Positions 1 through 64,000 of a DNA stretch of 64,000 bases are shown here, in pieces; the first letter of the stretch is position 1; each line of letters starts with the position of its first letter. The DNA comes from Leuconostoc lactis (GTDB taxonomy: Bacteria > Bacillota > Bacilli > Lactobacillales > Lactobacillaceae). Where the stretch lies: NCBI RefSeq assembly GCF_007954625.1, contig NZ_CP042420.1:1004501-1068500 (forward strand), given 5' to 3'. The notes under the pieces are model-generated. The model saw only the letters and a list, made by a program, of their open reading frames with translations, made no database searches and was not told the DNA's origin. The position numbers and the translations under genes are program-made.

Positions 1-1
1 T

Positions 2-424
2 GATATTATTCAACGTGCCAGTCAACTTTTTGACCACGTTGTGGTTGGGGTTGGGCATAACACGAGTAAGCAGGCTTTGTTTACACCGGAAGAAAAAGTT
101 GACTTAATTTCAACTGTTGTTGCCGATTTGCCCAACGTTGACGTGGCCATTATGCATGGCCTAACCGTCCAATTTATGTCTGAAATTGGGGCAAAGTTTA
201 TTGTCCGTGGCTTGCGGAATAGTAAAGACTTTGAATATGAACGGGATATTGCCGGTGTTAACAGTGCGTTAGCTGATGTTGAAACCATTTTGCTTTTAGC
301 AAAACCAGAGAATCAAAATATTTCGAGTTCAATGGTCAAAGAAATTGGTAGCATGGGGGCGGACAATATGGCAAAATTTGTGCCAAAAGTGGTCGTTGAT
401 GCGTTGAAAGAACGGTTAAACTAA
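2..424 (+). CDS. coaD: Phosphopantetheine adenylyltransferase, 5' truncated by window edge
   Basis: Catalyses the penultimate step of coenzyme A synthesis (4'-phosphopantetheine + ATP to dephospho-CoA). The reading frame is open from base 2, giving about 140 C-terminal residues (starting D-I-I-Q-R-A), so only the first 20-odd residues with the first nucleotide-binding motif lie outside. The visible part carries the family signatures VVVGVGHN, the FIVRGLRNSKDFEYE block (ATP/substrate contacts) and the C-terminal ISSSMVKEIG ATP-binding motif. Its stop codon abuts the start of the next gene, so coaD and the sepM-like protease are probably one transcript, an order common in Firmicutes. Confidence 0.96.
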   Translation, partial: DIIQRASQLFDHVVVGVGHNTSKQALFTPEEKVDLISTVVADLPNVDVAIMHGLTVQFMSEIGAKFIVRGLRNSKDFEYERDIAGVNSALADVETILLLAKPENQNISSSMVKEIGSMGADNMAKFVPKVVVDALKERLN

Positions 425-1516
425 ATGCGAAAAAAAAGTAAAATCATTGCCGCGATTGCGGCAATTTTCCTATTCATTGGCATTGGCGTATTATTTTGGC
501 CGCTAAATGGCTATATTGAGAGTCCAGGTGAAGCTGATGATTTGGCGAAGTTTGTTAAAATCGGTGGCAAAAATGATACGTCAAAAGGACGTTATAACAT
601 TACCTCGGTTTATTTGTCTAAAGCCAATGTCCTCGGCTATTTACAAACTAAAATCAATCCACAATTATCTTATGCGTCTGCAGAAGAAGTAACAGGTGGT
701 GAAAGTTCGGCCGTCTTCACTAAAGTGCAGAATTTTTATATGCAAAGTGCCATTGCCAATGCCGAACAAGTTGCCTTTAAAAAAGCGCAGCGGCCTATTA
801 CCACTACTTATCGGGGAATTTATGTGTTGAGTGTGAATGATAATTCGCATTTCAAACATAGTATTCAGGTTGGGGATACCATCACGGCAGTTGACGGTCA
901 TCATTATGATAATTCCGATGGGTTTATTAAATATTTGGCTGATAAAAAACCTGGTGTTAATGTGACAATCGACTATCTTCGGGATGGCAAACCTGGTCAA
1001 ACGACTGGGAAAACAATCAAACTACCAAGTACCCGTTCACCAGAATATCCGAATGGTCGTTCAGGCATTGGGATTGTGCTAACCGACAATGTTGCCGTTA
1101 CGACAGATCCTAAAGTCGAAGTTGATCCAGGTCAAATTGGTGGGCCATCAGGTGGGTTAATGTTCACCCTGCAGATTTATGATCAACTGACCGGCAATCA
1201 TTTGGCCAAGGGCCGTAACATTTCTGGTACTGGTACGATGAATGTGAACGGTTATGTTGGTGAAATTGGTGGTATTGATAAAAAGGTCATTGCCGCCAAA
1301 GAAGCGGGCTCAACCATCTTTTTTGCCCCATATGTCGAACCAACCAAAGAATTACTAAAGTATGAAGAACAACATAAAACGAACTACCAATTGGCACGTG
1401 ATACAGCGAAAAAATATGCGCCAACGGTTAAGGTTATTCCGGTCCAAACATTTGACGATGCGGTCAATTATCTGGCAACCGGAAAAATAATTAAAACAAC
1501 TGATAAACTACAGTAA
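425..1516 (+). CDS. sepM: SepM/YlbL-type membrane-anchored PDZ-Lon serine protease
   Basis: 363 residues. One N-terminal membrane segment (about residues 6-26) is followed by an extracytoplasmic body. A PDZ-like domain (about 135-200; GDTITAVDGH) precedes a Lon-type (S16) protease domain with the Ser site in GGPSGGL and the catalytic Lys in the IGGIDKKVIAAKEAG block. Streptococcal SepM trims the competence peptide outside the cell; here the substrate is unknown. The ATG directly follows the coaD stop with no own Shine-Dalgarno sequence, so translation is probably coupled. Family assignment is strong; the physiological role is inferred. Confidence 0.9.
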   Translation: MRKKSKIIAAIAAIFLFIGIGVLFWPLNGYIESPGEADDLAKFVKIGGKNDTSKGRYNITSVYLSKANVLGYLQTKINPQLSYASAEEVTGGESSAVFTKVQNFYMQSAIANAEQVAFKKAQRPITTTYRGIYVLSVNDNSHFKHSIQVGDTITAVDGHHYDNSDGFIKYLADKKPGVNVTIDYLRDGKPGQTTGKTIKLPSTRSPEYPNGRSGIGIVLTDNVAVTTDPKVEVDPGQIGGPSGGLMFTLQIYDQLTGNHLAKGRNISGTGTMNVNGYVGEIGGIDKKVIAAKEAGSTIFFAPYVEPTKELLKYEEQHKTNYQLARDTAKKYAPTVKVIPVQTFDDAVNYLATGKIIKTTDKLQ

Positions 1517-1683
1517 AAAAGCAACGACAGCGTTGTTTGACCTGAACCCTAAATCGTGGTGATATCGATCACGTGCCATCTTTTCTTAAACTAACGTATA
1601 AGGGCGTTGCGGTCAAGGCACATTATCTATTGTATTTTGCCAGAGTGGGTTGGAGATAATATTTAAATTTAGCGTTAATTTTT
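1517..1683 (+). other. Non-coding stretch between sepM and a strong terminator; possible small RNA
   Basis: About 165 bases with no convincing ORF lie between the sepM stop and the perfect terminator at 1684. A short hairpin (CAACG/CGTTG) follows the sepM stop and may be its own weak terminator. A further CGTGGT/ATCACG hairpin lies near 1575. A -35-like TTGACC near 1537 with a TGATAT-like element 17 bases on could start a transcript of about 150 nt. I cannot assign it to a known RNA family; 6S RNA is a possibility only because of size. Confidence 0.25.
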
Positions 1684-1717
1684 AAGCAATCAATGCGTGA
1701 TCATTGGTTGCTTTTTT
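1684..1717 (+). terminator. Strong intrinsic terminator
   Basis: A 12-bp stem (AAGCAATCAATG paired with CATTGGTTGCTT, one G-U) with a 6-base loop is followed by a run of T. It is 167 bases beyond the sepM stop, so it either terminates readthrough or ends a separate small transcript. Confidence 0.8.
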
Positions 1718-1843
1718 GATCATGTGGGTGTTGATGGTAGTGTTATCGATCGTATGAATACTGTGATTGATGAAATACATGGGCAATATCGGTTACTAAG
1801 GATTGAGAACACAGCGGCAATTTTTATTTCTTTTGAAAACATA

Positions 1844-1892
1844 GTAAAACCCCATAGGTTGGATTTACTCCAACTTATGGGGTTCAGTTCAC
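1844..1892. repeat. IS3-family terminal sequence, back-to-back inverted repeats (remnant)
   Basis: The right part (1868-1892), read on the minus strand, is identical over about 25 bases to the IS end at 8859-8883 (GTGAACTGAACCCC, then ATAAGTTGGAG). The left part (1844-1863) is a 14-of-15 match to the same core (ACCCCATAGGTTGGA). The two halves face each other across a 5-base loop and form a 16-bp stem (1848-1863 with 1869-1884). This is what remains if an IS loses its interior and keeps both ends, or it may have been co-opted as a terminator. Confidence 0.65.
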
Positions 1893-2392
1893 ATATTCAT
1901 TTTTCGACTACTTATTTAACAGGTACAATTTGAAATTGTGTCAGTGATTCAACTGCGTATCATATTGATTGTCGAAAGCATCATCAACACTTTGTCAGTG
2001 ATGTTATTGGCTATAACATTATTTCAATGCCTACTGAAGCCGAAATAGGTGTAGAAAACAGGTACTTATATATTGTGGTCAGAATACAGTTAAAAAAATA
2101 CAGGTAAAATCAACAGATTTTATCGATCCAATTGTGTTTGAAAAATAATAAATTGTATATTCACTTCTAATCGCTGACGATTACGTTTCAGAAAATAAGT
2201 AATCTTTTTTTGTGCGTTATGCACAAAAAAAGAGTTGTAATATAGATGTTTTTCAAAAATGTTAAAAAAAACCGTATGCTATTATATTGAGTATCAAATT
2301 AAAAAGTTATATTCAAATGAAAAAACGCTAATTAAAAAGATTTATTTCAATAACGCTTTGATGAGAGAATAGCAGAGAGATGAGAAATATAT
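1893..2392 (+). other. A/T-rich upstream region of the accessory block, with a decayed ORF and regulatory palindrome
   Basis: No intact gene. A start-less open stretch of about 54 codons ends in TAA at 2105-2107 (ending ...YLYIVVRIQLKKYR) and may be the tail of a degraded gene that I do not recognise. Further on are a CodY-box-like sequence (2183-2197), a perfect 12-bp palindrome (2204-2232) and an A/T-rich promoter-like stretch around 2250-2290 (TATTATATT at about 2280-2288) leading into the peptide-binding protein gene. Confidence 0.4.
2204..2232. terminator. Bidirectional hairpin: 12-bp stem flanked by T/A runs
   Basis: CTTTTTTTGTGC, then GTTAT, then GCACAAAAAAAG: a perfect 12-bp inverted repeat. 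It can act as an intrinsic terminator in either direction and insulates the accessory operon from upstream transcription. Its position about 50 bases upstream of the probable promoter would also allow an operator role. Confidence 0.5.
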
Positions 2393-4039
2393 ATGATAAA
2401 ACGGAATACAATCATTTTTGGCACTATCGGCGCTATCGTGGTCATTGTGGCAGGAACGCGAGTTGCCGGCATGTGGGGGACCAGTGGTAGTTCAAGCGAT
2501 GCAACGATTAAAACCTATATTAGTACTGATCTAACAACGCAGGATTTGTCAAAAATGACCGATACTTATGCGTTTGAAATTGCCGGGAACACACAAGAGG
2601 GATTGTTAAGTAAAAGTGCAAGTGGTAAACCGGTTGCAGGGCTTGCAAAAAGCTGGACAACATCAAAAGATGGTTTGACATGGACATTCCATCTGCGCAA
2701 AAATTTGAAATGGTCAAATGGGACCAAGCTGACTGCTAAGGATTTCGTTTATGCTTGGCGTCGGACGGTTAATCCTAAAACAGCTTCACAGTATGCTTAT
2801 ATTTATTCTGGTATTAAAAATGCAGATGCGATCAGTGCCGGAACAGATAAAGATGTCAATTCACTGGGAATTGTTGCAAAGAACGCTTCAACAGTCGTTG
2901 TGACACTAGATTCGCCACAGCCTCAATTTGCTAGCCTCATGTCATTTCCTAGTTTTTACCCACAAAGTGAGGCATTTAATACGAAAGTAGGCAAGAAACT
3001 TGGTACTAAATCAAGTGAACAAATTTATTCTGGACCATACAAATTTGTTGGGTGGAATGGTACAAACACGTCGTTTAAGTTAATTCCGAATAAAAATTAT
3101 TACAACGCCAAAAGTGTCAAAAACGCTGGTGTGGATTATAGTGTTATCAAAAATCCTGCAATAGCTGTTCAGGAATACAAACGTGGTAGTTTAGATTTGG
3201 CCGTTTTGGGTACGACTGAACTACAAACGGCCAACAGCAAGCGTAAAGATTACAAGGCTATTCCATTGGCAGCGACATCATATTTTGAGTACAATCAAAC
3301 GGGTAAAGTTAAAGGGTTGAACAATCAGAAAATTCGTCAAGCATTGAACCTAGCAACAAATCGTTCCGAAATCTTGGGTTCAATTTATAACAGTGTTGGT
3401 AAAGTGCCAACAGGTATGACACCTGCCGGACTGTCAAAAACGGCTAGCGGAAAGGATTTCGCATCAACAGCTAAACAGGATTACAGCTATGATCGTGAAA
3501 AAGCTAAGCAGTTATTTGCAGAAGGTATGAAAGAGGAAGGATTAACCAAACTAAATTTGACGTTAGAAATGACTGCTGATGTACCACAAACTAAGCTTGT
3601 AGGAGACTTTATGAATGATTCATGGCAGAAATTACCTGGTTTAACAATTTCAGAAAAATTTGTGCCATTCAAGCAAAGATTAAATGATCAAACTAACCAA
3701 AACTTCGATATTATCTATGCTAATTGGTATGGTGATTACGCTGAACCGACAACCTTCTTGAATTTATTCACAACTTCTTCACCAAATAATGATGGAAAAT
3801 GGTCAAATGCCAGTTATGATGCCACTATCAAAAAGGCGTTATCGACGGATGCCCAAAAGGGAAGTGCTCGTGATCAAGATGAACAATTAGGTGAGAAGAT
3901 TTTGTTCCAGGACTCAGCTGTTAATCCAGTAATTTGGGGTCAACAAGTTCAATTATCTAATCCAAAAGTGTCAGGTATTCAATACTTCACAACGGGTGCC
4001 GGCACAATTTATAAGAACGCTGTCAAATATGATAAGTGA
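2393..4039 (+). CDS. OppA/MppA-like peptide-binding protein (SBP family 5) without lipobox
   Basis: 548 residues, the usual length for oligopeptide-binding proteins of ABC transporters. Family-5 signatures are visible: GLAKSWTTSKDGLTWTFHLR near 75-95, then KLTAKDFVYAWRRTVNP. The N-terminus has a hydrophobic segment (about 8-28), but no cysteine where a lipobox would be (VAGMWGTSG has Met). The protein is therefore either secreted or anchored by an uncleaved helix. It is the first gene of the accessory block, and its stop overlaps the next start (ATGATAAGTGA). No permease or ATPase genes accompany it, so it would have to use a housekeeping Opp channel. The context of wall-peptide enzymes suggests murein peptide as ligand; this is inference. 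Confidence 0.85.
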   Translation: MIKRNTIIFGTIGAIVVIVAGTRVAGMWGTSGSSSDATIKTYISTDLTTQDLSKMTDTYAFEIAGNTQEGLLSKSASGKPVAGLAKSWTTSKDGLTWTFHLRKNLKWSNGTKLTAKDFVYAWRRTVNPKTASQYAYIYSGIKNADAISAGTDKDVNSLGIVAKNASTVVVTLDSPQPQFASLMSFPSFYPQSEAFNTKVGKKLGTKSSEQIYSGPYKFVGWNGTNTSFKLIPNKNYYNAKSVKNAGVDYSVIKNPAIAVQEYKRGSLDLAVLGTTELQTANSKRKDYKAIPLAATSYFEYNQTGKVKGLNNQKIRQALNLATNRSEILGSIYNSVGKVPTGMTPAGLSKTASGKDFASTAKQDYSYDREKAKQLFAEGMKEEGLTKLNLTLEMTADVPQTKLVGDFMNDSWQKLPGLTISEKFVPFKQRLNDQTNQNFDIIYANWYGDYAEPTTFLNLFTTSSPNNDGKWSNASYDATIKKALSTDAQKGSARDQDEQLGEKILFQDSAVNPVIWGQQVQLSNPKVSGIQYFTTGAGTIYKNAVKYDK

Positions 4040-4856
4040 ATCAATTAATACTGCAGCTCAAGCCTATGTTGTGTTTTCAGTCACTGATGATAAAGTCATT
4101 TCCAGTAAAAATGACAATTTAAAATGGCCAACGGCCTCTCTAGCAAAACTAATTATTATTTATCAAACGATGTCAGCGATTCAACAGGGTAAGCTCGATT
4201 ATCATTCAGTTCTACCAGTCACAGCAAATGTTGCTGAAGTAGGTTCTAACCCTGATTTGGCAGATATTCCAATGACTGTACCACAGGGTTATGAGGTCAT
4301 TGATTTACTCAATATGACCTTGCTGATATCTGAAAATCAGCCAGCGCTTCAATTGATGCTGACCTTATTTGGTTCCTTGTCAAATTGGCGTCATCAAACA
4401 CAATTATTATTCGCGGCGATGAAAATTGATGGCGATATTAGTAATCCAACTGGTCTAGATGATGAGGATCTTGCTGGATTTTTTATTAGTCAGCATGTTA
4501 GCGACAAAAGAGTCACAAAAATGTCTGCCAATGCGTTGTTATTATTGACAAAGAAGCTTATTTTGCAATTTCCTGATATCTTATCATTAGCGCAAAAAGC
4601 GCAAATGGTAATTGAAAATAAAATTTGGTTAAATCGAAATCCAAAAATTGCTAATCCTTCACCTGATATGACTTGGGTAGGGTTGAAAACCGGCTTTACT
4701 GATCGTGCGAAACAGAATTTGATTGCGGTTATCACACATCAGCATAAACGATATATTGTGGTGCTTTTAGGCTTTGATGGGGCTGATCATTTTGCCAAGT
4801 TTGATGAAGTTGAAAGGCTCATAAGGGAGGCAATAACGAATGAATTTTCCAAATAG
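4029..4856 (+). CDS. S11-family D-alanyl-D-alanine carboxypeptidase-like protein, no signal peptide
   Basis: 275 residues from the ATG that overlaps the upstream stop. The three active-site motifs of DacA-type penicillin-binding carboxypeptidases are intact: S37-L-A-K40 (in WPTASLAK), S101-E-N103 and K220-T-G222 (in GLKTGFTDRAKQN). Unlike housekeeping DacA/PBP5 it has no signal peptide, no C-terminal beta-domain and no amphipathic anchor, so it should be cytoplasmic. The predicted reaction is removal of the terminal D-Ala from imported pentapeptides. It sits between a peptide-binding protein and a second DD-peptidase of a different fold. A beta-lactamase role is less likely given the KTGFTD context. 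Confidence 0.82.
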   Translation: MISESINTAAQAYVVFSVTDDKVISSKNDNLKWPTASLAKLIIIYQTMSAIQQGKLDYHSVLPVTANVAEVGSNPDLADIPMTVPQGYEVIDLLNMTLLISENQPALQLMLTLFGSLSNWRHQTQLLFAAMKIDGDISNPTGLDDEDLAGFFISQHVSDKRVTKMSANALLLLTKKLILQFPDILSLAQKAQMVIENKIWLNRNPKIANPSPDMTWVGLKTGFTDRAKQNLIAVITHQHKRYIVVLLGFDGADHFAKFDEVERLIREAITNEFSK

Positions 4857-5490
4857 TGGTGTTTTAGACAATCCAAATTTGATTGTTGTTAATCAGCAAC
4901 ATCCTATTCAAAATGAACTCAAATTTGAAAGGTTTTTAATTGGGAAAGAAACGATTAATACTAGTATTATAAATAGCTTATCTAGGTTGTTTTCCGAGGC
5001 CGAGAAAAATGGATTTCATTTTACATTAGTCTCTGGTTATCGTTCGATTGCGTATCAAAAGAACCTATTTGATCAATCTGTCCAGCGCCACCGCGATGCT
5101 GGTTATTCACTAGAACAGGCGCAAAACATGACTTTAGCTTATTCACAAATGCCTGGTTCAAGTGAACATCATACTGGTTTAGCTGTTGACATAATAGACA
5201 CAGCGTTTTTAAATGACAGACAGGATTTGTATGATGATGTTGATCAGCTTATTTCACAACAATGGCTGATAAATCACGCTGTTGATTATGGTTTCATTTT
5301 GCGATACCCCAAGACAAAAGTAAACTGGACGGGTATTAATTATGAGCCGTGGCACTTTAGATTTGTTGGTCAAGAAAATGCCATTTATATGACAAAAAAT
5401 GGGTTTTCGTTGGAAGAGTACATCGAAGACTTAACAACTAATTCAAAATCGCATTTGTGGTTTCGGACTCAGTATAATGATCAGCGATGA
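4840..5490 (+). CDS. VanY/VanXY-type M15 D-Ala-D-Ala carboxypeptidase/dipeptidase, cytoplasmic
   Basis: 216 residues with the M15B zinc-peptidase pattern: S108-x-H110-x-x-G113-x-A-x-D117 in SSEHHTGLAVDI, and E169-P-W-H172 supplying the catalytic Glu and third zinc ligand. The substrate-binding SGYRS-x-x-x-Q motif is at about 65-73. There is no N-terminal membrane segment, which resembles soluble VanXY enzymes more than membrane-bound VanY. It overlaps the upstream gene by 17 bases and has a strong AAGGGAGG ribosome-binding site. The likely substrate is the D-Ala-terminated stem peptide or free D-Ala-D-Ala. Which activity dominates cannot be read from sequence. Confidence 0.88.
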   Translation: MNFPNSGVLDNPNLIVVNQQHPIQNELKFERFLIGKETINTSIINSLSRLFSEAEKNGFHFTLVSGYRSIAYQKNLFDQSVQRHRDAGYSLEQAQNMTLAYSQMPGSSEHHTGLAVDIIDTAFLNDRQDLYDDVDQLISQQWLINHAVDYGFILRYPKTKVNWTGINYEPWHFRFVGQENAIYMTKNGFSLEEYIEDLTTNSKSHLWFRTQYNDQR

Positions 5491-5509
5491 AATAAAGTAG
5501 AGGTTTAAG

Positions 5510-6940
5510 ATGAGCGAATCTTCTTGGCAAAAAATGGTGCCAAATTATTACGATCAATGGCTAAAAGATCTCAAAACGTTAGTTAAAATTCCCTCAGTGA
5601 AAAGCACTCAAACAAGTGACAAAAGTCATCCGTATGGTGTTGCAGTCAAACAGGCATTGAATCAAATGCTGAGTTTTGCTGCACGTGATGGTTTGCGCTT
5701 TGGATGTGTTGCGGATCGTGTTGGGTATATTGAATATGGTCCAGAAGCAGCGTCAGAAACCGTCGGTATTCTTGTTCATGTCGATGTTGTTCCGGTGGGC
5801 GATGGATGGACTTCATTTCCATTTGAACCAGAACAACAGGGACATTTTCTGACTGGTCGTGGTGTTGATGATATGAAGGCCTCGACAATGCTAAGTTACT
5901 ACGCCATCAAACTGATTGCTGATCAAAACCTTGCCGTTAAAAATAAAATACGATTAATCATTGGCACCGATGAAGAAAATGATTGGTCAGATATGCCTTA
6001 CTATTTTCAAACAGAGGGGGTGCCTGACATAGGTTTTTCCCCTGATGGTGAGTTTGTTGTTGAAAATGCTGAAGCAGGTATTGCCAATTTTATGGTGGCA
6101 TTTTCAGATACTACGCAGGGTCAAGATAATGTAATCTTATTAAAATTTGACGCCGGAGTTGCTGGCAACGTCGTACCCGGCTTGGCTGTTGCTACAATAA
6201 CTGGAATTGACGAACCTATTGTAACCAAAAAAATTGACTATTTTTTGAAGCAAAATGCTGATATTGGCCTGAAAGCTACTGTCAAAACGCTAAGTAATGG
6301 CCTTGAAATTAAAATGATAGGGAAACAAGCGCATGGCTCAACACCTGATGTTGGTTTAAATGCGGGGACTTATTTGGCTAATTTTCTGACGCAATTTGAC
6401 TTTACTGGTGAAGCCGCTGCTTTTTTACAAATTTTAGGTTGTACAGCACATTTAGATTATTTCGGTAAAAAAATGGGTTTGGCCTTTAATTATGCTGAAA
6501 TGGGACCTTTGGTCGTGAATTATGGCTTACAGAAATTTTCTAGTGGCGGGGATGGTTACTTTAGTATCAATATTAGATATCCAATTGGTATTACTGAAAA
6601 ACAAATGCTTACCATTATTCAACAAAGTGTCAAAGCCTTGCATAGTAGCGTGACAGTCAAAAAGGATGAATTATTACCACATTTGACACCCAAAAACGAT
6701 GCTGTGATTGAAACATTGTTGGCAAGTTATGAAACAGTGATGGGTCAACCGACGGTGCTACATTATTCAACTGGTGCGTCTTACGGTCGATTAATTAAGC
6801 GTGGTGCTGCTTTTGGCACACGATTTGCGTGGCAAACAACAACGGCGCATCAAGCAAATGAAAAATATGATTTAGAAAATTATCCAAAAGCAATGGCTAT
6901 TTTAGTGGAAAGTATCTACCGATTGGGAAATATAAAATGA
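5510..6940 (+). CDS. PepV-like M20 dipeptidase (accessory paralogue)
   Basis: 476 residues, M20 metallopeptidase. Metal and catalytic motifs are present: HVDVVPVGDGW, GRGVDDMK, GTDEENDW with tandem Glu, and the C-terminal TGASYGRL/AHQANE block. PepV enzymes release amino acids from dipeptides, including ones with D- or unusual residues. A housekeeping paralogue lies at 15931-17346, so this copy is probably specialised. In this cluster, dipeptides such as L-Ala-L-Glu (after epimerisation) or stem-peptide fragments are plausible substrates (inference). It overlaps the epimerase start by 4 bases, indicating tight translational coupling. Confidence 0.85.
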   Translation: MSESSWQKMVPNYYDQWLKDLKTLVKIPSVKSTQTSDKSHPYGVAVKQALNQMLSFAARDGLRFGCVADRVGYIEYGPEAASETVGILVHVDVVPVGDGWTSFPFEPEQQGHFLTGRGVDDMKASTMLSYYAIKLIADQNLAVKNKIRLIIGTDEENDWSDMPYYFQTEGVPDIGFSPDGEFVVENAEAGIANFMVAFSDTTQGQDNVILLKFDAGVAGNVVPGLAVATITGIDEPIVTKKIDYFLKQNADIGLKATVKTLSNGLEIKMIGKQAHGSTPDVGLNAGTYLANFLTQFDFTGEAAAFLQILGCTAHLDYFGKKMGLAFNYAEMGPLVVNYGLQKFSSGGDGYFSINIRYPIGITEKQMLTIIQQSVKALHSSVTVKKDELLPHLTPKNDAVIETLLASYETVMGQPTVLHYSTGASYGRLIKRGAAFGTRFAWQTTTAHQANEKYDLENYPKAMAILVESIYRLGNIK

Positions 6941-8037
6941 TTATTGTTAGCGACATTAAATTAAAAAAATACACTGTTAAGCTAAAACGGCCATTTGTCA
7001 CTAATTTGCATCGGCAGGATAATGCTGAAGGTATCGTGATTGCTGTGTCAGCTAAAACGGAGACCGGCATTATTTTTACAGGTTATGGTGAAGCGGTGCC
7101 ATCACTGAAAGTAACTGGTGATACTTTGACGAGTATTGTGGCGGTCATCAATGACATTGTAAAACCAGCCATTGTTAATCAAATTTTTCAAACACCGGCA
7201 GAAGTTGATGAATTTGTTCATGGTCTAATTGTGTTTAATTCTGCAGCACGTCTGGCAGTCAGTGAAGCTGTCTATGACATTTTTGCTCGTATTGCAGACT
7301 TACCGATTGCTGAGTATTTAGGTGGTACGAGTCAACCGGTAGTGACCGATTATACACTAAGTATTAGTCAAAAAAATCAGATGTTACAAGACGCTGATGA
7401 TATTGTCAGCCGAGGTTTCTCAGCTTTAAAAATTAAGGTTGGCGGCGATACCATTGTGAATGAAATTGATAAAATTGCACAATTAAATCATCGATATAAA
7501 AAAATACATTTTCGAATTGATGCGAATCAGGCTTGGACAGTTGCACAAACAATGCAATTTATTGAAATGGCACTTACCAAAGAATTGCCAATTGATTTTA
7601 TTGAACAGCCATTGAAAGTCGGCCTTGAACACCAGCTTAAAGCGCTAGTTGTCAAGTCTAAGATACCTATCATGCTGGATGAAAGTGTCTTTAATCATCA
7701 CCAAGCGTTTCAATATATGCATGAAACCGCTGTCCGCTTAATTAATGTTAAATTGGAAAAAGCAGGCAGTATTACTGAGGCTCAAAAGATATTTCAAACT
7801 GTTAATGATTTTAACGGACAAGCTATGATTGGTTGTATGATTGAATCAAAAATTGGTATTGCATTTGCGGTCGCTTTAGCTAACACAAATAAAACTGTCA
7901 AATACGTTGACTTAGATGCACCTTTTATGTTTAACCATGACCTTATTCCTGATGGCTTGCGCCTTAATCAAACGAAATTGATACCTTCAAATCAGTCAGG
8001 ATTGGGTATTACGCAGAGGAGTTTTGATGACATTTAA
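6937..8037 (+). CDS. Dipeptide epimerase (L-Ala-D/L-Glu epimerase, enolase superfamily)
   Basis: 366 residues. The muconate-lactonizing subgroup signature is complete: K165-x-K167 in LKIKVGG, metal ligands D195 (RIDANQAW), E223 (IEQPL) and D248 (MLDES), and the opposing base K272 (NVKLEKAGS). Enzymes with this arrangement next to wall-peptide peptidases (B. subtilis YkfB, E. coli YcjG) convert L-Ala-D-Glu to L-Ala-L-Glu so that ordinary dipeptidases can cleave it. Its start overlaps the PepV-like gene by 4 bases, which matches a product-to-substrate relation. This is the best marker that the block handles peptidoglycan stem peptides. Confidence 0.9.
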   Translation: MIIVSDIKLKKYTVKLKRPFVTNLHRQDNAEGIVIAVSAKTETGIIFTGYGEAVPSLKVTGDTLTSIVAVINDIVKPAIVNQIFQTPAEVDEFVHGLIVFNSAARLAVSEAVYDIFARIADLPIAEYLGGTSQPVVTDYTLSISQKNQMLQDADDIVSRGFSALKIKVGGDTIVNEIDKIAQLNHRYKKIHFRIDANQAWTVAQTMQFIEMALTKELPIDFIEQPLKVGLEHQLKALVVKSKIPIMLDESVFNHHQAFQYMHETAVRLINVKLEKAGSITEAQKIFQTVNDFNGQAMIGCMIESKIGIAFAVALANTNKTVKYVDLDAPFMFNHDLIPDGLRLNQTKLIPSNQSGLGITQRSFDDI

Positions 8038-8830
8038 GATACAAAAAATTGCGCAATTGCTGTCAAATTTTGAAGGTCAGACTGCAATTGTTTTGTCACT
8101 TGATGGCAGTGTTTTGTTGTCGTTACGGCCAAATTTATCTTTTCCATCTGCTAGTTTAATAAAGTTACTGATTTCAGATTATATTATGACTGAAAAGCCA
8201 GAAGCTTTAGCTAACAAAGTATCGCTAATCAATCCAGATTTTGGGTTGGCTGAGGATGATGTTTGGTGGACGAAACGAAATCTAACGCATTTTGGAGCAG
8301 GAATTTTAGACGTTTTGTCGGGCAATAATCAGACTGTCACGGTGGCGCAATTGCAAACGCTAATGTTGACGATTTCTGATAATTGGGCCGCAAATGCGTT
8401 GATACGTTACTTTGGTATGGCAGAAATCAATCACTTTGCAAGCTCACGTTATACAAACACTCACTTGCGTCGCCAATTCATGGCACAAACCAAGCTAGAT
8501 AATGAAACAACAGCCTCTGACAGTTTATCAATGTTAAAAAATGTTCTGGAACATTCGGCTACCAACTATTTATTGACGCGTCAGCAATCGCAATATAAGT
8601 TGCCCGGGACGTTTATTGAAAACACCTCAATGCCATTTCAAGAATTAACCATTTTCAATAAGACTGGTGAAGGTGCAACAGTTGATCATGATGCTATGAG
8701 TATCGTATTTGATAATCACCAATTAGATGTTGCACTGTTAACAAAAACAAGCGCCAGTCACAGATTTCAGCGACTGGCGTTGTTTAACAATATAAGTCAT
8801 GTTTTGTGGGACGAAATGATTTTGTTTTAG
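8027..8830 (+). CDS. Class A beta-lactamase-like serine hydrolase, no signal peptide
   Basis: 267 residues from the ATG preceded by AGAGGAG. It overlaps the epimerase by 11 bases. Penicillin-binding fold motifs are S43-L-I-K46, S117-D-N119 and K212-T-G214. The omega-loop region reads HLRRQFMAQTKLDNETTASD, so the class A deacylating E-x-x-L-N is not recognisable. This argues against efficient beta-lactam hydrolysis and for a peptidase or esterase. With no signal peptide it should stay in the cytoplasm, where a beta-lactamase would be useless. It is the last gene of the block; its stop is 28 bases before the IS end. Confidence 0.78.
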   Translation: MTFKIQKIAQLLSNFEGQTAIVLSLDGSVLLSLRPNLSFPSASLIKLLISDYIMTEKPEALANKVSLINPDFGLAEDDVWWTKRNLTHFGAGILDVLSGNNQTVTVAQLQTLMLTISDNWAANALIRYFGMAEINHFASSRYTNTHLRRQFMAQTKLDNETTASDSLSMLKNVLEHSATNYLLTRQQSQYKLPGTFIENTSMPFQELTIFNKTGEGATVDHDAMSIVFDNHQLDVALLTKTSASHRFQRLALFNNISHVLWDEMILF

Positions 8831-8858
8831 AAAAAATAACTTGTGGACTCACAAAAAA

Positions 8859-9147
8859 GTGAACTGAACCCCATAAGTTGGAGCGAAGTTTAAGCGGCTA
8901 ACTGGTCGAAAAGATATCGGTATTGCACCGGTGTCTTTCCGGCCAGTTTTGTTTTAATCCGCTTTTTGTTGTAGTAATCAACATAGTCAGTTACGGCGGA
9001 TTTTAGTTCGTCATAACTCGGATAGTGATTGTTGTGTACCGTTCCAACTTTTACGATATGGAAGATACTCTCGGCCATAGCATTATCCAGGCATGTTGCT
9101 TTACGACGCATGCTCTGGAAAACACAGTTGTTATAGAATGAACTCAT
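8859..9147 (-). mobile_element. Truncated IS3-family element (terminal repeat plus 3' end of transposase)
   Basis: The right terminal repeat (8859-8883, GTGAACTGAACCCC...) is followed on the minus strand by an 85-codon remnant of OrfB (stop at 8890). The remnant includes the last catalytic Glu (CLDNAMAESIF) and the typical YVDYYNKKRI...GKTPVQYR tail of rve-type IS3 transposases. The N-terminal two-thirds of OrfB and all of OrfA are missing, so it cannot transpose by itself. The terminal repeat is an inverted copy of the sequence at 1868-1892, so these two ends bracket the six-gene block. Confidence 0.88.
8890..9147 (-). pseudogene. IS3-family transposase OrfB fragment (C-terminal 85 codons)
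   Basis: The C-terminal part of a DDE transposase core: QSMRRKATCLDNAMAESIF contains the third acidic residue, followed by HNNHYPSYDELKSAV and DYVDYYNKKRIKTKL. The two upstream Asp residues of the DDE triad are absent because the element is cut at about 9150. The nominal ATG at 9147 is simply the first in-frame Met after the break and has no sensible ribosome-binding site. Confidence 0.85.
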
Positions 9148-9164
9148 ATGAAAAAATAGGCAAA

Positions 9165-9201
9165 GAAAAAACCCCTATAACTTTGGACGGTTATGGGGCG
9201 T
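9165..9201 (-). terminator. Intrinsic terminator for the nadE-side operon (minus strand)
   Basis: On the minus strand, GCCCCATAACC, an A/C-rich loop and GTTATAGGGG are followed by TTTTTTC. It lies about 40 bases beyond the stop of the MucBP/SH3 protein gene. Its CCCCATAA core resembles the IS end, so a contribution from IS sequence is possible. Confidence 0.6.
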
Positions 9202-9238
9202 TGTGACACAAAGACTGATGTCTCTCGTAGTGATTTTG

Positions 9239-9928
9239 TTATAGCTTATTAATATATAGACTGTTAATCCAGCCGTGATGGGCCAGTTCGTACCAGGTAA
9301 TGCCGTTGTCGTGGTGTTGTTCGTTAATGATGGCGACAAAATCACCATCGGCGACACTGCCAATTGGCAAACCGTAAGGTTCGGCAAAGACTTCAGTAGC
9401 TTGATTTGGCAAGAAATTGACAATGGCATTGGGTTGGTCGTTAGCTACGGCATGGGCCTGAATGTAATGAATATTTTCGGCATTTGGCGCCGTGTCCGAA
9501 AGTACCATGAGATGCGCTTCGTACCGTAGCCAGGCATGATCGCCAATTTGGTACCAGAATTGGCCATTGGCCGTGATGACACGGAGTGGCGTCGCCCAAA
9601 AACTGCCGACCGGAATATTGGCGCTCACAGCTGCCTGATCGTCAGGTGCTTCATAGGCCAACATATCAGCTTGAACGGCAATATACATGGTGATACGATG
9701 GGCATCCCGCCAATTGCTTGGGCGGAAATAGAGATGCAATGATTGTGGTAAATTACCAAAAATACTGTTGAGATCACCAGAGGCATCAACGTAGGTGTAA
9801 TTGGTAATTTCAGGGACCGTCACGCTATAAGGCTCACCAACGCCACCATCTAGACGCGTTGGGGGCATGAGTGTTGCTTGGGTGGCAATGTCCTCGTAAT
9901 AAACCCAAACGGGTGATTCATTTGTCAT
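9239..9928 (-). CDS. MucBP-like plus SH3-like repeat protein of unknown function
   Basis: 229 residues, start supported by AAGGAGGG. The N-terminal half (about 30-75, GEPYSVTVPEITNYTYVDAS...LHLYFRP) resembles a MucBP module. Two later segments end in FWYQIGDHAWLRYEAH and ITWYELAHHGWINSLYI, like SH3b/GW wall-binding repeats. These modules normally sit on secreted, wall-attached proteins, but there is no signal peptide, membrane helix or LPXTG motif. It is downstream of pncB-nadE on the same strand. I cannot assign a function, and it may be a cytoplasmic derivative of a surface protein. Confidence 0.7.
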   Translation of the reverse strand: MTNESPVWVYYEDIATQATLMPPTRLDGGVGEPYSVTVPEITNYTYVDASGDLNSIFGNLPQSLHLYFRPSNWRDAHRITMYIAVQADMLAYEAPDDQAAVSANIPVGSFWATPLRVITANGQFWYQIGDHAWLRYEAHLMVLSDTAPNAENIHYIQAHAVANDQPNAIVNFLPNQATEVFAEPYGLPIGSVADGDFVAIINEQHHDNGITWYELAHHGWINSLYINKL

Positions 9929-9955
9929 TATTTAACCCTCCTTGTTGTGTGGTGT

Positions 9956-10780
9956 TTAGTAGAACCACGTGTCATAAATCGTGACGGGTTCGTGACGTTT
10001 ATGGGCACTGGCCAAATATAAGGCTTCAATTTTTTCAGCGAGTGCAGCGGGGACGGTTTGGCCTTCAAGATAGTCATCGATAACGTCATAAGAGACGCCG
10101 AGTGCGACTTCATCTGGTAATTGTGGGCGATCATCTTCCAAATCAGCCGTTGGTACTTTTTCATAAAGTGCCGCTGGCGCCGCTAATGCTTGTAACATCG
10201 CGCGACCTTGTCGCTTATTTAAACGCCAAAGGGGATTGATGTCAGTGCCGCCATCACCGTACTTAGTAAAGAAACCAGCAAAAGCTTCGGCAGCATGATC
10301 CGTCCCAATTACCACGCCCTGATATTCGCGGGCAACTGCATATTGGGCAATCATCCGCATTTTAGGTTTGATTGACCCACGACTCAGGTCATCAACTACC
10401 AAACCACTGTCACGAAGTGCCACAGTCATGGCATCAGTTGCTGCTTTAATATTGGTTGTGATCACGCGATCAGCATCGATAAAGGCTAGAGCTGCTAAAG
10501 CATCTGGCTCATCTAATTGCTGACCATAAGGTTGTCTAATGGCAATGAGTTGATAGGTTTGATCGGTTTCCGCAGTCAGTTCTTGTGTTGCCAGACGCGC
10601 GAGTTTACCAGCGAGGGTTGAATCTTGGCCACCAGAGACGGCAATCACATAGCTCGTATATTGTGGATTTTGTAACAAATAATTTTTTAAAAAATCTACA
10701 GAACGGCGCACTTCAAGTGCGGGATCAATGGTTGGTTGAACGTGTAAATCGGCAATGATTTTGGCTTGTAAGGGACGCAT
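9956..10780 (-). CDS. nadE: NH3-dependent NAD+ synthetase
   Basis: 274 residues from the ATG at 10780, chosen because AGGAGAA precedes it; the longer frame reaching 10840 runs into pncB. It converts nicotinate adenine dinucleotide to NAD with ammonia and ATP. The N-type ATP pyrophosphatase P-loop SGGQDST is at about residue 50, GTDHAAEAFAGFFTKYGDGG is the conserved NaAD/ATP-binding block, and the RPQLPDE and HKRHEP motifs are near the end. There is no glutaminase domain. It is separated from pncB by one base, forming a compact nicotinate salvage unit. Confidence 0.96.
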   Translation of the reverse strand: MRPLQAKIIADLHVQPTIDPALEVRRSVDFLKNYLLQNPQYTSYVIAVSGGQDSTLAGKLARLATQELTAETDQTYQLIAIRQPYGQQLDEPDALAALAFIDADRVITTNIKAATDAMTVALRDSGLVVDDLSRGSIKPKMRMIAQYAVAREYQGVVIGTDHAAEAFAGFFTKYGDGGTDINPLWRLNKRQGRAMLQALAAPAALYEKVPTADLEDDRPQLPDEVALGVSYDVIDDYLEGQTVPAALAEKIEALYLASAHKRHEPVTIYDTWFY

Positions 10781-10781
10781 A

Positions 10782-12131
10782 TTACTTCTCCTGGAGATTG
10801 TGCTGGACTGCATTAATCGCTGCGTTTTTGGCTGCAGCAAGTGCTGGGGATAAGGTAACCGGATAGGTTGCTGGTTGGTCTAAACGCTTGAACTGTGGGT
10901 CAATTGCTGCCAAACGTTGATTGGCGTAGGCTTGACTATCAGCCAAACTTGGTAGCGTATAAACACGCTGGCCAGCAACAAAAATATCTTGGAGCAGTGG
11001 GGTGCCGTCCTGTGTTTCGTCAGCAAAACTTAAGACATCACCAGTACGCGTCCGCCAAATTTGCTTTTTACCAGGCGTAGAAATTTTATCGCGATCATCA
11101 GAGAGCTTAATCGTATTTTGACCAGCAATATTGACCATTTTGTAAACTGCACCTAATGCGGGTTGGTCATAAGCGGTGATCAGTTTCGTCCCCACACCCC
11201 AAACATCAATTTGTGCCCCACGGGCTTTTAAATCAGTAATCGTGTACTCATCTAAATCATTAGATGCATATATTTTGGCTGATGGGAAACCAGCCGCATC
11301 TAGCTGCTGGCGAATAGCTTGAGATAGGGCTACCATGTCGCCAGAATCAAGGCGTACGCCCTGGAAGTTAATCCGGTCGCCAAATTCTTTAGCCACCTTA
11401 ATGGCATTTGGCACACCAGAGTTGAGGGTGTCAAAGGTGTCAACGAGGAAGACGACATCGTGATGGGTGTTAGCGTACGCTTTAAAGGCCGTATAGTCAT
11501 CTTGATAGGCTTGTACTAACGCATGGGCATGGGTACCAGCGACTGGTAGGTCAAATAATTTTCCTGCGCGCACATTGGAAGTGGCATTAAAGCCACCGAT
11601 AAATGCTGCGCGGGTACCCCAAAGGGCCGCATCAAGTTCTTGGGCGCGTCGTGTGCCAAATTCCATCAGAGGATCTTGCCCAGCTGCTGTTCGGACACGG
11701 GCTGCTTTAGTGGCAATCAACGTTTGGAAGTTAATCATGTTGAGGAGGGCAGTTTCGAGTAATTGCGCATCGACCAAGGGCCCTTCAACTTGCAATAACG
11801 GTTCTTGGGCAAACATGACTTCACCTTCATGTGGTGCCCGAATTGTGGCCGTTAAGCGCCAATTAGCCAGATAAGTTAGGAAGTCTTCTGGATAAAGTGA
11901 CAAATGACGCAAATAATCAATATCGCTAGTGGTAAAGGTCAGATTTTCAAGATAATTAACGGCATGTGCCAGACCAGCAAAGAGCACATAGCCGTTGTTA
12001 AATGGCCGGTTTCTAAAATAGGCTTCAAAAACGACGGGTTGTTGCGCAATGCCCGCTTGCCAATAGGTATAAATCATGTTGATCTGATACAGATCGGTAT
12101 GTAAAGTCAGTGAATCGTCTGGATAAATCAT
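10782..12131 (-). CDS. pncB: Nicotinate phosphoribosyltransferase
   Basis: 449 residues from the ATG at 12131, preceded by AAGGAAAT; an in-frame upstream Met adds ten residues with no ribosome-binding site. It makes nicotinate mononucleotide from nicotinate and PRPP, the entry step of NAD salvage. Family blocks are visible: TDLYQINMIYTYW at the N-terminus, EFGTRRAQ, GTHAHALVQAY and the phosphate-binding SGDM region. It is transcribed divergently from tsaE and is the first gene of the pncB-nadE-MucBP unit. Together with nadR this implies reliance on external nicotinate or nicotinamide riboside. Confidence 0.95.
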   Translation of the reverse strand: MIYPDDSLTLHTDLYQINMIYTYWQAGIAQQPVVFEAYFRNRPFNNGYVLFAGLAHAVNYLENLTFTTSDIDYLRHLSLYPEDFLTYLANWRLTATIRAPHEGEVMFAQEPLLQVEGPLVDAQLLETALLNMINFQTLIATKAARVRTAAGQDPLMEFGTRRAQELDAALWGTRAAFIGGFNATSNVRAGKLFDLPVAGTHAHALVQAYQDDYTAFKAYANTHHDVVFLVDTFDTLNSGVPNAIKVAKEFGDRINFQGVRLDSGDMVALSQAIRQQLDAAGFPSAKIYASNDLDEYTITDLKARGAQIDVWGVGTKLITAYDQPALGAVYKMVNIAGQNTIKLSDDRDKISTPGKKQIWRTRTGDVLSFADETQDGTPLLQDIFVAGQRVYTLPSLADSQAYANQRLAAIDPQFKRLDQPATYPVTLSPALAAAKNAAINAVQHNLQEK

Positions 12132-12213
12132 GGTGATTTCCTTTAAAATTATTAAACCCATTATAGCAAAAAAACAGGGGTCTTATCGTAGAAAAAATAT
12201 CTCGTAAAAGCCG

Positions 12214-12231
12214 TGATATAATAGAAACATG
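12214..12231 (+). promoter_or_regulatory. Extended -10 promoter giving probable leaderless tsaE mRNA
   Basis: TGATATAAT (TG at 12214-12215, TATAAT at 12217-12222) ends six bases before the tsaE ATG at 12229, exactly where transcription would start. No Shine-Dalgarno sequence lies in between. The same spacing occurs before priA and rsgA. Confidence 0.6.
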
Positions 12232-12678
12232 ACAGAAATTTTGACAAACAATTCAAACGAAACCCAACAGTTTGCAGCACGTTTAGCCAAACTCGCTTAT
12301 CCTGGTTTAGTGATTACCTTGCAAGGTGATTTAGGGGCCGGTAAGACCACCTTTACGCAAGGATTTGCGCGTGAACTTGGCGTACGCGCACGCGTGAAAA
12401 GCCCCACTTTTAATATTATGAATACCTATGTGGCCCGCGATTTTCCAATTTATCATTTTGATGCTTATCGCTTAGAAGAGACAGGGGCGCAAGATCAAGG
12501 TTTTGAAGATTATGTCGGCACGGATGGGGTGACCCTGATTGAGTGGCCGCAATTTATGGCTGATTTACTTCCAAATGATCGGCTTGTCCTTAACTTTTTG
12601 CGTGGTGATGACGATGATGTGCGGACGATTCAAGTTCACGGTTTAGGTACAGCTGAAAAGATTGAGGCACAACTATGA
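12229..12678 (+). CDS. tsaE: tRNA threonylcarbamoyladenosine biosynthesis ATPase TsaE
   Basis: 149 residues, the usual size. It works with TsaB and TsaD in forming t6A37 on ANN-decoding tRNAs. Walker A is [12 protein letters not shown] at about 33-44, followed by the KSPTF switch and [14 protein letters not shown] is the conserved C-terminal block. The start fits the family's usual N-terminus. There is no ribosome-binding site, and the promoter's -10 lies immediately upstream. The stop overlaps the next start by four bases. Confidence 0.95.
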
Positions 12679-13166
12679 CATTTGATTTGACCCAACCGAT
12701 TACCTTTGAACTAGCTGAGGCCAGCTTAGAACGTGCAGCTGAATGGCAGGCCCTCATTCACCAATTGATGACGGAAACGGATACGTTTTTGGTGACGAGT
12801 GTCCGTGATGGGGATGTGATCCCCGAAGTCAGTGACGGACCGGCAATTACGTTGTTACTCATTGCTGAACAAGGGGCGCTGAATTTACCGGTGGGCATTG
12901 GTTCAATTGAAAACGGTGAAGTTGGCATGGCGATTTTAGAACAATTTCATGGGGCTGGTTTAGGCCAAAGTCTTTTAACAGCCTTACTCGATTGGGCTGA
13001 ACACGTTGGCTTAGATCAGGTCTGGTTGGATGTGCAACAGGATAATCACCCCGCCCAACATATTTATCAAAAGTTTGGTTTTCAAGCAGTTGATGAACCA
13101 GTCGCTATCGTGTTACCCAATGGGCGGGCCACGCAATTGCAACGTATGGTCAAGGACTTGGCTTAA
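12675..13166 (+). CDS. GNAT-family N-acetyltransferase
   Basis: 163 residues with a GNAT core. Strand 4/loop VGMAILEQFHGAGLGQSLL is the acetyl-CoA pyrophosphate-binding motif A (Q/H-x-x-G-x-G-x type), followed by WLDVQQDNHPAQHIYQKFGFQAV. It overlaps tsaE by four bases. RimI normally follows tsaB rather than tsaE, and this sequence is not a clear RimI, so the substrate is unknown. Confidence 0.85.
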   Translation: MTFDLTQPITFELAEASLERAAEWQALIHQLMTETDTFLVTSVRDGDVIPEVSDGPAITLLLIAEQGALNLPVGIGSIENGEVGMAILEQFHGAGLGQSLLTALLDWAEHVGLDQVWLDVQQDNHPAQHIYQKFGFQAVDEPVAIVLPNGRATQLQRMVKDLA

Positions 13167-13179
13167 ATAGGAGGACACG

Positions 13180-13713
13180 ATGAATTTTGTTGCAATGGAT
13201 TTTGAAACAGCGAATCATGAAAAACACTCTGCCGTATCGATGGCCCTGGCGGTTGTTCGGCAAAACGAAGTGGTGGATGAGTTTTATAGTTTGATTCAAC
13301 CAGAAACTTACTTCAGTGCACGCAACACCGCTATTCATGGTATTCGTGAACAAGATGTTGCGCAGGCGCCAAAGTTTCCAGAAATTTGGGCGCAGGTGGC
13401 GCCACTATTTACCGAAGACAAGCTTGTTGTGGCCCATAACGCGCCGTTTGACCATGGGGTGTTGCAGGGAACATTGGCGTATTACGGGATTGAAGCACCG
13501 CACTATATGTTGTTAGACACTGTGCGTAGCAGTCGGCAACTTTTTCCGCACTTCCGTAACCATAAGCTCAACACGGTGGCTGAAAATCTTGGGATTACGT
13601 TAGACCATCATCACAATGCGCTGGATGATGCTGTCGCAGCCGCGCAAATTTTAATTTACCAAGACCAACATTTTGGGACAGCTAGTCTCAAACCTTTTGT
13701 CAAAAATAAATGA
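13180..13713 (+). CDS. DnaQ-like 3'-5' exonuclease (DEDDh)
   Basis: 177 residues, with GGAGG-type ribosome-binding site. The DEDDh residues are present: D-x-E in AMDFETAN, D in HNAPFDHGVL, and H-x-x-x-x-D in HHNALDDAVAAA. It is a stand-alone exonuclease domain similar to the epsilon proofreading subunit but without polymerase or BRCT parts, so a role in repair or RNA/DNA end trimming is as likely as proofreading. It ends at a terminator shared with convergent exoA. Confidence 0.88.
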   Translation: MNFVAMDFETANHEKHSAVSMALAVVRQNEVVDEFYSLIQPETYFSARNTAIHGIREQDVAQAPKFPEIWAQVAPLFTEDKLVVAHNAPFDHGVLQGTLAYYGIEAPHYMLLDTVRSSRQLFPHFRNHKLNTVAENLGITLDHHHNALDDAVAAAQILIYQDQHFGTASLKPFVKNK

Positions 13714-13739
13714 CCTCGCCCAGCCGGTGAGGTCATTTT
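13708..13739. terminator. Bidirectional terminator between convergent exonuclease genes
   Basis: The 10-bp stem AAATGACCTC/GAGGTCATTT, with T runs on either side, overlaps the stop of the DnaQ-like gene and ends just before the exoA stop. Confidence 0.85.
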
Positions 13740-13741
13740 GA

Positions 13742-14560
13742 TTAGAAAGCCATTTTTAATGAGATAGGTGCGTGATCTTGACGTAAGCCTGTGTCAATCA
13801 CGGCTGTTTCGGTCACTTTATCTGCAATGCGATCACTGACGAGGTAGTAATCGATTCGCCAACCAGAATTATTAATTTTACTGGTTTTACTAATTTGGGC
13901 CCACCAAGTATAAATACCAGGAGTATCTGGATTTTGGGCACGCATGGTATCAGTGAAACCAGCAGACAAGAGCGCAGTGAACTTTTCGCGTTCTTGATCG
14001 GTAAAGCCAGCAGACTTATGATTCGTTTTGGGATTTTTCAAATCAATTTCTTGATGCGCGACGTTCATATCGCCACTGAAAATCACAGGTTTTTGGGCAT
14101 CTAGTGATGAGATGTAGGCGCGATAAGCATCATCCCAAGCACCACGATCAGCGAGACGTGCTAACGCAGAACCAGAATTTGGGGTGTAAACGGTTGAGAC
14201 AAAAAAGTCCTCAAATTCCAAGGTGATAATCCGACCCTCAAGATCCATCTCACCTGGCGCTCCAATGGTTGGATAAGTCACGGCAAGTGGTGTCAAACGT
14301 GTCAGAATCATGGTGCCTGAATAACCTGAGCGTGCGTCACTGGCGTTGACATAAATTTGATAGTCAGGGAAAAGGTCAGCTAACACGGTAGCCTGCTTTT
14401 TGGTGAGGCCGGTGGCTTTGAGTTTTGTTTCCTGAATGGCAAAAACGTCAGGTTGTTGGGCAGCAATTTTTTGCAGCACGTCCCAAGTCATTTCACCACG
14501 GGCTGATTTGTGCTCGATGGCAGCATTAATTGAATCAATATTCCAAGAGATAAAGTGCAT
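13742..14560 (-). CDS. exoA: Exodeoxyribonuclease III / AP endonuclease
   Basis: 272 residues. It cleaves abasic sites and trims 3' ends in base excision repair. Family motifs run in order: WNIDSINA (metal Asn), QETKL (metal Glu), the STVYTPNS/SGDMNVAH catalytic Asp/Asn block, GFTDTMR, and the C-terminal DYYLVSDRI plus DHAPI catalytic Asp-His. The ribosome-binding site AAAGGAA supports the ATG at 14560. It lies 18 bases after the nnrD stop on the same strand. Confidence 0.95.
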   Translation of the reverse strand: MHFISWNIDSINAAIEHKSARGEMTWDVLQKIAAQQPDVFAIQETKLKATGLTKKQATVLADLFPDYQIYVNASDARSGYSGTMILTRLTPLAVTYPTIGAPGEMDLEGRIITLEFEDFFVSTVYTPNSGSALARLADRGAWDDAYRAYISSLDAQKPVIFSGDMNVAHQEIDLKNPKTNHKSAGFTDQEREKFTALLSAGFTDTMRAQNPDTPGIYTWWAQISKTSKINNSGWRIDYYLVSDRIADKVTETAVIDTGLRQDHAPISLKMAF

Positions 14561-14578
14561 GATGGGTTCCTTTGTGGC

Positions 14579-15403
14579 TTATTTAGCGTATTTTTTCATG
14601 AAACGGGGCAGTGCGTCACTAATTGCTGTGGGGCGTGTAATATAGTGCGTTTCTGCGAGTTCATCAGCAATGGCAGAGTGGGTGTACACGGCAGCTAGGA
14701 CGGCATCAGCGAGCGATACTGCAAAAAATTGGGCCGCAAAGCCAGCAATAATACCAGCTAGGGTATCGCCCATTCCACCCACAGCTTGATGTGGCCCACC
14801 AATAGTGAGCTCGTAAATATCTGTCGGTGTATAGATTTGCGTATGGAACTGTTTGAGCACCAGAATAGGCCGCACATTGAATTTCCCGCAAGCTAGCACG
14901 TTAAAAGCTTCAAAGGCTTGTTGTGGTATTGAGACGCCACTGAGACGTTGCCATTCCATTTGGTGCGGGGTGATGACCAGCTGTGAGTTTGGCCAAGGTA
15001 AGTGGTATTGGGCGACCAGGGTCAAAGCAGAACCGTCAACGATTAAGATGTGTTTTGGGTAGATGGCGGCAAATGTGGCTTGCAAAATATCGAAACGATC
15101 ACCTAAACCAGAACCAATTAAGATCACGTCGTGTTGCTGAATTAAAGCCGTTAAGTCGGCATTGAAATCAACGACCATTGCTTCAGGTAGTTGGCTATGA
15201 ATAGCTGTGAAATTCGCTGGATCTGTGGCAACCGTGACCAAACCAGCCCCAGCATTAACCGCGCCCAACGCATTCATAATCACGGCGCCACCATATTGCA
15301 CGGTGCCACCGATGATGAGCACACGACCAAAACTACCTTTATAAGTGTGTGGTGGTCGCTTGGTAATGACTTGTGTTAAAATTTTTTCCGTAAGTGACTT
15401 CAC
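14579..15403 (-). CDS. nnrD: ADP-dependent NAD(P)H-hydrate dehydratase
   Basis: 274 residues using the GTG at 15403, which sits 8 bases after GAGG; the TTG two codons upstream is too close to it. It repairs hydrated NAD(P)H. The ribokinase-like fold shows KGSFGRVLIIGGT, YGGAVIMNALGAVNAGAG, VDGSAL, TPHQMEW and the GMGDTLAGIIAG nucleotide/active-site motif. Only the dehydratase half is present; the NnrE epimerase domain is not fused. With pncB and nadE nearby on the same strand, this stretch is enriched for NAD metabolism. Confidence 0.94.
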   Translation of the reverse strand: MKSLTEKILTQVITKRPPHTYKGSFGRVLIIGGTVQYGGAVIMNALGAVNAGAGLVTVATDPANFTAIHSQLPEAMVVDFNADLTALIQQHDVILIGSGLGDRFDILQATFAAIYPKHILIVDGSALTLVAQYHLPWPNSQLVITPHQMEWQRLSGVSIPQQAFEAFNVLACGKFNVRPILVLKQFHTQIYTPTDIYELTIGGPHQAVGGMGDTLAGIIAGFAAQFFAVSLADAVLAAVYTHSAIADELAETHYITRPTAISDALPRFMKKYAK

Positions 15404-15456
15404 AATCAAATCCTCATTGTTTTAATTTTGTCAGTTAAAAACAGATGAAGGTAGTC

Positions 15457-15627
15457 TTAGCGGGTTAAATCTTTGCGATTTTCCCATAACGTCATGACAG
15501 CTAACAACACTAAACCAAAATTAGCCGTGAGAATCGCGAGGGTATCTTCTTTTAAAATCCAACTGACAAGTGATACAAACATTAAAATAATCGCAAAGAT
15601 GGTCGTGTATAAAATTGATTTCTTCAT
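15457..15627 (-). CDS. Small membrane protein, 56 residues
   Basis: A short ORF with ribosome-binding site GGGAG five bases before ATG. It has two hydrophobic segments (about 5-24 and 30-48) separated by KEDT, and a charged tail ENRKDLTR. I do not recognise the family. It is 53 bases upstream of nnrD on the same strand and may be a separate cistron of that transcript. Confidence 0.6.
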   Translation of the reverse strand: MKKSILYTTIFAIILMFVSLVSWILKEDTLAILTANFGLVLLAVMTLWENRKDLTR

Positions 15628-15882
15628 AATTTCTCCCTGATCAGACGAGTTGTTGGATTTTCAGTGCTGTTCGTTAAACTAAAACAAACATGAATGAACC
15701 GGCCAATCGTGTGTTAGGCCAACCAAATCGACACGTTGACTTAATCATACTGCCTTCATTTTAAATGATTTAACAGCCATTTACAAACGCAGTACCAGGG
15801 ACGACAATTATTGGCGCAATAACTATTTATTAAAAAACAATGATGCGTCTATGCAGAAACTATCAATAATTTGCTATAATCA
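15628..15882. other. Intergenic region with no gene seen
   Basis: A/T-rich, about 255 bases between divergent genes. A GGCC...GGCC short hairpin near 15700 is the only structure noticed. No ORF with a ribosome-binding site was found. Confidence 0.4.
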
Positions 15883-15910
15883 TTGACAATAGTATAATAA
15901 GGTATATCAT
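15883..15910 (+). promoter_or_regulatory. Sigma-A-type promoter of pepV
   Basis: TTGACA at 15883-15888 is followed after 16 bases by TATCAT at 15905-15910. The pepV ATG is 20 bases further, with GAAAGG between. Confidence 0.6.
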
Positions 15911-15930
15911 ACTGAAAGGTTTTTAAACTC

Positions 15931-17346
15931 ATGACAATCGATTGGAAACACGAGACGGCTTTACGCCAAGATGATTTTATAACAGACTTAAAAGACTTGT
16001 TGGCGGTTGAATCTGTGCGTGATGATTCAAAGGCAACACCAGAAGCACCACTTGGTCCTGGACCAAAAGATGCCCTTTTGAAGATGTTAGCAATCGCTGA
16101 ACGCGACGGTTTCACAACAAAAAATATTGATAACTTGGTGGGTTACATCGAAATTGGGCCAAAAGACGCTGACGAATATGTGGCAATTTTGTCGCACGTC
16201 GACGTGATGCCGGCCGGTGAAGGTTGGGAAACAGATCCCTTTGTACCATTTGTCACTGATGATAAAATCATTGCGCGTGGCGCCTCAGATGATAAGGGAC
16301 CAGGAATGGCTGCTTATTATGCGTTCAAGATTTTGTCTGATTTGAAAGTACCTTTGAAGCGCCGTGTGCGTTTGATCTTTGGGACAGATGAAGAAAATGA
16401 CTGGACAGGCATGACACGTTACTTTGAAGTGGAACCAGCCCCAGTCTTTGGTTTCTCACCAGATGCCGAATTCCCAATTATCAACGGTGAAAAGGGGAAT
16501 GTCCAAGTTTTGATTAAGGACGAAGCGACAAACGGTGGCTCAGTGAAGTTGGTCGCCTTTGAAGCTGGTCTGCGGACAAATATGGTGCCTGGTATTGCGC
16601 GTGCGACTGTCGTCACAGCACAAGCTGAAGCCCTGGTTGCCGCTTTCCAAGACTTTTTGGTAGCTAACCCACAAATTTCTGGTAGTGCTGAAACTGATGG
16701 TGATGACATTAAGTTTGTCGTGAATGGTAAGCAAGTGCACGGGGCAATGCCTGAAACGGGTGAAAATGCCGGCACTTACTTGGCCAACTTCTTGCAGAAT
16801 TTTGACTTTGGTGGCACAGCCAAGTCATTCTTGACATATCTAGGGACACCAGCTCATCAAGACACAATCGGTGAAAAGTTTGGCGTGAATTATACGGATG
16901 ATGTGATGGGGCCATTGTCAATGAACGTTGGGATTCAAAAGTTTGTGGCTGGACAAGAAGCCTTCATTAACTTTAACTTCCGTTATCCAAAGGGCATCAC
17001 GCCTGATGAAATTGTGGCCGGTCTTGCCACACAACTCAATGGTTGGGATGTGACACCAACTATTGGTGGTCATGCGCAAGTACCACACTATGTTGCCCCA
17101 ACTGATCCAATTGTTGAAACATTGTTGCGTGTTTATCATGACCAAACTGGTTTGCCAGCTCATGACCAAGTGATTGGTGGTGGGACTTATGGCCGCTTGA
17201 TGGCACGTGGTGTGGCGTTTGGCGCCTTGTTCCCTGATTCACCAGATACGATGCATCAAGTCAATGAATTTGCGCTATTGGATGATTTGTATCGTTCAAT
17301 TGCCATTTATGCGCAAGCCATTGCCGAAATTACGAATTTAGATTAA
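15931..17346 (+). CDS. pepV: Dipeptidase PepV (M20 family)
   Basis: 471 residues, the usual PepV length. This cytoplasmic zinc dipeptidase finishes hydrolysis of imported peptides. Zinc/catalytic motifs are HVDVMPAGEGW, ARGASDDKGPG, GTDEENDW (Glu pair) and MHQVNE at the C-terminus; HGAMPE lies in the lid domain. Codon use is that of a well expressed gene, in contrast to the A/T-rich paralogue at 5510-6940. It is monocistronic between its own promoter and a strong palindromic terminator. Confidence 0.95.
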   Translation: MTIDWKHETALRQDDFITDLKDLLAVESVRDDSKATPEAPLGPGPKDALLKMLAIAERDGFTTKNIDNLVGYIEIGPKDADEYVAILSHVDVMPAGEGWETDPFVPFVTDDKIIARGASDDKGPGMAAYYAFKILSDLKVPLKRRVRLIFGTDEENDWTGMTRYFEVEPAPVFGFSPDAEFPIINGEKGNVQVLIKDEATNGGSVKLVAFEAGLRTNMVPGIARATVVTAQAEALVAAFQDFLVANPQISGSAETDGDDIKFVVNGKQVHGAMPETGENAGTYLANFLQNFDFGGTAKSFLTYLGTPAHQDTIGEKFGVNYTDDVMGPLSMNVGIQKFVAGQEAFINFNFRYPKGITPDEIVAGLATQLNGWDVTPTIGGHAQVPHYVAPTDPIVETLLRVYHDQTGLPAHDQVIGGGTYGRLMARGVAFGALFPDSPDTMHQVNEFALLDDLYRSIAIYAQAIAEITNLD

Positions 17347-17353
17347 ACAACCG

Positions 17354-17386
17354 AAGTACGTCAGTGATCACTGACGTACTTTTTTA
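17354..17386. terminator. Perfect 28-base palindromic terminator after pepV
   Basis: The half-site AAGTACGTCAGTGA is followed directly by its complement (17354-17381), then T5. The stem is perfect over 14 bp, with the central bases forming the loop. Confidence 0.85.
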
Positions 17387-17498
17387 GTGGCTAAAAAACA
17401 TGTGGTTATAAACTTACAAAAAGTAAGCATATTACTTGCTATGGGTCTTTTTTCCTGTATAGTTAGGCCTATAACGATTATGAAAGTAGGTCATACCT

Positions 17499-18473
17499 AT
17501 GGGAACAACAATTCGCGGCATTCATCATGTCACAGCCATTACCAGCAGTGCACCTAAAATTTGGGATTTCTTTACCAACCAACTGGGGTTACATTTAATT
17601 AAAAAAACCGTCAACCAAGATGATGTCCATACCTATCACTTATATTTTTCAGATGATCGAGGCGAAGCAGGGAGTATTTTGACGTTTTTTGATTTTGCAG
17701 GGCTTCCAAAAGCGACTTTTGGGACGAATGAAATCTCACGCACGACTTTTCGTGTACCAACCCTGGCATCATTTGACTATTGGCGGGCGCGGTTTACGCA
17801 ATTTGGCATTCGCTACGATGACCAAACTGTGACCCTTTTTGGGGCTACTTATCTTAATTTCTATGATTTTGATGGCCAACGTTATGCGCTGATTGCTGAT
17901 GAGACCAATCCACGACAAAATGCCGTTACCAAGGCCCATCAACCTTGGCAACAGGCAACTGTGGCGCCAGAGCATGCCATTGTCGGCTTGGGACCAGCGT
18001 TTGTAACTGTTAACGATGACCAAGCGATGACCATTGTGCTAACCAAAAGCATGACAGCGCAAAAAATTGCGACTTCTGGCAATAACACATTGTATGAATT
18101 TGATAACGGAGGATACGGGGCGCAAGTGATTACCCAATTGTCGCGTATTATCCCAAGTGGGACACAAGGTTATGGGAGTGTGCACCATTTGGCGTTTACA
18201 GTCGATGATGACGCCGCGTTAAAATATTGGATTGATCGTCTGCAACAACTGGGGATGCATGATTCTGGACTGGTTGATCGTTTCTATTTTAAATCTGAAT
18301 ATTTCCGACCAATGCCAGGCATTTTGTTTGAATTAGCCACAAATGGACCAGGCTTTCTGATTGATGAAACCTATGAGACAGCCGGTATTCATCTTGAATT
18401 ACCGCCATTTTTGGAATCACAGCGCGCTGACATTGAAGCGCATTTGGTAAACTTTAATTCACCAAAATCCTGA
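17499..18473 (+). CDS. VOC-family ring-cleaving dioxygenase/hydrolase, MhqO-like
   Basis: 324 residues with two tandem glyoxalase/dioxygenase modules. Module 1 starts GIHHVTAITSS (metal His) and module 2 has SVHHLAFTVDDD, with a Glu ligand near the C-terminus in GILFELATNGPG. B. subtilis MhqO and its esterase partner MhqD detoxify quinone-type electrophiles; the next gene here is an MhqD-like esterase, so the pair is conserved. The ribosome-binding site AAGTAGG lies in a tiny hairpin (TAGGT-CAT-ACCTA) that touches the start codon, which might temper translation. The actual substrate is not known. Confidence 0.82.
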   Translation: MGTTIRGIHHVTAITSSAPKIWDFFTNQLGLHLIKKTVNQDDVHTYHLYFSDDRGEAGSILTFFDFAGLPKATFGTNEISRTTFRVPTLASFDYWRARFTQFGIRYDDQTVTLFGATYLNFYDFDGQRYALIADETNPRQNAVTKAHQPWQQATVAPEHAIVGLGPAFVTVNDDQAMTIVLTKSMTAQKIATSGNNTLYEFDNGGYGAQVITQLSRIIPSGTQGYGSVHHLAFTVDDDAALKYWIDRLQQLGMHDSGLVDRFYFKSEYFRPMPGILFELATNGPGFLIDETYETAGIHLELPPFLESQRADIEAHLVNFNSPKS

Positions 18474-18507
18474 GTGGATGACAGACAAGCGCAAGGATGA
18501 TAACTTT

Positions 18508-19179
18508 ATGCATGAACAAAATATGACGAACAACCAACCACTATCACCATATGATTTGGACCAAGTGCGGCATTTATTTATTTCGGGTGACCGACACCGC
18601 TCGCCGCTTGTGTTATTACATGGGACCGGTGGGGATGAAACGACCTTAATTGAAGTGGCCCAATTTTTAGCGCCGGATCATCCGATTTTAGCGATTCGTG
18701 GCCGAGTTGTTGAAAATGGTTATTATCGCTATTTCAAACGACAAGCCGTTGGCGTATTTGATTTAGCCTCTTTGGCTGAGGAAACGCAATGGCTTGTGGC
18801 GGCAATTACTGGTTTGGCTGAACGGTATCGCTTAAACGTTACCGATATGACTGCTGTTGGATTTTCTAACGGGGCTAACATTGCCATTCATGCTTTGTTA
18901 ACACAGCCACAAGCGCCTTTTAAACAGGTGATGGCATTACATGCCATGCAAGTCGCTGCGATTGCCGCACCACAAAATTTAGACGGCATACCGGTGTTTT
19001 TGAGTTATGGCACCCAAGACCCGTTGATTTCGCCACAAAACTTTGCCGCCATGCGTGATAATTTACATCAGGCAGGGGCAAACCTGTCAATTTTTCAAAC
19101 TGACGGTTCGCACAATCTCACAAACGCTGAACTCAAAGCGGCACAGACGTGGTTTAAAGCCCAACAACGTGATATCTAA
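18508..19179 (+). CDS. Alpha/beta-hydrolase carboxylesterase, MhqD-like
   Basis: 223 residues from the ATG at 18508 (AAGGAT eight bases upstream); another in-frame ATG ten codons earlier lacks a good ribosome-binding site. Motifs: LLHGTGGDE oxyanion region, nucleophile elbow VGFSNGAN (Ser), SYGTQDPLI (Asp) and DGSHNLT (His). This phospholipase/carboxylesterase family is typically linked to MhqO-like dioxygenases, as here. It probably acts on thiol- or quinone-derived esters (inference). Confidence 0.85.
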   Translation: MHEQNMTNNQPLSPYDLDQVRHLFISGDRHRSPLVLLHGTGGDETTLIEVAQFLAPDHPILAIRGRVVENGYYRYFKRQAVGVFDLASLAEETQWLVAAITGLAERYRLNVTDMTAVGFSNGANIAIHALLTQPQAPFKQVMALHAMQVAAIAAPQNLDGIPVFLSYGTQDPLISPQNFAAMRDNLHQAGANLSIFQTDGSHNLTNAELKAAQTWFKAQQRDI

Positions 19180-19221
19180 CCTCATCAAACAAAGTATCTT
19201 AGGGATGACATCGTAGTGCAG

Positions 19222-19250
19222 TTGGCGTGTTGCAGGGAACTTGTTATAAT
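19222..19250 (+). promoter_or_regulatory. Promoter of nadR leader
   Basis: TTGGCG (19222-19227), 17-base spacer, TATAAT (19245-19250). It predicts a 5' leader of roughly 115 bases before nadR. Confidence 0.55.
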
Positions 19251-19310
19251 TGATGACAAGTATTGCATGTTATGCTATGAGATACTGTTTTGACAGATAG
19301 GAAAGTGAGG

Positions 19311-19373
19311 ATGTGTACGTTGATCGGTTCAGTCTCGGGTTATAAACTGGCAACATCGCGACACATGAAATAA
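19311..19373 (+). CDS. 20-residue leader ORF (or structured ribosome-binding region) upstream of nadR
   Basis: ATG at 19311 follows AGGAAAGTGAGG and opens a 20-codon frame (MCTLIGSVSG, then YKLATSRHMK) that stops at TAA one base before the nadR ATG. nadR itself has no Shine-Dalgarno sequence. The first and last bases also pair (ATGTGT 19311-19316 with ACACAT 19361-19366). nadR may therefore be reached by translational coupling or by a hairpin that brings GTGAGG to eight bases from the start. I do not claim the peptide has its own function. Confidence 0.5.
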   Translation: MCTLIGSVSGYKLATSRHMK

Positions 19374-19374
19374 A

Positions 19375-20520
19375 ATGAGAACTTTTGCAGGAAATCTTTA
19401 TAAGGATGATCTTGAAGGCGATAATATCGGCGTTTTTTTTGGTACTTTGGCACCAATGCACGTGGGTCATCAAGCAGAAATCTACAAGGCTGCGGCATTG
19501 AATGATGGCGTGGTGGTGATTGCGTCGGGTTATACTGGTGATCGTGGTGATCAAATGGGCTTACCCGTTGAAAAAAGATTTCGTTATTTACGCGAAGCTT
19601 TTAGTGATGAATCAGATATTAAAATTGATTACATTAATGAAGACAATATGCCTCAAATGCCTGATGGTTGGGATGAGTGGACACGCACTTTAGTGGCCAC
19701 AGTGAAGCGTAATATTGTGAATCAAGACGCCAAGATTACTTTTTATACTGGCGAACCAGATTATAAGGTAGAGCTGGAAAAGCGCTTACCCCAAACTGGT
19801 CAGTTTAAAGTCAGCTTGATGGATCGCACTGTTTTAAAAATTTCAGCGACAGAAATTCGTAAGGATCCGATTGCCAACTGGGATTATATTAACCGTGTTT
19901 TCCGTCGACATTTTACCAAAAAAGTGACGGTCATGGGATCGGCCTCAACCGGTAAATCAACTTTGGTCCGCCGTCTGGCGCGGACGAGTAACTCACCGTT
20001 TTCAGAGGAATACGCCCGCGAATATCAAGAGCGATCAAATGTGAGCGATAATGAGTTAATTGTGAAAGATTATATTCGGCTGATTCAAGGCCAATATGAT
20101 GCGAATTCGCGTGAAATTAATTCGCCGGCCAATAACGGGTTAACGATTTTTGATACGGATGCGATGGTGACTAAAGTATATGCTGACATGTGGTTGGACG
20201 AGGCCGATCGGGCGCAGCTGCAACCATTATTTGATAATACGATTAGTGAAGAACAAATTGATTTGATTTTGGTCATTCCACCAGTCACACCATACGTTGA
20301 TGATGGTTTTCGTAATATGTCAACAGCAGATGAAGCCTCACGTTGGGCGTTCCACCACGCGTTGATGCGCGTTATTGATGAATATGGCTTTATGGACAAA
20401 GTGGTCTTACTAGATGCCAAAGGAGATAGTGATGACCCGTATGGTTACTATGCGCGTTATTTACAAGCCTTAGATGCCATTCAAGAAAGAACTGGCTTCA
20501 ATATCAAACATTTAGAGTAA
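19375..20520 (+). CDS. nadR: Bifunctional NMN adenylyltransferase / ribosylnicotinamide kinase (NadR without HTH)
   Basis: 381 residues. The N-terminal nucleotidyltransferase domain (about 15-180) has FFGTLAPMHVGHQ and the ISATEIR motif. The C-terminal kinase (about 185-365) has Walker A MGSASTGKSTLV. It phosphorylates nicotinamide riboside and adenylylates NMN to NAD. The N-terminal repressor helix-turn-helix of enterobacterial NadR is absent, as in other lactobacilli, so it is an enzyme only. An in-frame stop lies just before the ATG, which fixes the start. It complements pncB/nadE by salvaging ribosides. Confidence 0.94.
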   Translation: MRTFAGNLYKDDLEGDNIGVFFGTLAPMHVGHQAEIYKAAALNDGVVVIASGYTGDRGDQMGLPVEKRFRYLREAFSDESDIKIDYINEDNMPQMPDGWDEWTRTLVATVKRNIVNQDAKITFYTGEPDYKVELEKRLPQTGQFKVSLMDRTVLKISATEIRKDPIANWDYINRVFRRHFTKKVTVMGSASTGKSTLVRRLARTSNSPFSEEYAREYQERSNVSDNELIVKDYIRLIQGQYDANSREINSPANNGLTIFDTDAMVTKVYADMWLDEADRAQLQPLFDNTISEEQIDLILVIPPVTPYVDDGFRNMSTADEASRWAFHHALMRVIDEYGFMDKVVLLDAKGDSDDPYGYYARYLQALDAIQERTGFNIKHLE

Positions 20521-20525
20521 AAGAG

Positions 20526-20549
20526 AAACCAACCCTGTTGGTTTTTTTT
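20526..20549 (+). terminator. nadR terminator
   Basis: AAACCAAC/GTTGGTTT stem with 3-base loop followed by a T run, starting 6 bases after the stop. Confidence 0.85.
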
Positions 20550-20624
20550 ATGCCAAAAAAGACAACATCGTCTGCTCAGATTTTGATATGATAAAGATTA
20601 AAATGCAATGTAATGGAGGCGATT

Positions 20625-21974
20625 ATGGTAGCGCAACGGGCAGGAAATAAGGCAGAACAACACGTGTCACAAATGGGTTTTTGGGATCAATTGGCAACGT
20701 GGATTGGGGCCAATGCCAATAATGGTACATGGTATATGGGTGGTGTTTTAGCAGCGTTAGGCTTTGCTGGGGCACTTGGCGTGATTTTGATTTCAGGGCC
20801 ACTAGCTTATCTTTTTTTGGCGTTAGTGGGTTACATGGGCTACAAGCTGCGCGCTTCAACGATGAATTTGATGCGGCCAGCCTTTGGTTTACGGGGATCG
20901 ATTGGGCCATCGTTGATTAATGTGATTCAGTTTATGGGGTGGGCAGCTGTTAATACTTACATTGCTGCCATTTCTGTGAGCTATTTGCTGAGCAACATGT
21001 TTGGTACCGCACACTTTAAGCCAGGTGGGCTGAAAGGGATGCTCATTGGGGTAGCTGTGATGGGCGTGTTGCACTTAATTTCGATTTCGCTGGGACAGCG
21101 CTCAGTTCGTTTGATTGAACGGGTGGGGATGGTGTTGGTCATCTTACTAGTGATTTGGGAAACTGTTGTGGTGTTACAAGAAGTGCCTTTGTCAAAAATT
21201 ATGACTTGGACGGCACCATCAGCTGCCCATTTGCCATTTGGGAAAGCCTTAGATGTCTTTGCTGCCTTTAATTTGGCTTGGGTGACAGCGGGTGCTGACT
21301 TCACGCGCTTTGCTGATAAAAAATCGGCGGCAACAACGGCGCCATTTTTGGGCGCAACGATTGGGTTGTATTGGTTTGCCATTGTCGGCGCGATGACGAC
21401 TATTGCGGCCGCTGTTTGGACGCAAGTGTTTGATCCCAATAGTTCAGATCCATCAACGGTAGCTGCTAAGCTTGGCCTTGGCGCCTTGGCCTTAATCGTC
21501 ATCATGTTGACCTCAACGACAGCTAACGCTGTTAACTTAATGGCGGCTGGTTCGGCGTTAAATAATATTGTGCCTAAATTAAAACTCACCCCAAGTCTAT
21601 GGTTAGTCACCATTGTGGCAACACTGATGAGTTTTATTCCATTTATTGTCGGTGGTTTCATTGAGACATTTATCTGGTTCTTAGATTTAATTGGGATGGT
21701 TTTGGGACCTGAAATTGCAATTTTGTTGGCGGACTTCTACATTGTTCAAAAGCAAAATTACGACCGAACGGCCTTTAATCAAGGGAAAACATATTGGTAT
21801 ACGGGTGGCTTCAATCTCCGTGCTTATATCGTGTGGGCTTTGAGTATGGGGTGTTACTTTGTGTTACAACAGGTACCGGTTGTTGTCCAAACGGTTGGCT
21901 CAAATTGGCTCACGATGATTTTTGCGGCCGTTGTTTATGTCGCAGTTTCTAGAAATCAGACAAAAATGTTGTGA
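20625..21974 (+). CDS. NCS1-family nucleobase/cytosine-type permease (CytX/CodB-like)
   Basis: 449 residues from the ATG at 20625 (TGGAGG upstream; the earlier in-frame ATG overlaps that ribosome-binding site). About 12 hydrophobic segments. The NCS1 features are a GFWDQLATWIGANANNGTWYMGG start, SGPLAYLFLALVGYMGYKLRAS and the INVIQFMGWAAVNTY motif. NCS1 members carry cytosine, purines, allantoin or hydroxymethylpyrimidine. Neighbours do not decide the substrate, although thiamine-precursor uptake (CytX) is plausible because thiN is the only thiamine gene seen. Confidence 0.8.
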   Translation: MVAQRAGNKAEQHVSQMGFWDQLATWIGANANNGTWYMGGVLAALGFAGALGVILISGPLAYLFLALVGYMGYKLRASTMNLMRPAFGLRGSIGPSLINVIQFMGWAAVNTYIAAISVSYLLSNMFGTAHFKPGGLKGMLIGVAVMGVLHLISISLGQRSVRLIERVGMVLVILLVIWETVVVLQEVPLSKIMTWTAPSAAHLPFGKALDVFAAFNLAWVTAGADFTRFADKKSAATTAPFLGATIGLYWFAIVGAMTTIAAAVWTQVFDPNSSDPSTVAAKLGLGALALIVIMLTSTTANAVNLMAAGSALNNIVPKLKLTPSLWLVTIVATLMSFIPFIVGGFIETFIWFLDLIGMVLGPEIAILLADFYIVQKQNYDRTAFNQGKTYWYTGGFNLRAYIVWALSMGCYFVLQQVPVVVQTVGSNWLTMIFAAVVYVAVSRNQTKML

Positions 21975-22030
21975 TTTACTGGTTTTTAAGCTAAAATTAA
22001 TAAGTATTTAAAACATTTGGAGGACGTATC

Positions 22031-23326
22031 ATGTCTAACTGGACACCAGCTGCGGATCAAAAGAACCAAGGCACATTAGAATTTGAAATTTCACGCGCAC
22101 AAGTTGAAGAAGGTTTGGAACAAGCTTTCCAACGCAACAAGAACCAAGTTTCAGTCCCTGGTTTCCGTAAGGGTAAGGTAACAAAGGCATTGTTCTTCTC
22201 AAAGTTTGGTGAAGAAGCTTTGTATCAAGAAGCAATGGACATTATCTTGCCAGCTGCTTATGAAGCTGCCATTGAAGAAGCTGGTATTACACCAGTTGGT
22301 CGTCCAAACATCGAACCCGTTTCAATGAACAAGGGTGAAGCTTGGCAATTGAAGGCTGAAGTGACAACTGCGCCTGCTATCGAGTTGGGTGACTACTTGA
22401 ACCTTGAAGTTGAAGCAGCCGACACAGAAGTTTCAGATGCTGATGTGGATGCTGAAATCAAGCGTTTGCAAGAAGGTCAAGCTGAACTTGTTTTGCAAGA
22501 AGCTGACGTTAAGGCTGAAAACGGCGACACAGTTGTGATTGACTTTGATGGTTCAGTTGATGGCGACCACTTTGCTGGTGGTCAAGCCAACGACTTCGCC
22601 TTGACTTTGGGTTCAGGTCAATTCATTCCTGGCTTTGAAGACCAATTAGTTGGTCACACAGCTGGTGAAGAAGTGGCTGTTCATGTGACATTCCCAGAAG
22701 AATACCAAGCTGCTGACTTAGCTGGTAAGGACGCTTTGTTTGAAGTGAAGATTCACGAATTGAAGCGTAAGGAATTGCCTGAATTGGACGACGAATTCGC
22801 CAAGGATGTTGACGAAGAAGTTGAAACATTGGCTGAATTGAAGGAAAAGACACGTCAAAAGTTGTCAGAACAAAAGGCTGAAGCTGCACAAGCTGCCTTT
22901 GAAGATGCTGTCATCACAAAGGCTGTTGAAAACGCATCAGTTGATGGCGATGAAATTCCTGAAGCAATGATCGAAGAAGACGTACATCGTCAAATCGACC
23001 AATACTTGGGTCAATTGCAACAACAAGGTATTTCACGTGACATGTTCTTCCAAATCTCAGGTCAAACTGAAGATGACTTGCACAAGCAATTCGAAGAAGG
23101 TGCCGCAACACGTGTCAAGACAAACTTGGTACTTGAAGCGATTGTGAAGGCTGAAGGCATCGACCCAACTGAAGAACAAATCACTGAAGAAGTGAACAAC
23201 TTGGCTGCACAATACAACATGGATCCAGCACAAATCCGTGCCACATTGTCAGACTCATTGTTGAAGCATGACATTGCAATGCGTGAAGTAATCAAGAAGA
23301 TTACTGACTCTGCAAAGGCAAAGTAA
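22031..23326 (+). CDS. tig: Trigger factor (ribosome-associated chaperone/PPIase)
   Basis: 431 residues: N-terminal ribosome-binding domain with the VPGFRKGKV signature (about 38-46), FKBP-type PPIase domain (about 160-245) and a helical C-terminal arm. Codon use is strongly biased (TTG Leu, CGT Arg, AAG Lys), as expected for an abundant protein. The start is preceded by TTGGAGG. It lies upstream of clpX, a conserved order, but each has its own transcription signals. Confidence 0.97.
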   Translation: MSNWTPAADQKNQGTLEFEISRAQVEEGLEQAFQRNKNQVSVPGFRKGKVTKALFFSKFGEEALYQEAMDIILPAAYEAAIEEAGITPVGRPNIEPVSMNKGEAWQLKAEVTTAPAIELGDYLNLEVEAADTEVSDADVDAEIKRLQEGQAELVLQEADVKAENGDTVVIDFDGSVDGDHFAGGQANDFALTLGSGQFIPGFEDQLVGHTAGEEVAVHVTFPEEYQAADLAGKDALFEVKIHELKRKELPELDDEFAKDVDEEVETLAELKEKTRQKLSEQKAEAAQAAFEDAVITKAVENASVDGDEIPEAMIEEDVHRQIDQYLGQLQQQGISRDMFFQISGQTEDDLHKQFEEGAATRVKTNLVLEAIVKAEGIDPTEEQITEEVNNLAAQYNMDPAQIRATLSDSLLKHDIAMREVIKKITDSAKAK

Positions 23327-23332
23327 GCCTTT

Positions 23333-23357
23333 AAAAAAGCCCGTAGGGCTTTTTTAT
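23333..23357 (+). terminator. tig terminator
   Basis: AAAAAAGCCC-GTA-GGGCTTTTTT, seven bases after the stop. Confidence 0.9.
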
Positions 23358-23489
23358 TTTGTCGCGTTGACAAGGTGAGCTAAAAGTAGATGGATTTAAG
23401 CCATGCTGTCACGACTAATCTGTTAAAATAGATAGTATTGACAATTAGTTAAAAATTGTTTTGAACGATTATATTTAAAGGAAAAAAAT

Positions 23490-24737
23490 ATGGCGCAGAC
23501 ACCAGGTTTTGAAGAAGAAATTTATTGTAGTTTTTGTGGCAAATCTGCGAGTGAAGTCAACAATATTGTCGCTGGGCCAAACGGTATTTATATTTGTAAT
23601 GAATGCGTAGCCTTAGCTCAAAATATTATCAATGAAGAATTGACGGTTGAACAAGCAGTTACCGCTTTGTCATTGCCTACACCACATGAAATTGTGGCAC
23701 AATTAAATGATTACGTCATTGGTCAAGAAGATGCAAAGAAAACATTGGCCGTGGCGGTTTATAACCACTATAAGCGGATTAATGAACACTTTGCGCCCAC
23801 GACTGATGTTGAATTGCAAAAGTCAAACATTGCTTTGATTGGGCCAACTGGTTCAGGTAAGACGTATTTGGCCCAAAGTTTGGCACGTATTTTGAACGTC
23901 CCATTCGCCATTGCGGATGCCACAACTTTGACGGAAGCCGGTTATGTCGGTGAAGACGTTGAAAATATTATTTTGAAGTTGCTCCAGGCTGCTAACTTTG
24001 ATATTGAGGCTGCCCAACGCGGTATCATTTACGTGGATGAAATTGACAAAATTGCCAAAAAGTCAGAAAACGTTTCTATCACGCGTGATGTGTCAGGTGA
24101 AGGGGTGCAACAGGCTTTGCTAAAGATGCTTGAAGGCACGATTGCTAGCGTGCCACCTCAAGGTGGGCGTAAGCATCCGCAACAAGAGTTGATTCAAGTC
24201 GATACAACCAACATTTTGTTTATTGTTGGTGGGGCGTTTGCTGGGATTGATACGATTATCAAGGAACGTTTGGGTGAACGTGTGATTGGCTTTGGCTCAC
24301 ATGCTAATGAAAATGCCGCTGCGTTGGATGATGACAATATTCTCAAATATGTGCAACCAGAAGACTTAATCAAGTTTGGTTTGATTCCAGAATTTATTGG
24401 CCGTTTGCCAATTGTGACAGTTTTGGATGAATTGACAGTGTCTGATTTGGTGCGCATTTTGACAGAACCAAAAAACGCCTTGATTAAGCAATACCAGGCA
24501 CTTTTGGGCTTAGATGATGTGGCACTAGAATTCCAACCAGATGCGTTAGAAGCAATGGCTGAATTAGCTATTAAGCGGCATACTGGTGCACGTGGGTTAC
24601 GTTCAATTATTGAAAATGTCATGAAAGATGTGATGTTTGATATTCCAAGTCGTGACGATGTGGCAAAAGTTGTCATTACCAAGGCCTCAGTTTTGGATGG
24701 CGCGCAACCAGAATTGCATTTGAAGAAGGTGGACTAA
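23490..24737 (+). CDS. clpX: ATP-dependent Clp protease ATP-binding subunit ClpX
   Basis: 415 residues. The N-terminal zinc-binding domain has CSFCGKS and CNEC. The AAA+ module has Walker [11 protein letters not shown], Walker [11 protein letters not shown], the GYVGEDVE pore-loop region, sensor motifs and [10 protein letters not shown]. It unfolds substrates for ClpP, which is not in this window. engB follows two bases later. Confidence 0.97.
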
Positions 24738-24739
24738 TC

Positions 24740-25330
24740 ATGGATGTACACAATGTTGAAATGGTCATGAGTGCGGTGTCAGCCGCCCAATACCCAACGG
24801 ACGGTAAGCCGGAAATTGCTTTAGTTGGTCGCTCAAATGTTGGTAAGTCATCTTTGACAAATACGTTAATTCAGCGTAAAAATTTTGCCCGTACTTCATC
24901 ACAGCCGGGTAAAACGCAAACGCTTAATTTTTACAATGTCGAAGACCAACTGTATTTCGTCGACGTGCCTGGGTATGGCTATGCCAAAGTATCCAAGAAA
25001 CAACGTGAAGCTTTTGGTCAGATGATTGAAGAATATATCACGTCACGTAAGCAATTGCGTGGTGTAATTAGCTTAGTTGATGCCCGACATGATCCAAGTG
25101 CGGATGATATTGCGATGTATGAGTGGTTGCATTACTATAATATTCCGATTTTGGTTGTGGCAACAAAGGCCGATAAAATTTCAAAAAGTAAGTTTAACAA
25201 ATACGAAGCTAATATTAAGCGCACGTTAGGGTTTGACGAAGAAGACAGTGATTTCTTATTCTTCTCGTCAGAAACGAAGTACGGTAAAGACCAAGTGTGG
25301 TCATGGATTGAATCACATATTACGATGTAG
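24740..25330 (+). CDS. engB: Ribosome-biogenesis GTPase EngB/YsxC
   Basis: 196 residues. G1 [11 protein letters not shown]3 DVPGYG, G4 TKADK and G5 SSE are all present. It is needed for 50S subunit assembly. GAAGGTGGA, inside the clpX 3' end, serves as ribosome-binding site, so the two are co-expressed. A terminator follows immediately. Confidence 0.96.
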
Positions 25331-25357
25331 AAACCAACATGATTGTTGGTTTTTTTA
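25331..25357 (+). terminator. engB terminator
   Basis: AAACCAAC-ATGATT-GTTGGTTT followed by a T run; the same stem sequence is used after nadR. Confidence 0.85.
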
Positions 25358-25390
25358 TTAGGCAGGCGCCTGCCAGAGACTTGCCACGTC

Positions 25391-25408
25391 TGATACAATT
25401 AAAGTATG
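25391..25408 (+). promoter_or_regulatory. Extended -10 promoter giving probable leaderless priA mRNA
   Basis: TG at 25391-25392 and TACAAT at 25394-25399 are followed by six bases and the priA ATG at 25406. There is no Shine-Dalgarno sequence between. Confidence 0.6.
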
Positions 25409-27823
25409 ACAAATCAACGTTATGCACAAATCATTGTGGATGTGCCCACAATGCAAACGAATCAACCCTACACGTACTTGATCCCAGAAGCCATGCAGGA
25501 CACGCTACAACCAGGTATGCGGGTCGACGTGCCTTTTGGGGCGCGTAATGTGATGGGATTTGTGGTGGCGCTTCAAGAGACGCCACCAGAGACGGTGGCT
25601 AATCTGAGGCCAATTGCGCAGATACTAGATTTAACACCAGTGCTCAATACGGAATTACTGACGCTCTCCAGTGATTTAGCGCAAGAAACTTTCGCCTTTA
25701 GAATCTCAGTGTTACAAACCATGTTACCAAACGCCTTAAAAGCTAGTTATGATCGTGTTTTGACGCTAGTTGATGAGGTCGATGATGATGTTCGGGATCG
25801 CTTGTTTCGCGGGCTGGACCAAATCACTTTTCGTGCTAGTGACTGGTCTCATGACGACATTGCTAAATTTGCCCAACTACGGCGGACGCATCGCATTGAG
25901 CAATCAATCACCGTTAGTAATCGCGCAAAAGTTAAAACACAGTTGGCTTATCGGTTAAGTGATGATGTCGACATATTAGAAACGGCATACGCTGAATTAT
26001 CACGTACGGCAAAGAAAAAAGCAGCCTTATTACAGTTTATTTTGGGGCATTTAGGTGAAACGTGGCTGAAAAAAGACTTGCAAGAACAATTGGCTGTTAG
26101 TGCCGCAACGCTCAATCAAGCTGTTCAAGCACAATGGTTGACCAAACAGCAGGTTGAACAATTGCGGGATCCATTTGCGGCGATGACAATTGCGCCATCA
26201 CAACCGTTAAAACTCAATGCGGAACAACAAACTGCTTTTGACCAAATCACCACAGCAGCTGATGCTGGGCAATACCAGCCATTTTTGCTAGAAGGGATTA
26301 CCGGTTCTGGGAAAACAGAAGTTTATCTCCAAGCGGCCCAGCATGTGTTTGATAAAGGCCAAACGGTATTATTTTTAGTCCCAGAAATTGCGCTAACCCC
26401 ACAAATGGTGCGCCGTGTGAAGTCACGTTTTGGCGCGCAGACGGCCGTACTACATTCTGGCTTGTCTGATGGGGAACGTTATGATGAATGGCGCCGCATT
26501 GAACGTGGCGATGTGAAAATCGTGGTCGGGGCACGGTCTGCAGTTTTTGCACCATTGACTAATCTTGGTTTAATTATTGTTGATGAGGAACACGAAACAA
26601 CGTATAAGCAAACGGATAACCCACGCTATCATGCACGTGATGTTGCGCTGTGGCGTGGCAAATATCATCAAATTCCGGTGATTTTGGGTTCAGCAACGCC
26701 ATCATTAGAAAGTCGGGCGCGTGCCCAGCGCGGTGTTTATCAACATTTGCAACTGACGCAGCGTGCGGGTGGGGCCAGTTTGCCACCTGTTACGATTGTT
26801 GATATGAAGACCATGCTTGCCGACGGGCCGGAGACCAATTTTTCAGCGCCATTGCTTGAAAAATTAAAGGATCGGTTGGCGCGTGGTGAGCAATCAGTGC
26901 TGATGCTGAACAAACGCGGATTTTCAAGTTTTGTCATGTGCCGCGATTGTGGCTATGTGCCGCGAGACCCTAATTGTAATTTGGCCATGACGCTGCATAT
27001 GGACTCACAGACGCTGAAATGCCATTATTGCGGGCATGAAGAAACCATTCCGCACCGTTGTCCAAGTTGTGGCTCACAACGTATTCGCTATTACGGGACA
27101 GGAACTGAAAAAGTCGCTGCAGAACTTGCTGACATTTTACCGGAAGCACGCGTGTTGCGCATGGACCAAGATACGACCCGTCGGAAAGGGAGTATGGATC
27201 GTATGCTCCAACAATTCGGGGCACACGAAGCCGATATTTTATTGGGGACTCAGATGATCGCCAAAGGGTTAGATTTTCCTGATGTGACCTTGGTTGGGGT
27301 GTTGAATGCCGATACGGCTTTAGGGCTACCTGACTTTCATGCCAGTGAACGTACCTTCCAACTGCTCACGCAAGTCAGTGGTCGGGCGGGACGTGGTCAA
27401 AAAGCGGGTGAAGTGATTGTGCAGACATTTAATCCGCAGCACTATGCCATCACGTATGCTCAGCAGCATGATTATGAAGGGTTTTATCGCCAAGAAATGG
27501 CGGTACGGCATACTGGCAATTACGCGCCGTATTATTACACTGTGCAAATTCAAGCCAGTCACAGTGAGGAGAATGAAACGGCTAAGCAAATGTTTCAAAT
27601 TGCGAAATGGCTGCGCCGCCGTGTTGGCGACGATGTGATTATCCTCGGGCCATCGCCCAAGCCGATTGCCAAGCTCCGCAATCGTTATTATTTCCAAATT
27701 ATTCTTAAATTAAAAAAACGTGATAGTGTAGACAGTTTGCTCGATGAATTACAGAATCGTGCGCAAAAGGTCAAAGATGGTTTACAGTTGAGTATCGATC
27801 GCGACCCAGTCTCGTTTATGTGA
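25406..27823 (+). CDS. priA: Primosomal protein N' (replication restart helicase PriA)
   Basis: 805 residues. The order is N-terminal 3'-end-binding domain, winged helix, helicase with Walker A GITGSGKTEVY and DEAD-type VDEEHE, then a zinc-binding insertion (CRDCG, CHYCG, CPSCG) and the C-terminal helicase lobe with VSGRAGRG. It reloads the replisome at stalled forks. The start agrees with the family's VDVPTMQTNQPYTYLIP beginning. The upstream sequence has a -10 element but no ribosome-binding site. Confidence 0.96.
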   Translation: MTNQRYAQIIVDVPTMQTNQPYTYLIPEAMQDTLQPGMRVDVPFGARNVMGFVVALQETPPETVANLRPIAQILDLTPVLNTELLTLSSDLAQETFAFRISVLQTMLPNALKASYDRVLTLVDEVDDDVRDRLFRGLDQITFRASDWSHDDIAKFAQLRRTHRIEQSITVSNRAKVKTQLAYRLSDDVDILETAYAELSRTAKKKAALLQFILGHLGETWLKKDLQEQLAVSAATLNQAVQAQWLTKQQVEQLRDPFAAMTIAPSQPLKLNAEQQTAFDQITTAADAGQYQPFLLEGITGSGKTEVYLQAAQHVFDKGQTVLFLVPEIALTPQMVRRVKSRFGAQTAVLHSGLSDGERYDEWRRIERGDVKIVVGARSAVFAPLTNLGLIIVDEEHETTYKQTDNPRYHARDVALWRGKYHQIPVILGSATPSLESRARAQRGVYQHLQLTQRAGGASLPPVTIVDMKTMLADGPETNFSAPLLEKLKDRLARGEQSVLMLNKRGFSSFVMCRDCGYVPRDPNCNLAMTLHMDSQTLKCHYCGHEETIPHRCPSCGSQRIRYYGTGTEKVAAELADILPEARVLRMDQDTTRRKGSMDRMLQQFGAHEADILLGTQMIAKGLDFPDVTLVGVLNADTALGLPDFHASERTFQLLTQVSGRAGRGQKAGEVIVQTFNPQHYAITYAQQHDYEGFYRQEMAVRHTGNYAPYYYTVQIQASHSEENETAKQMFQIAKWLRRRVGDDVIILGPSPKPIAKLRNRYYFQIILKLKKRDSVDSLLDELQNRAQKVKDGLQLSIDRDPVSFM

Positions 27824-27866
27824 CAAATACGTTACAGAATTTATGTTATAATGACTATTGGACATC

Positions 27867-27894
27867 AAAATACTCGTTATAACGAGTATTTTTT
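27867..27894. terminator. Palindromic hairpin between priA and fmt
   Basis: AAAATACTCG-TTATAA-CGAGTATTTT followed by T. It lies only 15 bases after a -10-like TATAAT (27847-27852), so it could end priA transcription, attenuate fmt, or terminate a very short RNA. Confidence 0.65.
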
Positions 27895-27985
27895 CGTGTA
27901 ACAAGCTATCTTGGTTAGACAGATAAGATAGCGCGACGTTAACAGGTGAGTTGACGTGGTATTCAGATAAGAAAAGAGAACAAAT

Positions 27986-28954
27986 ATGACTTACTCCGTT
28001 GTATTCATGGGTACGCCAACATTTGCCGTACCGATTTTAGAAGCGTTAATTGCAGACCCACAATATGATGTGAAGGCCGTAGTCACGCAACCAGATCGCC
28101 CACAAGGTCGTAAACGGGTGCTGACACCAAGTCCAGTGAAGGTGGCGGCACAGGCACATGATTTGCCAGTTTTGCAACCTGAAAAAATGAATGGCTCTGA
28201 TGAAATGGCCCAAATCGTGGCTTTAGCACCGGACTTCATCATTACGGCTGCGTTTGGTCAGTTTTTGCCAACGGCACTCCTAGACGCCTCCCAAATCGCA
28301 GCGGTCAACACCCATGCTTCATTATTGCCAAAATATCGTGGTGGGGCACCTGTGCATTATGCAATTATGAATGGTGACACAGAAACTGGTGTGTCGATTA
28401 TGTATATGGTCAAGCAAATGGACGCTGGGGATGTGATTGACGTGGTCAAAGTACCGATTACAGCCCAAGATAATGTTGGCACCATGTTTGACAAACTTAG
28501 TTTGGCTGGGCGCGACTTGCTACTGGCAACCTTACCTAAAATTGCGGCTGGCGAGATTGCGCCCGTGCCACAAGACGAAGCAGCGGTTAGTTTCTCGCCA
28601 AATATTACCCGTGATCAACAAAACTTAAACTTTACTCAAGAAACAGCGCAACAGTTGGATTGGCACATTCGCGGTCTTTATCCAACACATCCTGCCTACG
28701 TTCAGGTAGCTGGTCAACGTGTGAAGCTAATTCAAGTCACACCATTACCAGAAACAACAGATGTCGCAGCAGGTCACGTGGTTGCGCGTAATAAAAAAAT
28801 GTTAACTATTGCAGCAGCTGATCACTCCGTTTTGCGTATTGATCAATTACAACCAGCCGGAAAATCTGTGATGTCAAGCCAAGCGTATTTGAATGGCGCA
28901 GGGAGTCAATTGACGAGCGGAGATTTATGGGCAGAGGAACCAATTCATGAGTGA
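27986..28954 (+). CDS. fmt: Methionyl-tRNA formyltransferase
   Basis: 322 residues. It formylates initiator Met-tRNA. The N-terminal domain has FMGTPTFAVPIL, the VVTQPDRP-x-GR motif and the SLLPKYRGGAP catalytic block with NTHAS (Asn, His), then the C-terminal OB domain. It overlaps rsmB by eight bases, the standard fmt-rsmB order. Confidence 0.97.
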   Translation: MTYSVVFMGTPTFAVPILEALIADPQYDVKAVVTQPDRPQGRKRVLTPSPVKVAAQAHDLPVLQPEKMNGSDEMAQIVALAPDFIITAAFGQFLPTALLDASQIAAVNTHASLLPKYRGGAPVHYAIMNGDTETGVSIMYMVKQMDAGDVIDVVKVPITAQDNVGTMFDKLSLAGRDLLLATLPKIAAGEIAPVPQDEAAVSFSPNITRDQQNLNFTQETAQQLDWHIRGLYPTHPAYVQVAGQRVKLIQVTPLPETTDVAAGHVVARNKKMLTIAAADHSVLRIDQLQPAGKSVMSSQAYLNGAGSQLTSGDLWAEEPIHE

Positions 28955-30305
28955 TAAACGTGTTTATAGCAATAACCCACGTGTTTTAGCCGTTCAAACG
29001 TTGGCTAAAATTAAAAATGGCGCTTATTCCAACTTACAATTAAATCAGGTGATCAAACAACATCAGCTCGGTGAAGCGGATAAACGGTTGTTAACGACGT
29101 TAGTCTATGGTGTAATTCAACACCGGTTGACTTTTGAGTATTGGTTAGCCCCATTTGTCGGAGACAAAAAGCTCAACCCATGGGTGCGTGAGTTGTTGTA
29201 TACAGCGCTTTTTCAAATGCAATATTTGAATAAAATTCCCCAACACGCGATTTTTAATGAATCAATTGAAGTCGCTAAAATTTTGGGGCATGTGGGGACG
29301 GCTAAATTTGTCACGGCGATTTTGCACAATATTAGTCGCCAAGGCTTACCGGATACAGCGGCAATTGCTGATCCAATTTCGCGTTTGTCCGTTGAAGCGA
29401 GCTTACCAGTTTGGTTGATTAACGAATTGGTGGCCCAAAATGGTGAAGCCGCGACGCGCGCGCTCGTGACCACCATTAATGATGCGCCCATGCAATCAGT
29501 GCGTGTTAACACGGTGCTGGCAACTGATGAAGAAGTGGTGGCGTCATTAGCGTCTGAAAATATGACTGCGACGAAATCACAAGTGGCGGATCATGCTTAC
29601 ATTGTCTCTGGTGGGCATGTGGCAAGTTCAACGGCTTATCAAAAAGGCTGGTTAACGCTACAAGATGAAAGTGCGATGTTGCCAGTTGAAAGCATGCATG
29701 TAACCCCATCAGTCAAAAATGTTTTGGATGCGGCGGCAGCACCTGGCGGGAAAACAACGCAAATTGCGGCCTTAGTGGCTGATGATGCGAAAATTTTGGC
29801 CTTAGATGTGCATTCACATAAAATTAAACTCATTGAACAAAATGCAACACGTTTGCAAGTGGCAGACCGCATTGACACACAAGTCTTAGATGCACGAAAA
29901 GTACCGACTGAAGTGGCAACCAAGTTTGACCGTATCTTAGTCGATGCCCCTTGTTCTGGCTTTGGTTTATTACGTCGTAAGCCTGAGATTCGTTACGACA
30001 AAACCCTTGAAGATGTCCAGAATTTAGCGCGTTTGCAGGGCGAAATTCTGGATTCAGTTAGCCAAAATGTGGCTGAAAATGGTATGATAGTGTACAGCAC
30101 TTGCACAATTTTACGTCAAGAAAATGACGATGTGATTGCGCAATTCTTAGCCAATCATCCGGAGTTCGAATTAGTGAAAACGCAAACAGCGCATAATCTA
30201 AAAGCCGATCGACAAGAAGCGGTGCTGCATATCTATCCAAACGATTACCATACTGATGGTTTCTTCGTGGCAACGCTGAAGAAAAAGTCAGGCACAAACG
30301 CCTAA
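28947..30305 (+). CDS. rsmB: 16S rRNA (cytosine-967-C5)-methyltransferase RsmB
   Basis: 452 residues. The N-terminal NusB-like RNA-binding domain is followed by a SAM-dependent Rossmann domain with AAAAPGGKTTQIA, DAPCSGFG (Pro-Cys) and the catalytic STCTI cysteine. It is part of the conserved fmt-rsmB-prpC-prkC-rsgA-rpe-thiN order. Confidence 0.96.
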   Translation: MSDKRVYSNNPRVLAVQTLAKIKNGAYSNLQLNQVIKQHQLGEADKRLLTTLVYGVIQHRLTFEYWLAPFVGDKKLNPWVRELLYTALFQMQYLNKIPQHAIFNESIEVAKILGHVGTAKFVTAILHNISRQGLPDTAAIADPISRLSVEASLPVWLINELVAQNGEAATRALVTTINDAPMQSVRVNTVLATDEEVVASLASENMTATKSQVADHAYIVSGGHVASSTAYQKGWLTLQDESAMLPVESMHVTPSVKNVLDAAAAPGGKTTQIAALVADDAKILALDVHSHKIKLIEQNATRLQVADRIDTQVLDARKVPTEVATKFDRILVDAPCSGFGLLRRKPEIRYDKTLEDVQNLARLQGEILDSVSQNVAENGMIVYSTCTILRQENDDVIAQFLANHPEFELVKTQTAHNLKADRQEAVLHIYPNDYHTDGFFVATLKKKSGTNA

Positions 30306-30338
30306 TACGCAAATAGCATGTGATAGAAAAATAAACCT

Positions 30339-31085
30339 ATGCAAGTAGCATTTCATACAGATTCTGGTGTCAAACGCCAGGAAAATCAGGACTATGTTGG
30401 CGGCTTTACTAATCAAGCCGGTCGTTTAATGGTCATGGTCGCTGACGGTGTGACCTCAACTCATGGAGGTGAGGTCGCCAGTGCGATGGCTGTTGAACAT
30501 TTTGGACATGCCTGGGAAACAACAACAATTGAAACCATGAAGTCAACGATTGATTGGCTAAAAGAAACGACGCACCAAGAGAATCAAGCCATTTTAGCTG
30601 CGGGTCAACGTTTTGAAGATTTAAAGCAGATGGCAACAACCTTGGTGATTGCGGTCATTTTTGATGATCAAATCGTGCTCGGCAATCTGGGTGATTCCAA
30701 AGCATTTTTACTCCATGATCAGGTGCTCACGCAAATTTCTTGTGACCATAACTTGAAAAATGAATTAGTGCGTGCCGGGACCATGAGTCAAGCAGAAGCG
30801 GAACGCCTGGCGCAAGCCAATAGTGTGACCCGTTATCTTGGGGTCGATGACCGTGCGGATATTGAGATTGCACAATACCCATTTGTCGCAAATGATATGT
30901 TATTTTTAACCTCTGATGGCATTACCAAAGTGCTTGATGTCGGGACGATGACGGACATTATGCAACAAGCGACAACACTTGATATGCGAGCTTATGAATT
31001 AATTTCGGCTGCAAATCGTAATGGCGCCCCAGATAATGTGACGGCATTATTAGTAAGTCGTGATAATGAAGAGGATACAAAGTAG
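30339..31085 (+). CDS. prpC: PP2C-type Ser/Thr protein phosphatase (PrpC/Stp)
   Basis: 248 residues with the metal-binding motifs DSGVKRQENQD, VADGVTSTHGGE, LGNLGDSKAF, LTSDGITKV and GAPDNVTALLV. It reverses phosphorylation by the adjacent PASTA kinase. The upstream 33 bases contain no recognisable ribosome-binding site, which is unusual for this window. The stop is two bases before the kinase ATG, and its end contains the kinase's GAGGAT ribosome-binding site. Confidence 0.95.
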   Translation: MQVAFHTDSGVKRQENQDYVGGFTNQAGRLMVMVADGVTSTHGGEVASAMAVEHFGHAWETTTIETMKSTIDWLKETTHQENQAILAAGQRFEDLKQMATTLVIAVIFDDQIVLGNLGDSKAFLLHDQVLTQISCDHNLKNELVRAGTMSQAEAERLAQANSVTRYLGVDDRADIEIAQYPFVANDMLFLTSDGITKVLDVGTMTDIMQQATTLDMRAYELISAANRNGAPDNVTALLVSRDNEEDTK

Positions 31086-31087
31086 AT

Positions 31088-32977
31088 ATGTTACCAGATA
31101 CAGTGATAGACAACCGTTATAGAATCATCAAATCACTTGGTGGTGGTGGTATGGCCAATGTTTATTTGGCGCACGACGAATTTTTAGACCGCGACGTGAC
31201 CCTTAAAATGATGCGTCTGGATATGAAAAATAACACTGATCTGGTCGAACGTTTTAAGCGCGAGGCAGTTGCGGCAACCGAACTAGTGCATCAAAATATT
31301 GTGCAGATTTATGACACTGGTGAATATGAAGGCACGCAGTATTTGGTGATGGAATATGTGGATGGGATGGATTTAAAAACATTCATTGCCGAAAATTTCC
31401 CAATCCCTTATCAACAAGTTGTTGACATTATGCTGCAAATTTTAAGTGCCGTACAGGCTGCCCATGATGCTGATATCATTCATCGTGATTTAAAACCCCA
31501 AAATATTTTAATTGACCGACAAGGTGACGTGAAGATTACGGATTTTGGTATTGCTGTGGCGAAGTCATCGCAAGAGTTGACACAAACCAACACAGTCATC
31601 GGTTCAGTTCATTATTTATCGCCTGAACAAACCCGTGGTGGCTTTGCTTCGGCTAAGTCAGATATTTATGCATTGGGTGTGATGCTTTATGAGATGCTCA
31701 CGAAGCAAGTTCCTTATGAAGGCGATACACCGGTTGCAGTGGCGATGAAGCATGCAACGGCGGAAATGCCTTCCGTGCGTGACTTTGACCCGCGGATTCC
31801 ACAAGCCTTGGAAAACGTGATTTTAAAGGCAACGGCGAAACGCCCGCAAGATCGCTATATGAGTGCAGCGGCGATGGCGGATGACTTGAGTTCAGTCTTG
31901 TCAGCACGTCGTGCGGATGAAGAACGCTTTGCGCCAATGTCGGAAACGTCTGATGATACGCGCATTATTCCAATGGCACAAATTCAAGACCAACTCAAAA
32001 CAGGGGTGTCGTCAGATAAAATTTTCCCAGAAGAAGCACCGGAAGAACCGTCTGTGACCGACACAATCATTGAATATGGTAAAAAAGGTTACGCGATCAA
32101 AAACATTGCCAAAATTGTTGACCGGACACCATCGTATGTCCGGCACGTGCTGAAAGATAACGGGATTAAATTTCGTAAGGCACATAAATGGCCGTGGGTG
32201 GTGCTGGGCTTACTTGTTTTGGCGATTGCTGGGATTTTCTTTTTAAATTATCAGTCAAGTAAGGTGACTGTGCCTGACGTGACCAATCTGAGTCAAGATG
32301 CCGCTACGAGTCGCTTAAAGCGAGCAGGATTGACAGTTGGTAGTGTCAGTTCGACCACGTCTAAAAGTATTGCGGAAGGTCATGTGGTACGTACAACACC
32401 AACATCAGGAACCGCAGCGACCAAGGGAGATACGATTAATTTGATTGTGTCTTCTGGTCGCGCAAAAGTGCGTTTCGGCGACTATGTTGGGACTGATTAT
32501 AGTTTGACGTCAGCGCAATTACGTGCCCAAGGCTATGCAATCACGAAAGAAGGCATCCCATCAGATGATGTGCCAGCTGGTAAGATTATTGCCCAGTCGA
32601 TTGATGCCAATGGCAAAGTGGATCCAACCCAAACATCGGTTGTCTTTACAGTGTCAACTGGCGCAGTCAAGATTGTTGTGCCGGACTTCACGGGTAAGGC
32701 AACCCAGCAACAAGTACAAGATTGGGCAACTCAGCACAATATCATGGTTAATTTTAATACCCAGTTTGATGGGGACACGAAAAAAGATTACGTGATCAGC
32801 CAATCGATTCGGGGTGGTTCAAGCATTACCAAGGATATGGTCTTGTTAGTGACGATTTCACAAGGACCACAAGATACAAGCAGCGCCTCAAGCAGTAGTG
32901 CAAGCAGTTCAAGTAGCTCAAGTAGTAGTTCATCAAGTAGCGCTTCAAGCAGTAGTGCGAGTGCTTCATCTAAATAA
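31088..32977 (+). CDS. prkC: PASTA-domain Ser/Thr protein kinase PrkC/StkP
   Basis: 629 residues. The kinase domain (about 10-270) has the GGGGMANVYLA P-loop, the catalytic Lys in TLKMMRL, HRDLKPQNIL and DFGIA. A linker (about 322-365) looks like a helix-turn-helix (IKNIAKIVDRTPSYVRHVLK). One membrane helix (about 370-390) is followed by three PASTA repeats and a low-complexity Ser/Ala tail of about 30 residues. It senses muropeptides or lipid II and regulates wall synthesis and division. The HTH-like linker is not something I associate with this family. Confidence 0.95.
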   Translation: MLPDTVIDNRYRIIKSLGGGGMANVYLAHDEFLDRDVTLKMMRLDMKNNTDLVERFKREAVAATELVHQNIVQIYDTGEYEGTQYLVMEYVDGMDLKTFIAENFPIPYQQVVDIMLQILSAVQAAHDADIIHRDLKPQNILIDRQGDVKITDFGIAVAKSSQELTQTNTVIGSVHYLSPEQTRGGFASAKSDIYALGVMLYEMLTKQVPYEGDTPVAVAMKHATAEMPSVRDFDPRIPQALENVILKATAKRPQDRYMSAAAMADDLSSVLSARRADEERFAPMSETSDDTRIIPMAQIQDQLKTGVSSDKIFPEEAPEEPSVTDTIIEYGKKGYAIKNIAKIVDRTPSYVRHVLKDNGIKFRKAHKWPWVVLGLLVLAIAGIFFLNYQSSKVTVPDVTNLSQDAATSRLKRAGLTVGSVSSTTSKSIAEGHVVRTTPTSGTAATKGDTINLIVSSGRAKVRFGDYVGTDYSLTSAQLRAQGYAITKEGIPSDDVPAGKIIAQSIDANGKVDPTQTSVVFTVSTGAVKIVVPDFTGKATQQQVQDWATQHNIMVNFNTQFDGDTKKDYVISQSIRGGSSITKDMVLLVTISQGPQDTSSASSSSASSSSSSSSSSSSSASSSSASASSK

Positions 32978-33028
32978 CCGCTTTGCCTGATGGTAAAGTA
33001 AATTCAAGTCGATTACGGTCGGCTTTTT

Positions 33029-33046
33029 TGTTACAATAACATTATG
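33029..33046 (+). promoter_or_regulatory. Terminator T-tract fused to extended -10; probable leaderless rsgA mRNA
   Basis: The prkC terminator-like stem (AGTCGA/TCGGCT, about 33006-33023) runs into TTTTTTG, and the same bases supply TG (33029-33030) of TGTTACAAT. TACAAT (33032-33037) is followed by six bases and the rsgA ATG at 33044, with no ribosome-binding site. Confidence 0.6.
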
Positions 33047-33949
33047 AAAACAGGACGAATTATCCGCTCGTTAAGCGGTTATTATGATATACAAACAAGC
33101 GATGGTACAGTTGAACGGACGCGTGCCCGTGGTGAATTCCGTAAGTCAGGACAAAAGCCACTGGTCGGCGATTTTGTCGACTTTGAGAGTGAAAATGATG
33201 AAGGATTGATCTGGAAGATTCATCCACGTGAAAATGCGTTGGTACGGCCACCAGTAGCCAATATTGATGTGGCCGTCATTGTGACGGCACTGAAGGAACC
33301 TAATTTTGCACCGAACTTGCTGGATCGCCAGTTGGTTGCTTTGGAAGCGGCAAATGTCACACCATTGATTTATTTTTCTAAGTCTGATTTATTGTCGCCG
33401 GCTGAATTTGAACAAGCGATGGCAGTTGCTGAGACGTATCGCAAAATTGGTTATACGGTGATTTTGCCGCAACCAGGTGCAGAAGATGTGGCCTTTGCAG
33501 CATTGCAACAAGCATTGTCGCATCGCGTGGCCGTCTTTATGGGACAGACAGGCGCTGGGAAATCAACGCTGCTCAACCATTTGTCACCGGAACTCGGTTT
33601 GGCAACGGGTGAGGTGTCTAAAGCATTGAGTCGTGGTAAACATACGACGCGTCAAGTGACGTTAATTCAAGTTGATGACGCCTTAATTGCGGACACACCA
33701 GGCTTTTCGTCATATGAAGTGTTTGATTTTCCAGCTGACGAACTCGACAATTATTTCCCGGAATTTGTCGCTTATCGACAGGATTGTCGTTTCCGTGGTT
33801 GTCTCCATTTGAATGAACCAGGGTGTGCCGTGAAGGCAGCGGTGTCTATTGGCGCGATTGCGGAATCACGGTATAATAGTTATAAGGCATTCTACGACCT
33901 GATTAAGGCGCAAAAGCCAAGATATAATACAGATAATCGAAACTTTTAG
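33044..33949 (+). CDS. rsgA: Small-subunit ribosome-biogenesis GTPase RsgA
   Basis: 301 residues: OB-fold N-terminus, circularly permuted GTPase with G4 SKSDL before G1 [12 protein letters not shown] and G3 DTPGF, and a C-terminal zinc knuckle ([14 protein letters not shown]). It matures the 30S subunit. No Shine-Dalgarno sequence is present; the start matches the family and sits six bases after a -10 element. Confidence 0.96.
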
Positions 33950-33965
33950 GAAGAAGGAATTAAGC

Positions 33966-34622
33966 ATGTCAGGAATTATTGCGCCATCAATTTTAAGCGC
34001 GGACTATACCAATTTGGAACGTGATGTCAAGCTCGTTGAAGCAGCGGGTGCAGAATATTTACACATTGACGTCATGGATGGTAACTTTGTCCCATCAATC
34101 TCTTACGGACCAAACTGGGTCAAGCAACTCCGTCCAGAGACTGATATGGTCTTAGATGTACATTTGATGGTGACGAATCCCGAAAAAATCGTTGATGAAT
34201 TTGCCGATGCCGGTGCCGACATCATCGGGGTGCATGTTGAAGCAACGCCACACATTCACCGTGCCCTACAAATGATCAAGAACAAGGGTGTTAAGGCTGA
34301 AGTCGTCATTAACCCAGGAACACCCGTCTTAGCCATTGAACCTGTGCTTGATATGGTTGATCAAGTATTGGTCATGACGGTAAATCCAGGCTTTGGTGGG
34401 CAAAAGTTCTTGCCATCAACACTTGAAAAGATTGCCCAATTGCGTGCTGTTCGTGATGAATTAGGCTATGACTTTGATATCCAAGTTGATGGTGGTATCA
34501 ACGATGAAACTGTTGTGGCAGCTTACGAAGCAGGGGCTAATGTTTTTGTTGCGGGTTCTTACGTTTATGATAAGGTGGATCCAGCCGCAAAAATTGCCCG
34601 TTTGAAAGCCTTGACAAAATAA
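33966..34622 (+). CDS. rpe: Ribulose-phosphate 3-epimerase
   Basis: 218 residues, TIM barrel: APSILSADYTNLERD, HIDVMDGNFVPSISYG, HLMVTNP, VMTVNPGFGGQKF and VDGGIN. It links ribulose-5-P and xylulose-5-P, a central step of the phosphoketolase pathway in heterofermenters. The stop overlaps the thiN start by one base. Confidence 0.97.
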   Translation: MSGIIAPSILSADYTNLERDVKLVEAAGAEYLHIDVMDGNFVPSISYGPNWVKQLRPETDMVLDVHLMVTNPEKIVDEFADAGADIIGVHVEATPHIHRALQMIKNKGVKAEVVINPGTPVLAIEPVLDMVDQVLVMTVNPGFGGQKFLPSTLEKIAQLRAVRDELGYDFDIQVDGGINDETVVAAYEAGANVFVAGSYVYDKVDPAAKIARLKALTK

Positions 34623-35260
34623 TGCAAATTAACATTTTAGCTGGTGCGCCAACTGAACTTTGGCCGGATGATCTCTTTCAAGAACCAGGTTTGTGGATTG
34701 GTGCGGATCGCGGTGCTTGGCGTTTATATGAACGTGGGTTACCGATGCTGATGGCTGTTGGCGATTTTGATTCGCTGATGGCTGCAGAATTGGCCACGTT
34801 GCAAGCTCATTTGCAAGCCAATGAAATCATGCATGTGCAAGCAGAAAAAGATGAAACGGATACGGAGTTAGCGCTTTTATACGCTCAAAAACAGCAACCA
34901 GATCAAATTAAAGTATTTGGGGCAACGGGTGGGCGTGTCGACCATTTATTGAGTAATTTATGGTTGATGGTGAACCCCGTGTTTGACGCGATTGTCGAAA
35001 AAACCCAATTTATTGATCGCTTGAATGTGGTGAGTTATGTGAAGCCTGGTGAGAAGGTGGTGCATCAAATACCAGGAACGAAGTATCTTGGTTTTATGCC
35101 GTTAAATGACGTCAAAGATTTTCAAATTATTGACGCAAAGTATCCGTTATCACTGACCGATAATGTGGCTAAAATGTGGTCATCTAACGAATTTAAAGCA
35201 GATATTGTGCATATCAGCTTCAAAACTGGTATTGTTATGGTGACGCAATCAAAAGATTAA
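34622..35260 (+). CDS. thiN: Thiamine pyrophosphokinase
   Basis: 212 residues. It makes thiamine diphosphate directly from thiamine and ATP. Motifs: GADRGAWRLYERG, VGDFDS, EKDETDTELAL and the GATGGRVDHLLSN block. It is translationally coupled to rpe. No thiamine synthesis genes are seen nearby, consistent with salvage from the medium; the phosphoketolase of a heterofermenter needs this cofactor. Confidence 0.95.
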   Translation: MQINILAGAPTELWPDDLFQEPGLWIGADRGAWRLYERGLPMLMAVGDFDSLMAAELATLQAHLQANEIMHVQAEKDETDTELALLYAQKQQPDQIKVFGATGGRVDHLLSNLWLMVNPVFDAIVEKTQFIDRLNVVSYVKPGEKVVHQIPGTKYLGFMPLNDVKDFQIIDAKYPLSLTDNVAKMWSSNEFKADIVHISFKTGIVMVTQSKD

Positions 35261-35298
35261 TATTTTTTTTGATTGTCAGGTACTAAGGAGGAATAGTA

Positions 35299-35613
35299 AT
35301 GACTGTAAAAGCAATTTCAGATGCAGATTTTAAGGCGGCAACCGCCAATGGTGTGACAATTACTGATTTTTGGGCAACTTGGTGTGGCCCATGTCGGATG
35401 CAATCCCCCGTATTAGAAGCGTTATCTGATGAAGTCGACAACGTGGAATTTGTTAAAATGGATGTCGATGAAAATCCTGAAACACCTGCTGAATTTGGTA
35501 TCCGTGCGATCCCAACATTGCTTGTTCAAAAGGATGGGGAAGTGGTTGAACGTTTGACTGGCTTCCATACGAAAGACCAATTGGCAAATGTTTTAGCGAA
35601 ATATACGAAATAA
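35299..35613 (+). CDS. trxA: Thioredoxin
   Basis: 104 residues with the WCGPC active site, the cis-Pro loop (IRAIPTLLV) and a typical thioredoxin fold length. Strong AAGGAGG ribosome-binding site. Confidence 0.96.
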   Translation: MTVKAISDADFKAATANGVTITDFWATWCGPCRMQSPVLEALSDEVDNVEFVKMDVDENPETPAEFGIRAIPTLLVQKDGEVVERLTGFHTKDQLANVLAKYTK

Positions 35614-35701
35614 CTTGCCATAGTTGCGAAAACCTGGTAAAATTTACTATTGTTGTAGAAAGAGCTTTTTTAAATCATTGGCTCGAAAAGGAGGGTCGAA
35701 C

Positions 35702-35902
35702 ATGGCAAAAGATGCTATTACAGGCGCACGCACACGCTTTGGTAACCAACGTTCACACGCGTTGAACTCAAGTCGTCGTAGCTGGAAGCCAAATTTGCAA
35801 AAAGTGACTGTTAAGATTAATGGTGCACCTGCAAAGAAAGTTTATTTAACAGCGCGTACTTTGAAGGCCGGATTGAAGAACGGTTCAATCGAACGCGTAT
35901 AA
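35702..35902 (+). CDS. rpmB: 50S ribosomal protein L28
   Basis: 66 residues from the ATG at 35702, preceded by AAGGAGGG; the longer upstream frame is not coding. Signatures [15 protein letters not shown] and [12 protein letters not shown]. It lacks the CxxC pairs of zinc-type L28. A CAAAACGA/TCGTTTTG hairpin (35907-35928) without T run and then a true terminator follow. Confidence 0.95.
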
Positions 35903-35959
35903 TCGACAAAACGATGACAGTCGTTTTGGGTTGATTATTCAAGTACGGCTGACATAAAA

Positions 35960-35986
35960 CGACCACCATTTAGGTGGTTTTTTTAT
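35960..35986 (+). terminator. rpmB terminator
   Basis: ACCACC-ATTTA-GGTGGT stem and seven T. Confidence 0.8.
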
Positions 35987-36050
35987 GTGGTATAACTGCT
36001 AAGAAAACGTTTCGCGTTGAGATATGTTAAAATAGTAGCAGTAAACCTTT

Positions 36051-36120
36051 AAGGAGGAAATGCGCGGTCAACGCGATGGCAATAGGCATTGTGGTTACTG
36101 GCCGTGTTCGATGAATTATG
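36051..36120 (+). promoter_or_regulatory. Structured ribosome-binding region / 22-codon leader ORF before the Asp23-like gene
   Basis: An ideal AAGGAGG (36051-36057) is 60 bases from the real start. Between them CGCGGTCA (36063-36070) pairs with TGGCCGTG (36099-36106), with an inner GCAAT/ATTGT hairpin. A 22-codon frame (ATG 36060, stop 36126-36128) also begins two bases after the AAGGAGG and overlaps the gene start by 11 bases. Either the hairpin bridges the gap or ribosomes re-initiate. Confidence 0.5.
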
Positions 36121-36477
36121 GCGATTAAAATTAAGGCTAAAAATGGTGACATCACAATTGAAAATGATGTCATTGCAACGATCGTGGGTGGCTCAGCGAT
36201 TGAAAATCCAGGTGTTGTCGGCATGGCCTCAAAAGCCGCTTTTCGTGATGGAATGAACCAAATCTTGAATCGTGAAAATTACGCCAAAGGTGTTGTGGTG
36301 CATCAAGAAGACAACGGTGTGAGCGTTGATGTTTACTTGGTAGCACAATACGGCACAAAATTATCAGAAATTTCAAAATCAGTTCAAGGAAAAGTGAGAT
36401 ATAATCTTGACGCATTACTTGGCATTCACGTAACAGAAGTTAATGTGATTGTTCAAGGTGTACGCGTCACAGACTAG
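36118..36477 (+). CDS. Asp23/Gls24-family protein (YloU homologue)
   Basis: 119 residues with the family's start (KAKNGDITIENDVIATIVGGSAIENPGVVGMAS) and ending VTEVNVIVQGVRV. Members of the DUF322/Asp23 family are associated with wall stress and fatty-acid kinase. This copy precedes fakA, the conserved yloU-yloV arrangement. It has no conventional Shine-Dalgarno sequence near the ATG (see the structured leader). Confidence 0.92.
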   Translation: MAIKIKAKNGDITIENDVIATIVGGSAIENPGVVGMASKAAFRDGMNQILNRENYAKGVVVHQEDNGVSVDVYLVAQYGTKLSEISKSVQGKVRYNLDALLGIHVTEVNVIVQGVRVTD

Positions 36478-36484
36478 GAGTGTC

Positions 36485-38185
36485 ATGACTAAGATAACGA
36501 CCATTACCAATGTTGAATTTGGTAAGATGATTAACGCTGCAGCGGCGTCATTAGCTGCAAATGCGGATAAAATTAATAAATTAAATGTGTTCCCAGTACC
36601 CGATGGTGACACAGGCACAAACATGAGCCTCTCAATGGCGAGTGGTGCGCAATACGAACGTGACGCGCTTGATACCCATATTGGTGCTTTGGCAAAGGCC
36701 ACATCAAAGGGGCTATTGATGGGGGCGCGCGGTAATTCTGGGGTCATTTTGTCACAAATTTTCCGTGGTTTTGCCAATGCGGTAGAAGACAAAGCGACGT
36801 TGTCAGCGCGCGACATGGCCGATGCCTTGATGTCTGGGGCTAAAATTGCTTACAAGTCAGTGATGAAGCCGACTGAAGGGACGATTTTGACGGTGATTCG
36901 CGAAGCAGCTGCCAAAGCTAATCAAGTGGCTGAAGAAACCGATGATGTTGTGGTTCTCATGCAAGCTGTTGATGAAGCAGCTCAAGCAGCTCTTGATAGT
37001 ACCCCTGAATTATTGCCAGTTTTGAAAGAAGTTGGCGTCGTTGATTCAGGTGGTCAAGGCTTGGTCTTTGTTTTACGTGCCTTTTATCAAGTGTTGAGTG
37101 GCAACTTTAACGAAGACGATTTGCAAGCCCCTGACAATGCGGCGTTGGATCAAATGGTAAAGGAATTGCACGCTGGCGCCCAAGCCAACAGTAATTTAGA
37201 TCCTGATGATATTGAATATGGTTACTGTACTGAAGTGATGGTTCAAATCGGCAAAGGGACAACTTTTGATCGTGAATTTGATTACGAACCTTTCTATAAT
37301 CATTTGGCCGAATTAGGTGATTCATTACTCGTGATTAATGATGATGAAATCGTTAAGGTGCACGTGCATACTGAAAACCCAGGCGAAGTGATTGGTTGGG
37401 GCACGCATTTTGGTTCTTTGGTGAAAGTTAAAGTTGATAACATGCGTGATCAACAACAAGCAGTGATTGACGCACAACGCGCTGAAGAAAACCAAGCGGC
37501 CAAGATGGTTGCCGCCAATGTACCAGTTTCAGATACGGCGGTTATTACGATTGCGGCTGGTGACGGTGTGGCCGAACTCTTTAAGAGCTTAGGCGTACAC
37601 ACAGTCATTTCTGGTGGTCAAACTATGAATCCATCGACAGCAGATATCGTGGCGGCGATTGAAGCTAGTGGGGCTAAGCAAGCAATTATCTTGCCAAACA
37701 ACTCCAATATTTTCATGGCTGCTGAACAAGCAGTTGATTTAGTTGAGATCCCAGCGCAAGTTGTGAAGACACGGACGATTCAACAAGGTTTGACCGCGAT
37801 GATGGGTTATAATCCAGACGCTGATTTGGCTACAAATGCCGATGAAATGGCTGCTGCGATGGCTGAAGTGAAGTCCGCACAAATTACGCAAGCAGTTCGT
37901 GATACCGTGCTTGACGGTGTTGAAATTCATGATGGTGATTGGTTGGGCATTCTTGATGGCGATATTGCCGTTGTTACCAAGAAAGTTTATGATGCAGCAC
38001 TAGAAGCTGTGAGTCAAATGTTGGATGATGACTCTGAAATTGTCACAATTATTTTCGGAGAAGAACTTAAGCAAAAGGATGCTGACAAGTTAGCAGCGGC
38101 TATCTTAGCCATTGATGACGACCTAGAAGTTGAAATTCATGACGGTCAGCAACCACTATACCCATATTTGTTAGCAGTTGAATAA
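36485..38185 (+). CDS. fakA: Fatty acid kinase catalytic subunit FakA (YloV, DAK domains)
   Basis: 566 residues from the ATG at 36485 (TAGGAGTG upstream; the longer frame overlaps the upstream gene). The N-terminal DhaL-type ATP-binding domain has FPVPDGDTGTNMSLSM and GARGNSGVILSQ, followed by a central region and a C-terminal YloV-type domain with DGDWLGILDGDI. It phosphorylates exogenous fatty acids bound to FakB (not in the window). Confidence 0.93.
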   Translation: MTKITTITNVEFGKMINAAAASLAANADKINKLNVFPVPDGDTGTNMSLSMASGAQYERDALDTHIGALAKATSKGLLMGARGNSGVILSQIFRGFANAVEDKATLSARDMADALMSGAKIAYKSVMKPTEGTILTVIREAAAKANQVAEETDDVVVLMQAVDEAAQAALDSTPELLPVLKEVGVVDSGGQGLVFVLRAFYQVLSGNFNEDDLQAPDNAALDQMVKELHAGAQANSNLDPDDIEYGYCTEVMVQIGKGTTFDREFDYEPFYNHLAELGDSLLVINDDEIVKVHVHTENPGEVIGWGTHFGSLVKVKVDNMRDQQQAVIDAQRAEENQAAKMVAANVPVSDTAVITIAAGDGVAELFKSLGVHTVISGGQTMNPSTADIVAAIEASGAKQAIILPNNSNIFMAAEQAVDLVEIPAQVVKTRTIQQGLTAMMGYNPDADLATNADEMAAAMAEVKSAQITQAVRDTVLDGVEIHDGDWLGILDGDIAVVTKKVYDAALEAVSQMLDDDSEIVTIIFGEELKQKDADKLAAAILAIDDDLEVEIHDGQQPLYPYLLAVE

Positions 38186-38195
38186 TAGATGACAA

Positions 38196-38225
38196 TAAAA
38201 AAAGCAGCGTTAGCTGCTTTTTTTA
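38196..38225. terminator. Bidirectional terminator between fakA and a convergent small gene
   Basis: AAAAAGCAGC-GTTA-GCTGCTTTTT with A/T runs on both sides. Confidence 0.9.
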
Positions 38226-38232
38226 TTGGTGA

Positions 38233-38439
38233 TTATAACCAACCTAGGGCGTTGATTGAGGCGTAAAAGACACCACCAATCATCAAAATGATCATCAACC
38301 ACGCCATGACTAAAGTCATTTTTTCAATGCGCGTCCGTGATTTGCGTTCGATTTTTGGCATGCGGTGTTGGTTGAGCTTCGCGTCAATTTCAGCTTGTAA
38401 TTTGGCGTTCGTTGGTCGCGGCGTTTGTTCGTCAGTCAT
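38233..38439 (-). CDS. DUF4044-like small membrane protein
   Basis: 68 residues. A charged cytoplasmic half (KLQAEIDAKLNQHRMPKIERKSRTRIEK) is followed by a single membrane helix (about 41-64). The RTRIEKMTLVMAWLMIILMIGGVF tail resembles the short DUF4044 proteins of lactobacilli. Start supported by GAGGTAG. Function unknown. Confidence 0.75.
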   Translation of the reverse strand: MTDEQTPRPTNAKLQAEIDAKLNQHRMPKIERKSRTRIEKMTLVMAWLMIILMIGGVFYASINALGWL

Positions 38440-38575
38440 AGTCTACCTCGTAAAGTTATTCCCATTTAGTTTAACATAATCTCTTCATGAGGTGCAATTC
38501 ACAAACGGCCACGACTTGCCTTTTTGTGGGAGTTTCGGTATTCTGGTTTAAGATGAGGAACATAGAGGTAGTGAT

Positions 38576-38917
38576 ATGCAATGGTGGTTTTGGTCGGTTG
38601 GCGCGGTAATAATTTTGGTCATCGCATTGACGGTTAATCGTCAATTTCATGTTGGCAAATTTAAGTTTAGCCTGTTAGATCTTGCAGTCATCCCGCTTTG
38701 GTTGTGCCTGCACTTTGCCATGGGTGAATGTTTTGGTGTGAGTTGGTGGGCCTGGATGCTGATGGGGTGGTGTGTCATCGGGATTGTGTTGTCCTGGTAT
38801 TTGTTACGTAACCGCTGGTCACTTTGGCTATTTTGGCGACGATTTTGGGTCTGGAGTGGGCTATTTGCAGCATTTTTGTTAATGATTGTGACCATTTTTG
38901 GGTTTATCTCCCACTGA
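38576..38917 (+). CDS. DUF3397-like membrane protein upstream of mraZ
   Basis: 113 residues with three or four hydrophobic segments, unusually rich in Trp (about a dozen). Its place directly before mraZ and its size match the DUF3397 proteins of lactobacilli. Start preceded by AGAGGTAG. Function unknown; a role with the division cluster is only positional inference. Confidence 0.75.
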   Translation: MQWWFWSVGAVIILVIALTVNRQFHVGKFKFSLLDLAVIPLWLCLHFAMGECFGVSWWAWMLMGWCVIGIVLSWYLLRNRWSLWLFWRRFWVWSGLFAAFLLMIVTIFGFISH

Positions 38918-38932
38918 CACCCACTTTGACAG

Positions 38933-38968
38933 AAAGTACGACTATCAAGGGATAGTCGTACTTTTTTT
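38933..38968 (+). terminator. Terminator before the division cluster
   Basis: A 14-bp perfect stem (AAAGTACGACTATC/GATAGTCGTACTTT) followed by T, isolating mraZ from upstream transcription. Confidence 0.9.
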
Positions 38969-38999
38969 GTGTCATAAATTTACTAAATTGTGACAAAAT

Positions 39000-39026
39000 G
39001 GGAATAAGGTGGAGGGAAGTGGGTAA
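39000..39026 (+). promoter_or_regulatory. G-rich direct repeats upstream of mraZ, possible MraZ operator
   Basis: The stretch contains GGGAATAAGGTGG followed by AGGGAAGTGGG, then GTAAATGTGG: three TGG/GGTGG-ended units about 10 bases apart. In other bacteria MraZ binds tandem TGGGN-type repeats spaced about one helical turn apart in its own promoter. Assignment by analogy. Confidence 0.4.
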
Positions 39027-39071
39027 ATGTGGTAAATTAATAGTATAGATTTTTTAATGGGGGTGGTCCTT

Positions 39072-39503
39072 ATGTTCATGGGCGAATATTCACATACGCT
39101 CGATGCAAAAGGGCGACTCATAATACCGGCAAAATTTCGTCATCAGTTAGGCGACAAGTTTGTTGTCACCCGTTGGATGGAACACGCATTACGTGCCATG
39201 CCAATGCCTATCTGGGAAAAATTAGAAACACAATTAAATGAACTCCCTTTAGGGAAAAAAGAAGCGCGCCAATTTAAACGCTTTGTATTGGCTGGTGCCA
39301 TGGAAGCGGAAATTGATAAGCAAGGGCGTATTATTGTACCGGCCAATTTGCGAGAATATGCTGGTTTGGAAAAAGATGTCATCGTGACGGGATCCGGTGA
39401 TTCATTTGAAATCTGGCAAGCAGCACGTTGGCAAGCCTATACATCAGCTACGGCGGATAACTTTGATGAGATTGCAGAAGGACTAGTTGATTTTGACTTC
39501 TAG
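39072..39503 (+). CDS. mraZ: Transcriptional regulator/nucleoid protein MraZ
   Basis: 143 residues from the ATG at 39072 with GGGGGTGG upstream; the frame's earlier ATG overlaps that site. Two AbrB-like SpoVT modules: FMGEYSHTLDAKGRLIIPAKFR and AEIDKQGRIIVPANLREYA. It is the first gene of the cluster and in other bacteria binds GGGAAA/GTGG-like repeats upstream of itself. GGGAATAAGGTGGAGGGAAGTGGG-type repeats at about 39000-39023 fit such an operator. Confidence 0.94.
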   Translation: MFMGEYSHTLDAKGRLIIPAKFRHQLGDKFVVTRWMEHALRAMPMPIWEKLETQLNELPLGKKEARQFKRFVLAGAMEAEIDKQGRIIVPANLREYAGLEKDVIVTGSGDSFEIWQAARWQAYTSATADNFDEIAEGLVDFDF

Positions 39504-39521
39504 TTGAAAAGGAAGGTTTTA

Positions 39522-40463
39522 ATGTCAGAATTTGAACATGTCACAGTACTCCTCCATGAGGCAGTTGCCTTACTTGATATTAAACCAGACGGTCTTTACG
39601 TAGATGCCACACTAGGTGGTGGTGGTCACACAGGTGAAATCCTGAAGCAGTTAACGACTGGAACGCTGTATAGCTTTGATCAAGACGATACAGCGATTCA
39701 ATACAACACCAAACAGTATGCTGATGAGATTGCGGCCGGTAAACTGGTCTTAATTCATCAAAATTTCCGAACGCTCAAGTCAGCATTAGCAGAACGTGGT
39801 GTCACAGCCGTTGACGGCATTGTTTATGATCTTGGCGTGAGTTCTGTACAATTTGATGATGGGCAACGGGGCTTTAGCTATAATTACGATGCTGAATTAG
39901 ATATGCGCATGGATCAACGTCAAACGTTAACGGCGAAGACAATTGTTAATGACTGGCCTTTCAATGATTTATTACGTATTCTCAGCCGTTACGGTGAAGA
40001 TCGTTTTCCAAAGCAAATTGCACGTAAAATCGAGCAGCATCGGGAAGACGGGCCAATCAATACAACGTTTGAATTAGTGGACATTATCAAAGAAGCGATA
40101 CCAGCACCAGCACGACGTAAGGGTGGTCATCCGGCCAAACGTACGTTCCAAGCATTACGCATTGCCGTCAATGATGAATTAGGTGCGTTGGAAGATTCTT
40201 TGACACAGGCGATTGATTTATTGGCCCCCGATGGCCGCATTAGCGTGATTACCTTCCAATCTTTAGAAGATCGTCTCGTTAAACAAATGTTTCGTGAAAA
40301 GACAACCGCGCCTGAATTACCTGCTGGCTTACCCGTTTTGCCAGGGCAATTTGAAGCCGATTACACATTGTTAACTCGCAAGCCAATACTACCTAGTCAA
40401 GATGAGATGGCCGACAATCACCGGTCAGAATCAGCCAAGTTACGTGGTATCGCACGACAATAA
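39522..40463 (+). CDS. rsmH: 16S rRNA (cytosine-1402-N4)-methyltransferase RsmH
   Basis: 313 residues from ATG 39522 (AAGGAAGG upstream). SAM-binding [38 protein letters not shown] and the [19 protein letters not shown] block. Standard position after mraZ. Confidence 0.96.
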
Positions 40464-40479
40464 GATTTAGGAGCTGCAT

Positions 40480-40836
40480 ATGGCACAAAATGCATATCAA
40501 TATACCACGACTGCGGAAGCTATACCGCTATCACAACCTAAAACACGGATTAAATACAAGCCAGCACGTTGGACAAGAAAAGAACGTATGATGGTGGCTT
40601 TTGTGTCTGCCGTGGTGATGATTTTGATGGTAGGCGTTGTCTTTTCAAGTATGCAGGCGAATGCGGCGCGTACGAACACGCAAGTCATGCAAACGCAAAT
40701 TGATGAAACGAAACAGGCGAATGATGCGTTACGTAGTGACATTCAAAGTAAGACAAGCAAAAAGAACTTAGACGAGGTTGCTAAAAAGTATGATATGACA
40801 TTATCAGATAGCAACGTTAGAAATGTTAACCAATAA
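40480..40836 (+). CDS. ftsL: Cell division protein FtsL
   Basis: 118 residues: a basic cytoplasmic N-terminus, one membrane helix (about 42-62, MVAFVSAVVMILMVGVVF) and an extracytoplasmic coiled-coil segment. Assigned from topology and position, as FtsL sequences are poorly conserved. Stop overlaps the next start (TAATG). Confidence 0.88.
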   Translation: MAQNAYQYTTTAEAIPLSQPKTRIKYKPARWTRKERMMVAFVSAVVMILMVGVVFSSMQANAARTNTQVMQTQIDETKQANDALRSDIQSKTSKKNLDEVAKKYDMTLSDSNVRNVNQ

Positions 40837-43019
40837 TGATGAAAAAAGACGTGAGACGTATACCGAATAGAAGAGTCACACAGAACGCCAAAATTTTTGG
40901 TGGTGTATTGTTGGGGGCAATGATACTTGTGACACTTGGACTCGGGATACGTCTTTTTATTATTGCAAGTGGTTCTGTGGACGGCCATAACCTCAACGAT
41001 GCGACCAGACAAGCCTTTATGGCGAAACAAATTGTGCCAGCCAACCGCGGTCGCATTTTTGATGCGTCGGGTAATGTCTTGGCTGAAAATACAACGGTTT
41101 ATGATATGTATGCCGTATTAGACAAAAAAGTATTACGCACAAAAGATCCAAAAACGGGCAAATACGTGCCTGGTTCAGGTCACGTTGAAGATAAGGCATT
41201 AACTGCTGAAAAGTTAAGCCAAGTCATTGACATGAGCAAATCAGAAATTTTGAAGCGCTTGGAAAAGAAGGCTTACCAAGTTGAATTTATTTCAACGAAA
41301 GGCCAAGCTAGTAAAAATTTATCGATCGCCCAATATGAAAAAATTAAGGCGATGAATTTGCCGGGGATTAACTTCACGCCACATGCGGCACGTAGTTACC
41401 CGGAAGATAGCACAGCCTCACATTTGATTGGGATGACGAAAAGCAATCAGGATACCCAAACAGGTCAAATGGTGCAGTCAGGTTTGATGGGTATTGAAGC
41501 CGCTGAAAATAGTACTTTAGCGGGTAAAAATGGCATTAAGCAGTATGATGGTCAAAAAGAAAACACCAAGGGTAGTCAAACCGTTCAAAATGGGAATGAT
41601 GTGTATCTCACGTTAGATAATAATTTACAAAACACATTAGAAACACGGATGGATGATCTGTTTGCCACAACGAAAGCTGAGTCAGCGGTTGGGGTATTGA
41701 TGGAAGCAAAAACAGGCCGAATTGTCGCGGCCACGCAGCGGCCTAATTTTAACCCCAATGATAAAAATGATAGCCCAAAGCTTTGGACTAACCTATTAGA
41801 CCAAGGCCCATTTGAACCTGGTTCAACGATGAAGGGCATCACGCTGGCAGCTGCAATTGATACAGGTAAATGGCAGCCAGATGCGACTTATCAATCGGGC
41901 ACGTTATTGATTGATGGTAAAAAAGTGGTCGATGCTTTTGGTCAAAATCAAGGGGTGTTAACGTATCGGGAAGGGTTTTGGCGTTCTTCAAACGTAGCCT
42001 TTGCCAAAGTTGAGCAAAAGTTAGGGGCAACGACTTGGCGTCAATATCTGGAAAAATTCCGCTTCTTGCAATCCACCCACTCAGGGCTAAGCAATGAAGC
42101 CGCTGGTAATATTTCATTTGATTATCCCATTGACCAAGCCAATACAGCGTATGGTCAGGGAATTAGTGTGACACCGTTGCAAATGTTACAAGCCTATTCC
42201 GCTATTGCCAACGATGGTCAGGAAATTAAACCGTATTTTGTGGATAAAGTGGTCAATCCAGCGACCGGCGCCGTTGTTGAACAGGGTAAAACGGTCGAAG
42301 TTGCCCGTCCCATCAAAGCCAGCACGGCGAAACAAGTCCGCAAGTATATGATTGATGTTGTCAATCAAAAAACAGGGACAGCTAAGGAATTTGATTTGCG
42401 TAAGTATGGTTATCAAATTGCGGCTAAGACAGGAACAGCGCAGATTTCCCAAGGTGGCAAATACTTGCAAGGGTTGAATAACGCGATTCATTCGGTGATG
42501 GTCTTAGCACCAGAAAAAGATCCGAAATATATTTTCTATTTAGCCGTTCAGCAACCGAAGGATTTCCCAGATCCCACGATTCAAATCACGATGAACAAAG
42601 TTTTTCAGCCTTTGATGCTACAAGCTTTAAATAGTAGTGATAGTGCGGTAAAATCAAAAACAACCAAACAAACGGTTCCCAATGTGATGGGCCAATCGAT
42701 TCAAGATGCGACCGACACAATGACACAAGCAGGCTTTAGAACGGCGGTGGTTGGGTCAACTGGTGATATTACAGCACAGTCGTTGTTACCAGAGCAAAAG
42801 TCACTGACCAATCAGCTTGTTATTTTGAAGGCCAAAGGCAATACCCATTTGCCTGATATGACAGGTTGGAGTTTGACTGATGCGCAAGCCTTTGCTGATG
42901 CAGCAGGCTTTAAACTCAGTTGGACGGGTTCTGGTTATGTCACGAGTCAAAGTATTGCCAAAGACCAATTGGTTGTCAACACCAGTCAGGTGGCCATCAC
43001 ATTAAAAGAGAAGCAGTAG
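40836..43019 (+). CDS. ftsI: Division transpeptidase (PBP2X/FtsI type) with PASTA domains
   Basis: 727 residues. N-terminal membrane helix (about 23-45), PBP dimer domain, then transpeptidase with S-T-M-K (PGSTMKGITLAA), S-S-N (WRSSNVAF) and K-T-G (AAKTGTAQI). Two PASTA repeats at the C-terminus (VPNVMGQSIQDA and LPDMTGWSLTDA), so it is the PBP2X class that makes septal peptidoglycan. Start at 40836 or the adjacent 40839. Confidence 0.94.
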   Translation: MMKKDVRRIPNRRVTQNAKIFGGVLLGAMILVTLGLGIRLFIIASGSVDGHNLNDATRQAFMAKQIVPANRGRIFDASGNVLAENTTVYDMYAVLDKKVLRTKDPKTGKYVPGSGHVEDKALTAEKLSQVIDMSKSEILKRLEKKAYQVEFISTKGQASKNLSIAQYEKIKAMNLPGINFTPHAARSYPEDSTASHLIGMTKSNQDTQTGQMVQSGLMGIEAAENSTLAGKNGIKQYDGQKENTKGSQTVQNGNDVYLTLDNNLQNTLETRMDDLFATTKAESAVGVLMEAKTGRIVAATQRPNFNPNDKNDSPKLWTNLLDQGPFEPGSTMKGITLAAAIDTGKWQPDATYQSGTLLIDGKKVVDAFGQNQGVLTYREGFWRSSNVAFAKVEQKLGATTWRQYLEKFRFLQSTHSGLSNEAAGNISFDYPIDQANTAYGQGISVTPLQMLQAYSAIANDGQEIKPYFVDKVVNPATGAVVEQGKTVEVARPIKASTAKQVRKYMIDVVNQKTGTAKEFDLRKYGYQIAAKTGTAQISQGGKYLQGLNNAIHSVMVLAPEKDPKYIFYLAVQQPKDFPDPTIQITMNKVFQPLMLQALNSSDSAVKSKTTKQTVPNVMGQSIQDATDTMTQAGFRTAVVGSTGDITAQSLLPEQKSLTNQLVILKAKGNTHLPDMTGWSLTDAQAFADAAGFKLSWTGSGYVTSQSIAKDQLVVNTSQVAITLKEKQ

Positions 43020-43029
43020 GAGAGAGTAG

Positions 43030-43992
43030 ATGTCAGATAATTTATGGGCTTTAGCCCGAGCGTTTATTGTCACGGTAATTTTCATGCCGATGGTGATTAA
43101 GTTCTTAAAACAATCTAAGGAACAGGCCGTGATCCGGCGCTTAGGGCCAGATCATCAAGCCAAAGCGGGCACACCAAGTATGGGCGGTGCATTGTTTGTC
43201 GTGGCCGCTGCATTGAGTGCTTTGATTGGTGCGGGCGTCACAGCAGGATTTACCGGTTTAGCAGCGATGTCACTACCGGTCATGGCCTTGCTCGCCTATG
43301 CGGTGATTGGTGGTATCGATGATACACTCAAGCTCGTGCGACGTGCTGATGAAGGCTTTGCCTTTAAGCCAAAGTTAGCGGCGCAAACCATTAGTGCCGT
43401 TGTGATTATGATTATGATGTGGGCGATGGGCGTACCGTTTACGTTGTATGTGCCACTCCTTGGTACGCTGCACTTGGGTGTCTTTTACTTTATCTTTTTG
43501 TGGTTCTGGCTGGTAGGTTGGTCAAACGCAACAAACTTGACGGACGGCCTTGATGGATTGCTCGCCGGAACGAGTATCGTCGTTTATGCGGCCTATGCGG
43601 TCATTGCCAATAACATGCATCAGCAAACGATTGTCATCTTTAACTTTGCTGTTATCGGTGCGCTCCTTGGTTTCTTAATTTTCAATAAGCCAAAGGCGAA
43701 AATTTTTATGGGCGATACTGGTTCGCTGGCATTAGGTGCCGGATTAGCCATGGAATCGATTTTGCTCGGGATTCCATTCTCACTAATTTGGTTCGGTTTG
43801 GTCTTTGTGATCGAGACATTGTCTGTCATTATTCAAACGGTCGGGTACCATTACTGGCATAAACGGATTTTCCCCATGGCCCCAATTCATCATTCATTTG
43901 AAAAGTTTGGTTGGAGTGAATGGCAAATCGACACCCTATTTTGGATTGTGTCAGCGATTTTAGCAGTTGCAGGCATCTTTTACATGAATTAA
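43030..43992 (+). CDS. mraY: Phospho-N-acetylmuramoyl-pentapeptide-transferase
   Basis: 320 residues, about ten membrane helices. Transfers phospho-MurNAc-pentapeptide to undecaprenyl phosphate (lipid I). The KAGTPSMGG, DDTLKL, NATNLTDGLDGLLAG and FMGDTGSLALG motifs are all present, with the PIHHSFEK loop near the end. Confidence 0.97.
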   Translation: MSDNLWALARAFIVTVIFMPMVIKFLKQSKEQAVIRRLGPDHQAKAGTPSMGGALFVVAAALSALIGAGVTAGFTGLAAMSLPVMALLAYAVIGGIDDTLKLVRRADEGFAFKPKLAAQTISAVVIMIMMWAMGVPFTLYVPLLGTLHLGVFYFIFLWFWLVGWSNATNLTDGLDGLLAGTSIVVYAAYAVIANNMHQQTIVIFNFAVIGALLGFLIFNKPKAKIFMGDTGSLALGAGLAMESILLGIPFSLIWFGLVFVIETLSVIIQTVGYHYWHKRIFPMAPIHHSFEKFGWSEWQIDTLFWIVSAILAVAGIFYMN

Positions 43993-44043
43993 TACAGGTA
44001 GGCAGATTAGCCTACGTACATAAAAAATAAGGAGCAGGAGAAT

Positions 44044-45390
44044 ATGAAGGCACAAGCATTCAACAATAAAAAAGTGATGGTATTTGGTTGGGCGCGCTCT
44101 GGTAAAGCAGCAGCCCAACGCCTTGTGACGCTGGGTGCTCAAGTGACGGTTGTGAATGGTGGCGATTTTGTGCCAGATGACACATTTAACCAGTTACAAG
44201 CCGCTGGTGTGACTTTCATTAATCATGATGAGGCAACCTCCCTGGACGCGTCATTTGATTACTTGATCAAAAATCCTGGTATTCCTTATGACACAGCTTT
44301 GGTACAACGTGCCATTGCCCTTGATATTCCTGTGCTAACTGAGGTAGCAGTCGCATTAAGTTCGTTTGAAGGCCGTCTGATTGCAGTCACTGGTTCAAAT
44401 GGGAAGACCACCACAACGTCACTTATTCGGGAAATGTTATTAGCAGATGGTCAACGGGTAACGACGGCCGGCAATATTGGGACACCAGTGAGTGAAGTGG
44501 TGGCTGATTTAACTGCTGATGATACCTTGCTATTAGAATTATCAAGTTTTCAATTAATGGGTGTGCCGGATATCCAACCAGATATTGCCTTAATCACCAA
44601 TATTTTTGCTAATCATTTGGATTATCACGGCACACGTGAACAGTATGTCGCAGCAAAGTTTCAGTTGACAAAAAATCAAACTGCGACGCAAACGTTGGTG
44701 CTAAATGCTGATAGCCCAGACACAGCGCAGTTTACCGCAGACACAGCTGCGCAAGTGGTCCCCTTTTCACGGACACAATCGGGGCATCGTGTTGCAGCGA
44801 CGGCAGGTAGTTTAGTGATTGATGATCAAGTTGTCATGCCACTGACCGCAATTAAATTGGTTGGGCCACATAATCTAGAAAATATCTTGGCCGCCGTCAC
44901 AGTTGCCAAACTAGCAGGCGTAGAAAATGAAGCAATTCGCCAAGTGCTTGCATCATTTGGCGGTGTGGCGCATCGATTAGAATATTTGTTTACCGACCAA
45001 GCGGTGATGTATTACAATGATTCCAAGGCGACAGACATTGAGGCGACGCAAACGGCGTTGGATAGTTTTGACCAACCCACAATTTGGCTGGCCGGTGGCC
45101 TAGATCGGGGTGATGACTTAACACGTCTGTTGCCAAATATGACGCATGTTAAAACGGTGGTGGCCTTTGGCGAAACGCAACAAAAAGTTGTTGCCGTTGC
45201 AAAAGCAGCTGGCCTACCTGTTCAAACGGTTGATGATGTCACCGCCGCTGCCAGACTTGCTGTCACTTTGGCGCAAGCCGGCGACGTGGTCTTATTATCA
45301 CCGGCTGCAGCAAGTTGGGATCAGTATGATAACTTTGAGGTCCGTGGTGAGGCATTTGTGAGTGAATTAAAGAAAGTTTTGGGGCGATAA
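44044..45390 (+). CDS. murD: UDP-N-acetylmuramoyl-alanine--D-glutamate ligase
   Basis: 448 residues. ATP-binding GSNGKTTTTSLI, then FQLMGV...ANHLDYHG, and YNDSKATD in the C-terminal domain. Adds D-Glu to the stem peptide. Good ribosome-binding site (AAGGAGCAGGAG). murG follows after one base. Confidence 0.96.
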   Translation: MKAQAFNNKKVMVFGWARSGKAAAQRLVTLGAQVTVVNGGDFVPDDTFNQLQAAGVTFINHDEATSLDASFDYLIKNPGIPYDTALVQRAIALDIPVLTEVAVALSSFEGRLIAVTGSNGKTTTTSLIREMLLADGQRVTTAGNIGTPVSEVVADLTADDTLLLELSSFQLMGVPDIQPDIALITNIFANHLDYHGTREQYVAAKFQLTKNQTATQTLVLNADSPDTAQFTADTAAQVVPFSRTQSGHRVAATAGSLVIDDQVVMPLTAIKLVGPHNLENILAAVTVAKLAGVENEAIRQVLASFGGVAHRLEYLFTDQAVMYYNDSKATDIEATQTALDSFDQPTIWLAGGLDRGDDLTRLLPNMTHVKTVVAFGETQQKVVAVAKAAGLPVQTVDDVTAAARLAVTLAQAGDVVLLSPAAASWDQYDNFEVRGEAFVSELKKVLGR

Positions 45391-45391
45391 T

Positions 45392-46501
45392 ATGCGTGTA
45401 ATTTTATCAGGTGGTGGCACAGGTGGCCACATTTATCCAGCTTTAGCATTAGCAGAAGTGATTAAGCAACATGATCCGGATGCAGAATTTTTATATGTTG
45501 GATCAGAACGGGGGGTCGAAGCTAATATTGTCCCACCAACTGGCATGGCGTTTAAGCAACTTGCTGTTCAAGGATTCAGTCGCTCATTATCACTGGACAA
45601 TATTCAAACTGTGCGTCTATTCTTGAAAGCAGTGAAGCAGTCCAAAAAGATTATTAAAGAGTTTAAACCAGATGTTGTGGTTGGAACAGGGGGGTATGTG
45701 GCCGGTGCTGTTGTTTATGCGGCCCAGCGGATGCATATTCCAACTGTGATTCATGAACAAAATTCAGTCGCTGGCGTGACCAATAAATTTTTGGCACGTG
45801 GGGCTACCAAGATTGGGGTTGCCTTTAGTGTCGCAAAAGACCAATTCCCCACAGATAAAGTGACTTTAGTCGGTAATCCACGTGCGCAACAAGTTGCACA
45901 ATTGAAGTCAACTTTTTCTTGGCAAACTTTGGGCTTGCGAGATGATAAGCCCACATTGTTAATTTTTGGTGGCTCGCAAGGCGCCCCAGCCATTAACTTA
46001 GCAGTCATTGAAGCCATGAATGACTTGAATACGCGGCCTTATCAAACTGTGATTGTTACTGGGCCCAAGCGCTATGATAACGTCATTAATTTATTGCAAG
46101 CGCAAGGTATTTCCGCAGCTGATAATATTCGCATTGTGCCATATATTGATAACATGCCGGAAGTCTTGGCGCAAACCACAGCGATTGTGTCACGCGCAGG
46201 GGCAACATCGATTGCTGAAATTACGGCGTTGGGTATTCCCTCTATTTTGATCCCAAGCTTACATGTTACAGGCGACCACCAAACTAAGAATGCCAAAAGC
46301 TTAGTCGATGCTGGGGCAGCACTGATTATTCCTGAACCAGAACTTAATGGTCAGACACTCATTGCCGCAGCAGATCAATTATTATTGGACACAACTACGA
46401 GCGATAAGATGGCCGCACAAGCTACAAAGGTTGGTATGCCAGATGCTGGCGATCGCCTGTATCAGCTGCTTTTGTCAGCAATTTCAGAAAAGAAAGATTG
46501 A
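45392..46501 (+). CDS. murG: UDP-GlcNAc:lipid I GlcNAc transferase MurG
   Basis: 369 residues. GT28 motifs: SGGGTGGHIYPALAL, GTGGYVAG, HEQNSVAG, FGGSQGA and RAGATSIAE. Makes lipid II at the inner membrane face. Coupled to murD. ftsW is not between murD and murG, as usual in lactobacilli. Confidence 0.97.
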   Translation: MRVILSGGGTGGHIYPALALAEVIKQHDPDAEFLYVGSERGVEANIVPPTGMAFKQLAVQGFSRSLSLDNIQTVRLFLKAVKQSKKIIKEFKPDVVVGTGGYVAGAVVYAAQRMHIPTVIHEQNSVAGVTNKFLARGATKIGVAFSVAKDQFPTDKVTLVGNPRAQQVAQLKSTFSWQTLGLRDDKPTLLIFGGSQGAPAINLAVIEAMNDLNTRPYQTVIVTGPKRYDNVINLLQAQGISAADNIRIVPYIDNMPEVLAQTTAIVSRAGATSIAEITALGIPSILIPSLHVTGDHQTKNAKSLVDAGAALIIPEPELNGQTLIAAADQLLLDTTTSDKMAAQATKVGMPDAGDRLYQLLLSAISEKKD

Positions 46502-46526
46502 TATTTTGACTGATGCAACAAACAAC

Positions 46527-47264
46527 ATGCGATTAAAAAAAACGATACCGCGCCGATTTTGGTTGAACTTGGTAATCTTTGTGTTGGTCATCATCAGTTT
46601 GATGATGTTGCTGCAGCCATGGCGGGTTGTTCAAACTGTCACCGTACAATCAGCAACAATTCCAGCAACGGCAATTGAAGCAGATGCCAATATTAAGAAA
46701 AATACGCCGCTTTGGCGTGTAACTGGGCAAACCAATTTTATTGTGCAGCGTATTTTGCAAAAAAATACAGATGTTGACGCGGCGCAAGTGACGGTTAACG
46801 GTCAGCATGTGACAATCAAGGTGATTGAAAAAGTTACGGCTGGTTATGTATATCAAAATGGCCAATGGCTGGTGATGGATCGCAATGGGCGGCAACAAAA
46901 AGTTGCGGCACCAAAAGGGGATGCACCAATTTATGCAGGGTTTAAATCGCAATCAGAATTACAACAAGTTGTTCAAGGCTTTGTTGGACTGGAGTTGACA
47001 TTACGTCAAAATATCAGTCAAATTACGCTGTCACCTAATAAAGACAATGCGCATCGTTTGGTGATTATTATGGATGATGGCAATACAGTGTATGCGACCA
47101 GCAAAACGTTTGGTCAAAAGATTAGTTATTATCCTGGCATCGCAGCTCAAATGCCTGAAAAAGGGATTGTTGATTTGCAGTTTGGAGCCTACTCACATGC
47201 GTATGGGGTGACCCAGGATAAACCGCAAAAAAACGCGGCTGAGAAAACGACACAAACGCCATAA
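46527..47264 (+). CDS. divIB: Cell division protein DivIB/FtsQ
   Basis: 245 residues from ATG 46527. An upstream frame extends into murG, and a TTG at 46506 seven codons earlier, closer to AAGAAAG, is an alternative start. Short basic cytoplasmic part, one membrane helix (about 12-32), then POTRA-like and beta domains. Shorter N-terminus than many DivIB proteins. Assigned from topology and position. Confidence 0.88.
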   Translation: MRLKKTIPRRFWLNLVIFVLVIISLMMLLQPWRVVQTVTVQSATIPATAIEADANIKKNTPLWRVTGQTNFIVQRILQKNTDVDAAQVTVNGQHVTIKVIEKVTAGYVYQNGQWLVMDRNGRQQKVAAPKGDAPIYAGFKSQSELQQVVQGFVGLELTLRQNISQITLSPNKDNAHRLVIIMDDGNTVYATSKTFGQKISYYPGIAAQMPEKGIVDLQFGAYSHAYGVTQDKPQKNAAEKTTQTP

Positions 47265-47348
47265 TCGGTGGCGTAAAATACCTATTTTATGCTATTATTA
47301 ATCTTAGGTATATTTTATAAAAAATAATTTTGTAAAGGGGCACAACGC

Positions 47349-48701
47349 ATGAATAACGCAGGCGTGACGGTTGGTTTAGATATTGGTACCACATCAATTA
47401 AAGTTGTGATTGCACAGACAACAGGCAACCAGTTTAATGTGATTGGTGCGGGTACTGCACCATCACGTGGTTTACGTAAAGGCGTAATCGTTGATATTGA
47501 TGCGACGGCCAGTGCAATTCGCGAAGCCATCGATCAAGCGCAAGAAAAAGCAAATATTCAAATTAATGAGGTTGTCGCGGGTATCCCAGCTAACCAAATC
47601 GAAATGATTCATGTGGATGGTTTAGTATCCATTGCCAATCAAAATAAGCGTATTACATATGACGATGTACAACATTTGACACAACAAGCTTTGTCAAATA
47701 ACTTACCAGCTGATCGTGACGTCATCGATGTGATTGTTGATGAATTTAGCGTCGATGGTTTTGATGGCATCAAAGACCCACACGAAATGATTGGTGTGCG
47801 GCTTGAAATGCGTGGCACAGCCTATATTGGACCAAGTAAAATTTTAGACAACACAAGAATTGCCATTCAAAAAGCCGGCGTTTCATTGCGTGAATTCGTG
47901 TTAGCCCCTTTGGCAATTGGGACAAGTATTCTAAATGACGGTGAACAGGACTTTGGCACAGTATTAATCGATTTGGGTGGTGGTCAAACAACAACGTCCA
48001 TCATTCATGATCGGAAGCTGAAGTTTAATACAGTTGATTTAGAGGGTGGCGACAACGTTACAAAGGATATTTCAACTGTTTTGGGCACATCATATGCGAA
48101 TGCTGAACGGATTAAGCGTGATTATGGGTTTGCTGACCCAACCCAAACGCGTGATGACCAAACATTTATGATTGATGTGGTTGGTGAAAGCCAGCCACAA
48201 ACGATCTCTGAAAAGTATTTGTCAGAAATTATTGCAGCCCGTTTAGAACAAATTTTCACGCGTGCCTTTGAACCATTACAGGCCGTCAACGGGCTGAATA
48301 TGCCGGGTGGGTTTGTCTTGACTGGTGGCAATGCCGCACTCCCTCGAATGGTTGACTTTGCGAAGACCATTCTTGGTGAGAACGTTCGCTTGTTTGTACC
48401 CGATCAAATCGGTTTGCGCCATCCTTCATATACGCGCGCCATGGCTTATGCCATGTTTGCTTCGCGTGAAAGTATGACGCAACAGGTCATCAAGCAAGTT
48501 ATTATGGCCCAACACGACAACTCAGCCTACGTGCAATCTGATGCGACAATTGCAATGACGCCCCAGACTAACGTTGAGACAACCGATGCAAACGCCAAGC
48601 CATTTGATCATTACCAATATGGTCGTGAAGATGTGCAACCTCAAAAAGGGTTCTTTGGTCGTTTGATACAGTCAATCAAAAATTTATTTAGCGAAGATTA
48701 A
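47349..48701 (+). CDS. ftsA: Cell division protein FtsA
   Basis: 450 residues, actin-like ATPase: GLDIGTTSIKVV phosphate-1, IDLGGGQTTTSI phosphate-2, LTGGNAALP adenosine motif, and a C-terminal amphipathic helix (GRLIQSIKNLF) for membrane attachment. Tethers FtsZ. Confidence 0.96.
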   Translation: MNNAGVTVGLDIGTTSIKVVIAQTTGNQFNVIGAGTAPSRGLRKGVIVDIDATASAIREAIDQAQEKANIQINEVVAGIPANQIEMIHVDGLVSIANQNKRITYDDVQHLTQQALSNNLPADRDVIDVIVDEFSVDGFDGIKDPHEMIGVRLEMRGTAYIGPSKILDNTRIAIQKAGVSLREFVLAPLAIGTSILNDGEQDFGTVLIDLGGGQTTTSIIHDRKLKFNTVDLEGGDNVTKDISTVLGTSYANAERIKRDYGFADPTQTRDDQTFMIDVVGESQPQTISEKYLSEIIAARLEQIFTRAFEPLQAVNGLNMPGGFVLTGGNAALPRMVDFAKTILGENVRLFVPDQIGLRHPSYTRAMAYAMFASRESMTQQVIKQVIMAQHDNSAYVQSDATIAMTPQTNVETTDANAKPFDHYQYGREDVQPQKGFFGRLIQSIKNLFSED

Positions 48702-48721
48702 CATAGTTAAGGAGACAACTC

Positions 48722-50023
48722 ATGGATTTTTCAATTGATGACGCCCAAGAAGCTGGCGCAATCATTAAAGTTATCGGTGTTGGTGGCGGTGGATCAAATG
48801 CTGTTAACCATATGATCGAAGAAGGTGTCAATGGCGTTGAATTTATCGTGGCCAACACGGATGTTCAAGCACTTGACAAGTCTAAGGCTGACATTAAGAT
48901 TCAAATTGGCCCAAAGTTGACAGGTGGTTTGGGGGCTGGTTCAAATCCCGAACGTGGGACAAAGGCAGCCGAAGAATCAGCTGAAGACATTGCCTCAGCA
49001 CTTGCCGGTGCCGACATGGTCGTGATTACAGCCGGCATGGGTGGTGGTACTGGTAACGGTGCTGCGCCCGTCGTGGCCCGCATTGCCAAGGAACAAGGGG
49101 CTTTGACAGTGGCCGTGGTGACACGCCCATTTAAGTGGGAAGGCCCTAAGCGTGGTCGTTTTGCTGCTGAAGGCTTGCAAGCCTTGTCAGAATCAGTTGA
49201 TTCACTCATTGTGATTACCAACGAACGTTTGAAGGATCGTATCGACTTGCGCACGCCTTTGTCAGAAGCCTTTAAGGTGGTCGATGAAGTAGTTGCTCAA
49301 GGTGTTCGTGGTATTTCTGAATTGATTACTAACCCAGGCTTTATCAACTTAGACTTTGCTGATGTGAAGACTGTGATGCAAGATGCCGGTCCTGCCTTGA
49401 TGGGTGTCGGTCAAGCAAGTGGTGAAACACGTGCCGCAGATGCGACAAAGCAAGCTATCTCATCACCGTTGCTTGAAGTGGATATGTCAGGTGCCGAAGA
49501 TGTCTTGTTGAACATTACTGGTGGCTTGGATATGTCATTGTTTGAAGCACAAACGGCTTCAGAAGTGATTGCCCAAGAAGCTGGTCGTGAAGTCAACGTT
49601 ATCTTTGGAACGTCAATTGACGAAAACCTTGGCGATTCAATTCGCGTGACGGTAATTGCGACTGGTTTGCAAAAGAGTGCCAGCGAAGCAGCGCCAAAGC
49701 AATCAACGCAAAAGGCAAAGCCAGCCAACCTATTTGGCACACCGTCTGCTGATGCAGCGCAAGCCGCAGCAACAAATTCTGTATTTGAAAAGCCGGTGAC
49801 TGATAATGTGCAAGCGCACCCAACGCCAACACAAAATGATCCATTTGCTGATTGGAATATGAGTGGCGCTTCTAAGGATGCCTTTGCAGAAGACGAACGA
49901 TTTGATGGTGTTCAAAAGCAAACATTTGATGTCTTTAATACACCAACGTCAAATCAAGCACCCGTTGATTTTTCAAATACTGAAGATGAAAACGAACAAC
50001 CACCATTCTTTAAGAAACGTTAA
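48722..50023 (+). CDS. ftsZ: Cell division protein FtsZ
   Basis: 433 residues. Tubulin-like GTPase with [11 protein letters not shown], the [11 protein letters not shown] signature and the NTDVQAL T3 loop. A linker of about 110 residues, rich in Ala/Gln/Pro, ends in the conserved C-terminal peptide region with [10 protein letters not shown]. Codon-biased, as expected for high expression. Confidence 0.97.
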
Positions 50024-50028
50024 TAAAA

Positions 50029-50110
50029 GCGTGTTCGTTGGTACGAGAACGATTGGGCAATTCGAATCGTGAGCAGTTATTTTGACCATAATGTAGTACC
50101 AACAAACGCG
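50029..50110 (+). promoter_or_regulatory. Long-range stem in the ftsZ-sepF spacer
   Basis: GCGTGTTCGTTGGTAC (50029-50044) pairs with GTACCAACAAACGC (50096-50109) in a stem of 15 pairs with one mismatch and one G-U. The 51-base loop carries an ACGATT/AATCGT inner hairpin. There is no T run, so it is not an intrinsic terminator. The stem ends four bases before the sepF ribosome-binding site AAGGAGA. Confidence 0.55.
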
Positions 50111-50124
50111 GTTAAGGAGAAACC

Positions 50125-50598
50125 ATGGCATTAGGCGAGACACTAAGACGGCTCTTCAGTAATGAAGAAGACGATGTATATGAAGAAGGTTATGGCAACA
50201 CGGGTTACCAAGAAAAGCCCCAACAAGCCTACCAACAGCCTGTACAATCAAACCCACAACAAAGCACTTACTTTAAGCGTCAAGGGCCACAAACGACACA
50301 ACCAATGACGACAGATCCAAACAATGCCAATAGCAAAATTGCCTTGTTTGAACCAAAAGTTTATTCTGATTCACGTGCCATTGCCTCTCAAATTTTGGGT
50401 GGCGAAGCCGTGATTGTTAATTTCACACAAATTGATGAAGCACAAGCTAAGCGTATCCTTGATTTCTTAGGTGGCGCAGTTTACGCTGTTAACGGTGAAA
50501 TTGAACGTATTGGACAATCCATCTTTTTAGTAACCCCTGATACATTTGAAATTTCAGGGACATTAACTGATAATTTGGAACCCAATACGCGGTACTAA
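50125..50598 (+). CDS. sepF: Cell division protein SepF
   Basis: 157 residues: N-terminal membrane-binding amphipathic segment (MALGETLRRLF), a Gln-rich linker and the DUF552 core (VYSDSRAIASQIL, VNFTQIDEAQAKRILDFLGG). Crosslinks FtsZ filaments to the membrane. Confidence 0.95.
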   Translation: MALGETLRRLFSNEEDDVYEEGYGNTGYQEKPQQAYQQPVQSNPQQSTYFKRQGPQTTQPMTTDPNNANSKIALFEPKVYSDSRAIASQILGGEAVIVNFTQIDEAQAKRILDFLGGAVYAVNGEIERIGQSIFLVTPDTFEISGTLTDNLEPNTRY

Positions 50599-50601
50599 GC
50601 T

Positions 50602-50865
50602 ATGCTTGAAATTTTAAGTTGGGTTATTCGAATTGCGCGTTACTACGAGTATGCAATTATTATTTACATCTTGATGACATGGCTGCCAGGTGCGCAACAA
50701 TCTCGTGTTGGCCAGTGGCTTGCACGAATTGTTGTACCGTACTTGAACTTATTCCGTTTCATTCCGCCAATCGCTGGTGTGCTAGATCTTTCACCGATTA
50801 TCGCTATTTTGGCTTTGAATTTTGCCGTCAGTGGCTTAACACATCTTGTGTTATTGTTCGTCTAA
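50602..50865 (+). CDS. YggT-family membrane protein
   Basis: 87 residues with two hydrophobic segments and the typical PYLNLFRFIPPIAGVLDLSPIIA motif. Conserved between sepF and ylmH in Firmicutes. Function unknown in bacteria. Confidence 0.92.
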   Translation: MLEILSWVIRIARYYEYAIIIYILMTWLPGAQQSRVGQWLARIVVPYLNLFRFIPPIAGVLDLSPIIAILALNFAVSGLTHLVLLFV

Positions 50866-50866
50866 T

Positions 50867-51658
50867 ATGGCAGAAGCAACAACAGCTATTACGCAGCATT
50901 TCCGACCAGAAGAAGCGCCGTTTATTCAACTTGCGAGTGACTGGATTCGGCAAAGTGAAGATGAATATCGTACAATTCTCACACCATTTTTAAACCCAAG
51001 AGAACAGTACATTCTGACAACGCTGGTTAACCGAGCTGATGATTTAACCAGCCATTTTGATGGTGGTGTGCTGGGCGCTGAAAGCCAACGGGCAATCATC
51101 GCGCCAGCAGTTTATGAGATTGATCAGACAGCGTTTGAATTAGCGGTATTGGAAATCAATTATCCAACAAAGTTTACTGAATTACATCACGCAGCCATTT
51201 TGGGGGCGTTGATGCATGCCGGCATTAAACGAACAGTCGTGGGTGATATTCTTGGGCAGGACCAACGGTGGCAAATCATTGTCGACAGTAAAATGCTGAC
51301 CTACATTCAGCAAACTGTGACGATGATTGGTCGGGCGAAAATAACTTGGACGGTGTTACCGTTGACGCAGGCGATCACGGCACAGGATGATTGGGAAGAA
51401 ACCTTTACGTTACTGCCATCGTTACGGTTAGATGCGGTTATTGCAGCAACATTTGATATCCCAAGAAGCTTAGCGAAAACCTTGATCACGCAACAACAAG
51501 TGCGTTTGAATTGGGTCACGCAGGCTAAACCTGATCACACTGTTGAAATTGGCGATCTGATTTCTGTTCGCAAATACGGTCGAGTAAAGCTGGCTATCCT
51601 GGATGGCTACAGTAAAAAAGATAAAATTAAAGCACTTTTTCATATTATTCATCGATAA
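50867..51658 (+). CDS. S4-domain RNA-binding protein YlmH
   Basis: 263 residues from ATG 50867, one base after the yggT stop and without its own ribosome-binding site, so coupled. The C-terminal S4 domain (RLDAVIAATFDIPRSLAKTLI...QVRLNW) marks the YlmH family, linked to ribosome-associated quality control and division-cluster context. The longer frame (start 50846) overlaps yggT and is not supported. Confidence 0.93.
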   Translation: MAEATTAITQHFRPEEAPFIQLASDWIRQSEDEYRTILTPFLNPREQYILTTLVNRADDLTSHFDGGVLGAESQRAIIAPAVYEIDQTAFELAVLEINYPTKFTELHHAAILGALMHAGIKRTVVGDILGQDQRWQIIVDSKMLTYIQQTVTMIGRAKITWTVLPLTQAITAQDDWEETFTLLPSLRLDAVIAATFDIPRSLAKTLITQQQVRLNWVTQAKPDHTVEIGDLISVRKYGRVKLAILDGYSKKDKIKALFHIIHR

Positions 51659-51692
51659 CATGGCAAAGCGTTTTGTTTAAAAGGAGACGATG

Positions 51693-52358
51693 ATGGGATT
51701 AACACCAGATGAAATTTTAAATCATGAATTTACTAAAAAGGGCGCACGTGCGTATGTTGCCTCTGAAGTTGATGCCTTTTTGGATCAAATCAACAGTGAT
51801 TACGAAGCACTCATTGCAGATCGTGACCGCTTAGTTCATGAAAATGCACAATTACAAGTTCGCGTGGATGAATTAGAAGCTAAGCGCGAACAAGTTAACC
51901 AATCAATTTTTGTTGCCCAAGAGGCCGCTGATCGCTTAAAGCAAGATGCTGATGCTGAAGTTAAAAAGCAGTTGATGCATGCACAAGAATCTGCGACAAA
52001 GATTATTAGCGATGCACGGACAAAGGCTGCAGCAGAAGCGACATATCTTGCAGAAGAAAATGCTGCTTTGGTTGCTGAACAAAACCTATTGCGTGCCGAA
52101 GTGGAAAGTTTCAAAGATTCCTTCTTGAAATTATTGGCACAACAGCGTACACTATTAGAAAATGGTGATTTAGCGGAAGCTGTTCATCGTTTACCAATGG
52201 GTGAAGCGACAGCTCACCGCATTGGGCAAGTGGCTGTTGAATCAACATCAGTTGATGATGTCGTTGAAGAAGAAGTGATTGCTGAAGCAGTGGTCGCTGA
52301 ATCTGAACAAGGACCAGTTGTCGTGTTTCCCGAAGCGGAAACGCCAAATCATAATTAA
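51693..52358 (+). CDS. divIVA: Cell division initiation protein DivIVA
   Basis: 221 residues. The membrane-binding N-terminus (GLTPDEILNHEFTKKGARAY...EVDAFLDQI) is followed by a long coiled coil and an acidic, Val/Glu-rich tail. Start at the second of two adjacent ATG codons, which has better spacing from AAAGGAGA. Pole and septum landmark. Confidence 0.95.
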   Translation: MGLTPDEILNHEFTKKGARAYVASEVDAFLDQINSDYEALIADRDRLVHENAQLQVRVDELEAKREQVNQSIFVAQEAADRLKQDADAEVKKQLMHAQESATKIISDARTKAAAEATYLAEENAALVAEQNLLRAEVESFKDSFLKLLAQQRTLLENGDLAEAVHRLPMGEATAHRIGQVAVESTSVDDVVEEEVIAEAVVAESEQGPVVVFPEAETPNHN

Positions 52359-52379
52359 TAAAAAGCGTAACACAGAAAG

Positions 52380-52590
52380 ATTGGTTAACATACGTCAAGC
52401 GAGTCATGGTGGTTGGAGATGACCGTCCCTGTAACCTTTCAGATCAGTTATTGAGTTTGTTGGACTGAACGAGTAGTAAGTTCAAACGGTGCAGATCGTT
52501 AACACTGACTTGAGGGGTGTTTTATGCACTCGAATCTGGGTGGTACCACGCGAAAGCGTCCCTAGGCATTTGCCTAGGGACGCTTTTTTA
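52380..52590 (+). promoter_or_regulatory. T-box leader of ileS
   Basis: The T-box core (GGTGGTACCACGCG, 52539-52552) precedes a strong terminator stem (AGCGTCCCTAGGC 52555-52567 with its complement 52572-52584, then T). Uncharged tRNA-Ile binding would favour the antiterminator through the GGTACC region and allow ileS transcription. The upstream part contains a TGAAC/GTTCA hairpin with AGTAGTAA in the loop. I could not place the specifier loop with certainty; an ATC at about 52496 is one candidate. Confidence 0.88.
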
Positions 52591-52628
52591 TGGCTTATCA
52601 TTTGAAAAAATCAAATAGGAGACAATTG

Positions 52629-55421
52629 ATGAAATATAAAGACACATTAAACTTAGGAAAAACTGATTTTCCAATGCGTGGGTCATTGCCCAAGACAGAA
52701 CCAGTACGCCAACAAAAGTGGTATGATGAAAATCTGTACCAAAAGCGTTTGGCACAAAATGAAACCAAGCCACATTTTAATTTACATGATGGCCCACCAT
52801 ATGCCAACGGGAACATTCACCTTGGTCACGCTTTGAATAAAATTTCAAAAGATATTATTGTCCGTTATAAGAATATGGCCGGCTTTTATGCCCCATATGT
52901 ACCTGGTTGGGATACGCATGGCTTGCCAATCGAACAACAATTGACCAAGGCCGGCCATGATCGTAAGTCAATGCCAAAGGCCGCTTGGCGTGATTTGGCC
53001 AAGGCCTTTGCCTTAGAGCAAGTTGATAAGCAACGCCAAGACTTTAAGCGCTTGGGCATTATGGCCGACTGGGAAAACCCTTATATTACGCTACAACCAG
53101 AGTTTGAAGCCGCGCAAGTTCGTGTCTTTGGTGAAATGGCGGGTAAGGGCTACATCTTTAAGGGCTCAAAGCCGGTTTATTGGTCATGGTCATCTGAATC
53201 AGCATTGGCTGAAGCGGAAATTGAATATCATGATATTGATTCAACGTCACTTTACTATGCCAACCGCGTGAAAGATGGCAAGGGCATCCTTGATTCAGAT
53301 ACATACTTAGTGGTTTGGACGACAACACCATTTACGGTGACAGCTTCACGTGGGATTACACTTGGCCCTGACATGGATTATGTTGTGGTACAACCTGAAG
53401 GGGAAACGCGTAAATTTGTCGTTGCAGCCGGTCGTTTAGAAGCCATTGCGCCTAAGTTTGGCTGGGACAAGTATGAAGTACTTGCTACTTACAAGGGCCG
53501 TGAATTAGACCGTATCACAGCTTATCACCCATGGGATGAAGACGTTGAAGAACTCGTGATGAATGGGGATCACGTGACGCTCGATTCTGGTACTGGATTA
53601 GTTCATACAGCACCTGGATTTGGTGAAGATGACTTTAACGTTGGAAAAGCATATGGTCTTGAAGTTGCGGTGACAGTTGACGAAAAGGGCTACATGACTA
53701 AGAATGCTGGTGCAGACTTTGAAGGTAAGTTCTATGATGACGTCGTTGGTCTTGTGATTAACAAATTATCTGAAGCTAATCTTTTCTTGGCCAAAGAAAA
53801 GATTACCCATTCTTATCCATTTGACTGGCGGACAAAGAAGCCAATCATTTGGCGTGCCGTGCCACAATGGTTTGCCTCAGTTGAAAAGTTCCGTCAAAAT
53901 ATCTTAGATGAATTAGACAACGTGAATTTCTATCCTGAATGGGGTAAGAAGCGTTTGTACAACATGATTCGTGACCGTGGTGACTGGGTCATCTCACGTC
54001 AACGTGTTTGGGGTGTGCCATTGCCGATTTTCTATGCGGAAGATCAAACACCAATTCTTGATCAAGCGGTAATCAATCATGTCGCTGATTTGTTTGAAAA
54101 GCATGGTTCAAACTATTGGTTTGAACATGAAGCTAAAGACTTATTGCCTGAAGGCTATACCAACGAACATTCACCAAATGGTATCTTCACTAAGGAAGAA
54201 GACATTATGGATGTGTGGTTTGATTCTGGTTCGTCTTGGGCAGGGGTCATGGACACACGCGAACATCTCGATTACCCAGCAGATTTGTATTTGGAAGGGT
54301 CTGACCAATACCGTGGTTGGTTCAACTCATCATTGATTACGTCAGTGGCGGCAACTGGTCATGCACCATATAAAAATGTGTTGTCACAAGGCTTTACACT
54401 CGATGGCAAGGGCAACAAGATGTCAAAGTCATTAGGAAACACGATTTCACCGCTTGATGTGGCGGATCAAATGGGGATTGAAATTCTCCGTTTGTGGACA
54501 ATTTCTGTGGATACCTCACAAGATATGCCAGTGTCAAACGAGATTTTGAAGCAAGTATCTGAAAGCTATCGTAAGTTACGGAATACGTTGCGTTTCTTGA
54601 TGGCTAACACTTCTGACTTTAACTATGCAACAGATGCAGTACCATTTGCTGATCGTGCTGGCCACGATCAATACTTCTCAGTCTTGTTAAATAACTTTGT
54701 CAAGGATATCCGTGGCTATTACGACAACTATCAATTCAACGACATCTTTAAGCGGATGATTAATTTTGTTAACGTTGACTTGTCAGCGTTCTACTTGGAC
54801 ATTGCCAAGGACGTTGTCTATGTTGAAGCGCCAACGGGTCATGCGCGTCGCTCAATGCAAACAGTCTTCTACGAAACATTGTTGGCACTGACGAAGTTGA
54901 TGTTGCCAATTTTGCCACATACAGCTGAAGAAGTATGGGAATACCTACCAAACGAAACAGCAGCATTTGCTTACTTATCAGAAATGCCAGAAGTGCAAGA
55001 TCTTGGAGATACCAGTGACCTATTGGCCAACTGGGCTGCCTTTATGACCATGCGTGATGCAGCCAATAAGGCATTAGAAGAAGCACGATCAGCTGAATTG
55101 ATTGGTAAGAACGCAGAGGCAGCGTTGACGTTGTATTTGACCGCTGAACAGGCCCAAATGTTGGCTGATCTTAACGCCGATGTGCGACTTTTGTTGATGG
55201 TATCACAGTTGCATATCGAAGACGAAGCGCAAGCCGGCGATGCCAAGTCTTATGATGGTGTTCGAATTAAGGTCACCCACGCGGCCGGTGGCGTGTCACC
55301 ACGTGATCGTATGTATCACGAAGATTTGGGTGCTGATCCAGCTTTCCCAGAATTATCAAAGCACGAAGCAGAAATTATTCGTGAATTCTATCCGGAAGCA
55401 TTAACTGAAGGTTTTGAATAA
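52629..55421 (+). CDS. ileS: Isoleucyl-tRNA synthetase
   Basis: 930 residues from ATG 52629 (AGGAGA upstream; the earlier frame start lies in the T-box terminator). Class I signatures: [15 protein letters not shown] (HIGH) and [11 protein letters not shown] (KMSKS). Editing domain WTTTPFT...[10 protein letters not shown]. The C-terminal zinc-binding module of bacterial IleS is degenerate: where CxRC is expected the sequence reads GGVSPRDRM, and no second cysteine pair follows. The remainder ([25 protein letters not shown]) is intact. Confidence 0.96.
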
Positions 55422-55428
55422 ATAGGTT

Positions 55429-55460
55429 AAAAAGTTACGATGTTGCATCGTAACTTTTTT
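55429..55460 (+). terminator. ileS terminator
   Basis: AAAAGTTACGATG-TTG-CATCGTAACTTTT with flanking A/T runs. Confidence 0.9.
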
Positions 55461-55556
55461 ATTACAATCAACTATGTTAACGCTTACATTTCATTTCAAA
55501 TCGCGTTATACTAGATTTAAAATGATAAGATTTAGTATGAAGGAGATAGACATCAC

Positions 55557-55883
55557 ATGGCCATGGACAACAAGAAGATGATGCTGGTTTGTGATCAGAC
55601 ACCAACGGTTACCCGATTGGTGTCGGCAATAAAAAAAGCGGCCACGGCACAAGAAAAAAGCTATACAATTATTGTGACATCTCAGTCCCATGTTGACGAG
55701 CAATTGCGTGCGGTGCAGCCAGATATTGTTTTACTGACACCTGAATTAGCTTATCTTAAGACGGAAATGCAACGTCAAACTGATGAGTTTGGGGTGTTAT
55801 TAGCAGTGATTAATTTAAGTGATTATACGCAAATGGCTGGTGCCAATATCTTGTTAACAGCAGAACAATTGCTGGTCACTTAG
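55557..55883 (+). CDS. Orphan PTS lactose/cellobiose IIB-like protein
   Basis: 108 residues, the size of EIIB(cel). The start MDNKKMMLVCDQTPTVTRLVSAIKKAA and the later QPDIVLLTPELAYLKTEMQRQ match the IIB(lac/cel) fold, with Cys in the phosphorylation position. However, the loop after it (CDQTPTVT) differs from the usual C-x-x-G-M-S-T. No IIA or IIC genes of that class are adjacent. It may be regulatory or a partner of a distant IIC. Ribosome-binding site AAGGAG is about 11 bases upstream, so a slightly later start is possible. Confidence 0.7.
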   Translation: MAMDNKKMMLVCDQTPTVTRLVSAIKKAATAQEKSYTIIVTSQSHVDEQLRAVQPDIVLLTPELAYLKTEMQRQTDEFGVLLAVINLSDYTQMAGANILLTAEQLLVT

Positions 55884-55955
55884 CCGGGCATGTGGGACGT
55901 CGTGTCTAAACATTGTGTTCAACATATAACATGAGATACAATAGATTTATCATAT

Positions 55956-55998
55956 AGGAGGGCAGTTAAACAGGCGATGTTTTAACTGATAAATTATG
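55956..55998 (+). promoter_or_regulatory. Shine-Dalgarno bridged to start codon by an 8-bp hairpin
   Basis: AGGAGGG (55956-55962) is immediately followed by CAGTTAAA (55963-55970), a 10-base loop, and its exact complement TTTAACTG (55981-55988). Then seven bases lead to the ATG at 55996. Linear spacing is 33 bases; with the hairpin folded it is the normal seven. Confidence 0.65.
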
Positions 55999-56619
55999 AC
56001 AAATCAAAAAACGAGATACTATATTATGACAACTTTGTTTGTGGCAATTGTATTTGTCCAAACACTGGTGCCCTGGTTAGGCACGATGCCATTGGGGGCT
56101 TTTGTTATCGGCGCTAGTGCGACGATTGTTCAGTTTACAGTGGCGCTTGCAGGGATTATTTTAGGACCCAAATATGGGGCGATTGTTGGCTTCTTTTGGG
56201 GAATGAGTTCGTTTTTCAATGCGTTAACGCATCCGGGGACAATTGGTTCGTTAATGTTTCAAAACCCACTGACGGCTTTGTTACCACGTATTTTGGTCGG
56301 GTTGATCATCGGCTGGTTATTTAACCGATTCTTACGGCAACGTCCCGTTGCAGTGCGTACGCTTGGTTTGGGATTGTTAGGTATTTTAGCAGCTTTGATC
56401 AATACGGTTGGTGTGGTGTTACTAACCGCAATTGGCTTCACTGTGATGCAGACGAACTTCACTGGCATTCCAAACCACAATTTGCTGGGCTGGTTAATTA
56501 GCATCGTATCATTTAATGCGATTTTTGAGATCATTGTGGGCTGCATTCTCGTGATGGTGATTGGTAACGTGATTGTGCCAATTGCTGCGCGTGCAGGCCT
56601 AACTGGTGGGACAAAATAA
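55996..56619 (+). CDS. ECF transporter S component
   Basis: 207 residues, six hydrophobic segments, with a conserved LGPKYGAIVGFFWGMSSFFNAL loop and the short helix-1 region MTTLFVAIVFVQTLVPWLG. This resembles the vitamin-binding S components (BioY/PanT/FolT group) that share the EcfAAT module. Pantothenate would be my first guess, but neighbours give no support. Its ribosome-binding site is separated from the start by a hairpin. It ends at a bidirectional terminator shared with the tRNA. Confidence 0.85.
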   Translation: MTNQKTRYYIMTTLFVAIVFVQTLVPWLGTMPLGAFVIGASATIVQFTVALAGIILGPKYGAIVGFFWGMSSFFNALTHPGTIGSLMFQNPLTALLPRILVGLIIGWLFNRFLRQRPVAVRTLGLGLLGILAALINTVGVVLLTAIGFTVMQTNFTGIPNHNLLGWLISIVSFNAIFEIIVGCILVMVIGNVIVPIAARAGLTGGTK

Positions 56620-56652
56620 AAAGCTGTGGCTCGTATTAGCCACAGCTTTTTT
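56617..56652. terminator. Bidirectional terminator between ECF S component and tRNA-Arg
   Basis: AAAAAGCTGTGGCT-CGTATT-AGCCACAGCTTTTT; serves both strands. Confidence 0.92.
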
Positions 56653-56654
56653 CA

Positions 56655-56727
<73 letters not shown>

Positions 56728-56811
56728 GAACTATCATATTATACCGTAATTTTACCGAAAAACAAAATGACACACGTGCAAAAGTGGCCTGATAAACGTT
56801 TAAATGATAGG

Positions 56812-56840
56812 TTGACAATGTTTTGTGAGTGTGTTTTAAT
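56812..56840 (+). promoter_or_regulatory. Promoter of the Ile-leader/brnQ operon
   Basis: TTGACA (56812-56817), 17-base spacer, TTTAAT (56835-56840). The leader peptide ATG is about 32 bases downstream. Confidence 0.65.
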
Positions 56841-56871
56841 GTAATTATTAAATATAGAAGAGAAATATCAC

Positions 56872-56931
56872 ATGACCTTATCAGCACAAACAAACACACA
56901 AATTATTATCAGCATTATCATTATCTCGTGA
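56872..56931 (+). CDS. Ile-rich leader peptide (attenuation) of the hydratase-brnQ operon
   Basis: A 19-codon ORF preceded by GAAGAGAA: MTLSAQTNTQ followed by I-I-I-S-I-I-I-I-S and TGA. Seven of the last nine codons are Ile (ATT/ATC mixture). The stop codon is the first base pairs of hairpin segment 1. It precedes a gene for a branched-chain amino-acid carrier. This is the layout of ribosome-mediated attenuation; the peptide itself probably has no other role. Confidence 0.82.
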   Translation: MTLSAQTNTQIIISIIIIS

Positions 56932-57028
56932 TAGGTGCTGACAATTTGTGGTGCCTATCAATGTAAGATTGATAGGCAGCTGATGACCGTTACGGGCACG
57001 CTGCAATTTTATTGCAGCGTGCCTTTTT
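56929..57028 (+). promoter_or_regulatory. Five-segment transcription attenuator (Ile) with terminator
   Basis: Segment 1 (56929-56938) pairs with 2 (56951-56960) over 10 bp. Segment 2 (56952-56961, TGCCTATCAA) alternatively pairs perfectly with 3 (56969-56978, TTGATAGGCA). Segment 3 end GCAGC (56976-56980) can pair with GCTGC (57000-57004) in segment 4. Segments 4 (56995-57007) and 5 (57011-57023) form a perfect 13-bp terminator stem followed by T5. A ribosome stalled at the Ile codons leaves 1:2 free to form, releasing 3 to disrupt the terminator. A ribosome reaching the stop covers 1, so 2:3 and the terminator form. Confidence 0.8.
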
Positions 57029-57053
57029 GTTTTATTTCAGTGGAGGGAAAAAG

Positions 57054-57842
57054 ATGACATTAACTGACGAACAAGCGGCCCTTGCGCAGCAACTATTTGA
57101 GGCTTATCAGCAGCACACGCCGTTGGATCAAGCAGATTTTGTGGATACGGTGTCTGATTTTGAGACAGCTTATCAAGTACAAGATGCCGTTATGGCACAA
57201 AAAGATGTGCCAACAGCTGGCTATAAAGTGTCGCTCACGTCACCAGAGACGAAGGCGATGTTTGCAGCCGATGCGCCATTGTATGGGGCACAAGTGGCGG
57301 ATAAATTTTTACCATCTGGTACTGACTTACAGTTAACCGATTTTAATGAACCCTTGGTTGAAGTCGAGTTACTCTTTACGGCGAAAGTGGCTTTAACACC
57401 TGATATGTCTGTCGAAACCTTATTGAAAAATACCTGGGTTGCGCCAGCTTTAGAAGTACCAGACGCCCGTTTTAAAGATTGGTTTCCGACCTTAAATAAG
57501 TACCTTGTTTTGAGTGATTGTGCAGTAGGTGGCGCAGTAGTTGCCGGTGACAATCGCGATGGCGCTACCTTAGCGGTTGCCGAATTGGCTGATGTGCAAG
57601 CCACACTAACCCATAATGACACGATGGTTGCGCAAGGGACAGGGGCAGCGGTGTTAGACAATCCCGTGTTAGCATTGCACTGGTTAGTGGGCAAATTAGC
57701 GGCACAAGGAAAAGACTTCCCAGCAGGTACAAAGGCGTCAACGGGGACATTCTTATTGCCACCACAACTCACCGCTGGTCAATGGCGTGCCACTTTTACC
57801 GATGGCTTTGGTGAAGTAGTCGTCAACGTGAAAGGAAAGTAA
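57054..57842 (+). CDS. 2-keto-4-pentenoate hydratase/fumarylacetoacetase-like protein
   Basis: 262 residues from ATG 57054, preceded by GGAGGG. It resembles the MhpD group of the FAA hydrolase superfamily: GYKVSLTSPETKAMF, PLYGAQVADKF, the metal-binding EPLVEVELLF (E-x-E) and PALEVPDARF. Such enzymes hydrate 2-oxo-4-enoates or decarboxylate 4-oxalocrotonate. Why it is under the same Ile attenuator as BrnQ is unclear; a role in branched-chain keto-acid chemistry is possible but unproven. It is five bases upstream of brnQ. Confidence 0.82.
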   Translation: MTLTDEQAALAQQLFEAYQQHTPLDQADFVDTVSDFETAYQVQDAVMAQKDVPTAGYKVSLTSPETKAMFAADAPLYGAQVADKFLPSGTDLQLTDFNEPLVEVELLFTAKVALTPDMSVETLLKNTWVAPALEVPDARFKDWFPTLNKYLVLSDCAVGGAVVAGDNRDGATLAVAELADVQATLTHNDTMVAQGTGAAVLDNPVLALHWLVGKLAAQGKDFPAGTKASTGTFLLPPQLTAGQWRATFTDGFGEVVVNVKGK

Positions 57843-57847
57843 GCGAC

Positions 57848-59221
57848 ATGACAAATAAAAAACTCACTTGGCAACAACTAGTTTTGATTGCTTCATTAAT
57901 CTTCGGGATGTTCTTTGGCGCTGGCAATTTGATTTTTCCAGTCCAATTAGGCCAGCTCGCTGGTGGTAATTGGCTACCAGCAACACTTGGTTTCTTAGTG
58001 ACAGGGACGGTGGTGCCGTTTCTCGCTATGCTCGCTGTCAGTGTCACCCACGGTCGGAGTGTTTATGATGTTGCCAAGCCGGTTGGTCATTGGTTTGGCT
58101 TGGCGTTTCTGGTTGCCATTCATTTGACGATTGGGCCATTTTTCGGCACACCCCGTACAGCCGCAACCGCCTTTTCAATGGGGGTTGCCCCATTTTTGGC
58201 ACCAAAAGATCAAGGGCTCGGTATGCTGTTATTTTCAGGCGTCTTTTTCGGGTTAGCTTACTATTTAACGGTCAAACAATCTGGTTTGATGAAGTGGGTC
58301 GGGAAATATTTAAATCCACTGTTTCTCGCATTGTTGCTCGTCGTCTTGTTGTTGGCGCTCGTGATGCCAATGGGAAGTACGCATCAAGCGGTGAGTGCAA
58401 CGTATCAAGCCCATGCTGGTTTTCAAGGTATTTTAGATGGTTATAATACCATGGATGGCATTGCTTTGTTAGCCTTAGCTGTTTCAGTGGTCTATGCCGT
58501 GAAAGCGTTAGGATTCCGTGATGCGCAAGTCTCACAAGTTTTGGCAAAAGCCGGCTTACTCAGTATTGTGGCGGAAGCGGTGTTATATGCCGCATTGGTA
58601 TTGCTTGGGGTGACGAGTTTAGGACAATTTAAGGCCGCTGCTAACGGTGGCGACGCTTTTGCCCAAATCGTTGCACATTATGCTGGTAATTTTGGGACGG
58701 CTTTGACAGGCGTCGTGGTGACATTAGCTGTCTTTACCACGGCGATGGGCTTATTTGTCTCATTTGCCCAAGATATGCATTTGGTATTTCCCAAAGTGAG
58801 TTATTTATGGTTTTTGCGGGTCATCGCCTTTGGGTCATTTGTCACAGCAAATGCGGGCTTGACGAACATTGTGGCTTGGTCAGTCCCTGTCTTAATGTTT
58901 TTATATCCAATTTCACTGGTGTTAATTATGCTATCGCTGACGGCAAAATATTTCAATTACGCACCGGTTGTCTATCGCAGTGTGGTGGGCTTTGTTGTCT
59001 TGCCAGCGCTACTAGATGCTTTGGCTAGTTCACCCTTTATGTCCGGTAAATTGGCGCAACAAGTTGTGAATACTTACCATCAATTAATCCCATTTTCAGC
59101 CTTGGGATTTGGCTGGTTGGTTCCAGCTGCGGTTGGGGCGTTTGTTGGTCTTGGTGCTTATAGTTTGGCCCAAATGACGCAAAAATCCAGCGTGACAGTA
59201 AAAGTTGATGAGTCGTTTTAA
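57848..59221 (+). CDS. brnQ: Branched-chain amino acid:cation symporter BrnQ (LIVCS)
   Basis: 457 residues, about 12 membrane segments. LIVCS signatures: FGMFFGAGNLIFPVQLGQ near the N-terminus, TVVPFLAMLAV and the GPFFGTPRTAATAF loop. Imports Leu, Ile and Val with a cation. Located behind the Ile-rich leader peptide, which fits regulation by Ile supply. Confidence 0.95.
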   Translation: MTNKKLTWQQLVLIASLIFGMFFGAGNLIFPVQLGQLAGGNWLPATLGFLVTGTVVPFLAMLAVSVTHGRSVYDVAKPVGHWFGLAFLVAIHLTIGPFFGTPRTAATAFSMGVAPFLAPKDQGLGMLLFSGVFFGLAYYLTVKQSGLMKWVGKYLNPLFLALLLVVLLLALVMPMGSTHQAVSATYQAHAGFQGILDGYNTMDGIALLALAVSVVYAVKALGFRDAQVSQVLAKAGLLSIVAEAVLYAALVLLGVTSLGQFKAAANGGDAFAQIVAHYAGNFGTALTGVVVTLAVFTTAMGLFVSFAQDMHLVFPKVSYLWFLRVIAFGSFVTANAGLTNIVAWSVPVLMFLYPISLVLIMLSLTAKYFNYAPVVYRSVVGFVVLPALLDALASSPFMSGKLAQQVVNTYHQLIPFSALGFGWLVPAAVGAFVGLGAYSLAQMTQKSSVTVKVDESF

Positions 59222-59227
59222 CCTTTA

Positions 59228-59262
59228 GAAAATCCCCATATTGGGGCTTTTTTGTTATAATA
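59228..59262 (+). terminator. brnQ terminator overlapping the upp promoter
   Basis: CCCC-ATATT-GGGG stem with T run, whose T/G end forms TGTTATAAT (TATAAT 59256-59261), the upp -10. The junction GCTTTTTTGTTATAAT is nearly the same as before rsgA (GCTTTTTTGTTACAAT). Confidence 0.7.
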
Positions 59263-59278
59263 GACACAGTAACTAATT

Positions 59279-59327
59279 GGAAGGAACGCGTGGTAGGTTT
59301 ATTTTACCCGCGAAATTGATTATCATG
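59279..59327 (+). promoter_or_regulatory. Structured ribosome-binding region of upp
   Basis: GGAAGGAA (59279-59286) lies 38 bases before the ATG. CGCG-T-GGTA (59287-59295) pairs with TACC-CGCG (59305-59312), eight pairs with one bulged T, directly after the Shine-Dalgarno sequence. Twelve bases then lead to the ATG. A 9-codon GTG frame (59290-59319) ends six bases before the start, so coupling is the alternative. Confidence 0.5.
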
Positions 59328-59954
59328 GGAAAATTTGTTGAGATGGATCATCCCTTGATCCAACATAAGCTAACAATGATTCGTCAAAAGAATGTGGGCA
59401 CAAAAGATTTTCGTGCACTGGTTGACGAAATTGCAATGCTCATGACTTATGAAGCAAGTCGTGATTTACAATTAGAAGATGTGGTGATTGAAACACCCGT
59501 GGCAACGACAACGAAGAAGCAATTAGCCGGTAAGAAATTGGCGGTTGTGCCAATCCTGCGTGCTGGTTTGGGCATGGTTGATGGCATTGTACAACTCATT
59601 CCAGCTGCAAAAATTGGTCATATTGGGATGTATCGTGATGAAGAAACTTTGGAGCCAGTGGAGTATTTCATCAAGTTACCAGAAGATATTGACCAACGTG
59701 ATGTCTTGCTTGTTGATCCAATGTTAGCAACAGGTGGTTCGGCCAAGGATGCGATTTCTGCTTTAAAGAAGCGCGGGGCCAAAAACATCAAGTTGATTAC
59801 GTTAGTTTCAGCACCAGAAGGGGTGAAAGCCGTGCAAGACGCACATCCAGACGTGGATATTTATACTGGCTCACTGGATGATGGCTTAAATGAAAATGGT
59901 TATATTGTACCAGGTCTCGGGGATGCCGGCGATCGTTTGTTTGGGACAATGTAA
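59325..59954 (+). CDS. upp: Uracil phosphoribosyltransferase
   Basis: 209 residues from ATG 59325 ([19 protein letters not shown] is the usual beginning); the longer in-frame TTG version adds sequence that overlaps the ribosome-binding site. PRPP-binding motif [13 protein letters not shown], uracil-binding [16 protein letters not shown]. Makes UMP from uracil and PRPP. Confidence 0.96.
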
Positions 59955-59958
59955 TTTT

Positions 59959-59985
59959 GAAAGACTTGCGTGCAAGTCTTTTTTA
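59959..59985 (+). terminator. upp terminator
   Basis: AAAGACTTGC-GT-GCAAGTCTTT with T run, five bases after the stop. Confidence 0.9.
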
Positions 59986-60014
59986 TTAAAATAAAATTAA
60001 TTAAATTAAAAGTG

Positions 60015-60043
60015 TTGACATTATCTTTTAAGTTGTGTATAGT
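60015..60043 (+). promoter_or_regulatory. Promoter of the Leu-leader/liv operon
   Basis: Consensus TTGACA (60015-60020), 17-base spacer, TATAGT (60038-60043). Confidence 0.75.
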
Positions 60044-60092
60044 AATACTCATCAAGAAACAAGCAAGTAATTGCTCAAAAGGGAGAACGCTC

Positions 60093-60155
60093 ATGACACA
60101 AACATTTAATCAGCAAGTTAACCACACACTCCTCCTCAACCTCCTTCTCATCTGA
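60093..60155 (+). CDS. Leu-rich leader peptide (attenuation) of the liv operon
   Basis: A 20-codon ORF with GGGAG ribosome-binding site: MTQTFNQQVNHT followed by L-L-L-N-L-L-L-I and TGA. Six Leu codons are CTC or CTT (five CTC), whereas surrounding genes prefer TTG and TTA, so the run should be sensitive to a minor Leu-tRNA. Segment 1 of the attenuator begins at the base after the stop codon. It lies upstream of PTS IIC-like and livJHM genes. Confidence 0.85.
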   Translation: MTQTFNQQVNHTLLLNLLLI

Positions 60156-60270
60156 GTCTAGTAGGTTGTTATTTGAGCAAATCAGCTACTAGACTTTTGC
60201 AAAGTGTAGTGGCTGGTTAGGAAAAAATACGTGTAAACGTCCTAACGAGCAATCGTTGGGGCGTTTTCTT
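60156..60270 (+). promoter_or_regulatory. Five-segment transcription attenuator (Leu) with terminator
   Basis: Segment 1 GTCTAGTAG (60156-60164) pairs perfectly with CTACTAGAC (60186-60194). The overlapping CAGCTACTA (60183-60191) pairs over 9 bp with TAGTGGCTG (60207-60215). Segment 3 GTTAGG (60216-60221) pairs with CCTAAC (60241-60246). Segment 4 (60235-60248) pairs with 5 (60253-60266) over 14 bp around a GCAA tetraloop, followed by TCTTGTT. The logic is the same as at 56929-57028: stalling at Leu codons lets 1:2 and 3:4 form (readthrough); completion of the peptide favours 2:3 and 4:5 (termination). Confidence 0.83.
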
Positions 60271-60324
60271 GTTCCCGATGATTGCACGGCTCAATTGAAG
60301 TGTAAATGAAAGGGAATTAAGATT

Positions 60325-61467
60325 ATGGCACAAAATGCAATGACAGCAGCAAGTCCAGTGGACACAGAACATATCCAAGAAAAAGCGGTTGAAGCCAAGG
60401 CGTCAATGCGCGAACTCGTTTATAATACGTCAGCAGCAGTATCCAATGCGATTTTGGTCACATTGGGGATGGGGTTATTGTTACAAACCATTGCGGGATT
60501 TATTAATTGGGCGCCAATGGTGCAAATGGGTGCGATCACAAAAATTATGTTGCCAGCCGCCTTTGGGGCTGCGGTGGCGTCACAAATGAAAACCAATACA
60601 ATGGTGATGTTTAGTGCCATGGCTGCTTCAACTGTTGGGGCTAATGCGGTGTTCTTTAGCTCATCTGCCGTGCAAGGGGTAACAGCTACTGGTTATGCTG
60701 GCTCACAAGCGGCTGGTTCGGCAATCATTACGACCGGCCAACCAATTTCTGCCGTGCTTGCCGCGGTGATTGCAGTTGTCTTTGGTAAATGGTTGAGTGG
60801 CAAGACGCCGTTAGATATGGTCATTGTACCAGCGGCTACTACAATTGTGGGCACGGTGAGTGGTTACTATTTGGCCATGATTACCACACCGGCGTTGGTA
60901 GCAGTTGGGCAATTCATTGCGGCAAGTGTTGCGATTAGTCCAATTATCGGGACAGCAGTTGTGGCAATGGTTTTTGGGGCCTTGACGATGACGCCCGCAT
61001 CCGCTGCGGCTTTGGCTGTAGCGATTGGGGCTACTGGGGTGACCTCTCCAGAAGCCGCCGGTGCCATTTTGATTGGGACAACTGCAGTATTCGTTGGATT
61101 CCCAGCAATGTCATTTCATGAAAATAAGATTGGGGCCACAATTGCTCAAGGTATCGTGACACCAAAAATTCAGTTTCCAAACTTAACTGAAAATCCAGCC
61201 TTGATTATCCCACCGATGGTAGGGGCAGCGATTGCAGCGCCGATTGCAACGATGGTCTTTCATGTAACAGCACCGTTTGCGATGGCGGGTATTGGTTTTA
61301 ACTCATTTATCGTCCCATTGGCTTTGGCCGGTTCGAACCCAATCGCGTTTGCAGCTTATATGATCATCGGCGTTGCCATTCCTATGGTGGTATCCTTTGT
61401 TGGCTACCGTTTGATGCGCAAGATGGGCTGGGCAAAACCAAACCAATTGCATTTGGAAATGATCTAA
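60325..61467 (+). CDS. PTS EIIC-like (PTS_EIIC_2 family) membrane protein
   Basis: 380 residues, about ten hydrophobic segments, very rich in Ala/Gly. Resembles the PTS_EIIC_2 family (SNAILVTLGMGLLLQTI at the start; FVGFPAMSFHENKIGATIAQG). No IIA/IIB genes adjoin, and the family's substrates are not established to my knowledge. It is the first gene after the Leu attenuator and is followed within 24 bases by livJ, so here it is probably co-regulated with branched-chain amino-acid uptake. Confidence 0.75.
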   Translation: MAQNAMTAASPVDTEHIQEKAVEAKASMRELVYNTSAAVSNAILVTLGMGLLLQTIAGFINWAPMVQMGAITKIMLPAAFGAAVASQMKTNTMVMFSAMAASTVGANAVFFSSSAVQGVTATGYAGSQAAGSAIITTGQPISAVLAAVIAVVFGKWLSGKTPLDMVIVPAATTIVGTVSGYYLAMITTPALVAVGQFIAASVAISPIIGTAVVAMVFGALTMTPASAAALAVAIGATGVTSPEAAGAILIGTTAVFVGFPAMSFHENKIGATIAQGIVTPKIQFPNLTENPALIIPPMVGAAIAAPIATMVFHVTAPFAMAGIGFNSFIVPLALAGSNPIAFAAYMIIGVAIPMVVSFVGYRLMRKMGWAKPNQLHLEMI

Positions 61468-61491
61468 GCCATCGCGCTAAGGGGAAAAGTA

Positions 61492-62664
61492 ATGAAAAAA
61501 ATAATCGTAATCGTTATCGCATTTGTCGTGGTTATTGGGGCTGTCATCGGCATTGGCATGACGAAAAAATCAGCCAATGCGTCGCGTTCGGTGATCAAAA
61601 TTGGTGGTGTGTTTGACACCTCTGGTGATGCATCAGCTTATGGTGAGGCGGAACAAAAAGGGGCAAACTTTGCTGTGAAGCGGATTAACGCTGCTGGTGG
61701 AATTAAAGTGAATGGCAAAACTTATACTGTTGAAATGATTAATAAAGACAGTAAGTCAGACAATACGGAAGCCGCAGCGGTCACAACGCGTTTAATCAAC
61801 AATGATAAAGTGAATGCCATTGTTGGACCAGTCACAACAGCGGCTACGCAAGCAGCCATACCAGCTGCCACTAAAGGGCAAACCCCAATGATGTCACCAA
61901 CTGCTGGGGCAGATAGCATTACAGTGCAAAAAGGTGGTAAAGTACAACCTTATGTCTTCCGGGCGCAATTTAAAAATTCTTATTTGGGTACCAAAATGGC
62001 ACAATTTGCTGACGATCAAGTGAAAGCAAAAAATGTTGTTATTTTCCAAGATAATGCATCAGATTACGGGACGGGCATTACGGCAGCTTTCAAAAAAGCC
62101 TACAAGGGTCATGTGGTAGACACGCTATCTTACCAAGCTGGTGATAAAGATTTCCAAGCCATGTTGACTAAAATTAAAGATCAGAAGTTTGATGCCATTG
62201 TGATTAATGGCTATTACACAGAAGCTGGTGCTATTTTGAAACAAGCACGTGACATGGGCATTAACGTACCAGTGATTGGCCCTGACGGTTTGGGTGATCC
62301 AAAGTTGGCAGAAATTGCTGGTAACCAAAATACGTCAAACGTCTATTATGCGGCGCATTTTTCAACGCAGGCACCAGCTACAGATGTCGCAACACCATTT
62401 GTGACAGCTTACAAGAAGGCATATGGCGAAGTACCGTCACAATTTACAGCATTGGCTTATGATGCCGTTTACATGATTAAGCAAGCGATTGAGGATGAAA
62501 AGTCGATTGATCGCGCAAAAATTACCACAGGCTTAGCGCATATCAAAAACTTTGATGGTGTGACGGGGAAGATGACGATGGATGCGTTCCATAACCCCCA
62601 AAAGTCAATTGTCATGGTCGGTGTGACCGATGGTAAAGATACAACTGCAATGGTTGTGAAATAA
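61492..62664 (+). CDS. livJ: Branched-chain amino-acid ABC transporter substrate-binding protein (no lipobox)
   Basis: 390 residues. Periplasmic-binding type I fold: IKIGGVFDTSGDASAYGEAEQKGANFAVKRIN and IVGPVTTAATQAAIPAA are hallmark LivJ segments; IVINGYYTEAGAILKQARDMG follows. The N-terminus is a hydrophobic helix (about 4-22) but with Met (GIGMTKKSA) where a lipobox Cys is expected; the OppA-like protein at 2393 shows the same. Probably membrane-anchored by an uncleaved helix or secreted. Confidence 0.93.
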   Translation: MKKIIVIVIAFVVVIGAVIGIGMTKKSANASRSVIKIGGVFDTSGDASAYGEAEQKGANFAVKRINAAGGIKVNGKTYTVEMINKDSKSDNTEAAAVTTRLINNDKVNAIVGPVTTAATQAAIPAATKGQTPMMSPTAGADSITVQKGGKVQPYVFRAQFKNSYLGTKMAQFADDQVKAKNVVIFQDNASDYGTGITAAFKKAYKGHVVDTLSYQAGDKDFQAMLTKIKDQKFDAIVINGYYTEAGAILKQARDMGINVPVIGPDGLGDPKLAEIAGNQNTSNVYYAAHFSTQAPATDVATPFVTAYKKAYGEVPSQFTALAYDAVYMIKQAIEDEKSIDRAKITTGLAHIKNFDGVTGKMTMDAFHNPQKSIVMVGVTDGKDTTAMVVK

Positions 62665-62675
62665 GGGGCTGAACT

Positions 62676-63554
62676 GTGGCAAGTATTTTACAACAGTTGC
62701 TAAACGGTGTGATATTGGGCAGTGTTTATGCTTTATTAGCTTTGGGTTACACCATGGTCTATGGCATTATCAAGTTAATTAATTTTGCACACGGCGATGT
62801 GTATATGTTGGGGGCTTACTTTGGTTATTTTTTCATCAAAATTTGGCATCTGAATTTCTTTGTGGCCCTCATTCTATCGATGATTGTGAGCGCTGGTGTT
62901 GGGGTGTTAATTGAATTAATCGCCTATCGACCATTACGGCATTCACCACGTATTGCCGTCTTGATCTCAGCTTTAGGTGTCTCGTTTTTACTCGAAAATG
63001 GGATGAGTTATGCCGTTGGTTCGGATAAGCGCGCTTTTCCACAAGCGATTGCCACCGTACAATATCATGTTGGGCAATTGCAAATTTCTAATATTCAACT
63101 ACTGATTATTGGTACGGCAGTGATATTGATGTTAGCGTTGACACTGATTGTCCAAAAAACAAAAATGGGGCGCGCTATGCGTGCCGTGTCGGCTGATCAA
63201 GAAGCTGCGGTGTTGATGGGAATTAATGTTAATCGCACCATCTCGTTTACTTTCGCCATTGGATCAGCTTTAGCGGCTGCGGGTGGGGTACTGATCGGCC
63301 TTTATTACAACAATATTGACCCGTTGATGGGCATGACGCCAGGGATTAAAGCGTTTGTGGCTGCTGTTCTTGGGGGCATTGGGATTATTCCAGGTGCCGC
63401 ATTAGGTGGTTGGCTCATTGGTATTTTAGAAACCTTAACGCAAGCTGTTGGCTTATCTGATTACAAAGATGCTGTGGTATATGGCATTTTAATTCTGATT
63501 TTACTCTGGAAACCGACTGGTATTTTGGGTAATCAGGGGCGAGAAAAGGTGTAG
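62676..63554 (+). CDS. livH: Branched-chain amino-acid ABC transporter permease LivH
   Basis: 292 residues starting with GTG (AAGGGG upstream). GVILGSVYALLALGYTMVYGIIKLINFAHGDVYMLGAY is the LivH opening (quoted in parts by any search); AAGGVLIGLYYNNIDP and AVLGGIGIIPGAALGG follow. About eight membrane segments. Three bases separate it from livM. Confidence 0.95.
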   Translation: MASILQQLLNGVILGSVYALLALGYTMVYGIIKLINFAHGDVYMLGAYFGYFFIKIWHLNFFVALILSMIVSAGVGVLIELIAYRPLRHSPRIAVLISALGVSFLLENGMSYAVGSDKRAFPQAIATVQYHVGQLQISNIQLLIIGTAVILMLALTLIVQKTKMGRAMRAVSADQEAAVLMGINVNRTISFTFAIGSALAAAGGVLIGLYYNNIDPLMGMTPGIKAFVAAVLGGIGIIPGAALGGWLIGILETLTQAVGLSDYKDAVVYGILILILLWKPTGILGNQGREKV

Positions 63555-63557
63555 ACA

Positions 63558-64000
63558 ATGGACCGAACACATTTGAAGTATACATTGAGTTGGGCAGGCT
63601 TGGTTGGCATGGTTTTTGTCCTAATTGAGGTGATGACCATTGTTGGGGTGATTGGCCAGTATGGGTTGACCACTTTGGTCTTAATCGGCATTAACGTGAT
63701 TGCGGCAGTGGGCTTGAATTTAGTGATTGGCATGTCGGGGCAATTTTCGTTAGGCCATGCTGGTTTTATGGCCGTGGGCGCTTATGCCACGGCGTTGATT
63801 GCCAGTGCGGTGCCCAATATTTTAGGTTTTGGCCTGAGTTTGATCATTGGGATGGGCATTAGTGGTGTCATCGCGTTGCTTGTTGGTATCCCCACTTTAC
63901 GACTACGGGGTGATTATCTGGCGATTGCCACACTTGGTGTCGCTGAAATTATTCGAATCGTGATTATTAACTTGAAAATAACGCGTGGGCCGGCTGGTAT
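63558..64000 (+). CDS. livM: Branched-chain amino-acid ABC transporter permease LivM, 3' truncated by window edge
   Basis: The first 147 residues are visible: membrane helices with NLVIGMSGQFSLGHAGFMAVGAY and the LRLRGDYLAIATLGVAEIIRI permease motif. The ATPase genes livG and livF are expected beyond the window. Confidence 0.95.
   Translation, partial: MDRTHLKYTLSWAGLVGMVFVLIEVMTIVGVIGQYGLTTLVLIGINVIAAVGLNLVIGMSGQFSLGHAGFMAVGAYATALIASAVPNILGFGLSLIIGMGISGVIALLVGIPTLRLRGDYLAIATLGVAEIIRIVIINLKITRGPAG

Follow-up and report, generated by a model that had tools for sequence, protein, structure and literature searches.

A leader-peptide attenuator that very probably senses isoleucine upstream of a hydratase gene and brnQ in Leuconostoc lactis

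The leader RNA that precedes a hydratase gene and brnQ in Leuconostoc lactis is, with high probability, a six-segment ribosome-mediated transcription attenuator that senses charged tRNA-Ile, and it very probably switches on the isoleucine importer and its companion enzyme only upon isoleucine shortage. It lies in a window of 64,000 nucleotides (contig NZ_CP042420.1, positions 1,004,501 to 1,068,500), by which we mean the whole stretch of DNA that was analysed. At the sequence level, the leader ORF, the alternative helices and their covariation, the conservation of the regulatory codons and a codon swap between paralogous loci are documented below.

Leader ORF and upstream signals

The leader peptide MTLSAQTNTQIIISIIIIS is encoded on the + strand from the ATG at 56872 to 56931 (19 codons plus TGA), which confirms the length given in the preliminary description, and it is conserved in Leuconostoc. 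Its seven Ile codons, likewise as described, occupy codons 11 to 13 and 15 to 18 (regulatory stretch 56902 to 56925, + strand), a span of eight codons and not the nine stated; in another genus Val replaces Ile before brnQ paralogs. Among the 3605 short ORFs in the window (9 to 40 codons, both strands, nested starts counted separately), the leader ORF is the only one with at least seven Ile in nine codons, and together with the conservation across Leuconostoc this led us to reject a chance ORF. A short ORF with a start codon and a run of the regulatory codon was found in the window and in the Leuconostoc leaders alike.

A probable promoter (TTGACA, 17 nt, TTTAAT; 56812 to 56840, + strand) is located 31 nt before the leader ATG. 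It was identified with a looser pattern search, which detected a TTGACA-type promoter upstream in 24 of 32 leaders. A strict scan listed no + strand promoter in the window and misses this one because it demands an A as the second base of the -10 box. The putative Shine-Dalgarno-like sequence AGAAGAGA (56856 to 56863, + strand) is a weak match. Six other loci (L018, L019, L021, L022, L024 and L025) carry a -10-like box approximately 6 to 7 nt 5' of the leader ATG and no TTGACA-type pattern in the 110 nt upstream of it, and their leader peptide may therefore be translated from a leaderless mRNA.

RNA segments and proposed mechanism

The 191-nt leader folds at -74.9 kcal/mol, compared with -37.6 ± 3.7 for 200 dinucleotide shuffles (z = -10.0), none of which folded as low. 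By eye and by fold, six segments were recognized on the + strand: A (56897 to 56921; outer part 56897 to 56904, core 56909 to 56921), B (56928 to 56950; core 56928 to 56941, outer part 56943 to 56950), C (56951 to 56962), D (56968 to 56980), E (56994 to 57007) and F (57011 to 57024, followed by a T tract to 57028). In the termination form A pairs with B, C with D and E with F; in the readthrough form B (through 56929 to 56938) pairs with C, and GCAGC of D (56976 to 56980) pairs with GCTGC of E (57000 to 57004). A is supported by fold and covariation, B, C and D by covariation and the folding model, E by covariation and the terminator scan, and F by the terminator scan. The earlier list of five segments lacked this D:E antiterminator.

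An intrinsic terminator lies between the leader ORF and the first gene. The terminator scan of the leader returned a single site, 56994 to 57024, with 14 pairs (8 of them G-C), one more than the 13 bp reported previously, and a T tract; E and F are its 5' and 3' arms. The search requires a T run, and a hairpin followed by one was located in all 32 leaders tested, two of the 34 collected (L032 and L041) not having been located by the terminator motif. No Rfam family matched at the leader, with the whole window scanned at the gathering score and 52000 to 61000 at E up to 5.

The six-segment form is that of the his attenuators of enterobacteria. With enough isoleucine, the ribosome would reach the TGA codon and cover B, C:D would form, E would be free for F, and transcription would stop near 57028. 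With uncharged tRNA-Ile, the ribosome would stall on the Ile run and cover A; B:C would then form and release D, the freed D would pair with E, the terminator's 5' arm, and RNA polymerase would read into the hydratase gene and brnQ. Without translation, A:B, C:D and E:F would form and transcription would stop. Readthrough upon stalling at Ile codons and control of the hydratase-brnQ operon had been proposed before; conservation, covariation, codon-swapped paralogs and folding models support the proposal, and from these we infer its in vivo part, namely stalling, antitermination and the isoleucine response in the cell.

Folding models of ribosome position

The effect of ribosome position was modelled by folding each leader up to the end of E with all bases hidden that precede the 14th base from the first base of the A-site codon. 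These are equilibrium folds of transcripts cut before F, and since E:F would win with F present, the model depends on timing. For the window leader, the probabilities of C:D and D:E were 1.00 and 0.00 without a ribosome and 1.00 and 0.09 with the ribosome at the stop codon. When the A site was placed on the first Ile codon, B:C was 1.00, C:D 0.00 and D:E 1.00, and D:E dropped to 0.18 (mean of 60 shuffles) when B was shuffled. Averaged over 24 leaders, D:E was 0.04 without a ribosome, 0.13 at the stop codon, 0.70 upon stalling and 0.12 with B shuffled.

In this model, D:E was at least 0.83 upon stalling and at most 0.24 at the stop codon in each of the 12 Leuconostoc leaders that share the window's type. 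Across the 24 leaders, D:E was higher upon stalling than at the stop codon in 20, with a rise of at least 0.5 in 16, and C:D was lower upon stalling in all 24, in several by 0.01 or less. No rise of D:E was seen in L030, L031, L034 and L044; D:E stayed near 0 in L040 and was high in both ribosome states in L042, and the rise was small in L036 (0.00 to 0.17) and in the Val leader of L038 at 1435 (0.01 to 0.32). In some of the poorly switching leaders the MAFFT columns fit the helices badly, as judged by eye.

When the A site was moved along the ORF, the mean D:E was 0.57 with an Ile or Val codon of the run in the A site (n = 155) and 0.28 at other positions (n = 303). For the window leader, D:E was about 0.7 at codons 2 to 4, low at codons 6 to 9, high at codons 10 to 13 (thus already at Gln 10), 0.1 to 0.4 at codons 14 to 18 and low at the stop codon. 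L010, the nearest relative of this leader, displayed a narrower peak with high D:E at the first Ile codon only. A cruder measure counted any pairing of E with upstream bases and told the stalled state from the stop state in 29 of 32 leaders; its B-shuffle control was weak, the observed value exceeding the shuffle mean in 25 of 32 and being matched by 5% or fewer of the shuffles in 2 of 32, and the named helices were adopted after this result.

Covariation of the two conformations

Covariation was determined in an alignment of 24 of the 34 leaders (12 from Leuconostoc and 12 from other genera), the rows of which are related and not independent. Six second-type Leuconostoc hydratase leaders, the two leaders that the motif did not locate (L032, L041) and two near copies (L035, L039) were left out. 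In the termination form 88.0% of the cells are paired, both-side changes occur in 31 of 46 pairs, and the covariation score is 0.365 as compared with 0.187 after shuffling (0 of 500 shuffles as high). In the readthrough form 82.0% are paired and the score is 0.195 versus 0.128 (0 of 500); both-side changes occur in 8 of 18 pairs, a count reached by 1 of 500 shuffles, and sliding by -1 or +2 columns gives 7. The scores of both forms are higher than those of any of the 500 shuffles or slid versions, a result that related sequences can also give without structure. The D:E pair at column 172, in segment E, persists in 24 of 24 leaders, although the terminator pair of this column is lost in 4 of 24. 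In Leuconostoc palmae (L016) a D:E pair is changed on both sides, from GGCAGC:GCTGC to GGTAGC:GCTAC.

A wider alignment, fitted to the termination form, comprised 83 matches from 74 of 171 loci, including two opposite-strand partial matches (L031, L032) and 27 of 40 further fetched loci; the omitted ones (L115-L117, L130, L132, L135, L138, L142, L144, L147, L151, L153, L154) include those without a clear leader. Here 84.2% of the cells are paired in the termination form. The readthrough form, to which the alignment was not fitted, has 71.6% paired versus 65.9% after shuffling and a score of 0.239 versus 0.170 (0 of 500); both-side changes in 16 of its 18 pairs are a count that 25 of 500 shuffles reach. 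Covariation in the 24 leaders thus supports the predicted mutually exclusive antiterminator helices, and does so more weakly on the wider set. Mutually exclusive hairpins had been claimed at the outset, together with a covariation search of homologous leaders as a check, and the claim is borne out by the covariation of both conformations in the 24 leaders as well as by the folding models.

It is very improbable that the terminator is constitutive and the ORF fortuitous, or that a small RNA ends there: such a reading could appeal to two Leuconostoc loci (L115, L138) with only opposite-strand ORFs of at least 80 aa downstream, whereas two mutually exclusive conformations covary and the leader ORFs contain Ile, Val or Leu runs at the matches inspected in 15 genera.

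Conservation in Leuconostoc and the controlled genes

The first gene of the operon (57054 to 57842, + strand) encodes a 2-hydroxypentadienoate hydratase-like enzyme of the HpaH/MhpD type, as assigned from matches to NCBIfam TIGR02312 (E 2.8e-26, 92.6 bits, below the cut-off of 351.5) and, by sequence, to PDB 2eb4 (E 3.7e-16); no Pfam match was obtained at E up to 0.001. It is 96% identical to the hydratase of Leuconostoc lactis JCM 6123. The second gene (57848 to 59221, + strand) is brnQ, encoding a branched-chain amino acid carrier (Pfam PF05525, E 3.5e-112; NCBIfam TIGR00796, 323.9 bits, cut-off 243.4).

The hydratase gene is present in 18 of the 19 Leuconostoc genomes searched (in pieces in G004; one stop in L025), and an Ile leader precedes it in all 18. 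Twelve of these leaders are of the type seen in the window, with QIIISIIIIS or a close variant of it, and six are of a second type (NNIIINAIIII and variants), the RNA sequence of which is different and matches the covariance model R1 weakly (E 2.2e-7 to 1.7e-4). The N-terminal residues of the leader peptide vary, and within the coding part the alignment gaps that precede the last Ile codons span whole codons. Directly behind the 12 window-type loci, brnQ is found in nine (the window and eight others), as a remnant in two and not at all in one. In Leuconostoc fallax, a partial hydratase gene follows a bcaT-like aminotransferase gene and an EIIC_2-like gene, both recognized by eye.

The co-attenuated hydratase had been called unexplained. 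The genomic context indicates that it is linked to isoleucine independently of brnQ, because it has separate leaders, leaders are kept where brnQ has decayed, and Ile-type T-boxes occur elsewhere. In the six species with second-type leaders brnQ does not follow the hydratase gene and lies elsewhere behind an Ile leader of its own (6 of 6). In G005 and G004 the hydratase leader persists next to a mere brnQ remnant (residues 5 to 49 or 7 to 49), and in L. palmae it persists without brnQ in the 1.5 and 2.5 kb downstream. An Ile leader also precedes the hydratase gene in another genus (L148), and a T-box with AUC at the aligned, presumed specifier position lies 5' of it in Limosilactobacillus ingluviei and Agrilactobacillus composti. 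Our guess is that the hydratase acts on a branched-chain 2-oxo acid.

Exchange of Ile and Val codons before brnQ paralogs

In another genus (g2), several genomes have two neighbouring model matches, and seven of them were fetched (L038, L155-L160). In all seven, the upstream leader encodes AVVVSVVI or a close variant (in most GTC GTC GTC AGC GTC GTT ATC), the downstream leader encodes AIIISIII (ATT ATT ATC AGC ATT ATT ATT), the two RNA scaffolds are near-identical, and brnQ follows each. The BrnQ proteins behind the Val leader are 54 to 59% identical to that of the window and those behind the Ile leader 63 to 69%. An eighth genome (G280) has an Ile leader and a Val leader at separate loci with brnQ behind both, and a Val leader also stands before brnQ (Pfam PF05525) at L123, a locus of a further genus. 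Codon identity fits the controlled gene, brnQ and ilvD being preceded by Ile or Val runs.

It had been stated in advance that homologous leaders lacking Ile codons but keeping the hairpins would speak against Ile sensing. Such leaders do occur, but as a concerted Ile-to-Val swap before a second brnQ, and this swap strengthens codon sensing. On near-identical scaffolds it would be hard to explain unless the codons were read as such, and tandem paralogs with nearly the same scaffold and different codons constitute a clean natural experiment for codon-specific attenuation.

These leaders also bear on nascent-peptide arrest, in which a drug or some other signal, and not uncharged tRNA, would cause the hydrophobic peptide to stall the ribosome. 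The C-terminal III-S-III(I) motif is well conserved and the N terminus variable, as such a model would have it, whereas VVVSVVI, IVISLVIII or SVLVIV occupy related scaffolds before brnQ and ribosome position alone suffices for the folding switch; we regard arrest by the peptide as very unlikely.

T-boxes on the same genes

As noted in the preliminary description, ileS in the same window has a T-box (52359 to 52566; 64.1 bits, E 1.9e-12), which scores below the Rfam gathering score of 93. At its presumed specifier the Rfam alignment has a two-base gap, which AUC adjoins as judged by eye. Genome-wide, 18 T-box matches were obtained at E up to 0.001, two of them over the cut-off. In 20 brnQ-upstream regions, sampled from high-scoring matches in other genera, we found 15 leader peptides (L032 and L041 also by model match), three T-boxes (L045, L047, L048) and two regions with neither (L043, L046); the T-box scan covered 18 of the 20. 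AUC (Ile) stands at the triplet aligned to the presumed specifier position in L047 and L048.

A tRNA-Ile T-box or another ligand riboswitch acting without translation might be suspected at the leader too, given the T-boxes at ileS and at brnQ or the hydratase gene in other genera. However, T-box family RF00230 has no match at 56850 to 57040 at E up to 5, upon which this candidate was rejected, and an ORF with branched-chain amino acid codons is conserved; control of this kind is extremely improbable. The occurrence of the same genes under a T-box or a leader peptide according to genus makes the exchange between the two systems traceable.

Relation to known attenuators

Like the his, ilv and trp attenuators of enterobacteria, the element has a leader ORF with runs of the sensed codon, the alternatives A:B/C:D/E:F and B:C/D:E, and an intrinsic terminator before the gene. 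Unlike them, in Lactobacillaceae it serves importers and the hydratase, and no sequence relation is claimed.

A ribosome-mediated attenuator on a branched-chain amino acid carrier had been considered unusual, Gram-positive amino acid genes mostly using T-boxes; for branched-chain amino acid genes of Firmicutes, precedents exist in Listeria rli60 and Staphylococcus aureus ilvD. Ribosome-mediated attenuation of the Listeria ilv operon has been shown (PMC5864092). As described there, rli60 of L. monocytogenes ilv-leu, also from the Firmicutes, has a 13-residue leader rich in branched-chain residues and a mutation-tested terminator/antiterminator, but it controls biosynthesis and its terminator is described as segments 3 and 4 (PMC5864092). 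For S. aureus, ilv attenuation is supported by a study whose authors cite predictions for Lactococcus and Streptococcus (PMC5794164). The Leu-rich ilvD peptide reported in it is another Firmicutes leader of this class, standing where Bacillus ilv-leu has a T-box, and differs in its 26 residues, its three Ile, two Leu and three more Leu codons and its biosynthetic operon (PMC5794164). The Leu/phe leader RF01743, a leader RNA of the same order in Rfam, is listed for Lactococcus lactis (PMC2864571); it had no match in the window at the gathering score or in 52000 to 61000 at E up to 5. T-boxes of LIVCS/brnQ genes, including Ile ones, have been described (PMC2494555). They share with the present element the gene family, the sensed amino acid and transcription attenuation (compare L045, L047 and L048) but read the tRNA directly, with neither ribosome nor leader ORF. 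His leaders in Firmicutes and leader peptides that replace T-boxes have also been reported (PMC2965389, PMC9413887). In the open-licence papers searched, mostly at abstract level, we found no leader-peptide attenuator of brnQ, of the hydratase gene or of Leuconostoc. The kind of attenuator is thus already known, while descriptions of this family, of the genes associated with it and of the tandem pairs with exchanged codons appear to be lacking in the searchable literature.

Spread of the element and other genes behind it

At a per-genome E of up to 0.01, model R1 matched in 94 of 397 genomes of the family, which we take to be Lactobacillaceae in GTDB's sense, distributed over 22 of 40 genera; a few chance matches are expected at this threshold. 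In the order, 12 of 295 genomes matched at E up to 0.001; five of the 12 belong to the same family and the others are weak (best 1.6e-5). R1 favours branched-chain amino acid codons because it was built from leaders of that class.

A script found a short ORF with at least three adjacent Ile, Leu or Val codons near the element start in 36 of 40 further matches, and none in L116, L144, L147 and L153; in L151 the run-bearing ORF has only a TTG start and was judged not credible. Behind these 40 matches lie genes for MHS-type transporters (14), ilvD (5), EIIC_2 (5), brnQ (2), the hydratase (1), and others or no ORF (13). They were assigned by BLASTP to tested members, namely L118, L119 (ilvD), L139/L152 (EIIC_2), L123 (brnQ) and L148 (hydratase); the MHS-type transporter L118 scored 418.9 bits against TIGR00883, below the cut-off of 443.45. 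The EIIC_2 proteins, PTS EIIC components by Pfam name, look like products of branched-chain amino acid genes. We consider it rather likely that Lactobacillaceae-wide modular attenuators of branched-chain amino acid genes exist, in which one scaffold has its Ile or Val run exchanged per transporter paralog, is swapped with Ile T-boxes, and marks the hydratase, EIIC_2 and MHS-type transporter genes as branched-chain amino acid genes. This would offer clues to the function of the unassigned hydratase as well as of transporters that bear annotations as sugar PTS components or generic symporters.

In the window itself, the segment from 60093 to 60265 encodes a Leu leader peptide, MTQTFNQQVNHTLLLNLLLI, with hairpins and a terminator behind it, and precedes an EIIC_2 gene (60325) and liv genes (61492, 62676). 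A Leu-rich leader is found 5' of the orthologous EIIC_2 gene in 19 of 19 Leuconostoc genomes; for the leader at 60093, the folding model with hand-picked helices displayed no switch. A second EIIC_2 paralog was examined at 11 loci (L074-L084, among them L079 at G000:C1:1536666-1537757 in the window's own genome); 10 of them have an Ile/Val leader such as MYLSATDNFTIVIKINAVIIM, L076 being a shortened locus.

The Leuconostoc loci L115 and L138, which have an Ile/Val/Leu leader and only the opposite-strand ORFs mentioned above in the examined stretch downstream, suggest candidate orphan attenuators or small RNAs. Ile/Leu-run leaders precede XRE-type-regulator-like ORFs in L132 and L135 (HTH_3 matched in L135 only), and in L153 a Val/Ser leader at the model match precedes a GshAB-like glutamate-cysteine ligase gene.
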